DNA from: Sipunculus nudus
Taxonomy: Eukaryota; Annelida; Sipuncula; Golfingiida; Sipunculidae
Reading direction: 5' to 3'
NCBI GenBank assembly: GCA_026874595.1
Contig: CM049309.1
Location: forward strand, 71,902,926 to 71,966,925
DNA: 64,000 nt
Shown here: positions 1 to 64,000 of the stretch, piece after piece
Layout of the letters: each line of letters begins with the position of its first letter
Position numbering within the stretch: the first letter of the stretch is position 1
Made by a program: the position numbers and the translations under genes
The notes under the pieces: model-generated
What the model was told of the DNA's origin: nothing
The model's database searches: none
What the model saw: the letters and a program-made list of their open reading frames with translations, nothing else

Positions 1-1105
1 TGGTTATTTTTCAATGATTGAGTTTATAATGCGGAATTTCAGATCTTTGTCCATTCCTTTCATGCGGTTGTGGAATGAACATGTATTGCCGGATAAGTCG
101 CCCAACGTGGTCCGACTGAAATGTTGTTACAATAGAAGAATTAGGATCCGTATTGCGAACGCATATAATTACTTTGTCCTTTCAATATCATATATTTGAT
201 TTTATTCCTAACCACGTGCATCAACGTATAGGCATCTTAGCAGAACTGCGAGCAGAGACTTGTCGTTGGATTTTCCCAGACAAAGTCTTTACCAAGATCA
301 CATCTGCACATGTGATTAAGATATCATTATTGTCAAAACCCCCTATATCCAAAATCACTCCAAAACTTGCTTACATTCAAATTAGACCCCATTCAGTATA
401 TTCAGTACATTTTTTAAAACATGGTACAAGGACCTTTCTGGTGATGTGCACATTTTTTAAAAACTTTTCATTTATTTACCTGATTTTGTAACATCTAAAA
501 TAAAAAAAAATTAACGTAAGCTGTTTTAAGCACCTTGTAAAAGTAAGAAACTTTTTTTGTGAATTAATACTTATCTACCTGACAATATCTCAAAAGATAT
601 TTCCCCATAGCGAGTCTTTCCTGATTAAAAATGAAATTTAAAATTTCTTATCGTATAAAAATTTAAAATTTCAGTTTTTAAGGCAGACAGAGTCATGATA
701 GCAGGATAAAACACCTTTGAGTTTGAAACAAGATTTGAATTGATTATAGATATAGGGTTTTTTGACAATCCCTTAAGTCGACAGTGGTAATTATAAACCA
801 GGTTTACATATAATATTTCATATAGTAAACTCATAAAAGGAATCAAAGCCTATCATTTTGTTAATTTCTATATTTCATTTGCGGGGGGGGGGGGGGTTTG
901 ATTACATTGACATTTCCCCCAGCCAACAAAAAAAAATGTGTGTGTGTGTGTGTGTGTGGGAATATATACCCCCCCCCTTATATTGACGCCTCTGTAAATC
1001 GAGGATTACTGCATATCCCAGTTGAAGGAAACTTGCCCCACGCGGCCCAACTGAAGGGACTTCTTTAATATAACATGGATATTCTGCTTTCATTTTTTTT
1101 GACAG
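1..1105. other. Non-coding flank with simple repeats
   Basis: I see no convincing exon here. The two overlapping open frames at 14-491 lack a recognisable domain and look like chance. Simple repeats: a G run at 883-896, a TG repeat at about 937-958 and a C run near 969-976. The region probably holds upstream intron sequence of the lectin gene that follows, whose first visible exon starts with a splice acceptor and so must have exons further upstream. Confidence 0.5.
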
Positions 1106-3396
1106 GGTGGTACAGCATGTACGATAACTCTGGGGTCAGTGGCCGAATTCCACCAGTGATGGTCACAGGGTCTTGTGATGGTATCTGCCAGAGGGACAGG
1201 GAAGGGGATACCAATGTGAATGTCCTAGTGGACCTAATACTTCAGGTTAAATGCGGTATGTCTGGATCTTTTCCATGGATTAAAACTGATTAACTATACA
1301 CACCAGAAGTAATAACCAAATGGAAATGTACTAAATCGCATAAGTAAACAATAGCTTAGATAATTACAGGAACTTACATTAGTAATGCACGGTTATAATT
1401 TAAGCAACCAACAGAATATTTGAAAAAATGGTCCATCGTTGAATCTTGAAAAAAAATTTGTTACCTCTTTACACTCATAACGACTACTGTGGTTCTAGAT
1501 CAAGTCCAAATATCAGAACAACGAGAGCGAGGTGTCGCGGCTGTTAATTTGTGGCTGGATGCAAAATGCAATTGTGTGCTCTGTGGCAGCTCTGGTGGTT
1601 AAACCCGGAGAACCTTGCCATACAAAGCAGCGGTTAAAACGGAGATTTAGACCGAGTACAGTGTACAACCGCTTCGTGAAGGGTGCACGATTTAAAATGA
1701 AGGGGATCTAGAACGAGTGGATGCAGTGTATAACTGCTACGTGAGGAGTGTATTAATTTAGAACTTCTGTACATTCTTCATTATTTGAAATACCAGTGCT
1801 GATTTAGAAACTTGAAAAAATAATATTAATTGGGACACCGGTCGGTCATTAATGAGGACAAATTAACTGTTCTCATACCTTAGGTCAATGCGAAGACGGT
1901 TTCAAGGACTACTTTGGTGGGGGAAACGAGAAGACAGGATCCTGCTACAAGTTTCTCCATCCAACAAGCAAGTTTATCGTCCACAGAAAGATTTGCCAGC
2001 AGTGTCATGGGGATTTTGTGAGAATCAAGAGCCAGGAAGTGCAAGACCATCTCAGACTGGCCGCCAGTAAATCAGGTATTCTCATTTTCATACTACAAAG
2101 TCTGTCACATGACCACGCATTTACAGACCTTGATTCTTCTTCATACTACCAAGTCTGTGACATGACTATGTGACCGCCACCCTCTCTGGCATTTATTTCA
2201 TGAACAATGAATAAGGCAATTTGCCAAATCAAATTGTTTGATTCGGGAGTCCAACCAATCAAGTAAGCTTGTCCCGTTTCTGATTCTTGTGTTCTTGTTC
2301 AGACTGGGTGTGAACAATGTATTGCTTACTTTCTGTTGGTTGTGTTTGATTGACAGTTGTGATTTCAACCCTTGCGGTCTTGTTCATTATTAATTAAATA
2401 TATGCGGCCAGAGATTGTCGCGGAATCAAGGTCTGTGAATGCGTGTTCCTGTCACAGACTTGGTAGTATGGCGATTGGTAATGGGTATTCTACTTGAATT
2501 ATGTTTTCTTTGTTATTGGCTTTCATTATTTCTTCCATTCATTCTTTTTGTATCTATTTTGTCCGTTATCTTTCCTCCTTGCTCTCAATTCTGCCCGTTG
2601 TCGGTTTATTCTTCTTCCTTATCATATTTATTACCTTCTTGCTTTCACATTCTCCTGATTCTCCGTTATTTTGTCCTTCCTTGTTTGCTTGATGTCATAC
2701 TAGTCACCTTTCGTTTATTTTATGCCTTCTTGCTTTCTTCTTCATATTTTGCCTTCTTTCTTTCCTTCTTGTGTTATTTCCTTAATAATCCTGTACTTTG
2801 TCGTTTCTTACCCTGTTTGCCTTCTTTTTAATGTGTTATTTCTTTGTTTCCTTTGGTCATGCTTGGATACTAATTGGGTTTCTTTTTCCTGTCATTTCTT
2901 GATTTTCTGATGTTCATTCCCTTTTAAATAAATTTTCTTTCTTTCTTTCTTTGTTGCTTCCTTGTCTCTTATTTTTTCTGCCTTGCTTACTTTCTCCCAT
3001 GCTGATGTTATATAATTATTTCGAACGGTTTTCCCTTACCATAAAAATCCCTTGATCTGCATACAAAAAATCATAAACGTAAGTAATAAACATTAATTAA
3101 ACAAGATATCCTCGTCGCAGCTATCACGTTTAAACTTATTTGAACATCTTTCAGGTTCTGCGAAAGGAATCGGCTTTTGGACAAGCGCGCTCTTTAACAG
3201 AAGAACCGAACAGTGGTCCTGGAATGCTACAGGTCAGAAGATAGAATTCACTCAGTGGGCCTTTGGGCAGCCAGAACCGACTAATCTTTTTTATAGAGAC
3301 TGGATCATGCTGGATCACCACACCCTTAAGTGGCTTCGGGCGTGGAACAATACACCAAATACAGGAATCTGCGAGAAGCCGGCTACATGTAAATAA
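1106..3396 (+). CDS. C-type lectin domain protein, last three exons (5' partial)
   Basis: Three exons join in phase. Exon 1106-1255 follows a poly-T tract and AG and ends at a GTATG donor. Exon 1884-2075 follows TTAG and ends at GTATT. Exon 3155-3396 follows TTTCAG and ends in TAA, with AATAAA overlapping the stop. All junctions split a codon after its first base. Exons 2 and 3 encode a C-type lectin domain: GSCYKF in the first strand, then WSWNATGQ, WAFGQPEPTN, WLRAWN and a C-terminal GICEKP. The family folds by two disulfides. The outer pair is present, but the inner pair appears lost, since the usual WND..C position reads NNTPNTGIC. The QPEPTN motif stands where calcium-sugar motifs such as EPN or QPD occur, so sugar binding is uncertain. 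Exon 1 encodes a spacer with two cysteines (SCDGIC). The start codon and signal peptide are not visible. Probably secreted, as most such proteins are. A decayed paralogue lies at 51.2-54.9 kb. Confidence 0.75.
2089..2470. repeat. Small foldback (MITE-like) repeat in lectin intron
   Basis: A 48-bp arm at 2089-2136 pairs with its inverted copy at 2423-2470 (about 41 of 48 bases by eye). An extra partial copy of the arm lies at 2142-2165. The 286-bp centre has no open frame. Size and form fit a non-autonomous foldback element inside the second visible intron of the lectin gene. Confidence 0.6.
2500..2990. repeat. Pyrimidine-rich low-complexity block
   Basis: An almost pure C/T stretch with irregular CTTT, CTTC and TTTG units. 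The overlapping open frames here are rich in F, L and S only because of composition. A comparable pyrimidine-rich block occurs on the sense strand of the matching intron of the second lectin copy (53.1-53.5 kb, purine-rich on +). Confidence 0.7.
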
Positions 3397-6300
3397 AATG
3401 TTATGGCATGCATTATATTTCATTTTCAAATGAATTTTCTGGGCGAACTCCACTGTCCACAGGAAATAACATTTGAAGACAAACCAGTCTTAATACAGAC
3501 AAAAATACAATATATGGTGCTACTCTATTAGGCGTTTCTTCCAAGTTCCTGCGTTAAGTTACTAATATGTAAACCAAATGACCAAGGGTTAAACATGATA
3601 CCCGTCGCATCAGGCTAGGGTATACAACAGGTGTGAAGTACAGCTATAATTGATTACCTGCGAGTCAGAACAAAACTAACAAAACATTATACCTTATTCT
3701 TGCACGTTTAAATATTCTTCTGTGATATAACAAAGGCCCATACCGAATTATAGAAGTGTGTGTGTGTGTGGGGGGGGCCTCAACACCCTGTCCAGGTAAA
3801 TTAGTATGTAGGGAGGGCTTGTAGACTTTATAAAAATCTCCCGTTTGTATCCCTATAGGGAAGAAAAATACTTCGCTGCTTATCGGTTTTCAAAGTACAC
3901 TTTTCTAACACATAAATAACACCACGTTTTACTCTTTCGCCATATTTTGTTGCCATTTAACTGATACCACTGATCACATTTTTATTATTACATGGAATCG
4001 TATTCAAAGAAAACCCACAGCTGCACGCATTGCAATTTGAAATTCTAAATACTTGGGGGTGTATTAGAAAAACGTACCCGTGTAAAAATATGAAATTAAA
4101 AAATTAATTTTTTTCAATTAACCCGTTTTGGTAGATGTAAAAAGAAATTTAAACAGGTTTCTGGAAAAGTGAAGAAGATAAAACAGCAGCATTTGCAATA
4201 GTAAAAAAACCACAATCTCTTGTTGACAGTATGAATTGTCTCTGGTATACGGGAAAAGGGAAACAATATTTCCTTCCATTAATTAAGATTCTATGTGTAT
4301 TTCTTTTTTCTATACCCAGTCGCATTTGCTGGCTACATTTGAGAATATATATACCATCAAGCTATTAAACGCCTTCAGTCATGAATGTGACCAGAATAAA
4401 ATCCTATCACTTTCAATAATTAATTCTTTCAGTCAATACATTATTTACTTATACTGTTCCAGGAATTTTTTCTAATGAAGTTTCCTGTGCATTTTCCAAA
4501 ACGTAAATATTTTTCAGTAAATTTATAAAATAAATGTTAAGGGTCATTAAGAGAGAAATTACATTATGTAAATTAGACAGGTTTACATACACGTCCTTGT
4601 AGATGATAGCTTTTGCAGAATAGACTGTTAAAACTTTCTCTCATAATGACGATAAGAACCGGTGAACCGATAATCAGTGTTAAGTATGTTTTATACTCTT
4701 ATAATCTCGAGCTAGGAATGCATATTAATATTATTAATATTCTTCACACGTCTTTTCTCCTGTTGTTTTCCACCAACAAACACCAACCAACGCAAGGGAA
4801 TCACACCTTCAAACTGAAATTAGGTGCATTAATCGGACATATATTTCTGTGCTCCAACAAAGATTTAACTAGAATGGCCCAAAGAGATCATGACTACCGG
4901 TTATGAAATTTCACCACAATCAATCCAGTAAAAATATTACCAGAGTAAAAAAATATTGTTAACAAAATATTATTGTACTTGTACATTATACAAAATTACC
5001 AAAAGGAGTTGATAGAGGAAAATTACCTCATTATTCACAAAGTCTACGCCCCATATTGAGTTATTACGGGGAAAAAATCAGCACAAGTACCCAACCTAAA
5101 TAGGTTCGTTAAAGCGGGTCCTTAAATATTACAGTTTGCTGAGAGGATCTCTAAATCAAGGTCTGCGTGTGCGTGGCCATGGTTGTATGAAGACAAAGGC
5201 AACTATCAGTTTGAATCACAGTAAAGCGAACCTTTTTATGACTGTTTGGGCTTGGATGTCTTTGGGAAGCCTGACTGAGGATGATGCAAGAGAGTAAGAA
5301 AAAAATAAGATTCTTATTTACAATTTGTCTTTCTTACTTTCTTTTTTGTTAGATATGTTATAGAAAACCAGGAAGCTAGGAAGAAGGAAAATCAATGAAA
5401 AAAATGAAAGACAAATGGAAAAAAAATTAATTAAAGCAAAGAAACATATTAAGAAAGCGATTAAAACGATTCAAGATATAGGGACAATAAAGAATAAAGG
5501 AAGAAAATACAAATGGTTAAAGAGACGAAAGCAATGAGAAAATTAAGAAAAGAAGAGAGTAAGGAACAAGGGATTAAAGAAGATATGTATACAAGAAAGA
5601 AATAAATAAAAAGGGTTTCTTGGACCAGAGCTTTTGCATTGAACGATAACCAAATTTCCGTTATCAGCGTAAAATAATGAAGGATACTTGATTTGGAGAA
5701 TTAAGGTATACTTTTGAGATGATCCCCCCCGGGCTGCCTGTGGCAGGAGGTTGGAGAAGCTGGCCTGTCGGTCTGTCTAAATGAGTTAAGAGGTACCTGA
5801 GCTGAAATGTTAAACAAGTGTATCATATAAAATTAGATAATAATTAATAACAAAAAGTATATCACTGGGGACTGATATTCATAATTCATTTTAGAATATT
5901 TTTTTTTGTTTGCATACAATAATAACACAATTAATATAAGAGAAATATTGATTATTAAAATTAATCCTCGCATAAACATGAACAAGAAGAATGGTTTATC
6001 TCAGCTCTCTGTATCATGAATATTTCGCTGTAAAGAATATTAGTTATTAGAGTAATATACAGGGCAGGTTAAGTTCCGTAAAATTTTAAAGACTAGGCAA
6101 ATGTTCGTAAAATGTGCATAAGTCTTGTTAGGCAAATTAATTATGTTATCTTTCCAGAGACACATTAAACACATACATGCAAAATTAACTCCAAAAATAC
6201 ACACGACAAATACAGCTTACATTTGATATCATATCTTTGCTTCGTGAAAGCTTTCGTGTGCAGAATGTATAAAGTAGAACCAGTTTTCATTTGCCCCACG

Positions 6301-7539
6301 CCCTTGTCTATTAAGTGTTGAAGTACCAGCAGGTGTACTTTAACTGGCACGCTAGTATGAACCAATTTATAAATAATAGAGATATAGATATTACAACAAA
6401 TACCTGTCCATCACGGGATTCAGAGCTTATAGCTAAAAATAATATGCATTAAAATGCTAAGGAAAATACTTAATCCATGTAACATCAAGGTCCAACCCTG
6501 TAACTAATCCTATACCAATTAGTCATAAAATAGATTGAAAATTACATTTATCATGCTATGATATTATTATCTTGCCTTACCTTGCTTAGGCCACACGTAT
6601 GACATCAATCTTTGTGGGGTTTCCCTTCCGTTTCAATTTGATATCCAGAGAGAGATGTATATATATAGAGAGAGAAGGGGAGGAACAGACTGACAGGCAT
6701 TTAATGAAAATATGATATCCATATGAGACCGTATCTTCAATGGTGGTTGTAATCGGACGACAGTCTTACACACTGGTGTTTTTATATCCGTGCAACAGTC
6801 ATGGGAATAGCACTTTCTCCAAAGCATAGTCTCTATCTTAAATAACAATTAATGTGCGACAGCAGAAACAATAAATCAATCAAATTCGGGTATTATGGGA
6901 CGCTTCAGTCCATAAACAGTGGATTGCATGGAACGATATAGAAGATTTCCCACGGGCAAAAAAGAAAGGAAGATTGGAAGATGAAGGTACCCATCAATAG
7001 GCGCGTTGATCAAATATCACAAAGCCGTCAACCATACTGGTCCAGACTGCTGCATATATCAGATCCAGACACATGGATATTGAGTGACCTTCCGTCAAGC
7101 ACCGATGTTAAAAAAAAATGTGTTGAGGAGGTGCTACCGTGGAGGTTGGGCATTGGGATTATACACTAATTAGATTATCATACCGGACAAATTTTTTTTT
7201 TACAGATGAAAGGCAATTTGCGTCAATCCGCCAGTCTCATCGATCGGATAATGGTAACTGGTTAGGTAATATGGCGTGTAGCTGTCGACGCTCATTTATT
7301 GGTCACATTTGGTATTTAGTTGCAAATTAACATTTCTGGTGGTATAATATTAACATTGGGCTAGATATTTTGTCTTTTAGGAGCTACGTTGTCATGGACT
7401 CTTCATCATTTCGCTTTGCCGACATCTCCCCTGCAAAACACCTTTACCTATTCTTTTTTTTTAAATTCAACACAGCCACGTTTTGAATTGTTGTTATGAA
7501 AACAAGTTATAAACTGCAGCTGGGCCTATATTTATATTA
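3397..7539. other. Intergenic, no gene seen
   Basis: AT-rich DNA with no frame that carries a recognisable domain. It holds a TG/G simple repeat near 3757-3777 and a purine-rich block at about 5330-5610. The frame at 6981-7169 has no partner exons or domain and I do not call it. Confidence 0.5.
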
Positions 7540-7573
7540 CACTGTAAAAATGGTGTTTAGGGCCTAAACACAT
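7540..7573 (+). repeat. Left terminal inverted repeat of CACTA element
   Basis: Starts CACTGTAAAAA and continues into GTGTTTAG. It matches the right terminus at 26 of 34 positions. The preceding two bases, TA, are repeated just outside the right end. Confidence 0.85.
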
Positions 7574-8340
7574 TTCTAAACGCCTGATTTGTCTCCACTT
7601 ATACCACACGTTTAGCTGCTACACATGTTTAGATTGCATGTGCTTAGCCCTGAAAGTGTTTACGGATGAGACACGTTTAGCTGTTTATCATGTTCAGGGC
7701 CTAAACACATTCCTAAACGCCTGATTTGTCTCCACTTTTACCACACGTTTAGCTGTTTCACATGTTTAAATTGCATGTGCTTAGCCCTGAAAGTGTTTAC
7801 GGATGAGACACGTTTAGCTGTTTATCATGTTCAAGGCCTAAACACATTCCTAAACGCCTGATTTGTCCCCACTTTTACCACACGTTTAGCTGTTTCACAT
7901 GTTTAAATTGCATGTGCTTAGCCCTGAAAGTGTTTACGGATGAGACACGTTTAGCTGTTTATCATGTTCAGGGCCTAAACACATTCCTAAACGCCTGATT
8001 TGTCTCCACTTTTACCACACGTTTAGCTGTTTCACATGTTTAAATTGCATGTGCTTAGCCCTGAAAGTGTTTACGGATGAGACACGTTTAGCTGTTTATC
8101 ATGTTCAAGGCCTAAACACATTCCTAAACGCCTGATTTGTCTCCACTTTTACCACACGTTTAGCTGTTTCACATGTTTAAATTGCATGTGCTTAGCCCTG
8201 AAAGTGTTTACGGTTGAGACACGTTTAGCTGTTTATCATGTTCAGGGCCTAAACACATTCCTAAACGCCTGATTTGTCCCCACTTTTACCACACGTTTAG
8301 CTGCTAGGCATGTTTAAAACGCACGTGTTTAGCCCTTAAT
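7560..8340. repeat. Sub-terminal tandem array, 137-bp unit
   Basis: Units begin at 7560, 7697, 7834, 7971, 8108 and 8245, an exact 137-bp spacing for five steps, with a partial sixth unit. Each unit carries several CTAAACAC or CGTTTAGC boxes in both orientations. In plant En/Spm, sub-terminal motif arrays are the binding sites for the TNPA protein. By analogy these boxes may bind the element's own SAM protein. The near-identity of units points to recent amplification or homogenisation. Confidence 0.85.
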
Positions 8341-9891
8341 TCATATACACCAGGGATGTATATTATCAAGACTGCCACAGATAAATTACAAAAATCTATA
8401 TTGCCTGCTATTCTACTTTACAGTTTGTTAACAACAGCTAATTTTTAAAATGTTAAAATAATTGAGCAAAAATCATTTTTAGCATACCAAAGAAAAAAAA
8501 TATAAATTGTGCCCAAACTCTTCCACACATCACACCTATCCCCTTCTAGTGCCCACCATTAGCCACTAGCCTTGCTCATTTGTTAAATACACTGGGTATC
8601 TGAATGTTTACATAACAAATGATTTTACTTTCAAAATAAACATTTATTCAAACAAAAGGTATTTATTAACAAAGGATATGTGAGGTTCCAAGCAGCTTAC
8701 ACAAAATACGGCCTGTAGGCCCAATGCAAACCTGTGTAATGAAATAGTAAGTACACTGCTATTCACTTGTTTCCCCCTACAATATATATTTTTCAAGTTA
8801 ATGTATTTATTTTAACTAGATAAATATCATGAGCACTAAATCTCCTGCCAAATAGGAATGCAAGAAATGTGAACTTTGACTGGTATAATACTAGAGAAAT
8901 TTATCAAAGTTAATAAGAATGCAATGGAAACCCAATAAAGTGAGAATACCCATACACATGCCTTAAACACTAGGTATAGAGGTTGATCAAATGACACTTA
9001 TTGACATACAAGATCACATATGAATTACATAAGTCAAAGTTAAAAGACAATCATTCAATAGTTACTAAAACCTCATCAGCTCAGGAGACCCATACAATAC
9101 ACATGACATTATTATTAGAAGTAGGTATGAGTAAAATGTTTTGAGATAACACCTCACATATGAATTATATTAAAACTGTTAAAAAATAAATCAATTAAAA
9201 AATATGAAAATCATTCAAGTGTAACCAAAACATAACCAGGTAAGAAGATCCATAGACCCTCTTACAATTTTATTTAAAAGTGGACATGAGTTGCACTTTT
9301 TGAGTAATCCCATACATGTCATGTTTGATTTAAATCTTTTTTTAAATCATAAAAAAATAAAAAATCTTTCAAGAATGACCAAAACGTAATTATCATTTCC
9401 ATACAGAGAGCTTCAAAAATATTACTACTAACATATACTAACCTAATACATCTCTTGGCATGTTGCAATAAATGTTGATAAATGTATGCCATGGCACATG
9501 TTACAGCTTCTCAAAGTCAACATAAAAGATAAACTAAGTAATAAGTCCAATAACTAAAACTAAGTCCAATAATTCAACCAAAACACTGCAAGCAGAACCA
9601 TTAAAAAAAATTTTAAAAGAATTATTCTAGAGACAACTCCTGTGTCACGCTAACCAATACAGACCTTATTCTTAACTGGAAAAACATTTTGCAGAACGAC
9701 TCTAGCATGTTTACAGAATATAATCAAGTTTTAGTTTCCTGTGACTGGCCAAAGGTACTGAACCAAATGCATATGAACAAAATTACAGAATCAGTTATAT
9801 GACTTTTTTTAACTGCAGTCATATCCTTGAATACAGATTTACAACATTTACCATGTTTATGCACTGGTGTCCATATGTCATCTAGTGATAC
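8341..9891. other. 3' non-coding flank of transposon genes
   Basis: AT-rich sequence between the sub-terminal array and the stop codon of the SAM protein gene. It should contain the 3' untranslated region and poly(A) site of the minus-strand transcripts. I see no other coding region. Confidence 0.5.
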
Positions 9892-12800
9892 TTAAATTTC
9901 ATTAAATTTCTTTTCAAATTTTATGTACACAGATGACTTGAAGAAAGGATTTTTGGTGTCACAGATCATGTATCTCTGAAGAAAACCCAAAAGTTGATAC
10001 TCCTTTGGGTATGAAAGGTCCCAGGCATAATATGCCCCTATCAAGCAGTAGAGCACCTGAAATAGACACGAGGTGTCTAGTGTAATTTCCATTGTGTCTG
10101 CCACAAGCCAAGCCTGATCAATCCTTGTTCCATCTTTGGTGATGATAACCCTTGGAGGAGACTTTGCAGCACATCCTGTGTCCAAGTCCACTGCCTGCAA
10201 ATTGGTTAAACTTGCATCAGAGCATCGGAAGTAATCTTGAATAAAGGGCTAAACTGTAATATGTGATATACTTGTTTAACAGGGGGTTGATTCTTTTAAG
10301 ATTCTTATGTTATATGACACAAGTTACTTGACTAATTTTTCAAAACACCATGAATTTGGTCTTTGCGTAAGTAAACTTTTATCCATGTTAGTCAAGCCAG
10401 TTTTGTAATCCTAGCATTCATAGCTAAAACTTTCTCATCTGGCCCAGGCATTCCATTTGGTCAAAATGAATTTCATAGTCAGTGTACTAGTAACTGTCCA
10501 TTTACACAGTTTCAACTTGTTGATTTAAAAGTTTTCACCTTTTACATCTTAAGTTGGCATACCACTGGTAAATGTGAAAGATCATTCCTATGGCAATTTT
10601 GTTTGATGGATCTGTCCGTTGCACAATTTGTTTTGCTTAAAAGTAGTTTTATACACTTGTATACAAGGATCAACAGTCACCATTATTGATTTTGATACAA
10701 AATCTGACCATACATCATTTGTTTAAATATGTCCCTTAGTTGAGTTTTGTTGTGCTCTCAAGGATAAATGTGGCAGTGCATGCCAAGGCACCAGCCATGG
10801 TATCCCTTGACTTTTCTCAGGGGACGAAAAACATTACATATTATTTCCACTTGATCTGCTCATAACTGAATATAAAAAAAGGTCAGCTTTTGCAGTTATT
10901 CCATTCTTACAACAATCTTCCATACTGCTGAAGATATGATGACATATTTTACCCATCCATGGCCATCATATGCTTTTATCATTTCGGGTAGAATCAGTAA
11001 GCTTAGTATGAGCAGAATCATGAAGAATAAAGTTTTACAGCAAAATAGCCTATTTTCAAATGTTTTATTAAGAACATGGGCAATCAGCTGAAAATATTTT
11101 TGTGGTTTTAGAATTAATCAAGGATATTAAGTTTTCAGGTTTTCCTGGTGATCATAATACTCGACTTCCACACACCAAATATATCTGAAATGCCAGCATA
11201 TGAGGCAACCAGAGACAGTAAATTATATAACTTCTGAACATAAATATCCCACTTAAAGTTCACATCAAGTGTTCATCAAATATTTAAACTTTTAAAAACA
11301 TATTTTGTCTCCATGACAATACTGATAAACAATAAATAATCAAGGTTGTTCTGTAGATAATGACACCTAACTCCAAGAGGCGAACTTGTTCAAGCAATAA
11401 GTAGCAGTGAGCCAGTACTTACATCAACCACTTCGATTGCTGGCTTCATCTTGTTCTTGAAGCTCAATCTTTTTTGGAGGGCAAGAATTACTTCAAGCTC
11501 TTCCTGTTCCTCATTATACATGTCATCCTGAAAAAAAGACAATTGCGATTAGCCCAACATTTCACAATAATGAAAAATAAAACCATCTTTTTTATGTGTT
11601 AGATCCAACCAAAACTGAAAATACAAGATAAATGATGTAATTTTACAAAAATATAACCCTAAAATAAGGTATAGGAAAGGATACCAAAAACACCATTTAA
11701 TAAACTCTGGGCCCTAAACTTTATTACCACAGATGTATAAGCTTTTTCCATTTATTGTACACAGGTTCTATAAATACACTGATGATGATAGAGTCAAGAA
11801 TTTCTATAAAAACTGTTCTTTTTTAGAATATTAAATTCCCTTTCTAGTGTTTTCTCCCTTTAAACACTGGAATTTCAAAAATGGGTTTTACCTCTTTCTC
11901 CAATTCAGTCATTGAAATGGTCACATCCAGGATGTTGGTTAGTTTGTCCATCATTTCGTTGTATGATGCTTTTGTATCTTCCATTTGAAAGAGGCTTTCA
12001 AACTCCAGTACAATCTGAGAAAGGATTGAAGCTTTTTATAGAATGTTTGCACCTTCTTTTAAAGGCATTTAAAGGGAGTGACTGTTATTACATTAGCAAA
12101 AGTAGTCATAGATGCTTTAATTCAACATATCACACTAAGTTTAACACAAACATACTACTACATCAGGGTAAAGGAAAGCAGGCAATCTCATAGACAAGTT
12201 TCAGTATTGACATGACTTAAATATAAAATAAAAGACCCATAGTTTAGTGTGCTCAGTTGAATTGAATATTTGTATAAAATCCAAGCATATGGTAAAGGAT
12301 CAACAGTTATTATATATTTTCTATATCCAGGTCACTGAAATATTTAAGTACAACTATTTCATATACAAGAATTACCTTATCTCACTTCTCATTTGACCAC
12401 ATAAAGACAACACATTTGGTGTTGAATGGTGTTACTTTGGAGCCCCATAGCTAAAAGAATATGAGTAACAGAGACCTAATTTCAGGTTTCCAAGAAGACA
12501 TATCATGGGTCTCCCAGTATGTCAGAAGATAATAGGTCCAGTCATTACCTTTGTATCCTGTTAACAGATGACCACTTTTCAAGGTCTCGAAAAAATACAG
12601 GTAAAAAACTGTAAATAGTCAAAAAAATAAAGGTGGTGCCACCAGTCTGCAGAACCTGATGAAACATCCCATGACCAATTTCCATGCTAAAAATCATAAT
12701 GATCCATGCAATACATGTTGAGATATTTAAGGTTTGTATTTAATTTTCCATTATCCTGGGGGTTACTTTGGAACACCATAGGTAAAAGAATATGAGTAAC

Positions 12801-15800
12801 AGAGACCTAATTTCAGGTTTCCAAGAAGACATATCATGGGCCTCCCAGTAGGATTAGTCGTAAACTGTGTGTCCTGTTAACAGATGACTGCATTTTTCAA
12901 AGTCTCAAAAATACAGAAAAAAAATGGTAAAAAATTGAAAAAAATAGATGGTGCCACCAGTCTGCAGAAACTGATGATACATCCCATGACCAGTATCCTT
13001 GCTAAAAATCATGATGATCCATGCATTAGTTGTTGAGATATTTGAGGTTTTGTGTTAAATTTTCCATTATTCTGGGGGGTACTTCAGAGCCCACTAGCTT
13101 GGAGGATATAGATCAAAGTGACCGAATTTCAGGTTTGCAAGGGGAATTTTCATGGTCCTCTCAGAATGTCAAATTACAGGATTCTAGTTCCAGCATTTGT
13201 GGTTTGTGCCCTGTTAATGGACAGAGGCCCATTGCCAGACAGACAACTGACAAAGAGGGTTTGCTATAGCTCAGATGACTTACAGTCAGCTAAGCTAAAA
13301 ATTGCTTAGGCCCACAAAAGGTTATTTTTCACCTACCTTTTTTCAGAAACAAGTGCAGGGAGCCAATTTTTTACCTTTTTATTACTTCTTTTTTTTAAAT
13401 TCAATAACCAACCTAATTTTTTAGCTTTAATTTTTAATTTTAAGATGTTAACTGATTAAATACTTACATTTACATACTGTTAAATCAACAATACGTACAG
13501 GTAAATAATAAGTCACAGTACAAAATTAGCAAAATTTTTTGTGCTGATTTTAAATAACTTAAAAAATTTACAAAATTAATCTTATTATTTATACAGAATT
13601 GAATTTTGAATAAATAAAATTATATCCCTGAACAAAAATCTATAGCTATAGCTATTCATAGGTTAGGTGACTAAATATCTTCTGGATTTTTTACACATTG
13701 CATTATGTTCAGGCCCATAACCTCTAGAAATTACATAATACTGACCTGGTTCCTGGTATTTTCAAAGGAAAAATATAGAGGAGTATGTATATACAATTTG
13801 ATAAAAAAACGGATCAGTGGTTTTGACAACAGGCAGTTTTTAGTGTAACAATGAGTTTTTAATGGAAAAATTCAGGTTTCTAATTTATATCTCAAAGGAA
13901 TAACGTCGTAACGAAAACGCAGTTTTCAGTATGGAAGAAGATTCTGGGGACATTTATGCCAAATTTTTTATCTGTAGGTCCAATGGTTTCAAAACTTGCC
14001 AGTGTAACAGACGCAGACCAAGACTAAGGCTGAGATGACTTATAGTCAGCTGAGCTAAGAAAATGTCTTACTGGGTTGAGATCAAAATTGGTAAAATTCT
14101 ACTGCAAATCAAAATATAAATTTCTGTTACAGGGGGTCAAAACTGACATGTGCCATGACTGAGAAGACAACCCTTATAATTTGACTTTACTTACAAAATC
14201 TGGCATTTTCAGAAGTGGAAACTGGTTCACAATTTTTTGTACTGCCCCATCTTCCAGGTTTCTTATAACAAGCCTCCTCTCACTGAAAGAGCTGCGCATA
14301 AGCTTCTTTAGCTGGGGCTTGTCTTTTCTTGGAAGAGCTTTCTTAATGCCCTCTTGACACTCCTCAAAAGTCATAGATGTTCCTGATAAAGATACACCGC
14401 ATTACAAATTGGTGCTATTCAACCCATCTATTCTGTTACAGAAGTGATTGAGATCATATAATAGCTCCTCATTGGTACAGTATATGATTTGGTGATGGAT
14501 AAACAAGGTTGGATCATTCCAGTGCAGTGAAATAAAATTGATGATTAAAAATAGTGAATATCAAACACATTTGCTGCTCTTTTCTATCTAATATAGTGCT
14601 AAGCATTGCTTAAAGATTCATCAAATCCATCTGATGAAATAAAATGCAAGTTTTGTTCCAGAAATTATATTTAGCTAAGCCTGACCTGTTGCCTGGATGT
14701 TCAACCTTGTGACCCCACAATCTAAAAGCTTATATCTTGAGCTGAGTAATAGTTAAACTACACATGAGGTCTGGCCAAATTTATAGCTCCCATATAAATG
14801 AAGTTTTGACCTAAACAATTAGTTCTAAAAGAAATTATGAAAAATAAATTAAGAGATTGAAAAAGAAATAATTAAATGAAATACCTTATCAAATTAATTA
14901 TTTTAATATTTTCAAATTACATGTTACATACCTGGTGCAACTGTTGCCAATTCAGTACATCGTCTACTCTTCTTACTGGTACGAGATTGGCTGGGGTTTT
15001 CCCTTCCCTTGTTCAGACGCCGTTTCCGTCGCCATCTGATGTTTCTTAGTTTTTGGGAGAGTTTTGCAGTGATGAATGACTGCGATATTAAAAAACTTCT
15101 ATTTTAAACATCAGTTAGTTTTTATAAAAGCAAAATGATTCCATTTCTCTGTCTCTGCATGATCATGTGTATACATGTTTTGAACAGCAAAGCAGTTAAT
15201 TTGCAGCACTGTTGCATGTAATTGATGGAAAATAGCATGGGATTTTGCACCAGCATGAATTCTTGTGGAGTGCATGTAACACCACAAAAAGGAAATATTA
15301 TAGTGTGTTTGGTTGTAAAAATAATAAATAAAAATATAAATATATTGTAAAAAATAGAAATAATAGTTTTGTAGCTATGCTTTATAATACTGAAACATAC
15401 CTTAAATGGTGTCAAGTTGTCTTTAAGTCATTAAGTTTGTGAGCATTATTTTGTGTGCAACTGACTTGTCAGTAACTGTCATCAAATACAAAAAAGTAAA
15501 ACATGGCTCACCCATGGATTTCGACCACTTGTGAAGGTAATCCCTGGATATTCTGACACTAAGGCACGCCCATAATTCTCATACTCCAACTTTGTTGAGA
15601 TGTCACATGTGGCAATGATATGGTATGCTGTCTCCTCAATAAATGCGTCAAACTCTTCCAGGATTTTGCCTTGGTCAAGGAGAGTTTTAATCCTGGTGCT
15701 GTATTGAGGCAGGTTAGGTTTACCCACAGGATTATTTTCAGTAAGAAGCTGGGTTGTTTCTTTGTTTGGAATTACATCCTCCATCTCAGATGCACCTTCT

Positions 15801-18800
15801 GACAGGACTTGCTCCTCTGTTGTAACACTGCTGCCAGCCACTGATTCTTGGGTGTTGCTGCCACCTTTGGGACTAATGTGCTAAACAAGGACAAATTTAA
15901 AAGATTTATAACAGTAGGTTTCTAATTTTTTCTCAAATTGTAATTTAACTTCATACTTAATATGAATAATATTTATAGTATTAATAATAATAATTATTAT
16001 TAATAATAATATATAAAATTTACAGGGCCTTATTCATAATTCCTCACAGTAATTTTAAAAGATTTTTAAGAGGATGTTAGCAAACTGATCACACTGTTAT
16101 CATATCTTAAGGCATATATATCATTTGTTTCTTTCACACAATTATGATATAGCTTGTTAAAGGCATTTCCTCTAAAAATGTGCTATGAAAAACTAGTGAA
16201 ATCATACATCACATACCTAATTGACTAACTTTTATACACAATATTTTTCAACTAAAACAACCATTAAAAATCAACTTACATCTTTTAGGCTCAGCAGTAC
16301 CATGATTTTCCTCACATTACCTATTTTCCCAGGTAACATTGCCTTCAGATCATTCTCTTTTATATGCCTTAAGGTGAAGCCATCCACAAAATTATCTGTA
16401 AATCAAAATTAATGGCAGTTAAAGCTGTTTATGTATAATTTAATTTAGGTCTATAACTGCAGCTGTGATCTAGCTTTTTCTACTTTCTCCACTCAATCTT
16501 TGTTATGAAACTCCTCAATGTCAACCCTTCGGATGTGCATGTTTGCTCTGGAATTTTCAGGAATGATGGCAAGTGTGTCCTTAAAGGTGTCATTTTCCAT
16601 CTCTTCCCAGATGTCCTAAGAAATCTGACATTAATTAGTGAAGGAGCTGCATATTAGGAAATGCATATTTATGCATATAATTACCCTGCTGGCTTTACCG
16701 ATGGATTGAAAAGGGACACAACATGTCATTTAGAAATATATGTAGGCTGAAAAACCTGTAGCTCTTACACTACTGAGTTTTGATGTAGCTCTTACACTGC
16801 AAGTTTTGATATTATATTTCAACATATTGTCAAACACTGTGGATATAGCATGTTTGCCAAGTGAATAAATTCTACAGCTTTCTTCAAAATAACAAGAAAA
16901 ACTCGGTGCCCTGACCAGAAATAAATCACCTGTCCAAATCATTCACTTGGATAATTATAACAATATATTTTTTTAAAAGTCTGGAAACTCTGACAGTTCA
17001 AGTAAGAAATATCATATTCAATGTTTAACCATATGTACTAACCATAATTTGATGGCACAGCTCTCTATGGAAACCACACTTCATCCAAATTCTGCAACAT
17101 GACATAATGCTGTTCCTTGCATTTGTGGTAAATCTGTGGCCAAACATATTTCAGCTCTTCATATTTTGTGACTTTGATATCATTTGTGCAAACAATCTCA
17201 AAGGCATTCAGCTTGGGATTAAAGTCGACAATGTTCAACATTTTGCATACAAAATATTTTTCTTCACCAAAAATGACTATGGTATCAATCCTGAGCAGCC
17301 CTGGCTCAAGTTCAAATGTATCCACAATAACTGATCCTGACTTATAGATTAAGCCATTGATTTTGACACATGGTGTCAACATGACTTCACAGTTTAGATA
17401 TATATGCAGGTTTTCACAGTTAATTTGACTGAGGAATTTTTCCTTGAATTCAAGTGATTCAACAGACACAATATGCCCTTCTGCCACTTCATCACCCTGA
17501 CTTAGGTACACTTCAGACCTTGAACCTTTAGGACCAAGCATTTGTAAACACATCCATCTCTGATGGTACTCTGAGAGACTTTTTGGAATGTTTTTAAACT
17601 GAACCATCTTTGTAGCTTGAAGAATCCATTTTTTGCTTCGAATCTCATGCACCAGTGCATTCGAAGAGGTCCAAAATGTAGGAGCTGTGTTGGAAAATGG
17701 ACCAAGTAATGCAATTTTGGTTTGTAACTTTCCTCTGGGTACAGCTTTATGAATGTACTGGAATATGCTGCTATGAGGTATTCCAATGATGAAATAGTGC
17801 GTTCTGATGCCACAGGGGATAATGAAAGGAGCGTTATTTGTAGGCAACGCAGGAAGTTTATCCAGTTTTCGTCTTCATCTGGAATTTTGTCTGCTAAAAT
17901 GAAGGGTAATGTTGTCACCAAATTTTTCATTGAAGCAGCTGACTGGGCAAATGTTTTGCCATTAATGAGCCACTTTCTGTCAATGATTTGTGGTTTGTCT
18001 TTAGCTTCATTTTCTGAGTAAGAAAAGTTCAGTATCCGAGCATTTAACTCATCTAGTGAAATATACTGTTTTTGTATAATCACAACACTAAACAAACACC
18101 GAAGTTCATCCCGGAGTACACCCTCAAGCAGAATATGCATGGGGTCATGCAGCAAACACTTTGTTATGGAAAAACCAGGCACGTCATGTAAAATGCTTTT
18201 CCCGTTTATTCCCCATTGTTTTGACCAATGTGTATATACATGTCTTCTTACTGACTTCTTTCAAATGATCTACTCGATCCCTGTGTTCAAATTCATCCCT
18301 CACTGTGCACTCCCTTGCAAACTTAATATCACTCATATTCTCTCGCCTCACTTCACATGACCTGCAAGGTAAATGTGCACCACCTACACCTTCTTTAAAA
18401 CCACCTATCATCTGAGAGGCAAGTGTATCTGCCAGCACAAAGAATAATAGTCCATGCCATTTCTTTTTTCCTGTTCCCGGAACATCAATATCAGCACCAT
18501 CATATAGAATTTGAAGATCTTGTGTGAATGATTCTAGTAACCTGTCAACTCCAAATTCTTTCAAATCCTTTGTTTTGGCTATTGCAAGCAATTGCACTGA
18601 AGACAGCTTACTGCGGTACTCTGCGGGCACATTGAGTAGAAGCCAATAAAATGCAGTTAGCTTATGTTTTTTGCGATGGCTCCCAATAGGATTTACAAGT
18701 TCAAAATCGTCTGTATACAGTGCAAACAGCAGTGCATCACTGTGTTCTGTTAAATATGGGTGGGTTTTGAAATAATATCCGTCATATATATCCTCCATTA

Positions 18801-19693
18801 GGCCTGAAGCATTATGATGATCTTTTCCCAAGCATACCTGGACTTCAGGCATACCCAAAAGAGCTTTCAACTGTTCTAAAAATGGTACACAGTAACCAAA
18901 AACACTTTTCTTTTTCCAAATATACCGGCCCTTTCTTTTGATACGGATCATCCTCTCCCCTAAAGTAATTTCTTCAGGCTGCACATAACCAAAGCCTGTT
19001 TTAAACATCTTTTCTTGTTTGTACTTTGTCTCTAGTCCTTCAAACAGGGGAGCATCAAAGTAATGTGAAAAATCAATTGCTAAACCAGAATTTTCTGCTA
19101 CAATTTTCTGTTTGATAGATTCAAGCTTTTCTTGAAACAACAACTGTGTAGACTGTAATACATCATCCACTGCCTTTTGGCTCATCCTGTGACCAGCCCT
19201 TAGTTTAAGTATATAAGCTGCATCATTTAACTTAGACAAGTCATTTTTATGTACAGGCTGATCCTCTTCTTCATGAAATTGTACATCACAATCACTGTCA
19301 CCCTGATCTGAGGCACAATTTGTAAGTACAGGTTCACTGAAATGCTTCCTTTGACAGTGCATCTTGAACGATGTGTAATTCTTGAAAGAAGCCCCACAAC
19401 CACTATATGAGCAATGAACAATAAACTGAGGTGCATTTCGATGTCTTTTTAGAAGATGATGCAAAAATTTCTTGTGGGATTCAGCAAAATATGGACACAT
19501 ACTGCAACAAATGTCCATTTTCATGGATAATCTGTAAAAAAAAAAAGAAAAAACTAAACAAAACAAGGACTGAAAGAGTATATTTACCTGAAAAGACCTC
19601 TGCAACATCAGATGGTATGCCGCATTTTACTAAAACATCTTTCACATCATCAGGAGTGCTCGTGTCTTCAATATTTGCAAACAGAGTTTCCAT
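9892..19693 (-). CDS. SAM-domain protein of the transposon (TNPA-like), 8 coding exons
   Basis: Coding exons on the minus strand: 19693-19588, 16395-16280, 15880-15512, 15079-14932, 14382-14195, 12014-11892, 11527-11423 and 10194-9892. Each has an AG acceptor and GT donor. The phases match at every junction and no stop interrupts the 485 codons. Exons 1 and 2 together form one SAM domain (about residues 12-74): VKCGIPSDVAEVFS joins NFVDGFTLRHIKENDLKAML and then KIGNVRKIMVLLSLKD. Residues 75-197 are an acidic linker followed by a conserved-looking segment ending GRNPW. Residues 198-247 hold a strongly basic stretch (LRNIRWRRKRRL and SKKSRR), a likely nuclear or DNA-binding region. The last exon is a separate module (AYYAWDLSYPKEYQLL) that I cannot name. 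SAM domains mediate oligomerisation or RNA/DNA contacts. A TNPA-like role in binding the sub-terminal repeats is inference. The ATG at 19691-19693 sits in a good context, 13 bases after the exon acceptor. Confidence 0.85.
12420..13300 (+). repeat. Dispersed repeat R, two and a half units inside transposon intron
   Basis: Repeated phrases such as GTAACAGAGACCTAATTTCA, GGTGCCACCAGTCTGCAG and GTGTCCTGTTAACAGATGA occur twice, at about 12,420-12,720 and 12,765-13,040, with a third partial unit to 13,300. The tail carries the GCTCAGATGACTTACAGTCA motif. The same family forms the larger run at 42.4-43.9 kb. It lies in the intron between exons 14195 and 12014, so it probably inserted into the transposon. 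Confidence 0.7.
13960..14065 (+). repeat. Dispersed repeat R, tail fragment
   Basis: Carries the diagnostic GAGATGACTTATAGTCAGCT tail of the dispersed repeat and a weakly matching stretch before it. It sits just below exon 14195-14382 of the SAM protein gene. Confidence 0.5.
16493..16615 (-). CDS. Probable 3' terminal exon of the transposase transcript
   Basis: A CTTAG acceptor at 16616-16620 opens a 40-codon frame starting DIWEEMENDTFKDTLAI and ending in TGA. It cannot join the SAM exon at 19588, because that phase gives an early stop. It can join in phase to an ATG|GTTAGT donor near 17,040, reached from the transposase exon in a shifted frame (HRELCHQIM then DIWEEME). It is therefore best read as the C-terminus of a transposase splice form. 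The exact junction is uncertain. Confidence 0.4.
   Translation of the reverse strand, partial: DIWEEMENDTFKDTLAIIPENSRANMHIRRVDIEEFHNKD
17065..19524 (-). pseudogene. CACTA-type transposase with two C2H2 fingers (TNPD-like), two frameshifts
   Basis: The frame lies in the intron that splits the SAM domain. A long poly-pyrimidine tract and ACAG precede its exon at 19531; the first in-frame ATG is at 19522-19524. Two fingers are visible: C7-C10-H23-H28 and C38-C43-H56-H61. A DDE-like core follows: GKKKWHG then FFVLADTLASQMIGGF, with a candidate catalytic Asp at about residue 366 (18427-18429), and the CRSC motif behind it. Next come LLHDPMHILLEGVL and EYHQRWMCLQMLGPKG. This order is typical of transposase-derived proteins of En/Spm type. 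The frame breaks near 18,240-18,262 (between DHLKEVS and HVYTHWSKQWGIN) and near 17,600 (between KLQRW and FKNIPKSL). Each break is a single-base shift. About 820 residues in all. Either this copy is dead or the assembly has indels. Confidence 0.75.
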
Positions 19694-20749
19694 GTTTGTT
19701 TATGATCTGTGAATAAAATAAAAAGTATACCAGATTTAAAGATTCAAAGACAAGGCTTGAAACACTTCTGAAATATTTGGTTCATAAGTTATAGGTTTTC
19801 CATAACAGCACAAACTTGTACAGGTGACCCTGGGTAACAATGCCATATATGCTGTCCTTAGGGTTCATACACATAAAGCCATACACAAGTTATCTGACCT
19901 ACCCTACATCAGGCAGTGACCCTGAAACTTTTCTTGATAGTTTATAAATTTCATTTGATAAATTTCAACTAGAAAACTGACGTATCAGGAAGGGCCCTGC
20001 AAATACATTCACTTTGAGTAAGAGTTTTTTGGTATATGGGAAGAATATTTTGAATATAGGAAGAACAATAGATAGCATATTCAGATGAAGCACAAAATGA
20101 TACATGTAAAGCTGTGAAAATAGGAATAAATGACCAATCATGTTGAAAGGCAGCAACAGAAATATATTAAGAAATTGTATATATATATTATTTTTTTATG
20201 AATATCCCTGAGTATCAGCTTTACCTGTGCAAGTGGAGCCAGAGTTGCTTGTAGCTGAGCCTATAGATGCACTGTGTTGTGTAAATTGACTACATATTTA
20301 TATCAATGTATATTTGCTGATGGTCACTGTAATAGGCCCAGATTCTATAATGCAGGACGTGGAGACAGATATGTCCAAACATGGTTTAAATGAGATGAAT
20401 TTTGTCAACACCAAAGTGTGAGTAAAGTTGACATGTGACCCTGACCCTGACATAAGACCATAAACCCCAAAACTGAAAAAAACCTTATTCCTTGTGTCAT
20501 AGGTATTTTATATTTAAAGTTTGAATCCAATTAATCAGTTGAAACAGGAGCTACTGTCTGAAATTGAATTTGTGGACAGACAGACCTTATCAAGTGATAA
20601 AACTATGTTTTACTATGTAACTTGGAAAAAAAATAGAACCTAAGACCTCATTTCAGGTTTCCTTGCAGATAACATGTTGACCAGATCTGTCCTGATGTGA
20701 AGCTGGAGAAAACAATTATCATGTTTCCCTTTGCTAAAGGTGGATCAAC

Positions 20750-22343
20750 CAGGGTTTCCGCGACCCTAAAATTTAGGCCGGTAAACGGACTCTTTCCCCC
20801 GCGAGGGTCATTAAAAATTCCCCCAGCCAAAGAGGCTGAGAGAGCTTAATAATAACTCAAGCACGAGTGTCGTGCTGTCTTCATCATCTTCAAACTATGT
20901 ATCAGATTTGCGCGCCCCTGTCGCCTGTTCGGTGCCACTCAGTCACTGTCCTGACAATGTCTGAAAAACTTTGAAAAGAATAGATCAGTAAAAAGATTCC
21001 TTATACATGTACAACATCTGCGCAAATAGTTTTTATGCTGTCTCGCCATTTAATTTTCTGGAGAAGGTAATCAGTTGTGTAACCATAGGTTGTGGACGTA
21101 CGATGTCGGCCCTGAACATGCGCTACCGGCCAAAGGTGTGATATTATAATTAATCGTTCGACAACCGTACATTCAGTCTCTGTAGTCAGTAAAAATGATA
21201 AACCTATCGATAATGGAAATTAAATTTGTGTTTTATTTGGTTGTGATGATATATTTTTCAAAATTTGAAGAAGGTGAATCATTTTCATCATGCAGTCGCT
21301 GTGGACATCGCTGCTTTGACATATTAACATACCGCGGGCCTTGCAGCGAGGTCACAATGCAAAGGGCTTTTGTCTTGACCTTACCGAACAAATTTCAAAA
21401 GGCCGGAGCGTAGTGAATGCGCTGTTCTATGTGCGAATATTCATGAGGGAATTCCCTATTGAAATAAAAACTTGTGGCAAATGCAGCCAATAGCGTCCGA
21501 GGAAGTTCTGAATAATTCAACTGAATGTCACACGTGCAGAAACAGGTCGTGCACGTCTCGGACACGATCGCAATCAGGGATTTCGCAGAATCAAATGTTG
21601 GGCCTATAACAAGTAGGCCTAACACACTAAATTTCAAGGATATTGCACGAATTTTAAGTAAAAGCATGCGACAGCAATATATATTTTTTGTCATTTAACT
21701 TTGAGAAAAGCAGCCGGCCGTTGAATGCGTTGCAGCAGCCGACAAAACGCCGGCTGTAGTGCGGGCCCATCGTGAACACCCGGTCAGCGGAGATCACGCG
21801 GTAAGCACCAGGCGCGGGTAATCTGGGAGCGCGGGAAACCGTTAGTCCCTGGAGGGGTATGTTGAATTGGTCAATAGCTTGGGGATACACAGGAAGCGTG
21901 CACGATATAATAAAAACAAACAATGTGGACATCGCTTGGGCAGAACAGGCCCTATATTTATTATATTTATCTTCGTCAATTCGGTTTGCGCAAGTTTCCA
22001 AAACAGATGTTTAGGCGAATCCTTTCCAATGAATAGTTAAGTAAAAGGCCAGTTTCTGGGCCCACATATGTCAGGGAGACACGACTTGTACGTGCATGCT
22101 GCATCACATGAAGGCCTAACGAATATTTTACTGTTTTACTGGTATATTTTTACGCCTTCCATGGGCGTGATACTAAGCTGAAAAAGAACATCAGAAACGT
22201 TGTTTTCAACCTTGATTTTGTAAAATTTCCACACCGTGGGAGGGGGGAACCCACACCCTCCCCTCGCTTCGCCCCCACGCTAGGTTCACTCCCTGTCACA
22301 AAGTAAAAACGGACACACTTTTTCAACCCTGGCGGAAACCCTG
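20750..22343. mobile_element. hAT-like element nested in the CACTA transposon
   Basis: The left end reads CAGGGTTTCCGC and the right end is its exact inverse, GCGGAAACCCTG. TCAAC flanks both ends directly (20745-20749 and 22344-22348), a perfect 5-bp target duplication. Ends starting CAGGG fit the hAT group; most hAT elements make 8-bp duplications but a 5-bp subgroup is known. The 1,594-bp body lacks a transposase frame, so this is a non-autonomous copy. It is richer in G and C than its surroundings around 21,280-21,850. A minus-strand open frame (21932-21654) encodes a hydrophobic start (MSTLFVFIISC) and ends after CCNAFNGRLL; I assign it no function. Confidence 0.7.
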
Positions 22344-23575
22344 TCAACATCAGAAAAGAATGATTTACACTGACCAATGACCTTGACCCCAAAATCAAAA
22401 GGTATCTTCAGTGCTTAAGTTTCCTGTTGTGTATACTCTAAATGTAGCTGTTCAATTTAGAGATAATCATTCCTTCCAAGCAGCAATCTCAAAACCTTTC
22501 CATAATATTTCTAAAGCTAAATATTTACTTAGAGTTGATCACAATATAAGGGGATACCCCCCCCCCCCCACACACACACACAAGGGAAGCACACAGTGGT
22601 ATACCCCCAATATATGGAATATCTGGGGGATCCACATTCCATAAATGCCTAATATACCCTTCCCAACTCTCCTCCACCTTTTTCTGCAAAATCACATTTC
22701 CTCAGTAATTAACACAGTAGCTGATCCCTCAATTTTGTAAAGAACACTAGGAAAATTTGATTTTATTTTCCCATGCACACCCTGCCATGATTACAGCATT
22801 ACATGATAACAATCGGTTTTACATAATTATTTGAATAAGGGTAGTAATAGATGAACAGACCAGTAGTCGGAAGCACAGATCAGGTCTTGGGGTACATTCA
22901 GTATTTATCTGTGATTCCAGCATGGTGTCTTCTGTAGTTGGTGTAAGTAAGTAGCCAATTCCAAATGACATATTTCTAAATGACAAATGTATGTCTCAGT
23001 CAGCCAGTTACACTGACTCCAATTAGTGTTTCAGTTAAAGACTTCATTTAAGTGCCATATGGTTATAGTCATGTGTGCACACTTTGTTTCCTTTTTTTTA
23101 TAGCTCATTTTCACATACAAACTTTTACTTGTTTTTAGTTTCTACCATTTCTACCCATGTAGAAAGTATATCTACCATATTGATAGTAACTACCTTGTTG
23201 TTACCTGGTGTAAAAGGTCAGATTTTACCCCCTGCCTAATTTACACCCAGGTATAATTTAGCTTAGGTCAATTTATTTAAACCACCTCAGGACAGTTTAT
23301 ACCCCTCAGCATATAGTACCATTGTTAATTATATAAAAAAAATGTGTGCAATTACATTTAATTCATTTAATGTTTCAATCATCTTTTGGTTTTTTTTTTG
23401 GTGGCCTTAACCGCCCCCATTTTTTAATGCTAACTTATCTATTTCTTAATCTAAGTATTTAAATCTTCATTTAAAAGAATTTAAAAGTTCCATTTTGGTT
23501 TGGGACTACTTGTCAGAGTGCCAGCACTTGCTTCCTTTCAGTTTATTCTTATATCCTGGTGTCACCTATGCAAGA

Positions 23576-23795
23576 TGTCTACCGCACCTGCAGGTCCTGG
23601 GTGTAATCATCCCCATTGCAGGGTCATCACACCGAGGAACCTCCCAAAGACGCACTCGTATGTGAGTAAAACCTGGCTGTGAGGCACAGCCTTCCCATTG
23701 AGCCTGCAGAAAGCTTACCCTGGGTTGGGGTCGACCATGAAGAATCTGACCGCCTCGGCCGAGATTTGAACACACGACCTCCCAGCTTTGACATT
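23576..23795 (-). repeat. tRNA-type SINE, copy 1
   Basis: On the minus strand it contains a B-box-like GTTCAAATCTC followed by a body that matches the copy at 60.7 kb. Shared stretches include ACTCACA.ACGA.TGCG, then GGT.TC.TGGTGT.ATGAC and GACCTGCAGG. A polymerase III B box with a conserved central body is the structure of tRNA-derived SINEs. It lies inside the CACTA transposon. Confidence 0.65.
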
Positions 23796-24199
23796 CATCT
23801 TTTGATGTTTCTACACACCATTCATGAGAAAAACTTATAATATCAGTACTGAGGTACAGCAAGTGTAGAAATAACCATTTTGGTTATTTATTTAACTTGA
23901 CCAATATGTATACAGATTTATAGTAGCATTACTTACAATTAATTTTTAATTTATAAACTGTCTTGTTCTTGATAGCTAGCATTTATTTAAAAAGTGGGTA
24001 TTATTTTTGTAGGTCTACATTAATTGGGAGTCTCAAATCAATTTTATAATGTGATTTATGAGATTCAGAAGACAATAAATACTTATATGTATAGTAATTC
24101 AATGAGTCTATACACATATATACATTTTGCAGAGCGATATCATCCACATGAGACTCATTAGTTACATTATTTTTTTTAAACTGACAGAAGATGAACCAT

Positions 24200-24233
24200 T
24201 ATGTACAATTACTCCCCCCCCCCCCCCCCCCCC
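24200..24233. repeat. Long C run
   Basis: A run of about 20 C residues ends near 24,233 in otherwise AT-rich DNA. Many such G/C homopolymers occur in the window (for example 26,276-26,296, 26,485-26,499, 40,790-40,808 and 41,131-41,154). They are likely hot spots for length error. Confidence 0.8.
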
Positions 24234-24289
24234 GGACTTCATCTATAGTGCTCCTCCAATATATTTTACTAAAAATGTTGTATGTTTTA

Positions 24290-24975
24290 ATTTAATTTAA
24301 TTTTTCAAAGGAACAAAGCCACAGTGACCTAGTTTTGGGTTTGGTAGGAGAACTTAGGAACATATAACTGTATGTCAAGTTTTGTATTTGTAATTTTAAA
24401 ATGTGCTTGTCTAACAGATGGACAGATGGATAATGGTAGAGGACCAAAACTGTAGCTCAGATGACTTTTAGTCAGCTGACCTATCAAGAAAAGCTACCCA
24501 AGATCAAAGGGCATGGTAATGTTCACTCATGGCAATCAAAGCCTAGTTTATTGAGATATTGGAGCTTTTGTATAAAATTTTAATTTTTACTCAAAATGGA
24601 ATAATCACCACAATTTTTATCTTTCTTTAAAAGAGGTGGATGGCTAAACTCTGCTAAACTTTGCATGATGGCAGTCTGTCTTAAACATCAACTTGAGCAA
24701 CATTATTATATTTGATGAACAAACAGATATTTGTTCAATAGCCTTGATCACTGGCAAGCATTTGTGTGAGTGCTACAAAATGTTTTTTGCCCATACTAGG
24801 TCACAATGACCTAAATTGGGCATCTAGGTCTGAGATTTCCCGGGAACCCTGGATGTGGAGTAAGAAATTACTAGATCAGACAGTCGATATGTTACCTGTT
24901 AAATGAGTTGGCCACCAAGATGACAGACAAAGAGAATCACTTTAGCTCAGGTAACTTGAAGTCAGCCGAGTTGAT
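24290..24975 (+). repeat. Dispersed repeat R, two diverged copies
   Basis: Copies at about 24,290-24,485 and 24,780-24,975. Both run from a CA(C)AGTGACCTA box, through a CTAACAGATGGACAGA-type or equivalent stretch, to the GCTCAGATGACTTTTAGTCA tail. They are more diverged than the copies at 42-44 kb. Confidence 0.5.
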
Positions 24976-25014
24976 AATGATACAATATAATAAAAACATA
25001 ATATATGAATAATA

Positions 25015-25017
<3 letters not shown>

Positions 25018-25054
<37 letters not shown>
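25018..25054. repeat. AT microsatellite
   Basis: Pure AT dinucleotide repeat. A second one lies at about 25,383-25,424. Confidence 0.9.
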
Positions 25055-25058
<4 letters not shown>

Positions 25059-25260
25059 CAGTGAAACCCCGGGCTATGGACACCCCTCTGGGATGGACAC
25101 CCCACCTAACGGGCATTTTTGGGACAATCGAGCATTTTTACTCTTTTAAGAACAACTCTGGGGGAGACACCCCGCTATTCAGGACAACAGACACTTTTTG
25201 TCAGCCTGATGCCTAAAATCATCCCGGCTAACCATATAAAACCGTAGTGTTTTGATGCCG
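25059..25260. repeat. Possible pogo/Tigger-like MITE fragment
   Basis: The start CAGTGAAACCCCGGGCTATG followed by repeated GGACACCCC units resembles pogo-type terminal repeats (CAGTG.AACC). I cannot find a convincing inverse end nearby, so it may be truncated or another repeat type. Confidence 0.3.
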
Positions 25261-25375
25261 TTCCTGGGTCACAGTGTTCAATACATCATTGTGGAGCTGT
25301 CATAAGTTGATGGAAAAAATTAATGCATTATTCACTACCAACCAATTTTGTGCACACTATATGAATGCCATAAAG

Positions 25376-25417
<42 letters not shown>

Positions 25418-25911
25418 TATATTTTAAAAGAAAATCCACACCGTGCACACCCTCCCCTCCCCCTCGGGAGTAATTAATATTACAGAAGCGGTTCCAAGTT
25501 TATTTAGGGGCTTCAGACAAAATTTTCCCGCCTGGACCCCCCTTTTTTAGACCTGAGGCTGAGGACCTTTTTTTTTTAGGATTTTCATTTGTCCTCCTGG
25601 GTTGGACCCCCCTTTTCCTAAATCCTGGATCCGCCCCTGAAATATGTAGGCAGAATTGGCCAAGCAGACCAAATGACCAGTTCAGCAGTTGAAATGATCG
25701 TATCGGGTCAGAACAAGGGTGACTGAATGACTAGTCAAGTACAGTATCAAGGTAGAAAAATGACCTGAATCCATCTGGTGAACAATGCACCCAGTTCTGG
25801 AGTTGAGAACAACTTAATAAAATCCTCGCTTCCCTCTGTCAGTGCGATTAGTCTCAATATTCTGCACAAACAATTTGTAACAGCAAATGACAGGAAGAAC
25901 AATATACTTAC

Positions 25912-26050
25912 CAATACATGAAGAAAGAAATTTAGAATGCACCGAGTAGAAATGGTAGGCCTACTTCCGCTCTGATCAACAACTGATGCCGACTTCTCAC
26001 ACTGAATCCGAAAGGCGCGGGGTCGTCAGCAGCAACAACCAATCAGCACT
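25912..26050 (-). other. Candidate non-coding first exon of the transposon genes
   Basis: On the minus strand a strong donor, TTG|GTAAGTAT, lies at 25911-25906, about 140 bases downstream of a TATA-like box. The span has no long frame. A transcript starting here would splice across about 6.2 kb to the acceptor at 19706, which sits just upstream of the SAM protein ATG. A non-coding first exon near one end is usual in En/Spm elements. The link is inferred from signals only. Confidence 0.35.
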
Positions 26051-26079
26051 GCCCACGGTGACGACACCAGCCTGACTGT

Positions 26080-26087
26080 TATTTATA
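26080..26087 (-). promoter_or_regulatory. Candidate TATA box
   Basis: The minus strand reads GGTTATAAATAACAG. It lies about 1 kb inside the right end of the CACTA element, in a locally GC-rich patch, upstream of the candidate first exon. The box is nearly palindromic and a CCAAT lies at 26039-26043 on the + strand, so firing in the other direction is also possible. Confidence 0.35.
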
Positions 26088-26204
26088 ACCGCCCGTCTGC
26101 CCGCGTGCACTTGTACTTAAAAGGTTCTAAATGCGAAACAATTGTAAAACATAAAAGTAGATACATTATGATAGGCCTACGTAACATGCCACGCTGTTGG
26201 CACT

Positions 26205-26310
26205 AAGGTTTTAATTTTACCCCCCCCCTCCCTTCCGCCACCGGGCCTATTAAATTAATACCCACGGTGGCGGAAGGGGGGGGGGGGGGGGGGGGGTTAA
26301 AATTGATAAT
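26205..26310. repeat. Palindromic hairpin with C/G runs
   Basis: A left arm with AATTTTA, a C run and TTCCGCCACC is mirrored by GGTGGCGGAA, a G run and TTAAAATT, around a short AT centre. It would form a strong hairpin of about 40 bp per arm. It sits inside the right part of the transposon. Confidence 0.7.
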
Positions 26311-26639
26311 TAATTTTATTTTTTATTTTTTTTTCGTTTATTTTTTTTTGCCGGACAAAACTCTCATATATTATTTGCTTAACAAATAAAAACCGATTCT
26401 ACTACCAGAAGCAACAGGATTTTGAAAAGAGAGGTGTGGGGGTGTCAAACTCAGGTCCTCTATATAGCTCGTCCGGGGAAAGGGGGGGGGGGGGGGGGGA
26501 GTTAGGAGTCTAGGTGGCAAATTTGGTATTAAACATTAAAAAAATATATATATTTGGGCTCGATCCCCTGGATCCGCCACTGCACACACATACTCATACA
26601 CAATTATTTTTACACACACATAAATCTATAATAGCCTAT

Positions 26640-27125
26640 ACTTGTTATGCTAAACACATTGCTATATGGATGTATGAATACCGATGTGTTTAAACGCTAA
26701 ACACGTTTAACCTTCAAACGAGCCGCACCATGGTGTTTAGCATTGGAGGTGTTAACTTAACCATGTGCCTTTAATTAACATTAGGCTAAACATTTTGTCA
26801 GACATGTAACGCTGCTAAATGTGTTTTACAAAATGTGTTTATACGCTAAACACGTTTAACCTTAGAACGGGTCGCACCATTGTGTTTAGCAATCGAGGTG
26901 TTTAGCATTTGTGTTTAGCATAACCATTTGCTTTATATAACCCTATATAATTGTTAGGCTAAACATTTTGTCAGACAGGTAACGCTGCTAAACGTGTTTT
27001 GCAATATGACACATTTCGTTTCTAGTGGACCTATATATGTTTTGCTTTAAAACACATTCCTAAACGTTTATAGGATTAAAACATGTTCCAGATGTGCTTA
27101 AATGCTAAACACTGTTTTTAGAGTG
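26640..27125. repeat. Right sub-terminal repeats of CACTA element
   Basis: Many boxes of GTGTTTAGC or GCTAAACAC in both orientations, with two longer related units at about 26,680-26,820 and 26,830-27,000 (both carry CGCTAAACACGTTTAACC and TAGGCTAAACATTTTGTCAG). The box matches those in the left 137-bp array although the unit differs. Confidence 0.8.
27092..27125 (-). repeat. Right terminal inverted repeat of CACTA element
   Basis: Read on the minus strand it starts CACTCTAAAAA then GTGTTTAG. It pairs with the left terminus and is followed by the TA target duplication. Confidence 0.85.
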
Positions 27126-27550
27126 TAGCTCAGGAGGAAAACAGCAAATCGATACGATTGGGAGAGTAAACAACGATATCTTACGTGAACACACAAGAAA
27201 CAGACACTATGTGTTACAGCAACATATATATTTTTTCAATTTTTCCCGTTTTACCCCATTAAATTAAATAATAATATTAACTTGAATGTTTGTGAAGGAA
27301 AAGCTGAGGAAGACCTACGGTTACCAATCAGATCTTTATTCTCGTTTTATATAAATTTAGTTTATGTCATAAAGGGACGAATGAAGATGTAATGCATATT
27401 TTACCATATGATTCACATTAACTTTAAGAGAAAAACGTAAGAGAATTAATCAGCAAAATAGGCAGTGCTTACATATTATAAATATTTAGATATGGTTATT
27501 TAAAGAGCACTGTATAATAAATAAAGCTGCCAATAACATAAGTCCTTTAG

Positions 27551-27552
<2 letters not shown>

Positions 27553-27613
<61 letters not shown>
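27553..27613. repeat. AT microsatellite
   Basis: About 30 pure AT units, the longest dinucleotide run in the first half of the window, 430 bp outside the right end of the transposon. Confidence 0.95.
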
Positions 27614-27617
<4 letters not shown>

Positions 27618-28045
27618 CTGATCCAAAATGTTGGCGGATGAACATATGCAGTCTTTTTTTGCTTTCTAGTCTTTCTAACATTTCGTTCTATATTGTAAAT
27701 CTGTAAACTTATGGTCGTGAAGGGATGCTAATTCGTAGCGCTGTAATTCTAATTCCCCAGAGGAGAAAATTTTAAAAACATTGAACTATGAATACTGGGA
27801 ACAAAAAATAAATTTATTAATTTTTTACCGGTCGAAACAAAATAGGTAGAATTTTGCCAGCTTGCATATAGAAAAGTTCTGGAAATGGTGTTTATAATCA
27901 TTACAAAATCTTGTCCGTTTTCATGTCTTTAAGAATTCTTTTACGGAATTTATGCCAAATCACAAATTAACAACATTACCAAGGACCTGGTCTCATTAAA
28001 GAAAATAATCCACGAACAATGGGAGTGGCGAATCCGTAGAACTAT

Positions 28046-28235
28046 TTATTTTGTCTTTGCAATAACGTCCATGCACAAACCGCTGTATGTTTTTGTACAC
28101 CTGCCTGACTCACAAGATAGTAGAGATAAGCCACCAAGGCTGAAAGCAATACAGCTCATATTGACCAGGCCGCAACGTGAAGCAGGCTTCTCTGTACTCC
28201 CGACATCAGCAGCTTTCCTGAGCCATGCCCTGGTT
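28046..28235 (-). CDS. Possible terminal exon, paralogue of a 38-kb segment
   Basis: A minus-strand frame reading RCGLVNMSCIAFSLGG, then SCESGRC and GLCMDVIAKTK, ends in TAA at 28046-28048. DNA of 28,118-28,235 is about 85 percent identical by eye to 38,040-38,140. The C.....C.AFS spacing recalls PAN/apple domains, which are common in secreted invertebrate proteins, but the match is short. Upstream exons were not found. It may be a dead duplicate. Confidence 0.3.
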
Positions 28236-28437
28236 TTTTTTTACAATTACTTAAGAAAGCAGTTGGTATAGATAATACACCTGTTTAGCGTCAGCTTACC
28301 TGGAGTCAACGTAGCCGTCAGACAAGTATCTGTCTGTAAGGGTAGATGTATTTTTATACATACCTCAGGAAATAAAGAAATGGTAGCACAGGTCGGTACA
28401 GTTTTGTATTCAATGCTGTGTCACCGGTGTAAAGACT

Positions 28438-28560
28438 TCAGATTAACCCCCCCCCTTTCAGGTTACCCCCCGGTAATCTGAAATCGATTTCAGATTACCC
28501 CCGGGGGTAGCCTGAACCTGATTTCAGGTTACCCTCCTACATTTCAGATTGTCCCCCTCA
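28438..28560. repeat. Palindromic repeat with GGTAATCTGAAA boxes, copy 1
   Basis: Contains a perfect 28-bp palindrome at 28472-28499 (GGTAATCTGAAATC then GATTTCAGATTACC), plus further direct and inverted copies of the 12-base box between C runs. The same unit recurs at 32.8 kb. Confidence 0.8.
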
Positions 28561-28599
28561 CCGATCAAGCTAATATGATTACTTTTTGTGTAAGTAGGA

Positions 28600-31292
28600 G
28601 CTCACCGCTCCAGATATATTTATTTACAACATCCTCAGCTGGCTGGTGATATAGTGGTCGGCCGTAAATGGGTCTTTCTGTCCGTAACCTCTTTATAACA
28701 CGTATTATCTCAAAAACGTTAGTCACATCCAATTTAAATAAACTTGGCAGATGTATCTTATGTATCTCCTCACTTGATTAGGTTTTGGTCACACTTACTT
28801 GATTTTTATACTTTTTAAGATTTTTTAACGCCCGTCTTATAGACGGATCGTATTTTAGTACTATAGCATAAATGTAGGTCCGTACAATAACCATTGGTAT
28901 CGCAACGATAACTTTCCAGTATTTTGATTGATTTTCAGGAAACTCACCAATAGTATGGACCAATAAAGTATCTCGCTTGAGCTCGATTCTCTGCAATATC
29001 CGAGCATATTTAATGAGGTCAGAGGTCATCACGAGACTACTCGGTGGTGTTTGCCGTGATTACTGACCAGGAATTTGATGGATTTTGATGACACTCACAA
29101 TAAAATAAAAGTTCAAGTTAAAATATTTATATGAGAAGCGATATCTCAAATGCCATTACTGTGATCAACTACTAATGAAAATGACAGGTGTATCTTATGA
29201 GTCTCTTTACCTGTTTAGATTTTCGTTATGCTTGATATTAAAATATTTAACTTTATCCAATTTTGACCAGCATTTCATATAAACGGGATTTCTTAAAACA
29301 ATACTCGGATCAAGATTTAATTCATGTAACATGTATCTTATAGATTTTCCGACTTTATTATTTTTTTAATACTTTTTATTTTATTATGGATTTTTCTATT
29401 TGAACTTTAATATTTTATTCGTGGCGTTATTCTAAAAAAAACTGTAACTCAGATAAACTTCTATAGAGATAAATCACGCTTGTATATTCGGTACGTGCTT
29501 TTCAAATTGTCTATCTAAATATATTTTAATTTTTATATGATTTCACATTTTCCATATTCAAAAAGGAAATCATGATGCATGTATGTCACAGCGTGTTGAC
29601 ATTGTTCTGCAGGTATGATATAAATCATTATATTGTCATCAGTAAGTGCACTGCAATTTGAATATTTGGATTTTTAACCTAAACATTAAATACACGAAAA
29701 TTTTTTCAGGTGTTCTGCACATTGTAATCGGAAAACTATATAACATAAAAAGTTATGTTTTTTTTATATTCCGAGTGTATCCTTGACAGTTTTCATTTAA
29801 ATATTTTACGATATCCATTTCAAGTTTTGTTTGAAAAGTTTTAATATTCACCTTAAACCATATCCCGACTTATTTTCAAACTTTAAGCCAAAATATGTTA
29901 TTACCAAATATGATAAGATAAGCGTTTTTGACATATAATGGCAAACGTAAACACACGCACACACATGAGGTACATCTTTATTGTCAGGCAAAACCAAAAC
30001 TTCATATGATTTCCCTTTAAATCAGGTGACAGTAATAATTCACCGCTATATTTCTTTGATACATTTTCAAATTCATGTTTTCAAAATACTTGCAGATTTT
30101 TTTTTTATTAATTGTAAGGTATCTTGAACCAGATCAATCTTAAATCACTCGAACTTTGTCTGGTAGAAATACGATGACTACCAAAACATTTTAAATTAAC
30201 CTAATTTGCATTATTATTTATTCAACCCGATTCTTCATGTAATAGTAAATGATTATTGACCGCGCAAATATTAAACTTATTTTATAAGGTCCCTTGCTTG
30301 GTTCTTATGTATGCTTGCACTTTCTCATATTTTGCATATTTAATGAGATAATTTGCATATTGTGCATAATTATGAGGTAATTTAATTAATAAGATTATTT
30401 TTCATTAACTGTAAGGTTTATTAAAGTAGATTATTCTTTAACCACTCAAACTTTGTCCTGGTAGAAATGTGAATACTACTAAAACATTTTTTTATTAACT
30501 TAAGTTGCATATTTATGCAAACTTATTCTGTATGAAATAGTTCAATACTTCACAAATTCACAATAAACGCCTTAATATTAATAAAAAATAATGAATAAAA
30601 TAAATGGGTTATTTAGCAAAATATGCTATCTGATTAAATATAGGAGATACGAAATAACCCGTATTGCTTGTTGGATTTTACGTTAAAAATTGCTTAAGTA
30701 CCAACCAACTGACCTTTGACACCCCATCATCAATACTTTTAGGATTGCCCCGTTCTATACAGTCAGTGTTTACAGTCACATAGCCTATGTTTAAGACAAT
30801 ATGACGAAGTTGCAGTTGTATGAAACCTTTTTTTTGTATTTAAAACAATGAATACAGTCAATCACGAATGCAGGTATAATGAACGATTTCAGGATTTTAA
30901 AGAATTTTGATAGATTTCTTGATATCAAATATATATTATATAACTCTTATTGGAATATTTGTGGATTATAACATTTAACAAGTAAATTTAAATATTTAAA
31001 CATCAATATACTTAACGATTACAGTGTAAATGATTATAATTAATTCAGGAAACGCAGAATACTAATAACGTGTCAAAACCAGTGTAATTCGTTTTAATAT
31101 ACAAACAACTTGGAAATATAAATCACAGAAATACATTTTGGCGGCATAAAAAATTATTAGGGAAGAGTATATACTGCGTTTAACAAATGCTGTTTATAAA
31201 GAATATGCACATATTTTGGTATAGTTTATTTCAATTCAGACTTTCAAATGTATTAGGGACTGAAATTTTGTATGTAATGTTCATGACACATA
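28600..31292. other. Gene-free AT-rich stretch
   Basis: No coding region that I can support. A diverged direct repeat of about 100 bp lies at 30,105-30,215 and 30,405-30,520; both carry CTGGTAGAAAT and AAAACATTTT. The small minus frame at 28778-29032 has no domain or partner exon. Confidence 0.5.
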
Positions 31293-32279
31293 ACATCTAT
31301 CTAATACTTATAAAAGGAATTCGGTTCACGTTTGTTCGCAATGTTCTCTAAAACCGCGTTGTGTACAATACTGTGCCATACATAATTTTAATGGTTATTA
31401 TCCCCTCATTGACATAGGCGATATGAAAATAAAACATTTTTAATGTACATATAATTTTGAGTGAATTTACCGTTTTTTCTTACCGAGCACAGCCGAACTG
31501 CCTTCGGCAATCACCGGAATGCGTGCATCGTGGTCACTCAACCTCTAACACTAAGGACTGTTGTTCATATGAATAACGCTTGCTTTCAATGAGGGATTTG
31601 ACCCACGTGCGTGGTCAGTAAAAGAGAAAAACACATGTTTCTCGCTTTATGAAAGGGAGAGTTCAACCCAGGAGGATTAATGACAAAACCAACTTCAAGG
31701 TCCCAATTTCAGAAAAAAAAGGGCTGGGGTTAGGTGGGGTGGGGTGGTTGCGGGGGTTTCAGGCCTCAAATTTTGTCTGATACGATGAAAAAAAGGTGAC
31801 GGTGGCTGAAAATTGGATACGGACCCACTGCATGGAGTCCGTTTGGGTCCGCTTCTGCTACTTACGATGTATACATATTCCCGTTTCCTTCTTCAGGAAC
31901 AGTTTCAATGCAACGTACATTTAGGCCTAATTAATCTTTCATGTGTTCCTCACATCAACCTATTCTTTATACGTCTAACGATAGAAACCAGTCAAATATC
32001 AACGAAACACTCTATGCCTCCGCGTCTCATCCCGGTTCGCAATGTAAACCATCACTGACCAGGTCTTCAAGGTAAACATCCTATGATTTTTGCCACGAGC
32101 ACAGCGCCACAAAATAACAGTAAAAAATATTTGTACATATCGTATTCAGAGAGTATCCCACTAAAAATCTATATTTTCTTTTAACTTTATAATAAAAAAT
32201 GAGCCAACATTCAACATATATATATATATCTCCCAAACCCCGGTAAAAAGCCCGGTTTACCGGGTTTATCGGCTAGTTT
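31293..32279 (+). repeat. Left arm of large inverted repeat
   Basis: About 987 bp whose inverse is found at 33102-34048. Well-conserved stretches include ACCGAGCACAGCCGAACTGC and GACCCACGTGCGTGGTCAGT. The inner end carries CCCGGTTTACCGGGTTTATC. By eye identity is high but with several small gaps. Confidence 0.85.
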
Positions 32280-32825
32280 ACATATAAATATAGAAATAAC
32301 GCCTTATCACAAATATGGGAATTTTGTGTTATACAGGCGTAAACGCAAACACTGTACAACAATAATTTATTAATAATTTCAATAATAATTATATCACATT
32401 GTAAATTTAAAATTTTGAAATGTAATGGTAAAACGAAGAAATTCAACTGAGTGAACAATGTAAATAATATTGGTATACCAAAGAGGCAAAAATTATTTGC
32501 AGTATGCTTGCCAGTTGCCGTATTTCGTGATCACGAAAGATAGCATTTAAATTATGGATGTGATTATCATACCCAGTTAATGTGCAAGACTGCATGTTTC
32601 ATTTATAGTTGGTATATTTATAATTTAAATGGAGAGAGAATGTTTTGTACCTTTTGTACTACAGGGATAATGACAATTTGATGTAATAATCATCATCGTT
32701 AATTTTACTATTGTTATTATTATAAAAAGTAGTAGTAGTAGTAGAAGTAGTTGTTGTTTTTTTGTTGTTTTCAGGTTACTTAAAGTAATGTATAAGATAA
32801 GTATCTAAATAATCATAAGTAATCA

Positions 32826-32965
32826 TTTGGGGGGGGGGGGGGGGTAATCTGAAATTGGAGGGGGTAATCTGAAATCGATTTCAAGTTACCGGGAGGAAAT
32901 TTGAAATCGATTTCAGATTACTCCCCGGTAATCTGAAAGGGGGGGGGGGGGGGGTAATCTGAAAT
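32826..32965. repeat. Palindromic repeat with GGTAATCTGAAA boxes, copy 2
   Basis: Five direct or inverted boxes of GGTAATCTGAAA bounded by G runs of about 16 bases, with one near-perfect palindrome centred on ATCGAT. It lies in the 822-bp spacer of the large inverted repeat. Confidence 0.8.
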
Positions 32966-33101
32966 CGGTACACCGGGAGGAGGACTGGGACTTAACGCAG
33001 GCCGACATATCCCAAGGGACCGCGACAACACGGTCGAAACAGAGTGGTCAGTACCGCAGGAGAAGACGCATGCCTTCCTAACAAATTATTCATTTATACA
33101 A

Positions 33102-34048
33102 CACTAGCTTATAAACCCGGTATACCGGGCTTTTTACCGCGGTTTCGGAGATATATTTACTGAGATATTGAATGTTGGCTCATTTTTTATTATAAAAGTT
33201 AAAAGAAAATATAGATTTTTAGTTAGATACTCTCTTAATACGATATGTACAAATAATTTTTAATGTTATTTTGTGGCGCTGTGCTCGCGGAAAAAATCAT
33301 ATCACGGTATGTTTACTTCAAAGACCTGGTCAGTCATTGTTTACTTTGCGAACCGGAATGAGACGCGGAGACATACTGTGTTTCGTTGATATTTGACTGG
33401 TTTCTATCGTTGGACGTATAAAGGATAGGTTGATGTGAGGAACACATTAAAGATTAATTAAATGTACGTTGCAAGGAAACTGTTCCTGAAGGAGGAAACA
33501 GAAATATGCATACATCCTAAAGTAGAAGCGGACCCAGCGGGACTCCATGCAGTAGGTCCGTATCCCATTTTCAGCCACCACAACCTTTTTTCATCGTATC
33601 AGACAAAATTTGAGGCCTGAAACCCCCGACACCACCCCAGCCCTGTTCCTGAAATTGGGTTTTGTCATTTATCCTCCTGGGTTGAACTCTCCTTTCATAA
33701 AGCGAGAAACCTGTGTTTTTCTCTTTTACTGACCACGCACGTGGGTCAAATCCCTCACTGAAAGCAAGCGTTATTCATATGAACAATAGTCCTTAGTGTT
33801 AGAGGTTAAGTGACCACGATGCACGCATTCCGGTGATTGCCGAAGGCAGTTCGGCTGTGCTCGGTAAAAATGCGGAAAAATCCATCAAAATTATATGTAT
33901 ATTAAAAGTAATTTATTTTCATATCGCCTATGTCACTGCGGGGATAATAACCTTTAAAATGATGTATGGCACAATATTGTACACAACGCGGTTTTAGAGA
34001 ACACTGCGAACAAACATGAACCGAACTCCTTTTATAAGTATTAGATGT
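33102..34048 (-). repeat. Right arm of large inverted repeat
   Basis: Inverse of 31293-32279. The outer border of both arms is the sequence around AATACTTATAAAAGGA, and the inner border is the CTAG next to TATAAACCCGG. The open frames in either arm show no domain and are not conserved between arms. Confidence 0.85.
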
Positions 34049-34471
34049 GTAGGACCTTCAATGTATATTTGACATAAAGGAAATAAAACCTTGTTTTCCA
34101 TGAAAAGCGATAATAACGGTCGCTATTTGCACTGTTGTACGGTGATAGCTGTTGTTTGTACAAACCAACATTCAATCGATAGACCACGGATGCATTTTAA
34201 CATGAAAAATTAGTGTCTGTTGTGGATAGTTGATAATATGGTCACAGATTTGGAAAAACGAGCCGCGGGTTAACATATGAGAAGAAGCCAATATACTACG
34301 AGAAAAAACAACAAACAAACAAAGAAGAGTTGCGTGAACATTAGCCAATCTGCCAGATATCTGAAATGACGCAAGTGCGGACACAAGGGTTAGAAAAACA
34401 ATATTAAAAATTTCACACAAAAAATCACATAATAACATTAAAAAGAAGGCTTAGCCTAGCAAAAATAGAAA

Positions 34472-36006
34472 ATGGCGTTGCGGAAACAGTTACGAGTTTT
34501 TTTTTTGTGAGAAGACATCTATGAAAGGAGTACCAAGGGTTGTGCGGACTGGGAGTAGAGTCCTCCGGACCATGTGCCTTGTCCTGGTGATTATATTCTT
34601 GTTGTTTACTTGATACAGTGTAGCAAAATGGAATATTTCAGCTTTGGAGTCAATATCAGCATTATGGAACAACGGATTGTGTTTCCCTAAATGGCAATAG
34701 AATTCCCGACGTGACATTTTGTAACCTTAATCGTTTTAATAATTACAGTTAACAGATCTTTAATTTAGAAGAGAAAAATATATGCAATGATTTTCATGAA
34801 AGAGTACAAGAACTTTTACAAGAACATGAGCATACATAAGACCCGTATACCAAACAGGAGTTAAAAAATCACTTGCTTTCCTATCGTACCTATTTTGAAA
34901 CACTTGGTGATTTACTTGCGGAAAAAGTCGGACATTCCAAGGAAATCATGTTCCAAAAATGTGAAGTTGTTCGCACCGACGGAATACATACACATAATGT
35001 ACCATGTGAAGTCGTTGGGGAATCGAAAAAAATCCGGACGCCCGATTTCTTTAACTGTTATACGCATCGCCCAAAACCAGATTCCCTTCAACTCTTGAAG
35101 CCCTTGTCTTGGAAAGGATTATCGGTAGTTCTTTCCTTGATGATCTGCCGCATGATCAGGATCAACATCAGTCATCTGTTAAAGGATATGACGTCATAGG
35201 TGGAGGTTGTGCGGTCATGCTGCACCCTCCGAAGACTCACCCATCGTCAGTGCAACGTAAGTTCATAGCATCTGCTGGTACTTTCACAAGAATACATCTA
35301 GAAGCTTGGGCAAAATCCTACCTGCATGAGCCGCACGGCAACTGTTACAAAATGGAAGCACGTCAGAAATTTTAGGACCTGATGGTCAACCGGTTGGGTA
35401 CGCGTACACCCAGCAAACATGTGTACAAGCCTGCACGCAGCGAAAAATCAAAGACTCGTGTGGATGTACCGATTCTGCGATATTCCGATGCAGAGGATCC
35501 TTCCCTTTTTTTTTGGGAACGTTGAATCTAATGTTCAAGCGAACTTTTCCTCGAACAGTACCCTGCGATGCATGATTGATGTTCTAGGGGATACGAGCAT
35601 CGTCAATGGGTGTTATGATTCGTGTTTGGATGCGTGCGTTACCCACGGCGTGGATGTTACCATGACAATTATTTCGTGGCCTGGGACAAATCAGAGGATG
35701 TTTTTCACCAATATAATCTGTTCAGAACTCGGAGGTAAAATTAATAAACAAAATGTCAACTGCATCAGAGTCGCGAGACGAATATTATAATCCAAAGAAA
35801 TTTTGTTAAGGTTTACGTAGAAATTCCCGAATTGGTTGAGAAGATACAAAACGAGGTGTCACATATAACGCCGGCATCTCTGCTTGCTAAGGTAGGGGGA
35901 GCCATGAATCTGTACCCTGGTAATTCTCTGGTTTAGTGTTTGAAGTCGTTGAGTTGATATACCGGTTGCTTACATCTGGATTGTCTGGTCCTTCGTCTAC
36001 GTCTTA
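34472..36006 (+). pseudogene. DEG/ENaC sodium channel pseudogene
   Basis: Collinear with the intact channel gene at 38.9 kb from its ATG to near its stop, about 80-85 percent identical by eye. It is broken many times: a T-run expansion near 34,500, a deletion in the first membrane segment near 34,600, several frameshifts, a stop replacing a serine codon near 34,750 and more shifts after 35,380. The channel-type cysteines are still visible in fragments. It is a tandem duplicate in the same orientation, 4.4 kb upstream of the intact gene. A similar upstream flank near 34,170 and 38,575 shows that the duplication included non-coding DNA. Confidence 0.85.
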
Positions 36007-36009
36007 AGA

Positions 36010-37890
36010 TTGTATACATTTATACTGGAAGGGAAAGAAATGTATACTGAATCCACTGTGAAATATAACATTTATCAATATTTTTGAAAATAAAATAATA
36101 AAAAAAAAACCGATAAATTCTCTTAATTCCCGGATGTGTAAATATGTATCTACATAAGAAATTTAGACTTGCTGTTGAAGCAGACGCTACTAAAAGTTGA
36201 TTCTGTTATAAAATGTCTTTAGTAGCGATTGTATTTTTCGGTTGGTCTACCTGTCAGACACTTTAATGAATTATATTGTTTTTGAAGGATTATGTTCCGC
36301 TTGTGCTGAAAAGGAATTATACTGAATGAGCGTATTGTTTACATGCTGCTTTGTCTTGCCACGGGCATTAAAGTACTTACCCGCAGTTTACGTTTCCTCA
36401 TCATAATTTAATTACGCATGTCGTTTATAATAGGTGTTTATTATTGCACTTATTGCTATTCTTTATTATATTGGTGTTAGTATAACCAGTTTACCGTCTA
36501 TCACTATAAATATTATTATTGCTGTAATTATCATTTGACTTTCCATTAGTAACATAATTAATTTTCTGTTGTCATTAATTTTCCTTTTTTATAATTATTT
36601 ATTTTTATTATTATCACTATTATAACTATTATCACTATTTTTTTTAATAATTATTATTTCAAATAATTATCATTAATATTAATAGTAGTAGTAGTAATAG
36701 TAGTAGTATGAATTTGTCAGTTCGGAAATACCCGTGATCGGACTCTTCTTACGAAAATGTAAAATAAAATAAAATAAATCTTTGTATTTATGTGCATGAA
36801 ATATAAAAGTATGTGTATATAAGGTTTAATCGCGCCATCAGTGATCGGCAGATGCTCAGATTTTACCTATTTATCTTTAAATAAAATCAACAACAAAAAC
36901 AAGATCCGATTCAAATACTTTCAACTGATCATTCAGACAAGTAGATTTATTTAAAAGTTTAAAATATTTCACATTGACCTCCGCTGCACAGTATTTCTTA
37001 CATAAAATTCAAAACCACTGAGTATGTACGATCAAAGGTAAACGAAGATTAAAGTGTCTTGTTTATTTGGGAAAAAGTGATCTTAGGATTTTTAAACCGA
37101 GAAAAAAAGAACAGACTCAGTTCATTGTGTCCGCTTCGCAATTACAAATGCAATAGAGTTTTGCTTATCCATGTTTATAGTTCAATGTAAATCACACTGT
37201 TCATTGAACCGCTAATTAAAAAAAATAAAATAAAGTGTGAAATAGCTGAATGTCGCTCGTAGATAATTATTTCCCTGTGTTAGTTAATTAAATGCCCTGC
37301 ACCTGACGCTCTTGGCACTAGCACCCTAACTTAATTATTTAATTAAGTAATTAATCAATCGATCGATTAGTTGATTGATCCATCAAACAAATATTATCTA
37401 CCCTAGGGATTATTTAGAAATGTTTAACTTTTTTTTTGGTTTAGGTTATCATTTGAAACAGTTTTTGACAATCGGATCTAGAATTTTAGGCTCCATTGGA
37501 TAGGTTTGGCTCTTATTAATTTGACTCGAAAAGTGTTCACGAGATTTTGATGAATCCTTGTAAATGGTTTAGGTTTCACGTAAGGAACAATTTACTACAG
37601 TCTAGAGGTGATCTGAATCGATCACCATATTATCTTTGTCTATAGGAGTCTTAATTTGCGTCTAACGGTGCAATTCATTGGTCCAGGCGTTACTTTTTAA
37701 CTTTAATTTTAAGGGTGTTAACGCCCCTACGCCTGCATGGCTTGTGCAGCTGGCATCAAGGTTTAATCATGATTCTTGTCGGACCTGTTGGCCGATTAAA
37801 TTATATACATATTCTGTCTCCGACTGCTCTAACACATAATGCCTGTCAACAAATGGTCTGACAGATGACGCTGATCCATAACGCTTTAAA
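36010..37890. other. Spacer between channel copies, no gene
   Basis: AT-rich with TTA and ATT simple-repeat tendency at 36,480-36,710. No supported exon. Confidence 0.5.
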
Positions 37891-38274
37891 TTATATAGAA
37901 AATAAAATTAAATTAACCTTAGTAAAATAAAAAAAAAACAAACGGTCAACAGGTCGCCGTTTCTTCAGTCGACGTTTTCTCATACGGTACACCAGCACTT
38001 TCTTTGCGACTGAGTAGACGATCAATAAATTTGACTGCACAAGTGAGCCACCAAGGCTGAAAGCAATACAGTTCATATTGACCAGGCCGCAACGTGAAGC
38101 AGGATTCCCTACTCCTGACAACAGCAGTATTTCTGGAAGTAACCTGCCTTTTCCAAGCAAGAACTGGTGATGATTAATCAACCTGATTAACGACAGCATA
38201 CCTTGAGTAAAATTAGAAGCCATCATACAAGTGTCTATCTGCAAGTACATGTGAAATCGTTTTAAACATGCCAC
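37891..38274 (-). CDS. Open frame with PAN-like cysteine pattern, weak
   Basis: A 127-codon minus frame containing NPASRCGLVNMNCIAFSLGG, then a hydrophobic stretch and a basic tail (RMRKRRLKKRRP). Its middle matches the 28.1-kb segment in DNA, but the two frames differ after LGG, so at least one copy has shifted or decayed. I see no splice signals that settle it. It lies upstream of, and opposite to, the DEG/ENaC gene. Confidence 0.3.
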   Translation of the reverse strand: MACLKRFHMYLQIDTCMMASNFTQGMLSLIRLINHHQFLLGKGRLLPEILLLSGVGNPASRCGLVNMNCIAFSLGGSLVQSNLLIVYSVAKKVLVYRMRKRRLKKRRPVDRLFFFYFTKVNLILFSI

Positions 38275-38876
38275 ATGAAATCATGTGATATATCCAGACG
38301 TCTAGCGCGGTGTTGTATTTTAACGATTTTTAGCGATCTTTGATGAGGAACATGGCAGACATACTACAGGCTGCGCGAAACAGTGGCCAGAACAGTCGAA
38401 AATTGACCAGCGAATCATTTATTTATTGTACGCGTACAGGGACTACTTTAATCATTTTTACACACAGAAGATTCGATTTGGTCTTTCAGGAAAAATGGTC
38501 ATGACGACCATGACGGTATTCATTTGCATTGCCACACGCCGATGTTGGTTGCTGGTGAAAAGCAGAGCAATATTCAATCGATAAACCATGGAAACATTTC
38601 TGTACATAGCCTTTTTAAGAGTAGTTGCAGGGTCTATAGGATGATGGATAATATGTCATAGAGAATGACAATATAACGAACAAAAGAAACAGACCACTGG
38701 AAACAGTGCACACAAAGAGTAACAAGGTTGACACATATTTCAAGTAAAAACATACATAAAATGTAAGCCGGTCCATTCTAAATAGCTTCAAACGCTGTGA
38801 GTGTACATCTAGGCGTCTGTTGGAAACAAAACTTGCATGGATTTTACAGAAAACGTTAAAAGGAGTAGAAAAGAAA

Positions 38877-40460
38877 ATGCCGTTGCGAAAACATATTCGA
38901 GATTTTTGTGAGAAGACATCTATGAAAGGAGTACCAAGGATTGTGCGGACCGAGAGTAGAGTCCTTCGGGCCATGTGGCTTCTCTGGGTGATTATCTTCT
39001 TATCGCTCACTCTATATAGTGTGACAAAGATGCTACTTGAATATTTCAGCTTTGGAGTCAATATCAGCATAATTGAACAACGGATCGTGTTTCCCGAAAT
39101 GGCAAACAGAATTCCTGACGTGACATTTTGTAACCTTAACCGTTTTAATAGTTACAGTTCACAGATCTTAAATCAAGAAAACAAAAACATTTTTAGCAAT
39201 TTTCGTGAAAAAGTAGAAGACCTTATAAAGGAACATGAACGTAATTTGGACAAACATACCATACAGGAGTTGAAGAGTCACTTGCTTTCCTATCGAACAT
39301 ATTTTGAAATGCTTGGTGATGATGTTGCGGAAAAGATTGGACACTCTTCGGATATCATGTTCCAGGAATGTGATATTGCTTGTACCGACGGACTACATAC
39401 ACATCATGTACCATGTGACGCCGTCGGAGAATTAATAAAAACCCAGTCGCCTGATTTTTTTAACTGTTATACGCTGCGCCCAAATGCTAATGCCCTTCAA
39501 CTTCTCAAGCGCTGGGCTTGGAAAGGTTTATCGGTTGTGCTTTTCCTGGACGATCTGCCACAGGATCAGAATCAACACCAGCCATCAATTAAAGGATATG
39601 ATGTCATAGGAGGGGGTTGTGATGTCATACTGCACCCTCCTCACTCGCACCCATCGTCAGTACAACGTAAGTATAAAGCATCGGCGGGTACTTTCACAAC
39701 AATACAAGTAGACGCTTGGGCAAAATCGTACCTTCCAGACCCCCACGGCAATTGCTACCAGACTGCAAACACTCCTGACATTTTAGGACCTGATGGTCAA
39801 CCGGTCGGGTACGTGTACACCAGGCAAACATGTGTACAAGCGTGCATGCAGAGAAAAATCAAAGACACGTGTGGATGTACCGATTCTGCAATATTCCGGT
39901 GCAGAGAATCCTTTCCGTTTTGTGGCGACGTGGAACTTAATCATAAAGCAAAGTTTTCTTCCAACAGTACTGTTCGATGCATGCTTCGTGTTCTAACGGA
40001 ACCAAGCATCGTAAATGGGTGCTATAATTCGTGTTTAGATCCGTGTGAGTCGTACGGTGTGGATAGTACCATCACAAGTATACCATGGCCTGGGACAAGT
40101 CAAAGAGCATTTTTTACTGATAAAATCTGTTCAGACATGGGAGGTCAGATTAATAAGCAAAATTTAAATTGCAACAGCATCGCAGAGATGGATAACATAA
40201 TAAAGAGAAACTTCGTTAAAATTCATGCAGAAATTCCCGAACTTGTTATAAAGTTTCAAAAAGAGGTACCACGAATAACGCCGCCATGTTTGTTGTCTCA
40301 GATAGGGGGAGCCATGAATCTGTACGCAGGAATATCTCTCGTGGTAGTTTTTGAAATTTTTGAGTTAGTCTATTGGCTGTTTTCATCTTGCTCATGTTCC
40401 AAATATTCAGAGTCTGGTGATGTCAAAGAAGAAAAAGGAGCAGCATCAACGACAGTATAA
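38877..40460 (+). CDS. DEG/ENaC-family sodium channel, single exon
   Basis: A 527-residue intact frame. The frame stays open upstream to 38820 but the first ATG is at 38877, and the pseudogene copy keeps that ATG with an in-frame stop before it. Topology is that of the family: a short cytosolic N-terminus, first membrane segment at about 32-51 (MWLLWVIIFLSLTLYSV), post-segment signature IPDVTFCNLNRF, a large cysteine-rich extracellular domain, second membrane segment at about 474-502 and a short tail. The selectivity-filter position reads G-I-S (485-487), fitting the family G-x-S. The His-Gly gating motif before the first segment reads Lys-Gly (17-18). The family forms trimers gated by peptides, protons or force. 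The ligand here is unknown. Lack of introns suggests a retrocopy origin or a lineage of intronless duplicates. Confidence 0.9.
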   Translation: MPLRKHIRDFCEKTSMKGVPRIVRTESRVLRAMWLLWVIIFLSLTLYSVTKMLLEYFSFGVNISIIEQRIVFPEMANRIPDVTFCNLNRFNSYSSQILNQENKNIFSNFREKVEDLIKEHERNLDKHTIQELKSHLLSYRTYFEMLGDDVAEKIGHSSDIMFQECDIACTDGLHTHHVPCDAVGELIKTQSPDFFNCYTLRPNANALQLLKRWAWKGLSVVLFLDDLPQDQNQHQPSIKGYDVIGGGCDVILHPPHSHPSSVQRKYKASAGTFTTIQVDAWAKSYLPDPHGNCYQTANTPDILGPDGQPVGYVYTRQTCVQACMQRKIKDTCGCTDSAIFRCRESFPFCGDVELNHKAKFSSNSTVRCMLRVLTEPSIVNGCYNSCLDPCESYGVDSTITSIPWPGTSQRAFFTDKICSDMGGQINKQNLNCNSIAEMDNIIKRNFVKIHAEIPELVIKFQKEVPRITPPCLLSQIGGAMNLYAGISLVVVFEIFELVYWLFSSCSCSKYSESGDVKEEKGAASTTV

Positions 40461-42420
40461 CGTCTTGTATTCAACATAGTTGTTAAACACGCTGCCCTGG
40501 CAATGGAGACTCAATTCATGCTTGCAGTTCCTTGTTCTTCATGTTGGCAAAGTTGCCTTCAATTTTGATTTGTTTTGGAAAAGCAATGAAATCTCCATGA
40601 AGGGGAGATGCTATATAAAAATTTCTAATTGAACCTTGTCCCTGGCGGTATTGTGCCTCATGAAATTACGGTTGGTAGAAATGAACATCCCATACCCAAA
40701 TAGGAGGATATTACTATTGACTTAATATTCTAAAGGGGAATGTTCTTTCTTAATTGACTTAAATTTTTTTCGAATTTTCCAACTGGTGGGGGGGGGGGGG
40801 GGGGGGGGTACCTGTGGTGACTAGTATTTCTGATATTGAGCTACAACAGATCCATATCGAGGGAAACTTTTGCCTACCACATACAGCATATGCCTTATAA
40901 AGGGGAGTGCTTCTGCTTACAAATAACACTCTTTTATTGCTACAACGGCACCAAAATGACAAAATATTATTATTATTTGTGTTAGTAATATTTGTATTGC
41001 AATTACTATTTTCATTACTCTTATTATTACTGGAAATTAACAAGAAAGCAAAACTAAGTGAAGCAACGCCAAAAAAATGAAAATGCAAAAACAAGCATGG
41101 CGATTCGTCTGACCTCAGTGGGCTCAGGGACTCCCCCCCCCCCCCCCCCCCCCCATCCCCCTTTCCGGACAAGCATCTGTTTCTCTGTGACGCATCGCCC
41201 GGGAATGAAACTGACAACGAAATGCTTTTTATTAATATACAGTGAATTACATAAAAATGTTTACTTAACTGGCAACGGGCTCTTCCCTTTTATATACATA
41301 TGGCCGGGACGTATAACCTGTTTGTCACCAGTTTAAGACAATACCTCATCGAAATTTAGTAAGGCATTAGGTTTATAAAAAAAACTGTTCATTGAGGTGC
41401 CTTTCTATTTTCTATATTCAAGCTTTCACTCTTACTATATCTGCAGTTTGCTGTAAATATTATTATCATTAATTTTTGCTATTGGTAGTGCATTTTTGCC
41501 ATGCCTCTAACTATTGCTGTAAATTGACAAGAAAACAATGCTTAGTATTAATTAGCTTGAAATAATGTATGTGATAAGAATTTAGTTAAAAGACTTAATC
41601 AGCATTCAATCGATATTCATAGCATCCCAATATATCTATTTTTATTGATACCTTTATTATATGGTTGTCTTTGAGCTGTTTAAAAAGTTTTTTAATATGG
41701 TTTTTAAACTATGGTATTTATTGTATAGATGTGCTCAGTAACAATTATACATGGATTTTTATATGCATTTGCACTTTTTATAATTAATCATATATTCACT
41801 TATGTATGTATATTTACAGTCATGCATGTATTTAATGCATAAAGTTTTGAAATTCTTTTAATAATTAATCGAGAGCGAAACTTGGCACCGTGCAACATGT
41901 TGCATGAAAATAGACCTGGTTCTGTTTCTTGAAACACATGTTGCAGAGCACTGGGAACATAAAACATTTTGCCATTCACTCATGCAACATGTTGTGCAAC
42001 AAATTCCCTAGTGTATGGCCGGCTTAAGAATAAATATATCCATATATTGTGGCACTTAGGGTACTCAGTGAGGCAACGTCCCAGAATGAAATTGACAAGC
42101 ATCACGATTCCTATGATTTTACCGGGCTCAGGGACTTTGGAGCATCTTTGGAGCACCTGCACGGGTGTGCGCGTTTGTAGTTTTACCCGAGTTCTGTAAA
42201 AATACAGTGAGGGTACACAGTTGGTTTTGTTAATAATATGCGTTGCCGTTTACTAAAACAAGTGACCCGTGGGTCATGACGCTCAGCCGACTGACATTGA
42301 CAATATGTCCTTGCACAGACAACTAATTAAGTTTATGTAGGTGGCATCATTGTTCATGCATATTAGCTTAAGTTCATCAAGACCCATAAGCACAACAAAT
42401 CTGATGACAAACCAACCGGC
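40461..42420. other. Intergenic, no gene seen
   Basis: Contains a G run near 40,790-40,808 and a C run near 41,131-41,154. The frames crossing them (GGGG or PPPP tracts) are products of the homopolymers. No other coding sign. Confidence 0.5.
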
Positions 42421-42439
42421 CTTTCATGAGGAATCTGGC

Positions 42440-43880
42440 AATTTGTGTGTATTTTGCATTATTTCTAGGGTGCTCAAACATACACCAAAACTCTGAGAAT
42501 ATAGGTCACTGTGACCCAATTTCAGGTTTCTGGGGAGAACTTTTGAGGAACTCTCAGGATGTCAAGTTAGAAGATTCTTGGCCCAAAGGTTATGATTCGT
42601 GCCCTACTTTGGTATCAATTTTCAAATATTCTGAGGGGTGCTTTTAAGCCCCATAGCTCAGAAAATATGGGTTACAGAGACCTAAATTCACGTTTCCAAG
42701 GAGACTTTTCATAGACTTCCCTGTATTTGAGGTTAGAAGATTCCAGGTCCAATGTTTTTGATTTGTGCCCTGCTTTGGTATCAAATTTTTAATTATGATG
42801 GGGGTACTTATAAGCCCAATAGCTCAGAGAATATGGGTAACACAGACCTAATTTCAGGTTTCTATGGAGACTTTTCATGTACCTCTCTGGATGTAAAGTG
42901 AGAAGATTCTAGGTCTAGTTGTTACGATTTGAGCCCTGTTAACAGATGAACAATTCTTTTAAGGTCTCAAAAATAGATAAAAAAAATAGTAAAATATCGA
43001 AAAAACACAGGTGGCGCCACCAGTCCGCAGAAACTGATGAAACACTCCATGATGAATATCCATGCAAAGAATCATGGTGATCAATGCATTTGTTAAGCTT
43101 TTGTATCAAATTTTTTATTATCTGGGGGTACTTTGGAGCCCCATAGCTTGAAGAATATGGGTAACAGAGACCTAATTCCAGGTTTCCAAGGAGATTTTTC
43201 ATGGACCTCTCTGTATGTAAAGTAGGAAGATTCCAGGTCCAGCGGTTACGATTTGTCCCCATAGCTTAAAGAATATGAGTAACAGAGATCTAATTCCAGG
43301 TTTTCAATTAGACTTTTCATGGGCCTCCCTGCATGTTGAGACAGAAGATTCTAAGTCCAGTGGTTACGATTTGTGCCCTGTTAACAGATGACCACATCTT
43401 TTAAGGTTTCAAAATAGAAAAAAAATCGTAAGAATCGAAATATACAGGTGACGCCACCATTCTGCATAAACTGATGTAACACCCCATGATCAATACCCAT
43501 GCAAAGAATAATGGTGATCAATGCATTAGTTGATCAGATACTTGAGCTTTTGTATCAAATTTTCTATTATTCGGGGGGGGGGGGGGGGTACTTGGAAGCC
43601 CCATAGCTCTCAGGTTTTGGGTAACAGAGACCTAATTCTGGGGGTACTTTGGAGCCCCATAGCTTGAAGAATATGGGTAACAGAGACCTAATTTCAGGTT
43701 TCCAAGGAGATTTTTCATGGACCTCTCTGGATGTAAAGTAAGAAGATTCCAGGTCCAGCGGTTACGATTTGTGCCTTGTTAACGGACAGACGGCCGGATG
43801 GCCGGACGGCCAGACGGCCGGACGGACGACGGACAAAGCTATAGCTCAGATGACTAACAGTCAACTGAGCTAAAAATTAT
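42440..43880 (+). repeat. Run of dispersed repeat R with terminal minisatellite
   Basis: At least six partial or full units, each with CCCCATAGCT, AGAATATGGGTAACAGAGAC, TTCAGGTTTCCAAGGAGA and a GTTACGATTTGTGCCCTGTT segment. The last unit passes into a short CGGACGGC-type minisatellite (43,787-43,830) and the tail GCTCAGATGACTAACAGTCA. The tail motif is itself an imperfect inverted repeat (AGCTCA...TGAGCT). I find no protein frame, so a non-autonomous element is likely. Confidence 0.75.
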
Positions 43881-44001
43881 GAACGGCCTGTTAGATGTTG
43901 CTTTTGTATTGGCCCTCGGGCAGACATAACGGCCCGAGGCTCTACGGACCGATACGCTACACTCATTCCAATACGAAGGCAGTAAGGAACAATCGGTTAA
44001 T

Positions 44002-44006
<5 letters not shown>

Positions 44007-44054
<48 letters not shown>
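44007..44054. repeat. AT microsatellite
   Basis: Pure AT repeat. Another lies at about 44,662-44,709. Frames reading IYIYIY through them are artefacts. Confidence 0.95.
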
Positions 44055-44058
<4 letters not shown>

Positions 44059-44275
44059 AACTCTCATCCTGATACCTCCGTTACTAGAGCTACATTTACG
44101 CATTGCACACCTTAGCCATAAATTATACAGTTCACTTTCTGTCACTGGGGCATTATTGATCGTATTGATCCAAACGGAGCCATAATTATGGAGTCTACCT
44201 GTCCAGTCTCCGCTCAGCCCCGGCCGGGTTTATCGACATATATGCATAATTTATATTTCTGTGTTTTTTTTACAG

Positions 44276-44581
44276 AAAGGCCTTGGTGGTATACTGGAAA
44301 CTGTCATTAGAATTAGATATCATTTGATCTTATATTCCATTGACAAATACATGTACACAGGTCACATTGTCATTGTAAATTCTGATACTGCAAGGTACCC
44401 AAATTGGCAAATTGTTCCTTTCACATTGTGCAAAATATTGGACAAAGTTTTAGGTCCTCTTCCGACTGATATGATCAACAAATATGACCTTAAAGATGAA
44501 TGTCAATGTTTTTTTTATCGAACTTGTCCATGTACTTTGGTTGAAACGACTCGACCGCGTATGAAATGTCAGGAAGAATAA
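44276..44581 (+). CDS. Possible terminal exon of an unknown gene
   Basis: A TTTTTTTTACAG acceptor is followed by 101 open codons to TAA. The encoded end is cysteine-rich (DECQCFFYRTCPC). I do not recognise a domain and found no partner exon upstream. The strong acceptor and clean frame are the only support. Confidence 0.3.
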   Translation, partial: KGLGGILETVIRIRYHLILYSIDKYMYTGHIVIVNSDTARYPNWQIVPFTLCKILDKVLGPLPTDMINKYDLKDECQCFFYRTCPCTLVETTRPRMKCQEE

Positions 44582-44660
44582 AAAGTTCCCGTGTTCACAA
44601 TAAACAAGTCGCCCAAAGGATTACGGAAGACCACTCTTTTCAAGGGGGAATATTGCACTG

Positions 44661-44715
<55 letters not shown>

Positions 44716-46149
44716 ACTTTCGAAATTGTACTTACAGCTATCGCCAGGACTGACGCTTAGGAACCTGCTTTGAAATAAATCTCGAATGTAAAAATAGTAA
44801 TTTGAAGTAATTTGAAGAATGGATTGCCGAGTGCAACATGAGATTGCGCATGATAACAAATAAAGAAAAGATTTTAACATAGTTAAAGTATCATGTAACG
44901 TACAATAATTTTACTTTATGGACACACGAAAAATACACACAACTAAGTTCGATAAGATTCAGGTCCCAGCGAATACAAGAATGCAATTTTTTAATTTTCC
45001 TGCAGGGAAAGGTGATTAGGCGGGGCGATTTTATTTCCATGTTTTAAGTAGTTGCCGTCAGTAGATTAAAGAATATCTGAATGATGCTGTCAGTCCATGA
45101 GATTTGTCATGGTATAAAACTTATGATTAAGGTGACTGTCAGCTATGAGGTTTGTTATGGTAAAAAAAGGATGTCATTTACATGAATGCAACATGGAATT
45201 TTTCCATCGCTGGACAGGATGAATGAATTATTGATTGTTCTGTTTGGACCTCGTGTGTCACTTCTGCAAAAGCTGATGTTTCTGCCTTTTGGAAGATGAC
45301 ACGTAATCACTTTAAGTGTCTAAATATTCACAAAATAGCACCCTACGGCAGCTGTGGCCTCCCATGTGTTCCCTACAATCATGCCATAACCCCTTGGTGT
45401 CAACCAATGTTTTTGATTGCTCAGAGGAAATTTTTTTTTTCTTCCGGACAACAAATTTTAAAAGAGATTCAAATTATTTCGGGTGTGTGGTTACTCGTGA
45501 AGATTAATTAAGGATGAATCCATCAACAAAATAAATATCTGTATACAATCGCTAAGCAATCAATGGAAGCCTCCATATATCCCCCCCTCCGCCCCACCGG
45601 GCCCGGAACTTGATAATGGGAAATCGCCTGCATGTGGGGTGTACGACTTTTGGAACAAGATCAACCTCAAAAATAAATATCAGGCGCAAATGTGTGACCA
45701 AGTTTCAGCTTTTGAAAATCAGCAATATCGAAAATCAAGAAAACAGAAAATGACAGAAAAAAACCCAGAAAAAAAATTGAAATCGATGGTTTTGCACCCT
45801 GGGAGACCTTAGTAGGCCCATCCACAAATAGGTTTTACTAAAATATGATTAAAAAATTACACACATCAGCCCCATAAGCCTCCCCTTCTAATCTACCGTT
45901 TTCTAGGTTTCGGAACAAGACATGCATTGTATTATCATGCTTACAACTTGCATCAAATACAAATAAAAACACATAGAAATGTTATGAATTTCGGTTGGAA
46001 TCAAGTAAGATGCTATCTCGATTTTCATCTGGCGATTGATCTTGAAATTATACTTTTTTGTTGATATAACGCTGGTGATGAAATCGGTTTTACCTTTATG
46101 TCTTGTTACATGTATCTGTTTTATTATGCGCAGGATTTTGCGTGACATT

Positions 46150-46912
46150 CTGATTCGTGTTAGACTCAAGCCCTGGTGGGAACCGTACTGGTTGAACCCT
46201 GGCTTGTAGAGACATAGTGCTAGTTGTAGTCTAGAATTTTGGGTTCTGTTCATGCGCTATTGGCGCGCGTGAATTGTTGTTTTTTGAATGTTCGTGAAAA
46301 TGGAAGTTTCTGGGCTTCGGGTGAAAAAGCTATAAATAGAGGCTGCGTTTTGAGCCGGCAGAGAGAAAAATACCAGCGGACACGGAAGAGTGTGACTCTC
46401 TCGTCAGTGTTTTTTAACCTATTCCGATAATTGCAGAACTTACAGATATTCTACGGACTTATACAGACTAAATACGGATTGTCTTCAGTTTGTCTTTGGG
46501 ATTATTACCAGAACTTCATTTTTGGATTACAACAGATTGTTTTCGAGATTAAATCGGAGTATTTTCTGGGAAGATTTATTTAAACTGTTTACGTGGATTA
46601 TTTGTGTCAAAGGACTCTGGTTGAGCTGTGACAGGGGTGGTATCCAGAAATCAAATCCTAGGATCCGGACTCTGGTGATGTACATTTTTTGTTATTGTTT
46701 TACTGTGTAATTGTATTGATTTAGTGTATTGTAATGTTGGGACTGTTCTAAGAATAAATTTTAATTATTTGTTTAAAAAAACACTGACTTCATTATTCAT
46801 TCTCCTAGACATTTCAAGCTGCCTGGTGTTGCGGAATCTGATTTTCTTGTCTCCGTTACAAAATTTATGCTCGACACGATTATGTGATCTGTTGTTATTA
46901 GGTTCCGTAACA
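46150..46912 (+). repeat. LTR-like element, copy 1
   Basis: Homologous to copies at 50.5 and 55.1 kb. Contains a TATA-like box in GCTATAAATAGAGGC, a poly(A) signal in AAGAATAAATTTTAATT and the end GGTTCCGTAACA. Ends TG...CA are seen in the fullest copy. The bases just after the end (TTTGTCGTCACAACCGG) resemble a degraded primer-binding start of a Gypsy-type element. No pol gene is nearby. Left limit approximate. Confidence 0.6.
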
Positions 46913-49900
46913 ATTTGTATACACAGACATTTGTCGTCACAACCGGAGAATTGAAGACAAACTGAAGCCAACGCCATTTATGGATACATTTAAAAGTACA
47001 CATTTTACTATTAGGGGCTACGGTTAAGTACAACCATGGTTTTGTCTTCTTCATCTTTTCCTCCGTCAAATCCATGGGAAACAGGATAGAGGTTAACGTT
47101 TTTTGCTCACCTGATAAAACTTCGATGCATAATCAAACCGTATAACTGTTCTAAATGAGAATGAACTGAATGAAATAAATTTGTAAACATTTTGCAAGTG
47201 TCGGGGTTCACTCAACGAAACATTTCAATACCATGATACAGGGTTCATGACAATGGCCATTTTCCAGCTACACAATGTCGAAAGGAACAAACCAAAATGG
47301 TTTTAAGCTTCAGTCCCACTAACACTCGCGACGACTGGGGAAAATTGGCGATAGAAAATTGAATGTTCGAAAGACCTCTCCAAAAAGGTCGCCGTTTGTC
47401 GAAACGACGAAGTCCGCCGTGCATCAAAAGGTATTAAGAGCGTGTACAATACCTTGCGAAAGCTTAGGTAGATTGTCAGAAATTTCAATGCTTTTAATGA
47501 AAGTTGGTCGCAAAGTTTTGTCGCAAGAAAATAGCGGCGATATATCAGTAAACCTCACAGAAGCTAGGGAATTAACCCAAGCCCCCCCCCCCCCCCCAAC
47601 ACACACACATAAGACAAATTTTATGTCTCAAAGCATATGTTGTGTTTCTTCGATAGGACGCCTAGGTATCTCTCTCACAAGTAGCCGGTTATCAGCAGGA
47701 GTTCACCGAAACATCGGTGTCCTTTCGCCGATCGGTAGAATTTGCATTTGTGCATTCGCCGATTGGTGGAATTTCCTGTTCTTCTATTTGTTCCAAATAA
47801 CTGCAAGTGCATGTTCTTTTTTATTGATAGGGTAGATGTGCAACCTGCAACTGCCAGAGAGAATGAGGCTGGGTCTAGAAAGGTTCATATATTTATTCCT
47901 TACCCATTAGGCATCCCCGATATATCTGTGATTGTTCGGCAATGTTCGGCTATGCATCTGCAACAGTTCTGGGATGATTGGCGGATCCCTGATTTATGTC
48001 TTCCGTTGCCACTCGGGCCTCGAGAACTGTCATGGAGAGGAAGACCGCTATACAGTGACCGCTAAGCCTGATTAAACAGCTAGTTATACGCGGCTAGGAA
48101 CCGTAACGCGAGTTAGTTTTGTGTCAGACGGAACCATTTGGTTCAGTTTTAAGTGCATGCAAGAGATTCGTGCCATGCCGTCGGTAGGTTGGAAATGGAT
48201 AGTTTATACAGCAGGTCGCTCGGGGTTCTCCGTCAGTCGTTTTATACCTTGTGTCTTTATATTATTGCTATATATAGGGGCCATTTAGTAATGTTTTAAA
48301 GTGATTTCATGGACCTGTGCAATTACGTAGTGGTAAGATTTAGACTTGAAACCGAATATATTTTAAAGTTTGAACCCTATTTGTGCAGTTGTTCAGGGAA
48401 AATGTGCAGTTGTATTATGGATTTGTGTTGTTCAAACATTTAGAATTTTGTTCCCGTCACAGACTTAAACAAGTTATGTCCATGAGAAATATTTCAATTT
48501 CATCGATCACTTATATCAAGGCTAAACACCATATAAACACCATAAAATTTGGTCTGATATGAGTTTGCAAACGTTCTGTTTAATAAAAGTATTGATTAAA
48601 TATATTTTGTCATACTTAAGTTCACTCATATTCTTCATATTACATAAATAAGTGAGATGAACTGGAAACGGTTCAACAGTACCATTTAGAAGGATCGGTC
48701 CATGGCTTTCAACTGCATAATGGATGGCTCTATAATAGGCCGTGAACTACAGTTATCAGCTAATTCTATAGTCAGACTGATGTTTCAACATGCAGTGTAT
48801 CTCTGTGTACAAATTCGATTTGTGTAACAAGTGAGTTAAATCTTGTACTTTCCATTTTTATACGTGACTTTTCTGTGCTTTTATTAGTCGACATAATGTA
48901 AAGCTGCTTTCCTAGCTCATATCGCTCCTTAGTCCATTTTGTGATTCTCTAAAACAATATTAGTCACTATATTTTGACTGAACGCCCCAATAGTTCACAG
49001 TAAGGGACAAGGTACATATATACAATACATTTCTTCAACAATGTTCTGGTTCTCTCTCCAACAGTGCAGGTATCAGGTAATTATAATTCTGACCTTATAG
49101 TCATATTTCCTTCAAGTTATCTGTTAAATAAGTTAAGTACACAATACATCATAGGCGCTCTGAATTATGCGAAAAATCGCCTTAATTCTTTTTTATTTTC
49201 AGTTGTACTCGATCTTTCCTGTTACAGTAATGCCTACTGTCTGTAAAGGTTGTTTTCTCTCGCGACCACTGTTTGTAAAGGTTGTTTACTCTCGCAAAAA
49301 AAGTTTGTAAAGGTTGTTTGCTCCGGCGACCTTCATTATATTTTGGCCCTGTTCCCGGATTCAAAGATGAAAAAAATCCACTAAAGCTTTATCATGCACT
49401 CAGGGATTCTGAAACGGTTACATGATTTCCCATGGTATCTATAATTAAGCTAGAAATAGCAATGATATGTGACTTCAGTTAAGCAATCTTTCATCAGGTT
49501 TATTTTTTAGGCTTTAAATCAGCCAGGTTCCGTCTGCATACATAATACGGATGAAAATAGACATCGCTGCTTATATGAATATCAGCGAATCGACTTTGCT
49601 ATTAACCTCGGTACAGTCAGCCTTAAGCAGTCACAATTACTGATCATCTGACGAACTGCCCAACAGGTCTCGGGTCCCGAGTATTATATGCAAAAAAAGT
49701 CATATTGAACTAGATATCTGCATTCTAAGGAATGCAAGCCCCCGCAATGCTCCCAAATTATGTTTGCATTAACTTATTCTGTTCATATGCCTAGTGTCAA
49801 TCGTGAATAAGTGACTTTAAATTTGCGAATATTTCTTAGTGACGTACCTAAAACCGGATCATGTGCCGGATCCACATCAAAATATAATCGATTTTACCAT

Positions 49901-50440
49901 GGCCCATTCCCGAAATGCCCTGAAACGTTAATGAGATTTCTTTCATGATTGCGTGAGTTATTTTGTAAAAGCATACCCTCCTGGTGGAGGCAACCGAGAG
50001 TGAACGAACTGTGCTCATAATATTTTGCATCGAGGACTAATTCCAACAAAGTTACAATTTTTACATTCGAAGGTAGCATACTTCTGTGGGTACTATGGAT
50101 TGTGCAATAGCTTATATAAATAAATTTGCATGTGCAATAACTCAAAACTAATTGTCAAAACAACATTAAGATTTATCGCCACCAAGATGTAGGTTCCTCA
50201 ATGTAGTTTATTTTATGGTGTCTATTATTTTTACCAAAAAAAAAAAAGAATCCAACCTTTTTTTCTGGCCATAGCAAACCTTTCAAAAAAAATTTACGCA
50301 AAGTGCGCATGTTCGCGCAAGGTCTATTGATATATAAACATGCAAGCTGATAGCACATTGTTACAGATGTCTCTTTTATTGTGTGCAGCAAACTTACATG
50401 TGTCTGTGTAGCGCTAGCATTGTCCGTTGCCATGGGAGAC
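46913..50440. other. Stretch between two LTR-like copies, no gene
   Basis: No reverse transcriptase, integrase or protease motif in any frame I read. It contains a C run at 47,582-47,597. The frames at 47.3-48.1 kb have no domain. Confidence 0.45.
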
Positions 50441-50459
50441 GCGCGAGCTGGGCCGGCCC

Positions 50460-51170
50460 ACGTGTAACCCTGGCGTGTATAGTCACAGTGCTAATCTGGA
50501 ACTTTCTCGGCTGATCGCGCTCTATGAGCGCGTGTCTTGTAATGTTCTTTGGGCGTGTGTATTATGTATTGTTAGGTTCTTTTGGATTGTTCGTGAAATA
50601 GAATTTTCGGATGAAAAGTTATAAATAGGGGGCTGTGTTTTGGAGCGGGGGGGGGGGGGGAGGGGGGGGGGGAGAAATATTCCAGTTGACACGGAAGAGT
50701 GGGAGTCAGTTTTGGACCTATCCGATAAATGCAGTAGTGCCAGAGATTCTACGAACACTATGAAAATTTAGTGCCTGTCTCCAGTTTGATTTCGGGTTTA
50801 TAACGAGAGCTTTACATCTGACTATTTGAACAGTTTACGTGGATTATTAGTTTTAAAGGACTTGTTGTCGCTCTGACAGTGGTAGTGTCCAGGTACTGTA
50901 CACTTTGTTTATTATACTGAGTGGTTGTATTGATTTGCTGTTGTACTGTTGTGATACTGTGTAATTGTATTGATTAAGTGTATTGTAATGTTAGGGTTAT
51001 TTTAAGAATAAATCATAATTATTTGTTAACAAAAAACCACTGACTTCTTTATTTATTCCCCTAGACATTTCACGCTGCCTAGTGTAACAGAATCTGATTT
51101 TTATTTATCTCCGTAACAAAATTTATGCTCGTCACGACTACGTCTTCTGTTAATATTAGGTTCCGTAACA
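50460..51170 (+). repeat. LTR-like element, copy 2
   Basis: Same family as copy 1 and in the same direction: AAGTTATAAATAGGGGGCTG, then a G-rich run at 50,647-50,672, the AATAAATCATAATTATTTG poly(A) region and GGTTCCGTAACA at the end. It ends just beside the decayed lectin exon. Confidence 0.65.
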
Positions 51171-51749
51171 ACATCTTTTATAAAGTTAGTTAACCTGATA
51201 AAATAAGGTTGACATATAGCCGGCTTCTCACATATTGCCGTACATTGTGTGCTGTTCCACGCCCGCAGCCACACCAAGTTGTGATGATCCAGTCTCGATA
51301 TAATTCATTAGTCGGCTCTGGCTGCCCAAAGGCCCACTCAGTTAATTCTATCTTCTGACCAGTAGCATTCCAGGACCACTGATCTGTTTTTCTGTTCAGG
51401 ACAGCGCTTGTCCAAAATCCGATTCCTTTTTGCGCATCTGAAAGGATCACCAAGTCGTTACATGTATATTATCATCTGGCCTCTGCGCTTCCAAAAAGCT
51501 CCTCTTTTTGATATTTCATGAATTATGCAGTAAGTCCGCACGTGAATGGGACCGAAATTTTAATTGACGATTACCAATGACGGATTGAAAACCAGTGTAA
51601 CAAAAGCAAAGACAGGAGTCATAACTTTGCAAATGCCTCATGGACACATGCAACGAAACTGGAAAGGTTTTAAAGCCTTCATTCAATTGTCAAATTCTCG
51701 CTTTGGTTCTACCACAAAGAACCCATTTATCTAGTAACAGCAATTGATA

Positions 51750-52118
51750 TCATTTACCGGTGCGTATATACAGGCAGCGTAGACAAGCCATTTCATAAGT
51801 CCAGCGTACTTGTTTATAATTCATGAAATTGCATGCAGTGCGATTGGATGAAGAAAGATCTCTGGGAGTGTAGCTGACATAGTCTGGATTATTTGAGGAT
51901 AAATCAGCTTCTACGTGTTTACCCCTGCCGAAGTTTATTGGTGTCAATTTTTTTCGATTCCTCCACAAACTTTTGAATTTTGTTTTCTGATCATCAATGG
52001 TCTCATGGAAATTTGTGCTAACCACAGAATAATTCTTACATGTTAATATATCAGTAATGAAACAAGATTCTGTTCGGTTTCCTTTGAAGCAGCGTATCCT
52101 TTGAAGGTTTTCGGACAT
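51750..52118 (-). other. Unassigned open frame in lectin pseudogene intron
   Basis: A 122-codon minus frame with five or six cysteines, ending near an ACCG|GTAAATG donor. I recognise no domain. It lies between two lectin exons on the same strand and could be an extra exon or chance. Confidence 0.2.
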
Positions 52119-53079
52119 GATAGGAATTTAAAGGAAAAAAGATAAAAGTGAAGCAAGATAAACTTAAAGCATGATAGTAAGGAGCATGTTAAATGTAAAT
52201 AAACAACAGATTTAGTTGGAGCAAAGGTAAGGGAAAGAAGAATCAAATGAACGAGAACGGAAGAAAAAAAGGGAAGCCACTAAAAAATGGTTAATAATAA
52301 GAAAGCAAAAGAAAAAGCGGGAAAGGAATAAAGAAAATAAGAAAGCATGACTTAAATAAAATAGTAACTATAAAGTAACTAAACTTCTTGTAAATGTCAT
52401 GCGGCAACTTAAATAAAACAAATATGAAAATTGATTATTTCTTCTGAGTATTCACAGATGAGCTGAATATGGTGACGTCACATTTTTGTAATTTGCATAT
52501 TATTACGAAAAGTAACAAGGGCCTAGAGTCACAAAATGCCCCCAGCCATGTGTGTAACTAAGGAAGTATGTATCAGTGATACCCAAATATCCCCAGACCT
52601 TGGCAAACCCCCTTTTAAATTAAGAATACTAGCAAAATACAATACAAATTGGATTTAAATAAATGAAATGCATGATTAGCTAAAAAGTTATCGTGGTGGC
52701 CCTGGTTTAACTTGGAGCAACCAGGGATGTAATTTGTAAACTAGACAGGTTTCAGCAAGAGATATCAAGAGACGATTATCAAAAATAGATAGCTGTAATG
52801 TTTGTAGTCAAGAAATAATCCTGCGATTTTATTCTGACAAGCCCTGCTCGTGCTGGTATATTTGGAACTAGATTTAACATTATGTATGCAAACACCTGAA
52901 ATTGTAACATTAAGTGATTGGTACATTAAGATTTGCATGTGTCAGTGTGTGAAGCGGAAATGACCGATACCTTCATGATGATAATATTAATATTTAAAAA
53001 AAAATATATTTTGTTAAATATTTCAAAGTTACTAAAATGTTTCAAAGTAAATGAACCCTGGTACAATATTTCCTGTAAG

Positions 53080-53500
53080 AGAATAAATTACATAAGATAA
53101 AAAGAAAAGACAGAATAATAATTAAAAGAATGAGTAAAATAAAAGATTAGAAGATAATTTTAAAATTTTAAAAATATTTTGTTTAATCTGTCAAGATTAC
53201 TGAAAATGTTTCAAAGTAAATGAACCCTGGTACAGCATATCCTGTGAGAGAATAAATCAAATAGGATAAAAAGAAGTGACAAATAATAATAAAAAGACTG
53301 TGTAGAATAATAAAAGGGAAAAAATTTCCTCTTATGGATAGGTTGAGATAAATAGAAATAAAACAAAAAGAAAGTAAGAAAGATAGAAAGACATGAAGAA
53401 AGAATTTTTAAAAATATTATAAATAGCAAACAGACCAAAGAAAGGACAAGAAAAAAGCACGATAAAAAAAAAACAACGGATGAAAAGAATAAAAACAAGA
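53080..53500. repeat. Purine-rich low-complexity block
   Basis: A/G-rich on the + strand, so pyrimidine-rich on the lectin sense strand. It includes two related phrases (TCAAAGTAAATGAACCCTGG at about 53,041 and 53,211) that form a 170-bp direct duplication. Position matches the pyrimidine block in the first lectin gene. Confidence 0.65.
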
Positions 53501-54242
53501 AAGCGTGATTGATGAAAGGAAACAAGGAATATACCTAAAACTATCAACCAGACCTAACATAAACAGGAAAAATGTAACGCAATAATAATACCTGTAAAAG
53601 CATGTTTTAATGGTCCTGCTCCGCCTTGCTCTCAATGCTTACAAGTTCCCCGTTCTGCGCCTGAAAGCCCTTTCTCGCGAAGGTCCAGGCTAATGGCGGA
53701 TGGACAAGCCTGTAGCATGAACCATTCCTGGGTCGGTTTCCGAGAAAGTAATGCCCGTAGCCATTTGTACAGGGATCTTAACAATGCAAAATAAAGTTTA
53801 AATGAGTAAACACCGTTTGTCAGATCGTGCATTCCTTAAATATCAGAATATTAATGTTTCAATAGCAAAAATAATATTACAACATTAGTAAGGTTTTAAA
53901 TTATATATTTTTTTAAATATGCCAAGAGGATGCGCAACCTATTTCTTTTATCTTTTGGTGTATTTGATTATGCTCCGTAGCCACTATCAGTATATTTTCA
54001 TAAGATAAACTTAATGATAAACTAAAATAACCAGAGACCACATTTACCTGTCATTTATTATTGCTATCCTCGTGTTTCAACAAATGGCTTTTAGTCTTTG
54101 ATGCCAAACAAGGAATGCGAAATATAAAATTACAACAAAGTGCAGAATTGATAAACCCTAGTCTGGTGGGAAATTTTCAAATTATTCCCGCGCTTATACA
54201 TGGTCCTCATTTACCAATATATATTGTCAGTGTTGCCATTAT

Positions 54243-54249
<7 letters not shown>

Positions 54250-54290
<41 letters not shown>
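54250..54290. repeat. CT microsatellite
   Basis: About 20 CT units, just upstream of the lectin pseudogene exon on the other strand. Confidence 0.95.
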
Positions 54291-54295
<5 letters not shown>

Positions 54296-55070
54296 CATGT
54301 GTTCATGTACGCTTTTCATAGATCTTGATTCAGCGAGCCGCTCTGGTGTCTATTGCATGAATAATTGACAAGCCTGCAAGTGTTTGGGCTGTTTTGCAAA
54401 TCAAATCCCAACGAACAAATGTAGAAAATTCACCGTTTACACGCAGTCTGAACAAGACCACCTGCAAATATGGCTCGACAGGTCAAATTCTCGATGCCCT
54501 TAAGGCAATGCTTAACGTTTGATCTAACACAAGCACCAGGCGTGCTCCAGCAGTCGCGTAAAACTAGTGTGCGCGTGTAGTTGACTGATTCAACAGCTTT
54601 TTCAGTATCCATTAAATAGGGCGGCCCGTTGATTCAAGGTGTGTGAAAGCGTAGCTGGCAGAGACATGGTAGTATAGAGACGTGTTTGAACACAATCACC
54701 GTAAAGAGTTTTACCATCTTGTACTTTAGTAACAACATGCACTCACCGCATTTTTTATTTGCTCCTCCCTTTTCCAGCTCGATTGAAGGATCTGCCTGTG
54801 GATCTTCATGGAGCTGTGTTTGTGAAACTTTCCTCATGGTCAAACTGAACCCACGGCCCCTGCAACCTTGCTTGTCTAATCCATTTAATGTAGTTAACTA
54901 ACACGACACGACTAAACTTGTGCTCTGATTTGCACGTGATATTTTCCTAGATTCTCCCGTTATTTACAAGGATGACAACGCTGCAAAAGGAAACACCTTA
55001 AATATTTGGACGACAGAACCATGTCATATATTCAGATACATTTCAATAGTCAGTAGATAACCTGTTATCC

Positions 55071-55113
<43 letters not shown>

Positions 55114-55948
55114 TGTTACGGAACCTAATATCAACAGATCACGTATGCGTGATGAACATAAATTTTGTCAAGGAGATAAAAAAAAATCAGATTCTGTAAC
55201 ACTAGGCAGCGTTGAAATGTCTAGAGTAATGAATAAAGAAGTCAGTGGTTTTTAGTTAACAAATAACTATTTTATTCTTAAAACAACCCTAACATTACAA
55301 TACACTAAATCAATACAATTACACAGTATAACAGCAGTATAACAACAAATCAATACAATCACACAGTAAAATAGACAAAGTGCACAGTACCTGGATACCA
55401 CCACTGTCACAGCGATAAGTCCTTTAAAATGTATAAGCCGGACGAACAGTTCACACAAATTCTCTCAGAGAATAACCAATGTAAAGCTCTTGTAACAATC
55501 CCGAAAGTAAACTGAAGACCAAATAAGATTCGTCAAAAATCCAAAAGAAAATCTGAAGAAAATCTATAATTGCCTCACTTATCGGAATAGATCCGACAAA
55601 CTGACATACACGCTTCTGTGTCCGCTTGAATATTCTCTCACTTATCTCTCGGCTTTAAAACACAGCCCCTATTAATAGCTTTTCATCTCAAGCCGAGAAC
55701 TTTCTATTTCTCGAACAATCTAAAGAATCTAACATTATACACAGTACACACGCGTTAAAGGAAACATTCAGAACAACGAATGCCGTGTCTCTAAATATCA
55801 GGGTTCACATTTGAGCTCGACCCGGCTCGGCCAGGCGAGAAGGCCCCAAGCTAGCATGACAACGCGAGTTCAAGCAGTACGGATTAAATTGAGAGTGCAA
55901 CGCGCGGCCAGGCGAGGCCGCTACAACACGAGTTACGCCCGTGTCACA
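55114..55948 (-). repeat. LTR-like element, copy 3 (fullest)
   Basis: Minus orientation. Begins TGTGACACGGGCGTAACTCG and ends GGTTCCGTAACA, about 835 bp, with a TATA-like AGCTATTAATAGGGGC and a poly(A) signal. Only this copy has the GC-rich first 150 bp. No paired LTR or coding core is seen, so it is likely a solo LTR. It abuts an AT/TG microsatellite that hides any target duplication. Confidence 0.65.
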
Positions 55949-57750
55949 CAATAAAAGGGCACCTGTAACAATGTGGCCTTTGTTTTTAAATACAGAACCG
56001 AATAATATATGAATGATCCTTGTAATATGCATGGCCCTTGCACGTACGGCGTCTCCAAACGTCAAAATTCAACCATTGGTGACAAAACTGACACATCAGA
56101 CAATACGTCTGTAACCTTAATATTATTGCAACCTATTCTAATAAGTCAGCAGTTGAGTAAAGAAGAAATGACCCCTGTTGTGCATTATTTAACATAACTA
56201 TTGCTAAAATGACAGAAATAGGTTCATAAATACATAAAAACATAATACTTTGCCTTGAAAATTATTATTACTTATTATTATTATTATTATTATTATCATT
56301 ATTATATGACCTCCCGACAGAACGACGTAATTCACAACTTTTTTCATCTTTCTCTTCTTATCGTTGTCCCTTTCTGTACTAAAATATACAAAATTGTTTA
56401 AATACCTATTCATTAGAGCAATAATTGAAAGCCTATTCATGTAAATTAAGAAGAATGTTAAGTTTCAATTGTGATGCCAGATAGGTATAATGCCCCTACA
56501 CTACAAGCAAAGAAAACCAGCTAGTTGCATTTTGATTCCCCTTTGGAATATGACATAAACTGGAAAACATGATCATCAAATAGTCTAATACACGCTATAT
56601 AAAAGCTTGCGTTAAAAGAAAGAATTGCTTTTCAAGTGGAAATGCAGACGCAGTCCTGAAGAGCTATACGAAAATAGAAATAGGAAGAAAACTTCAATAA
56701 GAAATGTGTTATAATTAAAAAAAACAACATAATCTACCATGATTTGTTGCACCAACACAATTCTATTCCTAACTTATTACATTACAAGAAACACTTGGTA
56801 TCATATGACGAAAAAGTGACGGTAAACCTATGATACATTTGTACGTGCATTTGCATAAAACAATTATTTTATCGCATTTGATTTTGAAAATATTTTACCG
56901 CATATGTCGATGCATTTTTATTTTATATATTTGATGTAACGTTTCCCTTTAAATACATTTTTATCACAATTATATTTGATATTATGAAGACATTTAATTT
57001 ATTTGAAACATTTGTAATTAATAGCATTGGGTCGCATTTGCATCCAAGCCTAATTATTTACCTTATTGTTTCTGACGTAAGGACGTTAATGCTACGCGGC
57101 TAAGTGGACCTGTTCGTGTGTGGGACTTTCGCGTAAGTGCGCTAATGTGGTTTTAGAATTCATGAGCCAGGAAGCTTGTACCATGGCCACATCCACCGAG
57201 AACAACGACAACGCAACGAGTTCCTGTCAATAACTAATGGATTCAGGTTTTCATGACACATTGATTGTACATTGTGTGCAATAAATTTGTCATTTCTTCA
57301 ATAACCTCGGTGTCTTGAATGAGTTCATTTATTCATTGAAAAAATACGGCAGAAATGTTAAAGGATAACATTATAAAGACACAAATGGAATTCAATCTGT
57401 AGACACCTTTTACGTGACGGAAGAGAAAAACAAACGGGTCTTCTTCAAGCCGATAATCAAGAATAATGCAAAGAGTACAATACATGTGGCTTTAGTGTAG
57501 TTGTGGGAATACCTGGTTACCATAATCTTATTTCTATCGTCTTGAATTCCTGTTATTAGGAATACAGGTGTAAACAGTTTTCAATCAACTTTATAAACAC
57601 CCCCTGTTCTTTACTGAGCGTTAAACCTTAACATAAACCTTTGCTCCTCAGTTATTTGTTTATATATATACACAAGGCCAGTGACGTCAATTTATCTTCA
57701 AGGGTGGGCCGGGGAGGGGGATTACTCGCATTCGTTGGAGGGTAATCAGT

Positions 57751-57807
<57 letters not shown>

Positions 57808-60700
57808 ATGTATGACACATTTCAAATATTTCACAGTTAAGTATAATGTTTTGAGAAATAAGGTATTTTGTTTCCAGTATATGTAAAATCTTACCCAGGT
57901 TTAGAACTACAATATTTCATAGTAAACCAAGGTCTAGAATTCAAATTATTAATATATTTAATTCCAAATCTTAAATATTATTCGCTGGGTATCAGGGATA
58001 CCCCCCCCCCCCCTGTATTTACGCACCTGCACAAGGCTGTAGTTTTCATGTGCAATTGCATTATACAGATTAAGAGTACCCGCACAAACTTAATTGCAGT
58101 CTAACGATTAGGCTGCAGTGCAATAGCAGACGAAGATTCGGGCCTTAAACCTATCTTTATAAAAGGTAACTGGTAAATATTATTTAGAATTTCATGCCCT
58201 TTTTCATTAAACACATTAGGTGACATGGCTGTCGGTCTAAACGATGGGCCTTCTTGTCTGCCCATCCCGAATATTAAGTAAATAATAAAGAAATGGAATA
58301 TATAGATTGAAAAACACTAGGAAATGTCAGTAATATTTACAAGAAAATGAGACAGAAAAGTAACACATTTAACCGAAATCTACACTAACAGCAATTCAAG
58401 CGCCTGTGCTGAGACAATGACCGACAGAGATAGGTGATATCTTAACCTCCGTGTCCGTTTGTATCTTAACCGTTAACGGCAGATAAAGCAAAGAATGGCA
58501 ATGCGTTCAGACAGTGTGTCAGTGTGATGCGTAGATCGATAAAGCCTTTTCCCACTAGCTGAAAAGCTGGCCTCCCAGACAGCGGGAATTCTCTTAGTGT
58601 TGAATAACACATGTTACAACTCCCATGCGGAAGTATTTCCGGGTCGTTTTGGAAGCGAGCAATGTCCGCTTCCTTTGGCGTTTACACCTCCCTTATATGA
58701 ATGACTCAACGAAGCAGTATCTTGGCTGACTGGTGACATGTAGCCCATAGAGGGCTCACGTGCTGGCATACTACCAGAAGATATATATATTTATTCATGT
58801 CATATTTTTTCTCAGTGGACCAGCGGCAAAGATCGAGTAAATAAACACCTGGAGGTTGTTCGGTTATTTCTAGTTTAGACACTTATATGTCGTAAAACTA
58901 ACTATTTACGTGAGAAGTTATTATTTCGAAAGAACCGATCTGGTGTAGAAAAGCAAGGCGTAGGGAAAAAGAAGTAGGGGTCTATAACTCATCAGGGGAT
59001 TGTTTATTTTACATTGAAATTTAACATTTTCACGGGGAAGCAGATGCCGGAGCCGTATACTTCTCTAAAATAATGTACTCCAGGTTTAGCAAAATCAAAA
59101 AATTGGAGAGCTTAGTAATGAAACTACAGTTCTGTTTTTTTTTATTTATTTATATTTTTGCCATTCGCGGTTGTTCTGTTTCAAAGACTACATGATCTTT
59201 TGCAAGGGTTGTGCACAATCTGCAACATAGCGCACTCACAAGAGTCTGATCCTGCTAATAAGTGTTTGTGGGCTTTGAAATCTACGGCCAAAAATGCACC
59301 AGGGCTTCTTCATGCACACGTAGGTATCAATATAGTGAAGAGATTAATGAAGTCCGTTCAAATAAGTTAGATAAAAATTGCTTCAAGGCAAAGTACATAA
59401 CACAAGTGTTTTTGGTAAGAACTTCATGGATTAAGAAATATTTTGTTAGCATGCGCATGTTAAATGAGAAACGTGTTTCACTAAAATTTAACAAATTTGG
59501 ATATTAAAGTTGAGACAAGTAGTCCCGGCAGTCCCACATTGCCTATTGTTCGATTTGAGTAGAAACAACCTATTGCGGGAGGGGGAAGGGCCGGGTTAGG
59601 AAGGACGCTTCCATGTATTATGCCATCAGGGGCAACCCTATAAGTACACTCATGTATCAAATACTGGCGGTTTATAACTTTCTTCCAGAATAAATATATA
59701 ATATATAATATATATATATAATAAATACTATCAATATATATGACACATAAATGACTATTAATTTTGGAAATTTCGCTGGGCTTTCATTTGCTGTTGCTGA
59801 TGTTGCCCTCTGTTGTGTCACGAGTAACCTGTACTAAGTAACATTCTTTTCCAGATTTATGACAAATGTGTATGTTGCTTCGCAAGGTTTCGAATTAGCA
59901 CAGACAAAGCTAATATAGATCTGCCAGACCTGTGATATATATCAGTAATGACAGAGGTACATACACTTTCTTTTCCGATTAATAATGCGTGGTGCTGAGT
60001 CATAAAATCGATAATTATATATCGGTTAAGCATGTCATTGCCCCACACAGCGGCACACGCCGATGCAACATGAGGAGAAGCTCGTATTGGCAGAATGGAA
60101 TTGGTGATATCGACAATGAAAGCGACAAGCACTGACAGGACGGGAACAAGACATATCAAGTTACCATGGTGACGCCAATAAAGCCCCACCTGGTTGTGAT
60201 ACTTAACTATTTTACTTTTTTGTGTACAATCATTGCTAATCAGAATTACATTGGCAAAGGTACGTGGGGAGGGGGAAGGGGAGGGGGTGTTACATGGCAA
60301 TAACATTCACGGTCTGTTAATAAATATTTTATGAACCATTTTAATTGGTATTGATTAAATATTTGCCGGAAGGCAGCCGAGCCCCGCATATTAATAACAT
60401 TAACGTAATGGGTCGAACGGCGGTGATACAGACATAGTGGACACAGCGTAGTCCCCGGCGGGTAGGTGATGCAAAATTCTCTGATGAAGCACTAAACATT
60501 GCCAATTCATTTTCCTCTGTCATTGTGGCGAGTACCACCGTTTAGGGACATATATGAACAGAAAAAAAATCAGTTTCGCGACCGGTAAACATTTCATTGA
60601 ATAGAAGTGTTGAATACCTGAAAGATGTTCTTTGCCGAGGGTGAATACAGAGTAAGTAAAATGACAAGACAATTTATAACAGATTAATATTGCGTACCCG
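55949..60700. other. Intergenic, no gene supported
   Basis: Contains AT repeats (57,754-57,803 and 59,698-59,722) and a C run near 58,001-58,013. The frames at 59,158-59,507 and 59,857-60,306 (minus) show no domain or splice support. Confidence 0.45.
58210..58430 (+). repeat. Dispersed repeat S, copy 1
   Basis: Shares GGCTGTCGG.C near its start, and TCTACACTAACAGCAATTCA with AAGCGC at its end, with the copies at 61.6 and 62.6 kb. Confidence 0.55.
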
Positions 60701-60704
60701 CAAT

Positions 60705-60985
60705 CGACCGGCTTCCCTGGTCCAGGAATAGAGCACAGGGCTTACGGCCGGGATATCGTGAATTTGAATCCCAGCCGGGGCTTGAGATTTTTCACAGTCG
60801 GCCCCTACTCATGGTGATCGCTCAGCAGATATGAAGACCGTGCCCAGACGGTCGTGGTTCACTCACAAACGAATGCGCCTTTCGGGGGTTTCTTGGTGTT
60901 ATGACTCGGCAATGCAGATGACACACAACCACGACCTGCAGGAGTGGTATACAAGGAGCCTGGTTGAAACTAGGATAATCCCGTG
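60705..60985 (+). repeat. tRNA-type SINE, copy 2
   Basis: Has an A-box-like AATAGAGCACAGGG and a B-box-like GAATTTGAATCCC about 30 bases apart, then a body matching the 23.6-kb copy (ACTCACAAACGAATGCGCC and CACGACCTGCAGGAG). The left part is more complete than in copy 1. Confidence 0.7.
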
Positions 60986-61576
60986 TAATCCTCCGTCATG
61001 TCGTCCGAAGACGGAATGGAATTCTGCAAATGTACATAGCACTTTTATTTTAAATAATTTTTTTTACAGTACTTTATTAAGCAAGCATAAAAATAGAGGC
61101 GGTTAAATCCACACACAAAAAAATCTTTAACAAGCGTACCCGCAAACGAAGGAAAGTGAAGATAACTAAACTGAAAGTGATTTCAAGATAATTAATTCGG
61201 ATAAGAATATAGCTAATCATGTTCACCTGATCATGATATATAGTAAACCTATAGAGCAAACAGGCCTACACCCGGGTAGTAAGTATCAAACATTTGCCTA
61301 AACCCCCACCCTTATACGCCAGAGGTAGTTTTTTACTCAAAACGAACCTCTTCCAGTTAAAGAGTCTGGGACGGCCTGGACTACTTGTTTCAACTGTCAA
61401 ACTTTTAAATCAAAATTTGTTACATTACAAGGAAACACCTTTTGTTTTCATTTCACATGCATATGCTTACAAAATATTACTGCTAGACTAAAAGCAAAGA
61501 TATTTTAATATTTTCTGTAATGTATGAAGTGTTCAGTATTACCCGGGTGGCCATTTGTGTCGAAAGGGAACCCGGG

Positions 61577-61690
61577 TAATATCGAACCACAGACGCTTGT
61601 ATTGCTATTAGTGAACATATTAAAAATTTGTTACTTTCTTGGTCATTAGCTTATAAATATTACTTATCTGACATTTTCCTGGCGTCTTTT
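61577..61690 (-). repeat. Dispersed repeat S, inverted copy
   Basis: Read on the minus strand it gives AAAATGTCAGATAAGTAATA and ACTAATAGCAATACAAGCG, matching 62,670-62,775. With that copy it bounds about 1.0 kb of DNA. Confidence 0.6.
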
Positions 61691-62611
61691 GCACTATATG
61701 GTCTACGCTCTTTACACAGCGCTTTACCTATAGGGCTACTTCCTATATCGTAAGCCGCTGTTTGTTATGACCTCGTATCCTGCTTTGCAACACCAGAGGG
61801 GAGCACTGTATTTTTGTCCAATCAGATGAAACTTTGTGCTGGAAGACAAAGCCAAGCGAGGAATACACGGAGCCAATCATATTCATTTCTTTTGAGTGAC
61901 AGCTCATCCCCCAGTGTAACCGTCTAAATAGGCCAAAGGCTCAGATTGAATTGCCCCTGACGTGGTTTGCTTAGGGCCTTGGGCACATAGGATGCTCTGC
62001 CGGTGAGCTGTAATTCAAACGAAACGTAACAACAAAGGCTTCGTGCACACCTCGCTGGCTGGTTTCAGTTCTGCAGACAACAGATACATGGCTACGCTAA
62101 CACAGTCATAATGTCATAATCGAATCGGTCGCTGATGCGAGAATGCAGAGGGAGCAATTTAAATTCGACCGGAAACTCATCAAACGGCGCTTGAAGCGCG
62201 GCAATGGGCGGAGCCAGGATGCCTGTCGAGTGTTTGTTTATTGGCATCTGATTGGCTGCTTGTCACATCATACGCACGTTTATTTCAGTGGACAACAAAC
62301 CGCCATCTGGTGTCTAAATATATCATAAACGGTCAAAGCTGGCAGCGTGAAAAACAGTTGCTTCTTTAGAAGCGCAAGATTTCCGCTGCCTCGGGAGCGT
62401 ATATATGGTCCATCTCTTTATTATTTACTTAATATTTGAGATAGGCAGGCAAGGAACCTTCGTTGTTAGGCCCAACAGCCATGGCACATCGGTTTCAGGC
62501 TAAATTTGAAGTACATGAGTGATTGGCTGAACCATTGTCATCATCTGAAGACTTCAGGAGTAGACATATAAACCAATCAGAAAGCGCGTCAGAAACCAAT
62601 CAGAAAGTTGC

Positions 62612-62780
62612 TATGCCTTGGCTGTCGGACCTAACGAAGGGGGCTTCTTGCCCTTCTTGCTACTACGCTAAGAAAATGTCAGATAAGTAATCGTTATAAA
62701 CAAATGACCTAGAAAAAGTAACAAATTTAACCGACATCTACACTAATAGCAATTCAAGCGCTTGTGATCGAACATTAGTC
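62612..62780 (+). repeat. Dispersed repeat S, copy 3
   Basis: Contains AAAATGTCAGATAAGTAATC and CACTAATAGCAATTCAAGCG. Its first 30 bases (TTGGCTGTCGGACCTAACGA) are mirrored at 62,456-62,485. Confidence 0.6.
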
Positions 62781-62789
62781 ACCATGAAA

Positions 62790-64000
62790 ACTGTCAATCA
62801 TTCTAAGGGCTACAACAAGGAGAAACAACGACACTGCGTTTTAGCGCAGGTAATTAATTGTTATGATACTTGGAAATATTTTCAAAGTAAATAAGCTATA
62901 CAAAAGGTAATAGCACACGCGGTCATAGTGTAAGATGCAGCCTATATAGATCTGCCGTTTAAGTTGCTTCGGTGAGACTTTGAAGACTATTACAATTGAA
63001 CAAAAGCACATACAAATATTACAAGTTCACATATAAATGTTATTGTATTATAATTGTATATAATCATATATAGCTTGCAGTTTTGCTTTTAAATAATTAT
63101 TTTTTATTCATATATTCGAAAATTATGTATGACTTATCACAGAAATACTTTCGTGGACAATTAGTTTAATTGGATGATAATTTCGAAGGCAGGGCACCAG
63201 TCTGCGGCACGTGACTGGCGGACACACGTGACCGCCAATCACGTGATTTGGTTGTGGCGGGTTGGGATATTTTCCTGGCAGAGTCATTCAGCAAATCTCA
63301 GCCCAGATGGAGAGACAGAATTTTCTACAACTGGCAATCCCCACCCACCCACACCTATTTCACTTAAGCTTTCATGGTATCTGAGGATTTATATGCCCCT
63401 GCAGGGGTTGCTTTGTACAGCAGGAGTTACTTTCCATGATTTTGCTGCTTTTACTAACCTATTGTCTTAGTTTAGTTATGTAGTTATAAATGGTAGTCTT
63501 CTCCAAGGTTTATTTATGCCTGATTTACATTATGCACTATGTCTAATTTATATGTTCTTTAAATTGTCTTGTATACTTAATGTGATATATGGAGGAAGGT
63601 TCACATATTGTAATTCGATTGTATGTGTCAAGCCCAGCGGGCACCAGCAAGATTAGCCTCTGCAGAGGAAATAAACCTTAAGCCCAAACCAGTGTACTGT
63701 GTTTATGCATGCTTGATCTGTCTGTAATATGAAATACACTAGAAGCGCATGGTCTTCAGCGTATATCAGAAATAAAGATATGGATTATATAATAAGAAAA
63801 TACACATTTGGCGACGGTAGTTGACACAAGCGACCATTGTTTATCCTTCATGGATATGATTATGATGTAATGTGTGATGTATCAGTAAAGCGCCTGTACG
63901 AGGAGAACACAAGCCTCGCTGTAAACAGAGGTCGGCAGCTCTTGGTCATTGGTCCCGAAGTTATGGGTTCCCCTTGTGCATTACATCTATTATGACGTCA
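62790..64000. other. Intergenic, no gene supported
   Basis: No exon I can defend. The frame at 63,174-63,470 has no domain or splice context. Confidence 0.45.

Follow-up and report, generated by a model that had tools for sequence, protein, structure and literature searches.

The window analysed here, a stretch of 64,000 nucleotides of the Sipunculus nudus genome (contig CM049309.1), holds a transposase reading frame inside an intron of a gene for a SAM-like protein, and it raises the question of whether the two are genes of one transposon, as in maize En/Spm, or separate units lying together. In En/Spm, tnpD carries the large open reading frame of the intron-1 region and TNPA binds the subterminal repeats, according to the excerpted text of PMC2613891; further facts for the comparison come from excerpts of PMC1636069. 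The two genes are positioned in the window as follows.

19588..19693, minus strand: coding part of SAM gene exon 1, with the first half of the SAM-like domain; donor GTAAAT, phase 1; possible acceptor AG at 19708-19707
17065..19524, minus strand: zinc-finger, tnp2-like transposase frame in SAM intron 1, with two frame changes; possible acceptor, TTTTTACAG followed by A, at 19531
16280..16395, minus strand: SAM gene exon 2, carrying the second half of the domain (splice reading, profile, Pfam join)
15512..15880, minus strand: SAM gene exon 3 (splice reading and profile)
14932..15079, minus strand: SAM gene exon 4, with the basic stretch FITAKLSQKLRNIRWRRKRR (splice reading and profile)
14195..14382, minus strand: SAM gene exon 5 (splice reading; counterpart in family F10, tblastn E 5e-5)
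11892..12014, minus strand: SAM gene exon 6 (splice reading; DNA present in C6 and C13)
11423..11527, minus strand: SAM gene exon 7 (splice reading)
9892..10194, minus strand: SAM gene exon 8 with stop codon (splice reading)

The SAM gene model comprises eight exons ending at 9892, all with GT-AG borders and consistent phases, and encodes 485 amino acids with no internal stop. Exon 1 ends in phase 1 with a G before GTAAAT, exon 2 opens with AT after TTACAG at 16395, and the join gives the codon GAT in the reading VAEVFS-D-NFVDGFTL; the single codon and continuous SAM domain that a preliminary description had put forward for 19588 to 16395 are thus borne out. Neither half alone has a Pfam match. 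The joined halves score 18.8 bits with SAM_2 (cut-off 20.5) and 17.6 bits with SAM_1 (cut-off 23), both below the cut-offs, as are the scores of the related family F9, while those of family A just equal the cut-off (SAM_Ste50p, 21.0 of 21). When a profile of the three sequences was compared with the PDB, solved SAM domains ranked first (L3MBTL3, 8y76, E 0.0021), and 25 of the 27 listed chains belong to what we take to be SAM-containing proteins, the other two being of a ribonucleotide reductase. The N-terminal domain of the window protein, scoring below the curated SAM cut-offs, is accordingly described as SAM-like, and a basic KL..K.RN.R region follows it; the core of the protein has no relative in the PDB (best E 0.13).

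Profiles built solely from other families of this genome, with the window excluded, recovered exon 2 (E 0.0011), exon 3 (E 0.0021) and exon 4 (E 2.2e-5), each as the top match of its own profile when the window was searched as 2126 six-frame segments. The three lie in order on a single strand, and the SAM gene is therefore more than a chance assembly of frames. The exon-5 profile from A and F9 found its best match elsewhere among these segments (E 0.071), with window exon 5 at E 3.5.

The transposase frame runs from an ATG at 19524 to 17065 on the strand of the SAM gene and changes frame near 18.2 and 17.6 kb; as assembled this copy is broken, and the two lesions may be assembly errors. A piece of it matches DUF4218 at 13.9 bits (cut-off 27). 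The transposase of family B matches Transposase_21 at 22.9 bits, below the cut-off of 28.6, and that of family A has no Transposase_21 match in Pfam. The earlier proposal of a transposase exon starting at 19531 holds for its intron and strand but not for a junction with 19588, which would leave a 56-nt intron and read D-Y-P-stop; 19531 may instead serve as acceptor for an upstream exon.

The limits of the element, missed by earlier inverted-repeat and TIR searches, were located by a DNA search with the right flank followed by a TIR scan.

7540..27125, minus strand: whole CACTA/EnSpm element, 19,586 bp, TA flank on both sides (TIR scan and flank reading)
27105..27125, minus strand: left terminal inverted repeat CACTCTAAAAACAGTGTTTAG, 17 of 20 scanned positions matching the right end
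7540..7560, plus strand: right terminal inverted repeat CACTGTAAAAATGGTGTTTAG, read on the plus strand (TIR scan)
7554..8336, minus strand: right subterminal 137-bp tandem repeats, 5.7 copies, the region carrying CTAAACAC / AAACGTGT motifs
26226..27125, minus strand: left subterminal region, 8 CTAAACAC motifs, both strands counted
20750..22343, no strand assigned: separate repeat inserted in the 5' part of the element, ends CAGGGTTTCCGC / GCGGAAACCCTG; edge 20750 from DNA matches, edge 22343 by eye only

The element thus extends beyond the 9892..19693 noted at first, and over 7 kb of it, lying before SAM exon 1, has no assigned use. The inserted repeat, which we take to be hAT-like, has 17 matches of 93-96% identity running from the query start to window positions 20750-20744. 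The termini of the element read CACTC and CACTG at 27125 and 7540, and the target-site duplication is 2 bp (TA/TA). CTAAACAC occurs eight times in the right subterminal part, as in the left, and not once in the internal 17.8 kb; the subterminal motif statistic of this family reaches 64, where the 173 random pairs used as control gave at most 6. The same test gave 6 against 6 for family A and 10 against 63 for family B, neither above control. Its termini, its 2-bp duplication, the repeats near its ends and the weak matches to tnp2 and DUF4218 place the element, on sequence characters, in the CACTA/EnSpm superfamily. It follows that there is no independent parallel to En/Spm, and the idea of a striking likeness between unrelated elements has to be given up.

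Copies that have the right end in common show 91-99% identity, from which we conclude that the family moved recently. A deletion derivative on C6 begins its homology exactly at window base 27125, is flanked by TG/TG provided that its last right-end base, which differs from the window's, counts as element, and retains DNA of SAM exons 6-8; exon 6 DNA is preserved in both the C6 and the C13 copies. If the SAM gene had been domesticated by the host and kept intact while the transposase decayed, an open frame of 485 codons beside a transposase with two frame changes would be expected. SAMD3-type vertebrate proteins, products of a host gene, also have an N-terminal SAM domain, and a SAMD3 sequence shows a similar layout with similar middle and C-terminal motifs in a weak alignment (20% over 226 amino acids, E 3e-4 in a comparison with that single sequence), a lead only, to which hhalign gives a probability of just 1.2%. 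However, with two lesions over some 2.46 kb of the transposase, about 1.2 would be expected in the 1.46 kb of SAM frame, so that zero is unsurprising (about 0.3); the lesions may lie in the assembly, and the identity among copies with the same right end speaks for recent movement. We hold domestication to be very improbable.

Relatives in the same genome show whether the layout is peculiar to this copy. All 17 SAM-exon-2 matches (17/17) are directly followed by a transposase start, with order and strand constant, and the two units are thus nested in relatives rather than separate. In family A (two copies, 15.9 and 16.5 kb) the order is SAM exon 1, exon 2, transposase, exon 3, exon 4, and the phase-1 intron within the SAM domain lies at the same position as in the window; F9 has the same layout, and SAM exon 2 also precedes the transposase in L024, L056, L057, L058, L059, L060, L061 and L066. 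Copy A2 has CACTC/CACTG ends and a TA/TA flank, while copy A1 has a left end reading TACTC and no visible target-site duplication. Some copies of family A have open frames. The host intron varies, being intron 1 in the window and intron 2 in A and F9. A SAM domain split around the transposase, as described at first, is found in the window copy only, and the other SAM families read have the second half upstream of the transposase; in L025, from another branch, half a SAM domain lies upstream of the transposase. With SAM exons upstream and further exons downstream of the transposase in A and F9, the nesting is, as far as gene order tells, inherited; since related families repeat this order, the layout is a property of the element itself and no peculiarity of the window copy. 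A pN/pS comparison in family A was left unused (too few differences, with L005 partly out of frame).

These results bear on the notion that a CACTA transposase landed by chance within an intron of a SAM gene that belonged to the host and was unrelated to it. At E 0.001 the genome gives no further match to SAM exons 1-4 of the window, which is what a single-copy host gene would show; yet both genes lie within one matched TIR pair with TA/TA flanks, no CACT ends bound the transposase in the short stretch from exon 1 to its ATG, the layout recurs in related elements, and a derivative still carrying DNA of SAM exons 6-8 has been mobile as the same element. Chance insertion is therefore already contradicted by the common TIRs and the relatives, and we give it next to no credence. 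The preliminary description had suggested the arrangement of En/Spm, with the transposase housed in an intron of a second gene, but with a SAM-like partner; within one element this is upheld by the matched TIRs and the eight-exon frame.

How the two products are made can be approached from the spacing between the SAM-exon donor and the transposase ATG, which is 63 nt in the window, 29 in A, 19 in F9, 19 in L056, 20 in L058, 33 in L057, 57 in L024 and 81 in L025. No AG occurs in this interval after SAM exon 2 in L056 and L058, and in A and F9 the nearest AG leaves too short an intron, which excludes a choice between alternative acceptors as the mechanism shared by all of them. A SAM-transposase fusion was also rejected: in the window the junction meets the stop described above, in family A exon 2 and transposase are in phase but the donor-acceptor gap is only 23 nt, and the SAM frame runs into a stop ahead of the transposase ATG in F9, L024, L025, L056, L057 and L058.

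Two neighbouring transposon genes might alternatively have separate promoters, with the transposase start inside the SAM gene and the nesting reflecting compact packing without alternative processing. The lack of an AG in L056 and L058 is in keeping with this, as are the more than 7 kb of unassigned use upstream of SAM exon 1 in the window. So are families F8, F10 and B, in which the N-terminal domain of the second gene lies downstream of the transposase and a transposase within an early intron was not seen; for these families a shared transcript would require a further 5' exon, so far not seen. F8 and F10 carry CIDE-N in place of SAM (41.6 and 44.2 bits, reaching the Pfam cut-off of 23.5), the queries being two typed pieces joined by eye with splice sites unchecked. 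Family B has CACTG/CACTG ends and duplications CA/CA and TA/TA in B1 and B2. Against separate promoters, an ATG 19 to 81 nt past the SAM-exon donor leaves promoter room only in the SAM exon or the preceding intron, and order and strand are constant in 17/17 cases; we consider this arrangement unlikely.

We favour, as the probable reading, a recently mobile family of an animal CACTA/EnSpm lineage with two genes nested in one unit, a shared and alternatively processed transcript and a TNPA-like SAM protein. A single transcript would be driven by one promoter near the left end, and splicing out the transposase-bearing intron would yield the SAM protein. Like maize TNPA, this protein would bind the subterminal CTAAACAC/AAACGTGT repeats, with SAM-SAM contacts linking the two element ends, and would regulate the element. 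Keeping or entering the intron would give the transposase mRNA, in the window perhaps through acceptor 19531 joined from an upstream exon. In A, F9 and the L056/L058 family intron retention is the probable route, because the transposase start or its nearest acceptor follows the donor by no more than 19-23 nt.

Maize En/Spm shares with these elements the CACTA-superfamily termini, a transposase frame in an early intron of the second gene and a second protein that is expected to bind subterminal repeats. Its target-site duplication is 3 bp. In contrast, the present elements have a 2-bp duplication, a SAM-like or CIDE-N N-terminus of the second protein and a varying host intron. Alternative splicing of an animal CACTA element has been on record since 2006 (PMC1636069). 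SmTRC1 of Schistosoma mansoni and the animal TRC elements are CACTA relatives, with a 2-bp duplication in 7 of 14 copies and several alternatively spliced transcripts, some of whose products lack transposase; SmTRC1 differs in its 4.5 kb, CCC termini and one predicted large ORF, and the excerpted text describes for it neither a SAM domain nor a gene split around the transposase (PMC1636069). Soybean Tgmt* is a 20.5-kb CACTA element whose one large gene yields the transposase transcript and also, by alternative splicing, smaller ones for a protein presumed to bind the ends, but it is a plant element with CACTA ends and a 3-bp duplication, and its binding protein is not described as SAM in the excerpts (PMC2613891). 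As far as the literature search reaches, a SAM (or CIDE-N) partner in a CACTA/EnSpm element is new: a full-text search, without Repbase, gave no report in titles and abstract openings among the matches listed, which is weak absence. In the parts consulted, PMC11760641 concerns the SAM of the host protein Asz1, unrelated to the element, and PMC7642931 describes CIDE-N genes and transposase domains as both over-represented in Hydra, not tied to an element.

A wider joint reading is possible but doubtful. It would trace animal EnSpm and plant En/Spm to a common ancestral plan with a modular end-binder, in which a fixed basic core carries an exchangeable N-terminal domain able to polymerise (SAM, CIDE-N, or a PB1-like fold seen by eye only in family B); the protein might form filaments over the subterminal repeats, bringing the ends together or silencing the element, and SAMD3 would be a tamed descendant. 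PB1 itself is not claimed for family B, which has no Pfam PB1 match (DUF5537 21.1 bits, cut-off 28.4) and no PDB match below E 0.25.

The two-gene nested plan of plant En/Spm is thus extended to a lineage of animal elements that includes recently mobile families, and its partner here is a protein that can be named and has interaction domains. Whether the pair of transposase and end-binder and their shared transcript are older than the plant-animal split becomes a testable question, and some SAM-domain gene models in animal genomes may be transposon genes.

The window holds a single CACTA element, 19,586 bp long, into which another repeat (about 20750-22343) has inserted; this reading follows from the element's matched ends, its TA flanks, a related copy on contig C6 and a subterminal 8-mer. 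The ends were traced by using the right flank as query in a DNA search and then scanning for a matching end; the genome searched is 1.43 Gb. The right flank recurs at no fewer than 21 other places, with matches of about 1.4 kb or longer and identities of 91-99% (40 of the 255 candidates were scored), and a 137-bp repeat array of 5.7 copies finishes near 7540, where the right end reads CACTGTAAAAATGG. The left end at 27125 reads CACTCTAAAAACAG on the opposite strand and agrees with the right end at 17 of 20 positions, with TA on either flank of the element (27125 / 7540). Counted on both strands, the 8-mer CTAAACAC occurs eight times in the left 900 bp, eight times in the right 900 bp and not once between, and its statistic of 64 compares with a maximum of 6 among 173 random internal pairs; in the same test, families A and B, related elements elsewhere in this genome, did not exceed the control. 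The inserted repeat, which we take to be hAT-like, lies in the element's 5' part with the ends CAGGGTTTCCGC and GCGGAAACCCTG, and its scanned part is found at 17 other places at 93-96%.

The C6 copy (loci L063 and L065, G000:C6:55097700-55108900) is a deletion derivative of this element at 93.5-98.6% identity, its main blocks corresponding to window 27125-24564 (93.5%), 13989-13729 (98.1%) and 13733-7965 (98.6%). It starts at exactly base 27125 and, since window 24563-13990 is absent, lacks the transposase and SAM exons 1-5. Its flanks are TG and TG, provided that the copy is taken to include the final base at the right end, where it differs from the window. The high identity of this derivative indicates that the family moved recently, and the derivative was probably served in trans.

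The second gene of the element, the SAM gene, was read from the sequence at 19693-9892 as eight exons with GT-AG introns throughout, consistent phases and 485 stop-free codons.

Exons of the SAM gene
19693-19588, minus strand, exon 1
16395-16280, minus strand, exon 2
15880-15512, minus strand, exon 3
15079-14932, minus strand, exon 4
14382-14195, minus strand, exon 5
12014-11892, minus strand, exon 6
11527-11423, minus strand, exon 7
10194-9892, minus strand, exon 8

The preliminary description had joined exons 1 and 2 through a single codon, G|AT, and this is confirmed. Taken singly, neither exon gave a Pfam domain; joined, they match SAM_2 at 18.8 bits, below the cut-off of 20.5. When the three joined SAM sequences of family A, family F9 and the window were combined in a profile, solved SAM domains ranked at the top, L3MBTL3 with E 0.0021. 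Independent profiles, built from other families only and tested against 2126 window segments, placed exon 2 (E 0.0011), exon 3 (0.0021) and exon 4 (2.2e-5) each first, while that for exon 5 gave the window exon only E 3.5, with other segments scoring better; by tblastn, exon 5 is similar to family F10 (E 5e-5). A short open stretch (DIWEEMENDTFKDTLAIIPENSRANMHIRRVDIEEFHNKD, then stop) behind an acceptor-like site lies at about 16615-16495 on the minus strand, between the transposase and SAM exon 2.

The zinc-finger transposase frame starts with ATG at 19524, 63 nt past the exon-1 donor, and ends at 17065 with two frame changes. The proposed junction 19588-19531 would require an intron of just 56 nt; because it reads D-Y-P-stop, no fusion results, and the acceptor at 19531 would better suit an upstream exon. 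The first part of the transposase has at least 93 genome matches at E up to 0.001, the window itself counted (96 of 123 candidates scored). Among the matches listed, the best-scoring others show 36% identity, several with open frames of 811-843 codons, and the nearest by identity is a 142-residue fragment (L017, G000:C7:71824050-71827463; 54%, eight stops). In Pfam, the window piece matched DUF4218 only (13.9 bits), the family B transposase matched Transposase_21 at 22.9 bits (cut-off 28.6) and that of family A gave no Transposase_21 match. The 2249-codon open frame tabulated for L020, a transposase copy on contig C16, is an artefact, because a run of N precedes the copy.

Two family A copies, A1 and A2, share homology over 15.9 kb and 16.5 kb, respectively, with two main blocks at 98-99% identity; A2 has CACT ends and TA/TA, and A1 has the left end TACT and no clear duplication. 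SAM exon 1 lies about 320 bp inward of the left end, exon 2 (ENFIDGEAF...) directly 5' of the transposase, and exon 3 about 1.9 kb past it, followed by exon 4 with a KLSAKIRN motif. The SAM intron is of phase 1 and positioned as in the window; unlike in the window, the transposase occupies the next intron, of phase 0. The layout of F9 resembles that of family A, and downstream exons were read in these two only. Searching the genome with the family A protein yielded 67 matches. Of these, 17 are SAM exon 2, each followed by a transposase start on the same strand (12 from the transposase match list, four by tblastn at L059, L060, L061 and L066, and one at L062). These 17 are skewed to the clade of family A, as family A was the query, and do not include the window's own exon 2. 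The search also found exon-3 and exon-4 matches 16-21 kb downstream at L024, on the same strand. L062 (G000:C12:17572300-17574900), a family A copy, gave matches only to transposase codons 1-34 and 775-797, with SAM exons 1-4 still matched around them; it has lost most of its transposase and is a natural SAM-only derivative. On another branch, L025 has half a SAM domain 5' of the transposase (SAM_1, 17.3 bits; cut-off 23).

Families F8 and F10 carry a CIDE-N domain in place of SAM (41.6 and 44.2 bits in Pfam against a cut-off of 23.5, scored on two pieces that were joined by eye), both pieces lying 3' of the transposase. Family B has a small domain there, PB1-like by eye, with nothing firm in Pfam or PDB searches. 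The loci L008, L010 and L011, with their flanks, are CACTA relatives whose second gene begins with CIDE-N (in L011 seen only by eye); an intron probably splits the domain in L008 and L010, since it was found there in two pieces. At L019 and L021, a short M-initiated stretch (MEEVEQFLVEKAHFSLEEVKNILPSLEKVGVESVQDL) 3' of the transposase is SAM-like by eye, without a Pfam match. A tree was built from 14 transposases chosen among the loci retrieved, as pieces projected on the family A protein. In it the window sits by itself, with A, F9, L024, L025, L019 and B grouped on one side (support 92) and a group containing F8 and F10 on the other (support 100). From the layouts of the window, the SAM families and the CIDE-N and B families, there are therefore three arrangements, with the transposase before, inside or after the N-terminal domain, and inside is found in the window only.

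In En/Spm, tnpD includes the large ORF found in the region of intron 1, and the protein TNPA binds to the subterminal repeats (PMC2613891). For the animal CACTA element SmTRC1, alternative splicing was reported in 2006, and 7 of the 14 copies showed a duplication of 2 bp (PMC1636069). No SAM or CIDE-N partner in a CACTA/EnSpm element was found in the literature searched, whose reach stopped short of Repbase and most subscription papers.

In the window, the second half of SAM sits beyond the transposase, which shows that SAM goes with the downstream exons rather than the transposase. The simplest reading is a single gene carrying the transposase in an early intron. In A, F9, L056 and L058 the donor is followed by just 19-23 nt before the transposase start or its nearest acceptor, and the SAM frame stops ahead of the transposase ATG by 1 nt in F9, 10 nt in L056, 11 nt in L058, 24 nt in L057, 36 nt in L024 and 75 nt in L025. 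The RNA step releasing the transposase probably differs between families: it may be freed through an alternative acceptor in the window and through intron retention in A, F9, L056 and L058.
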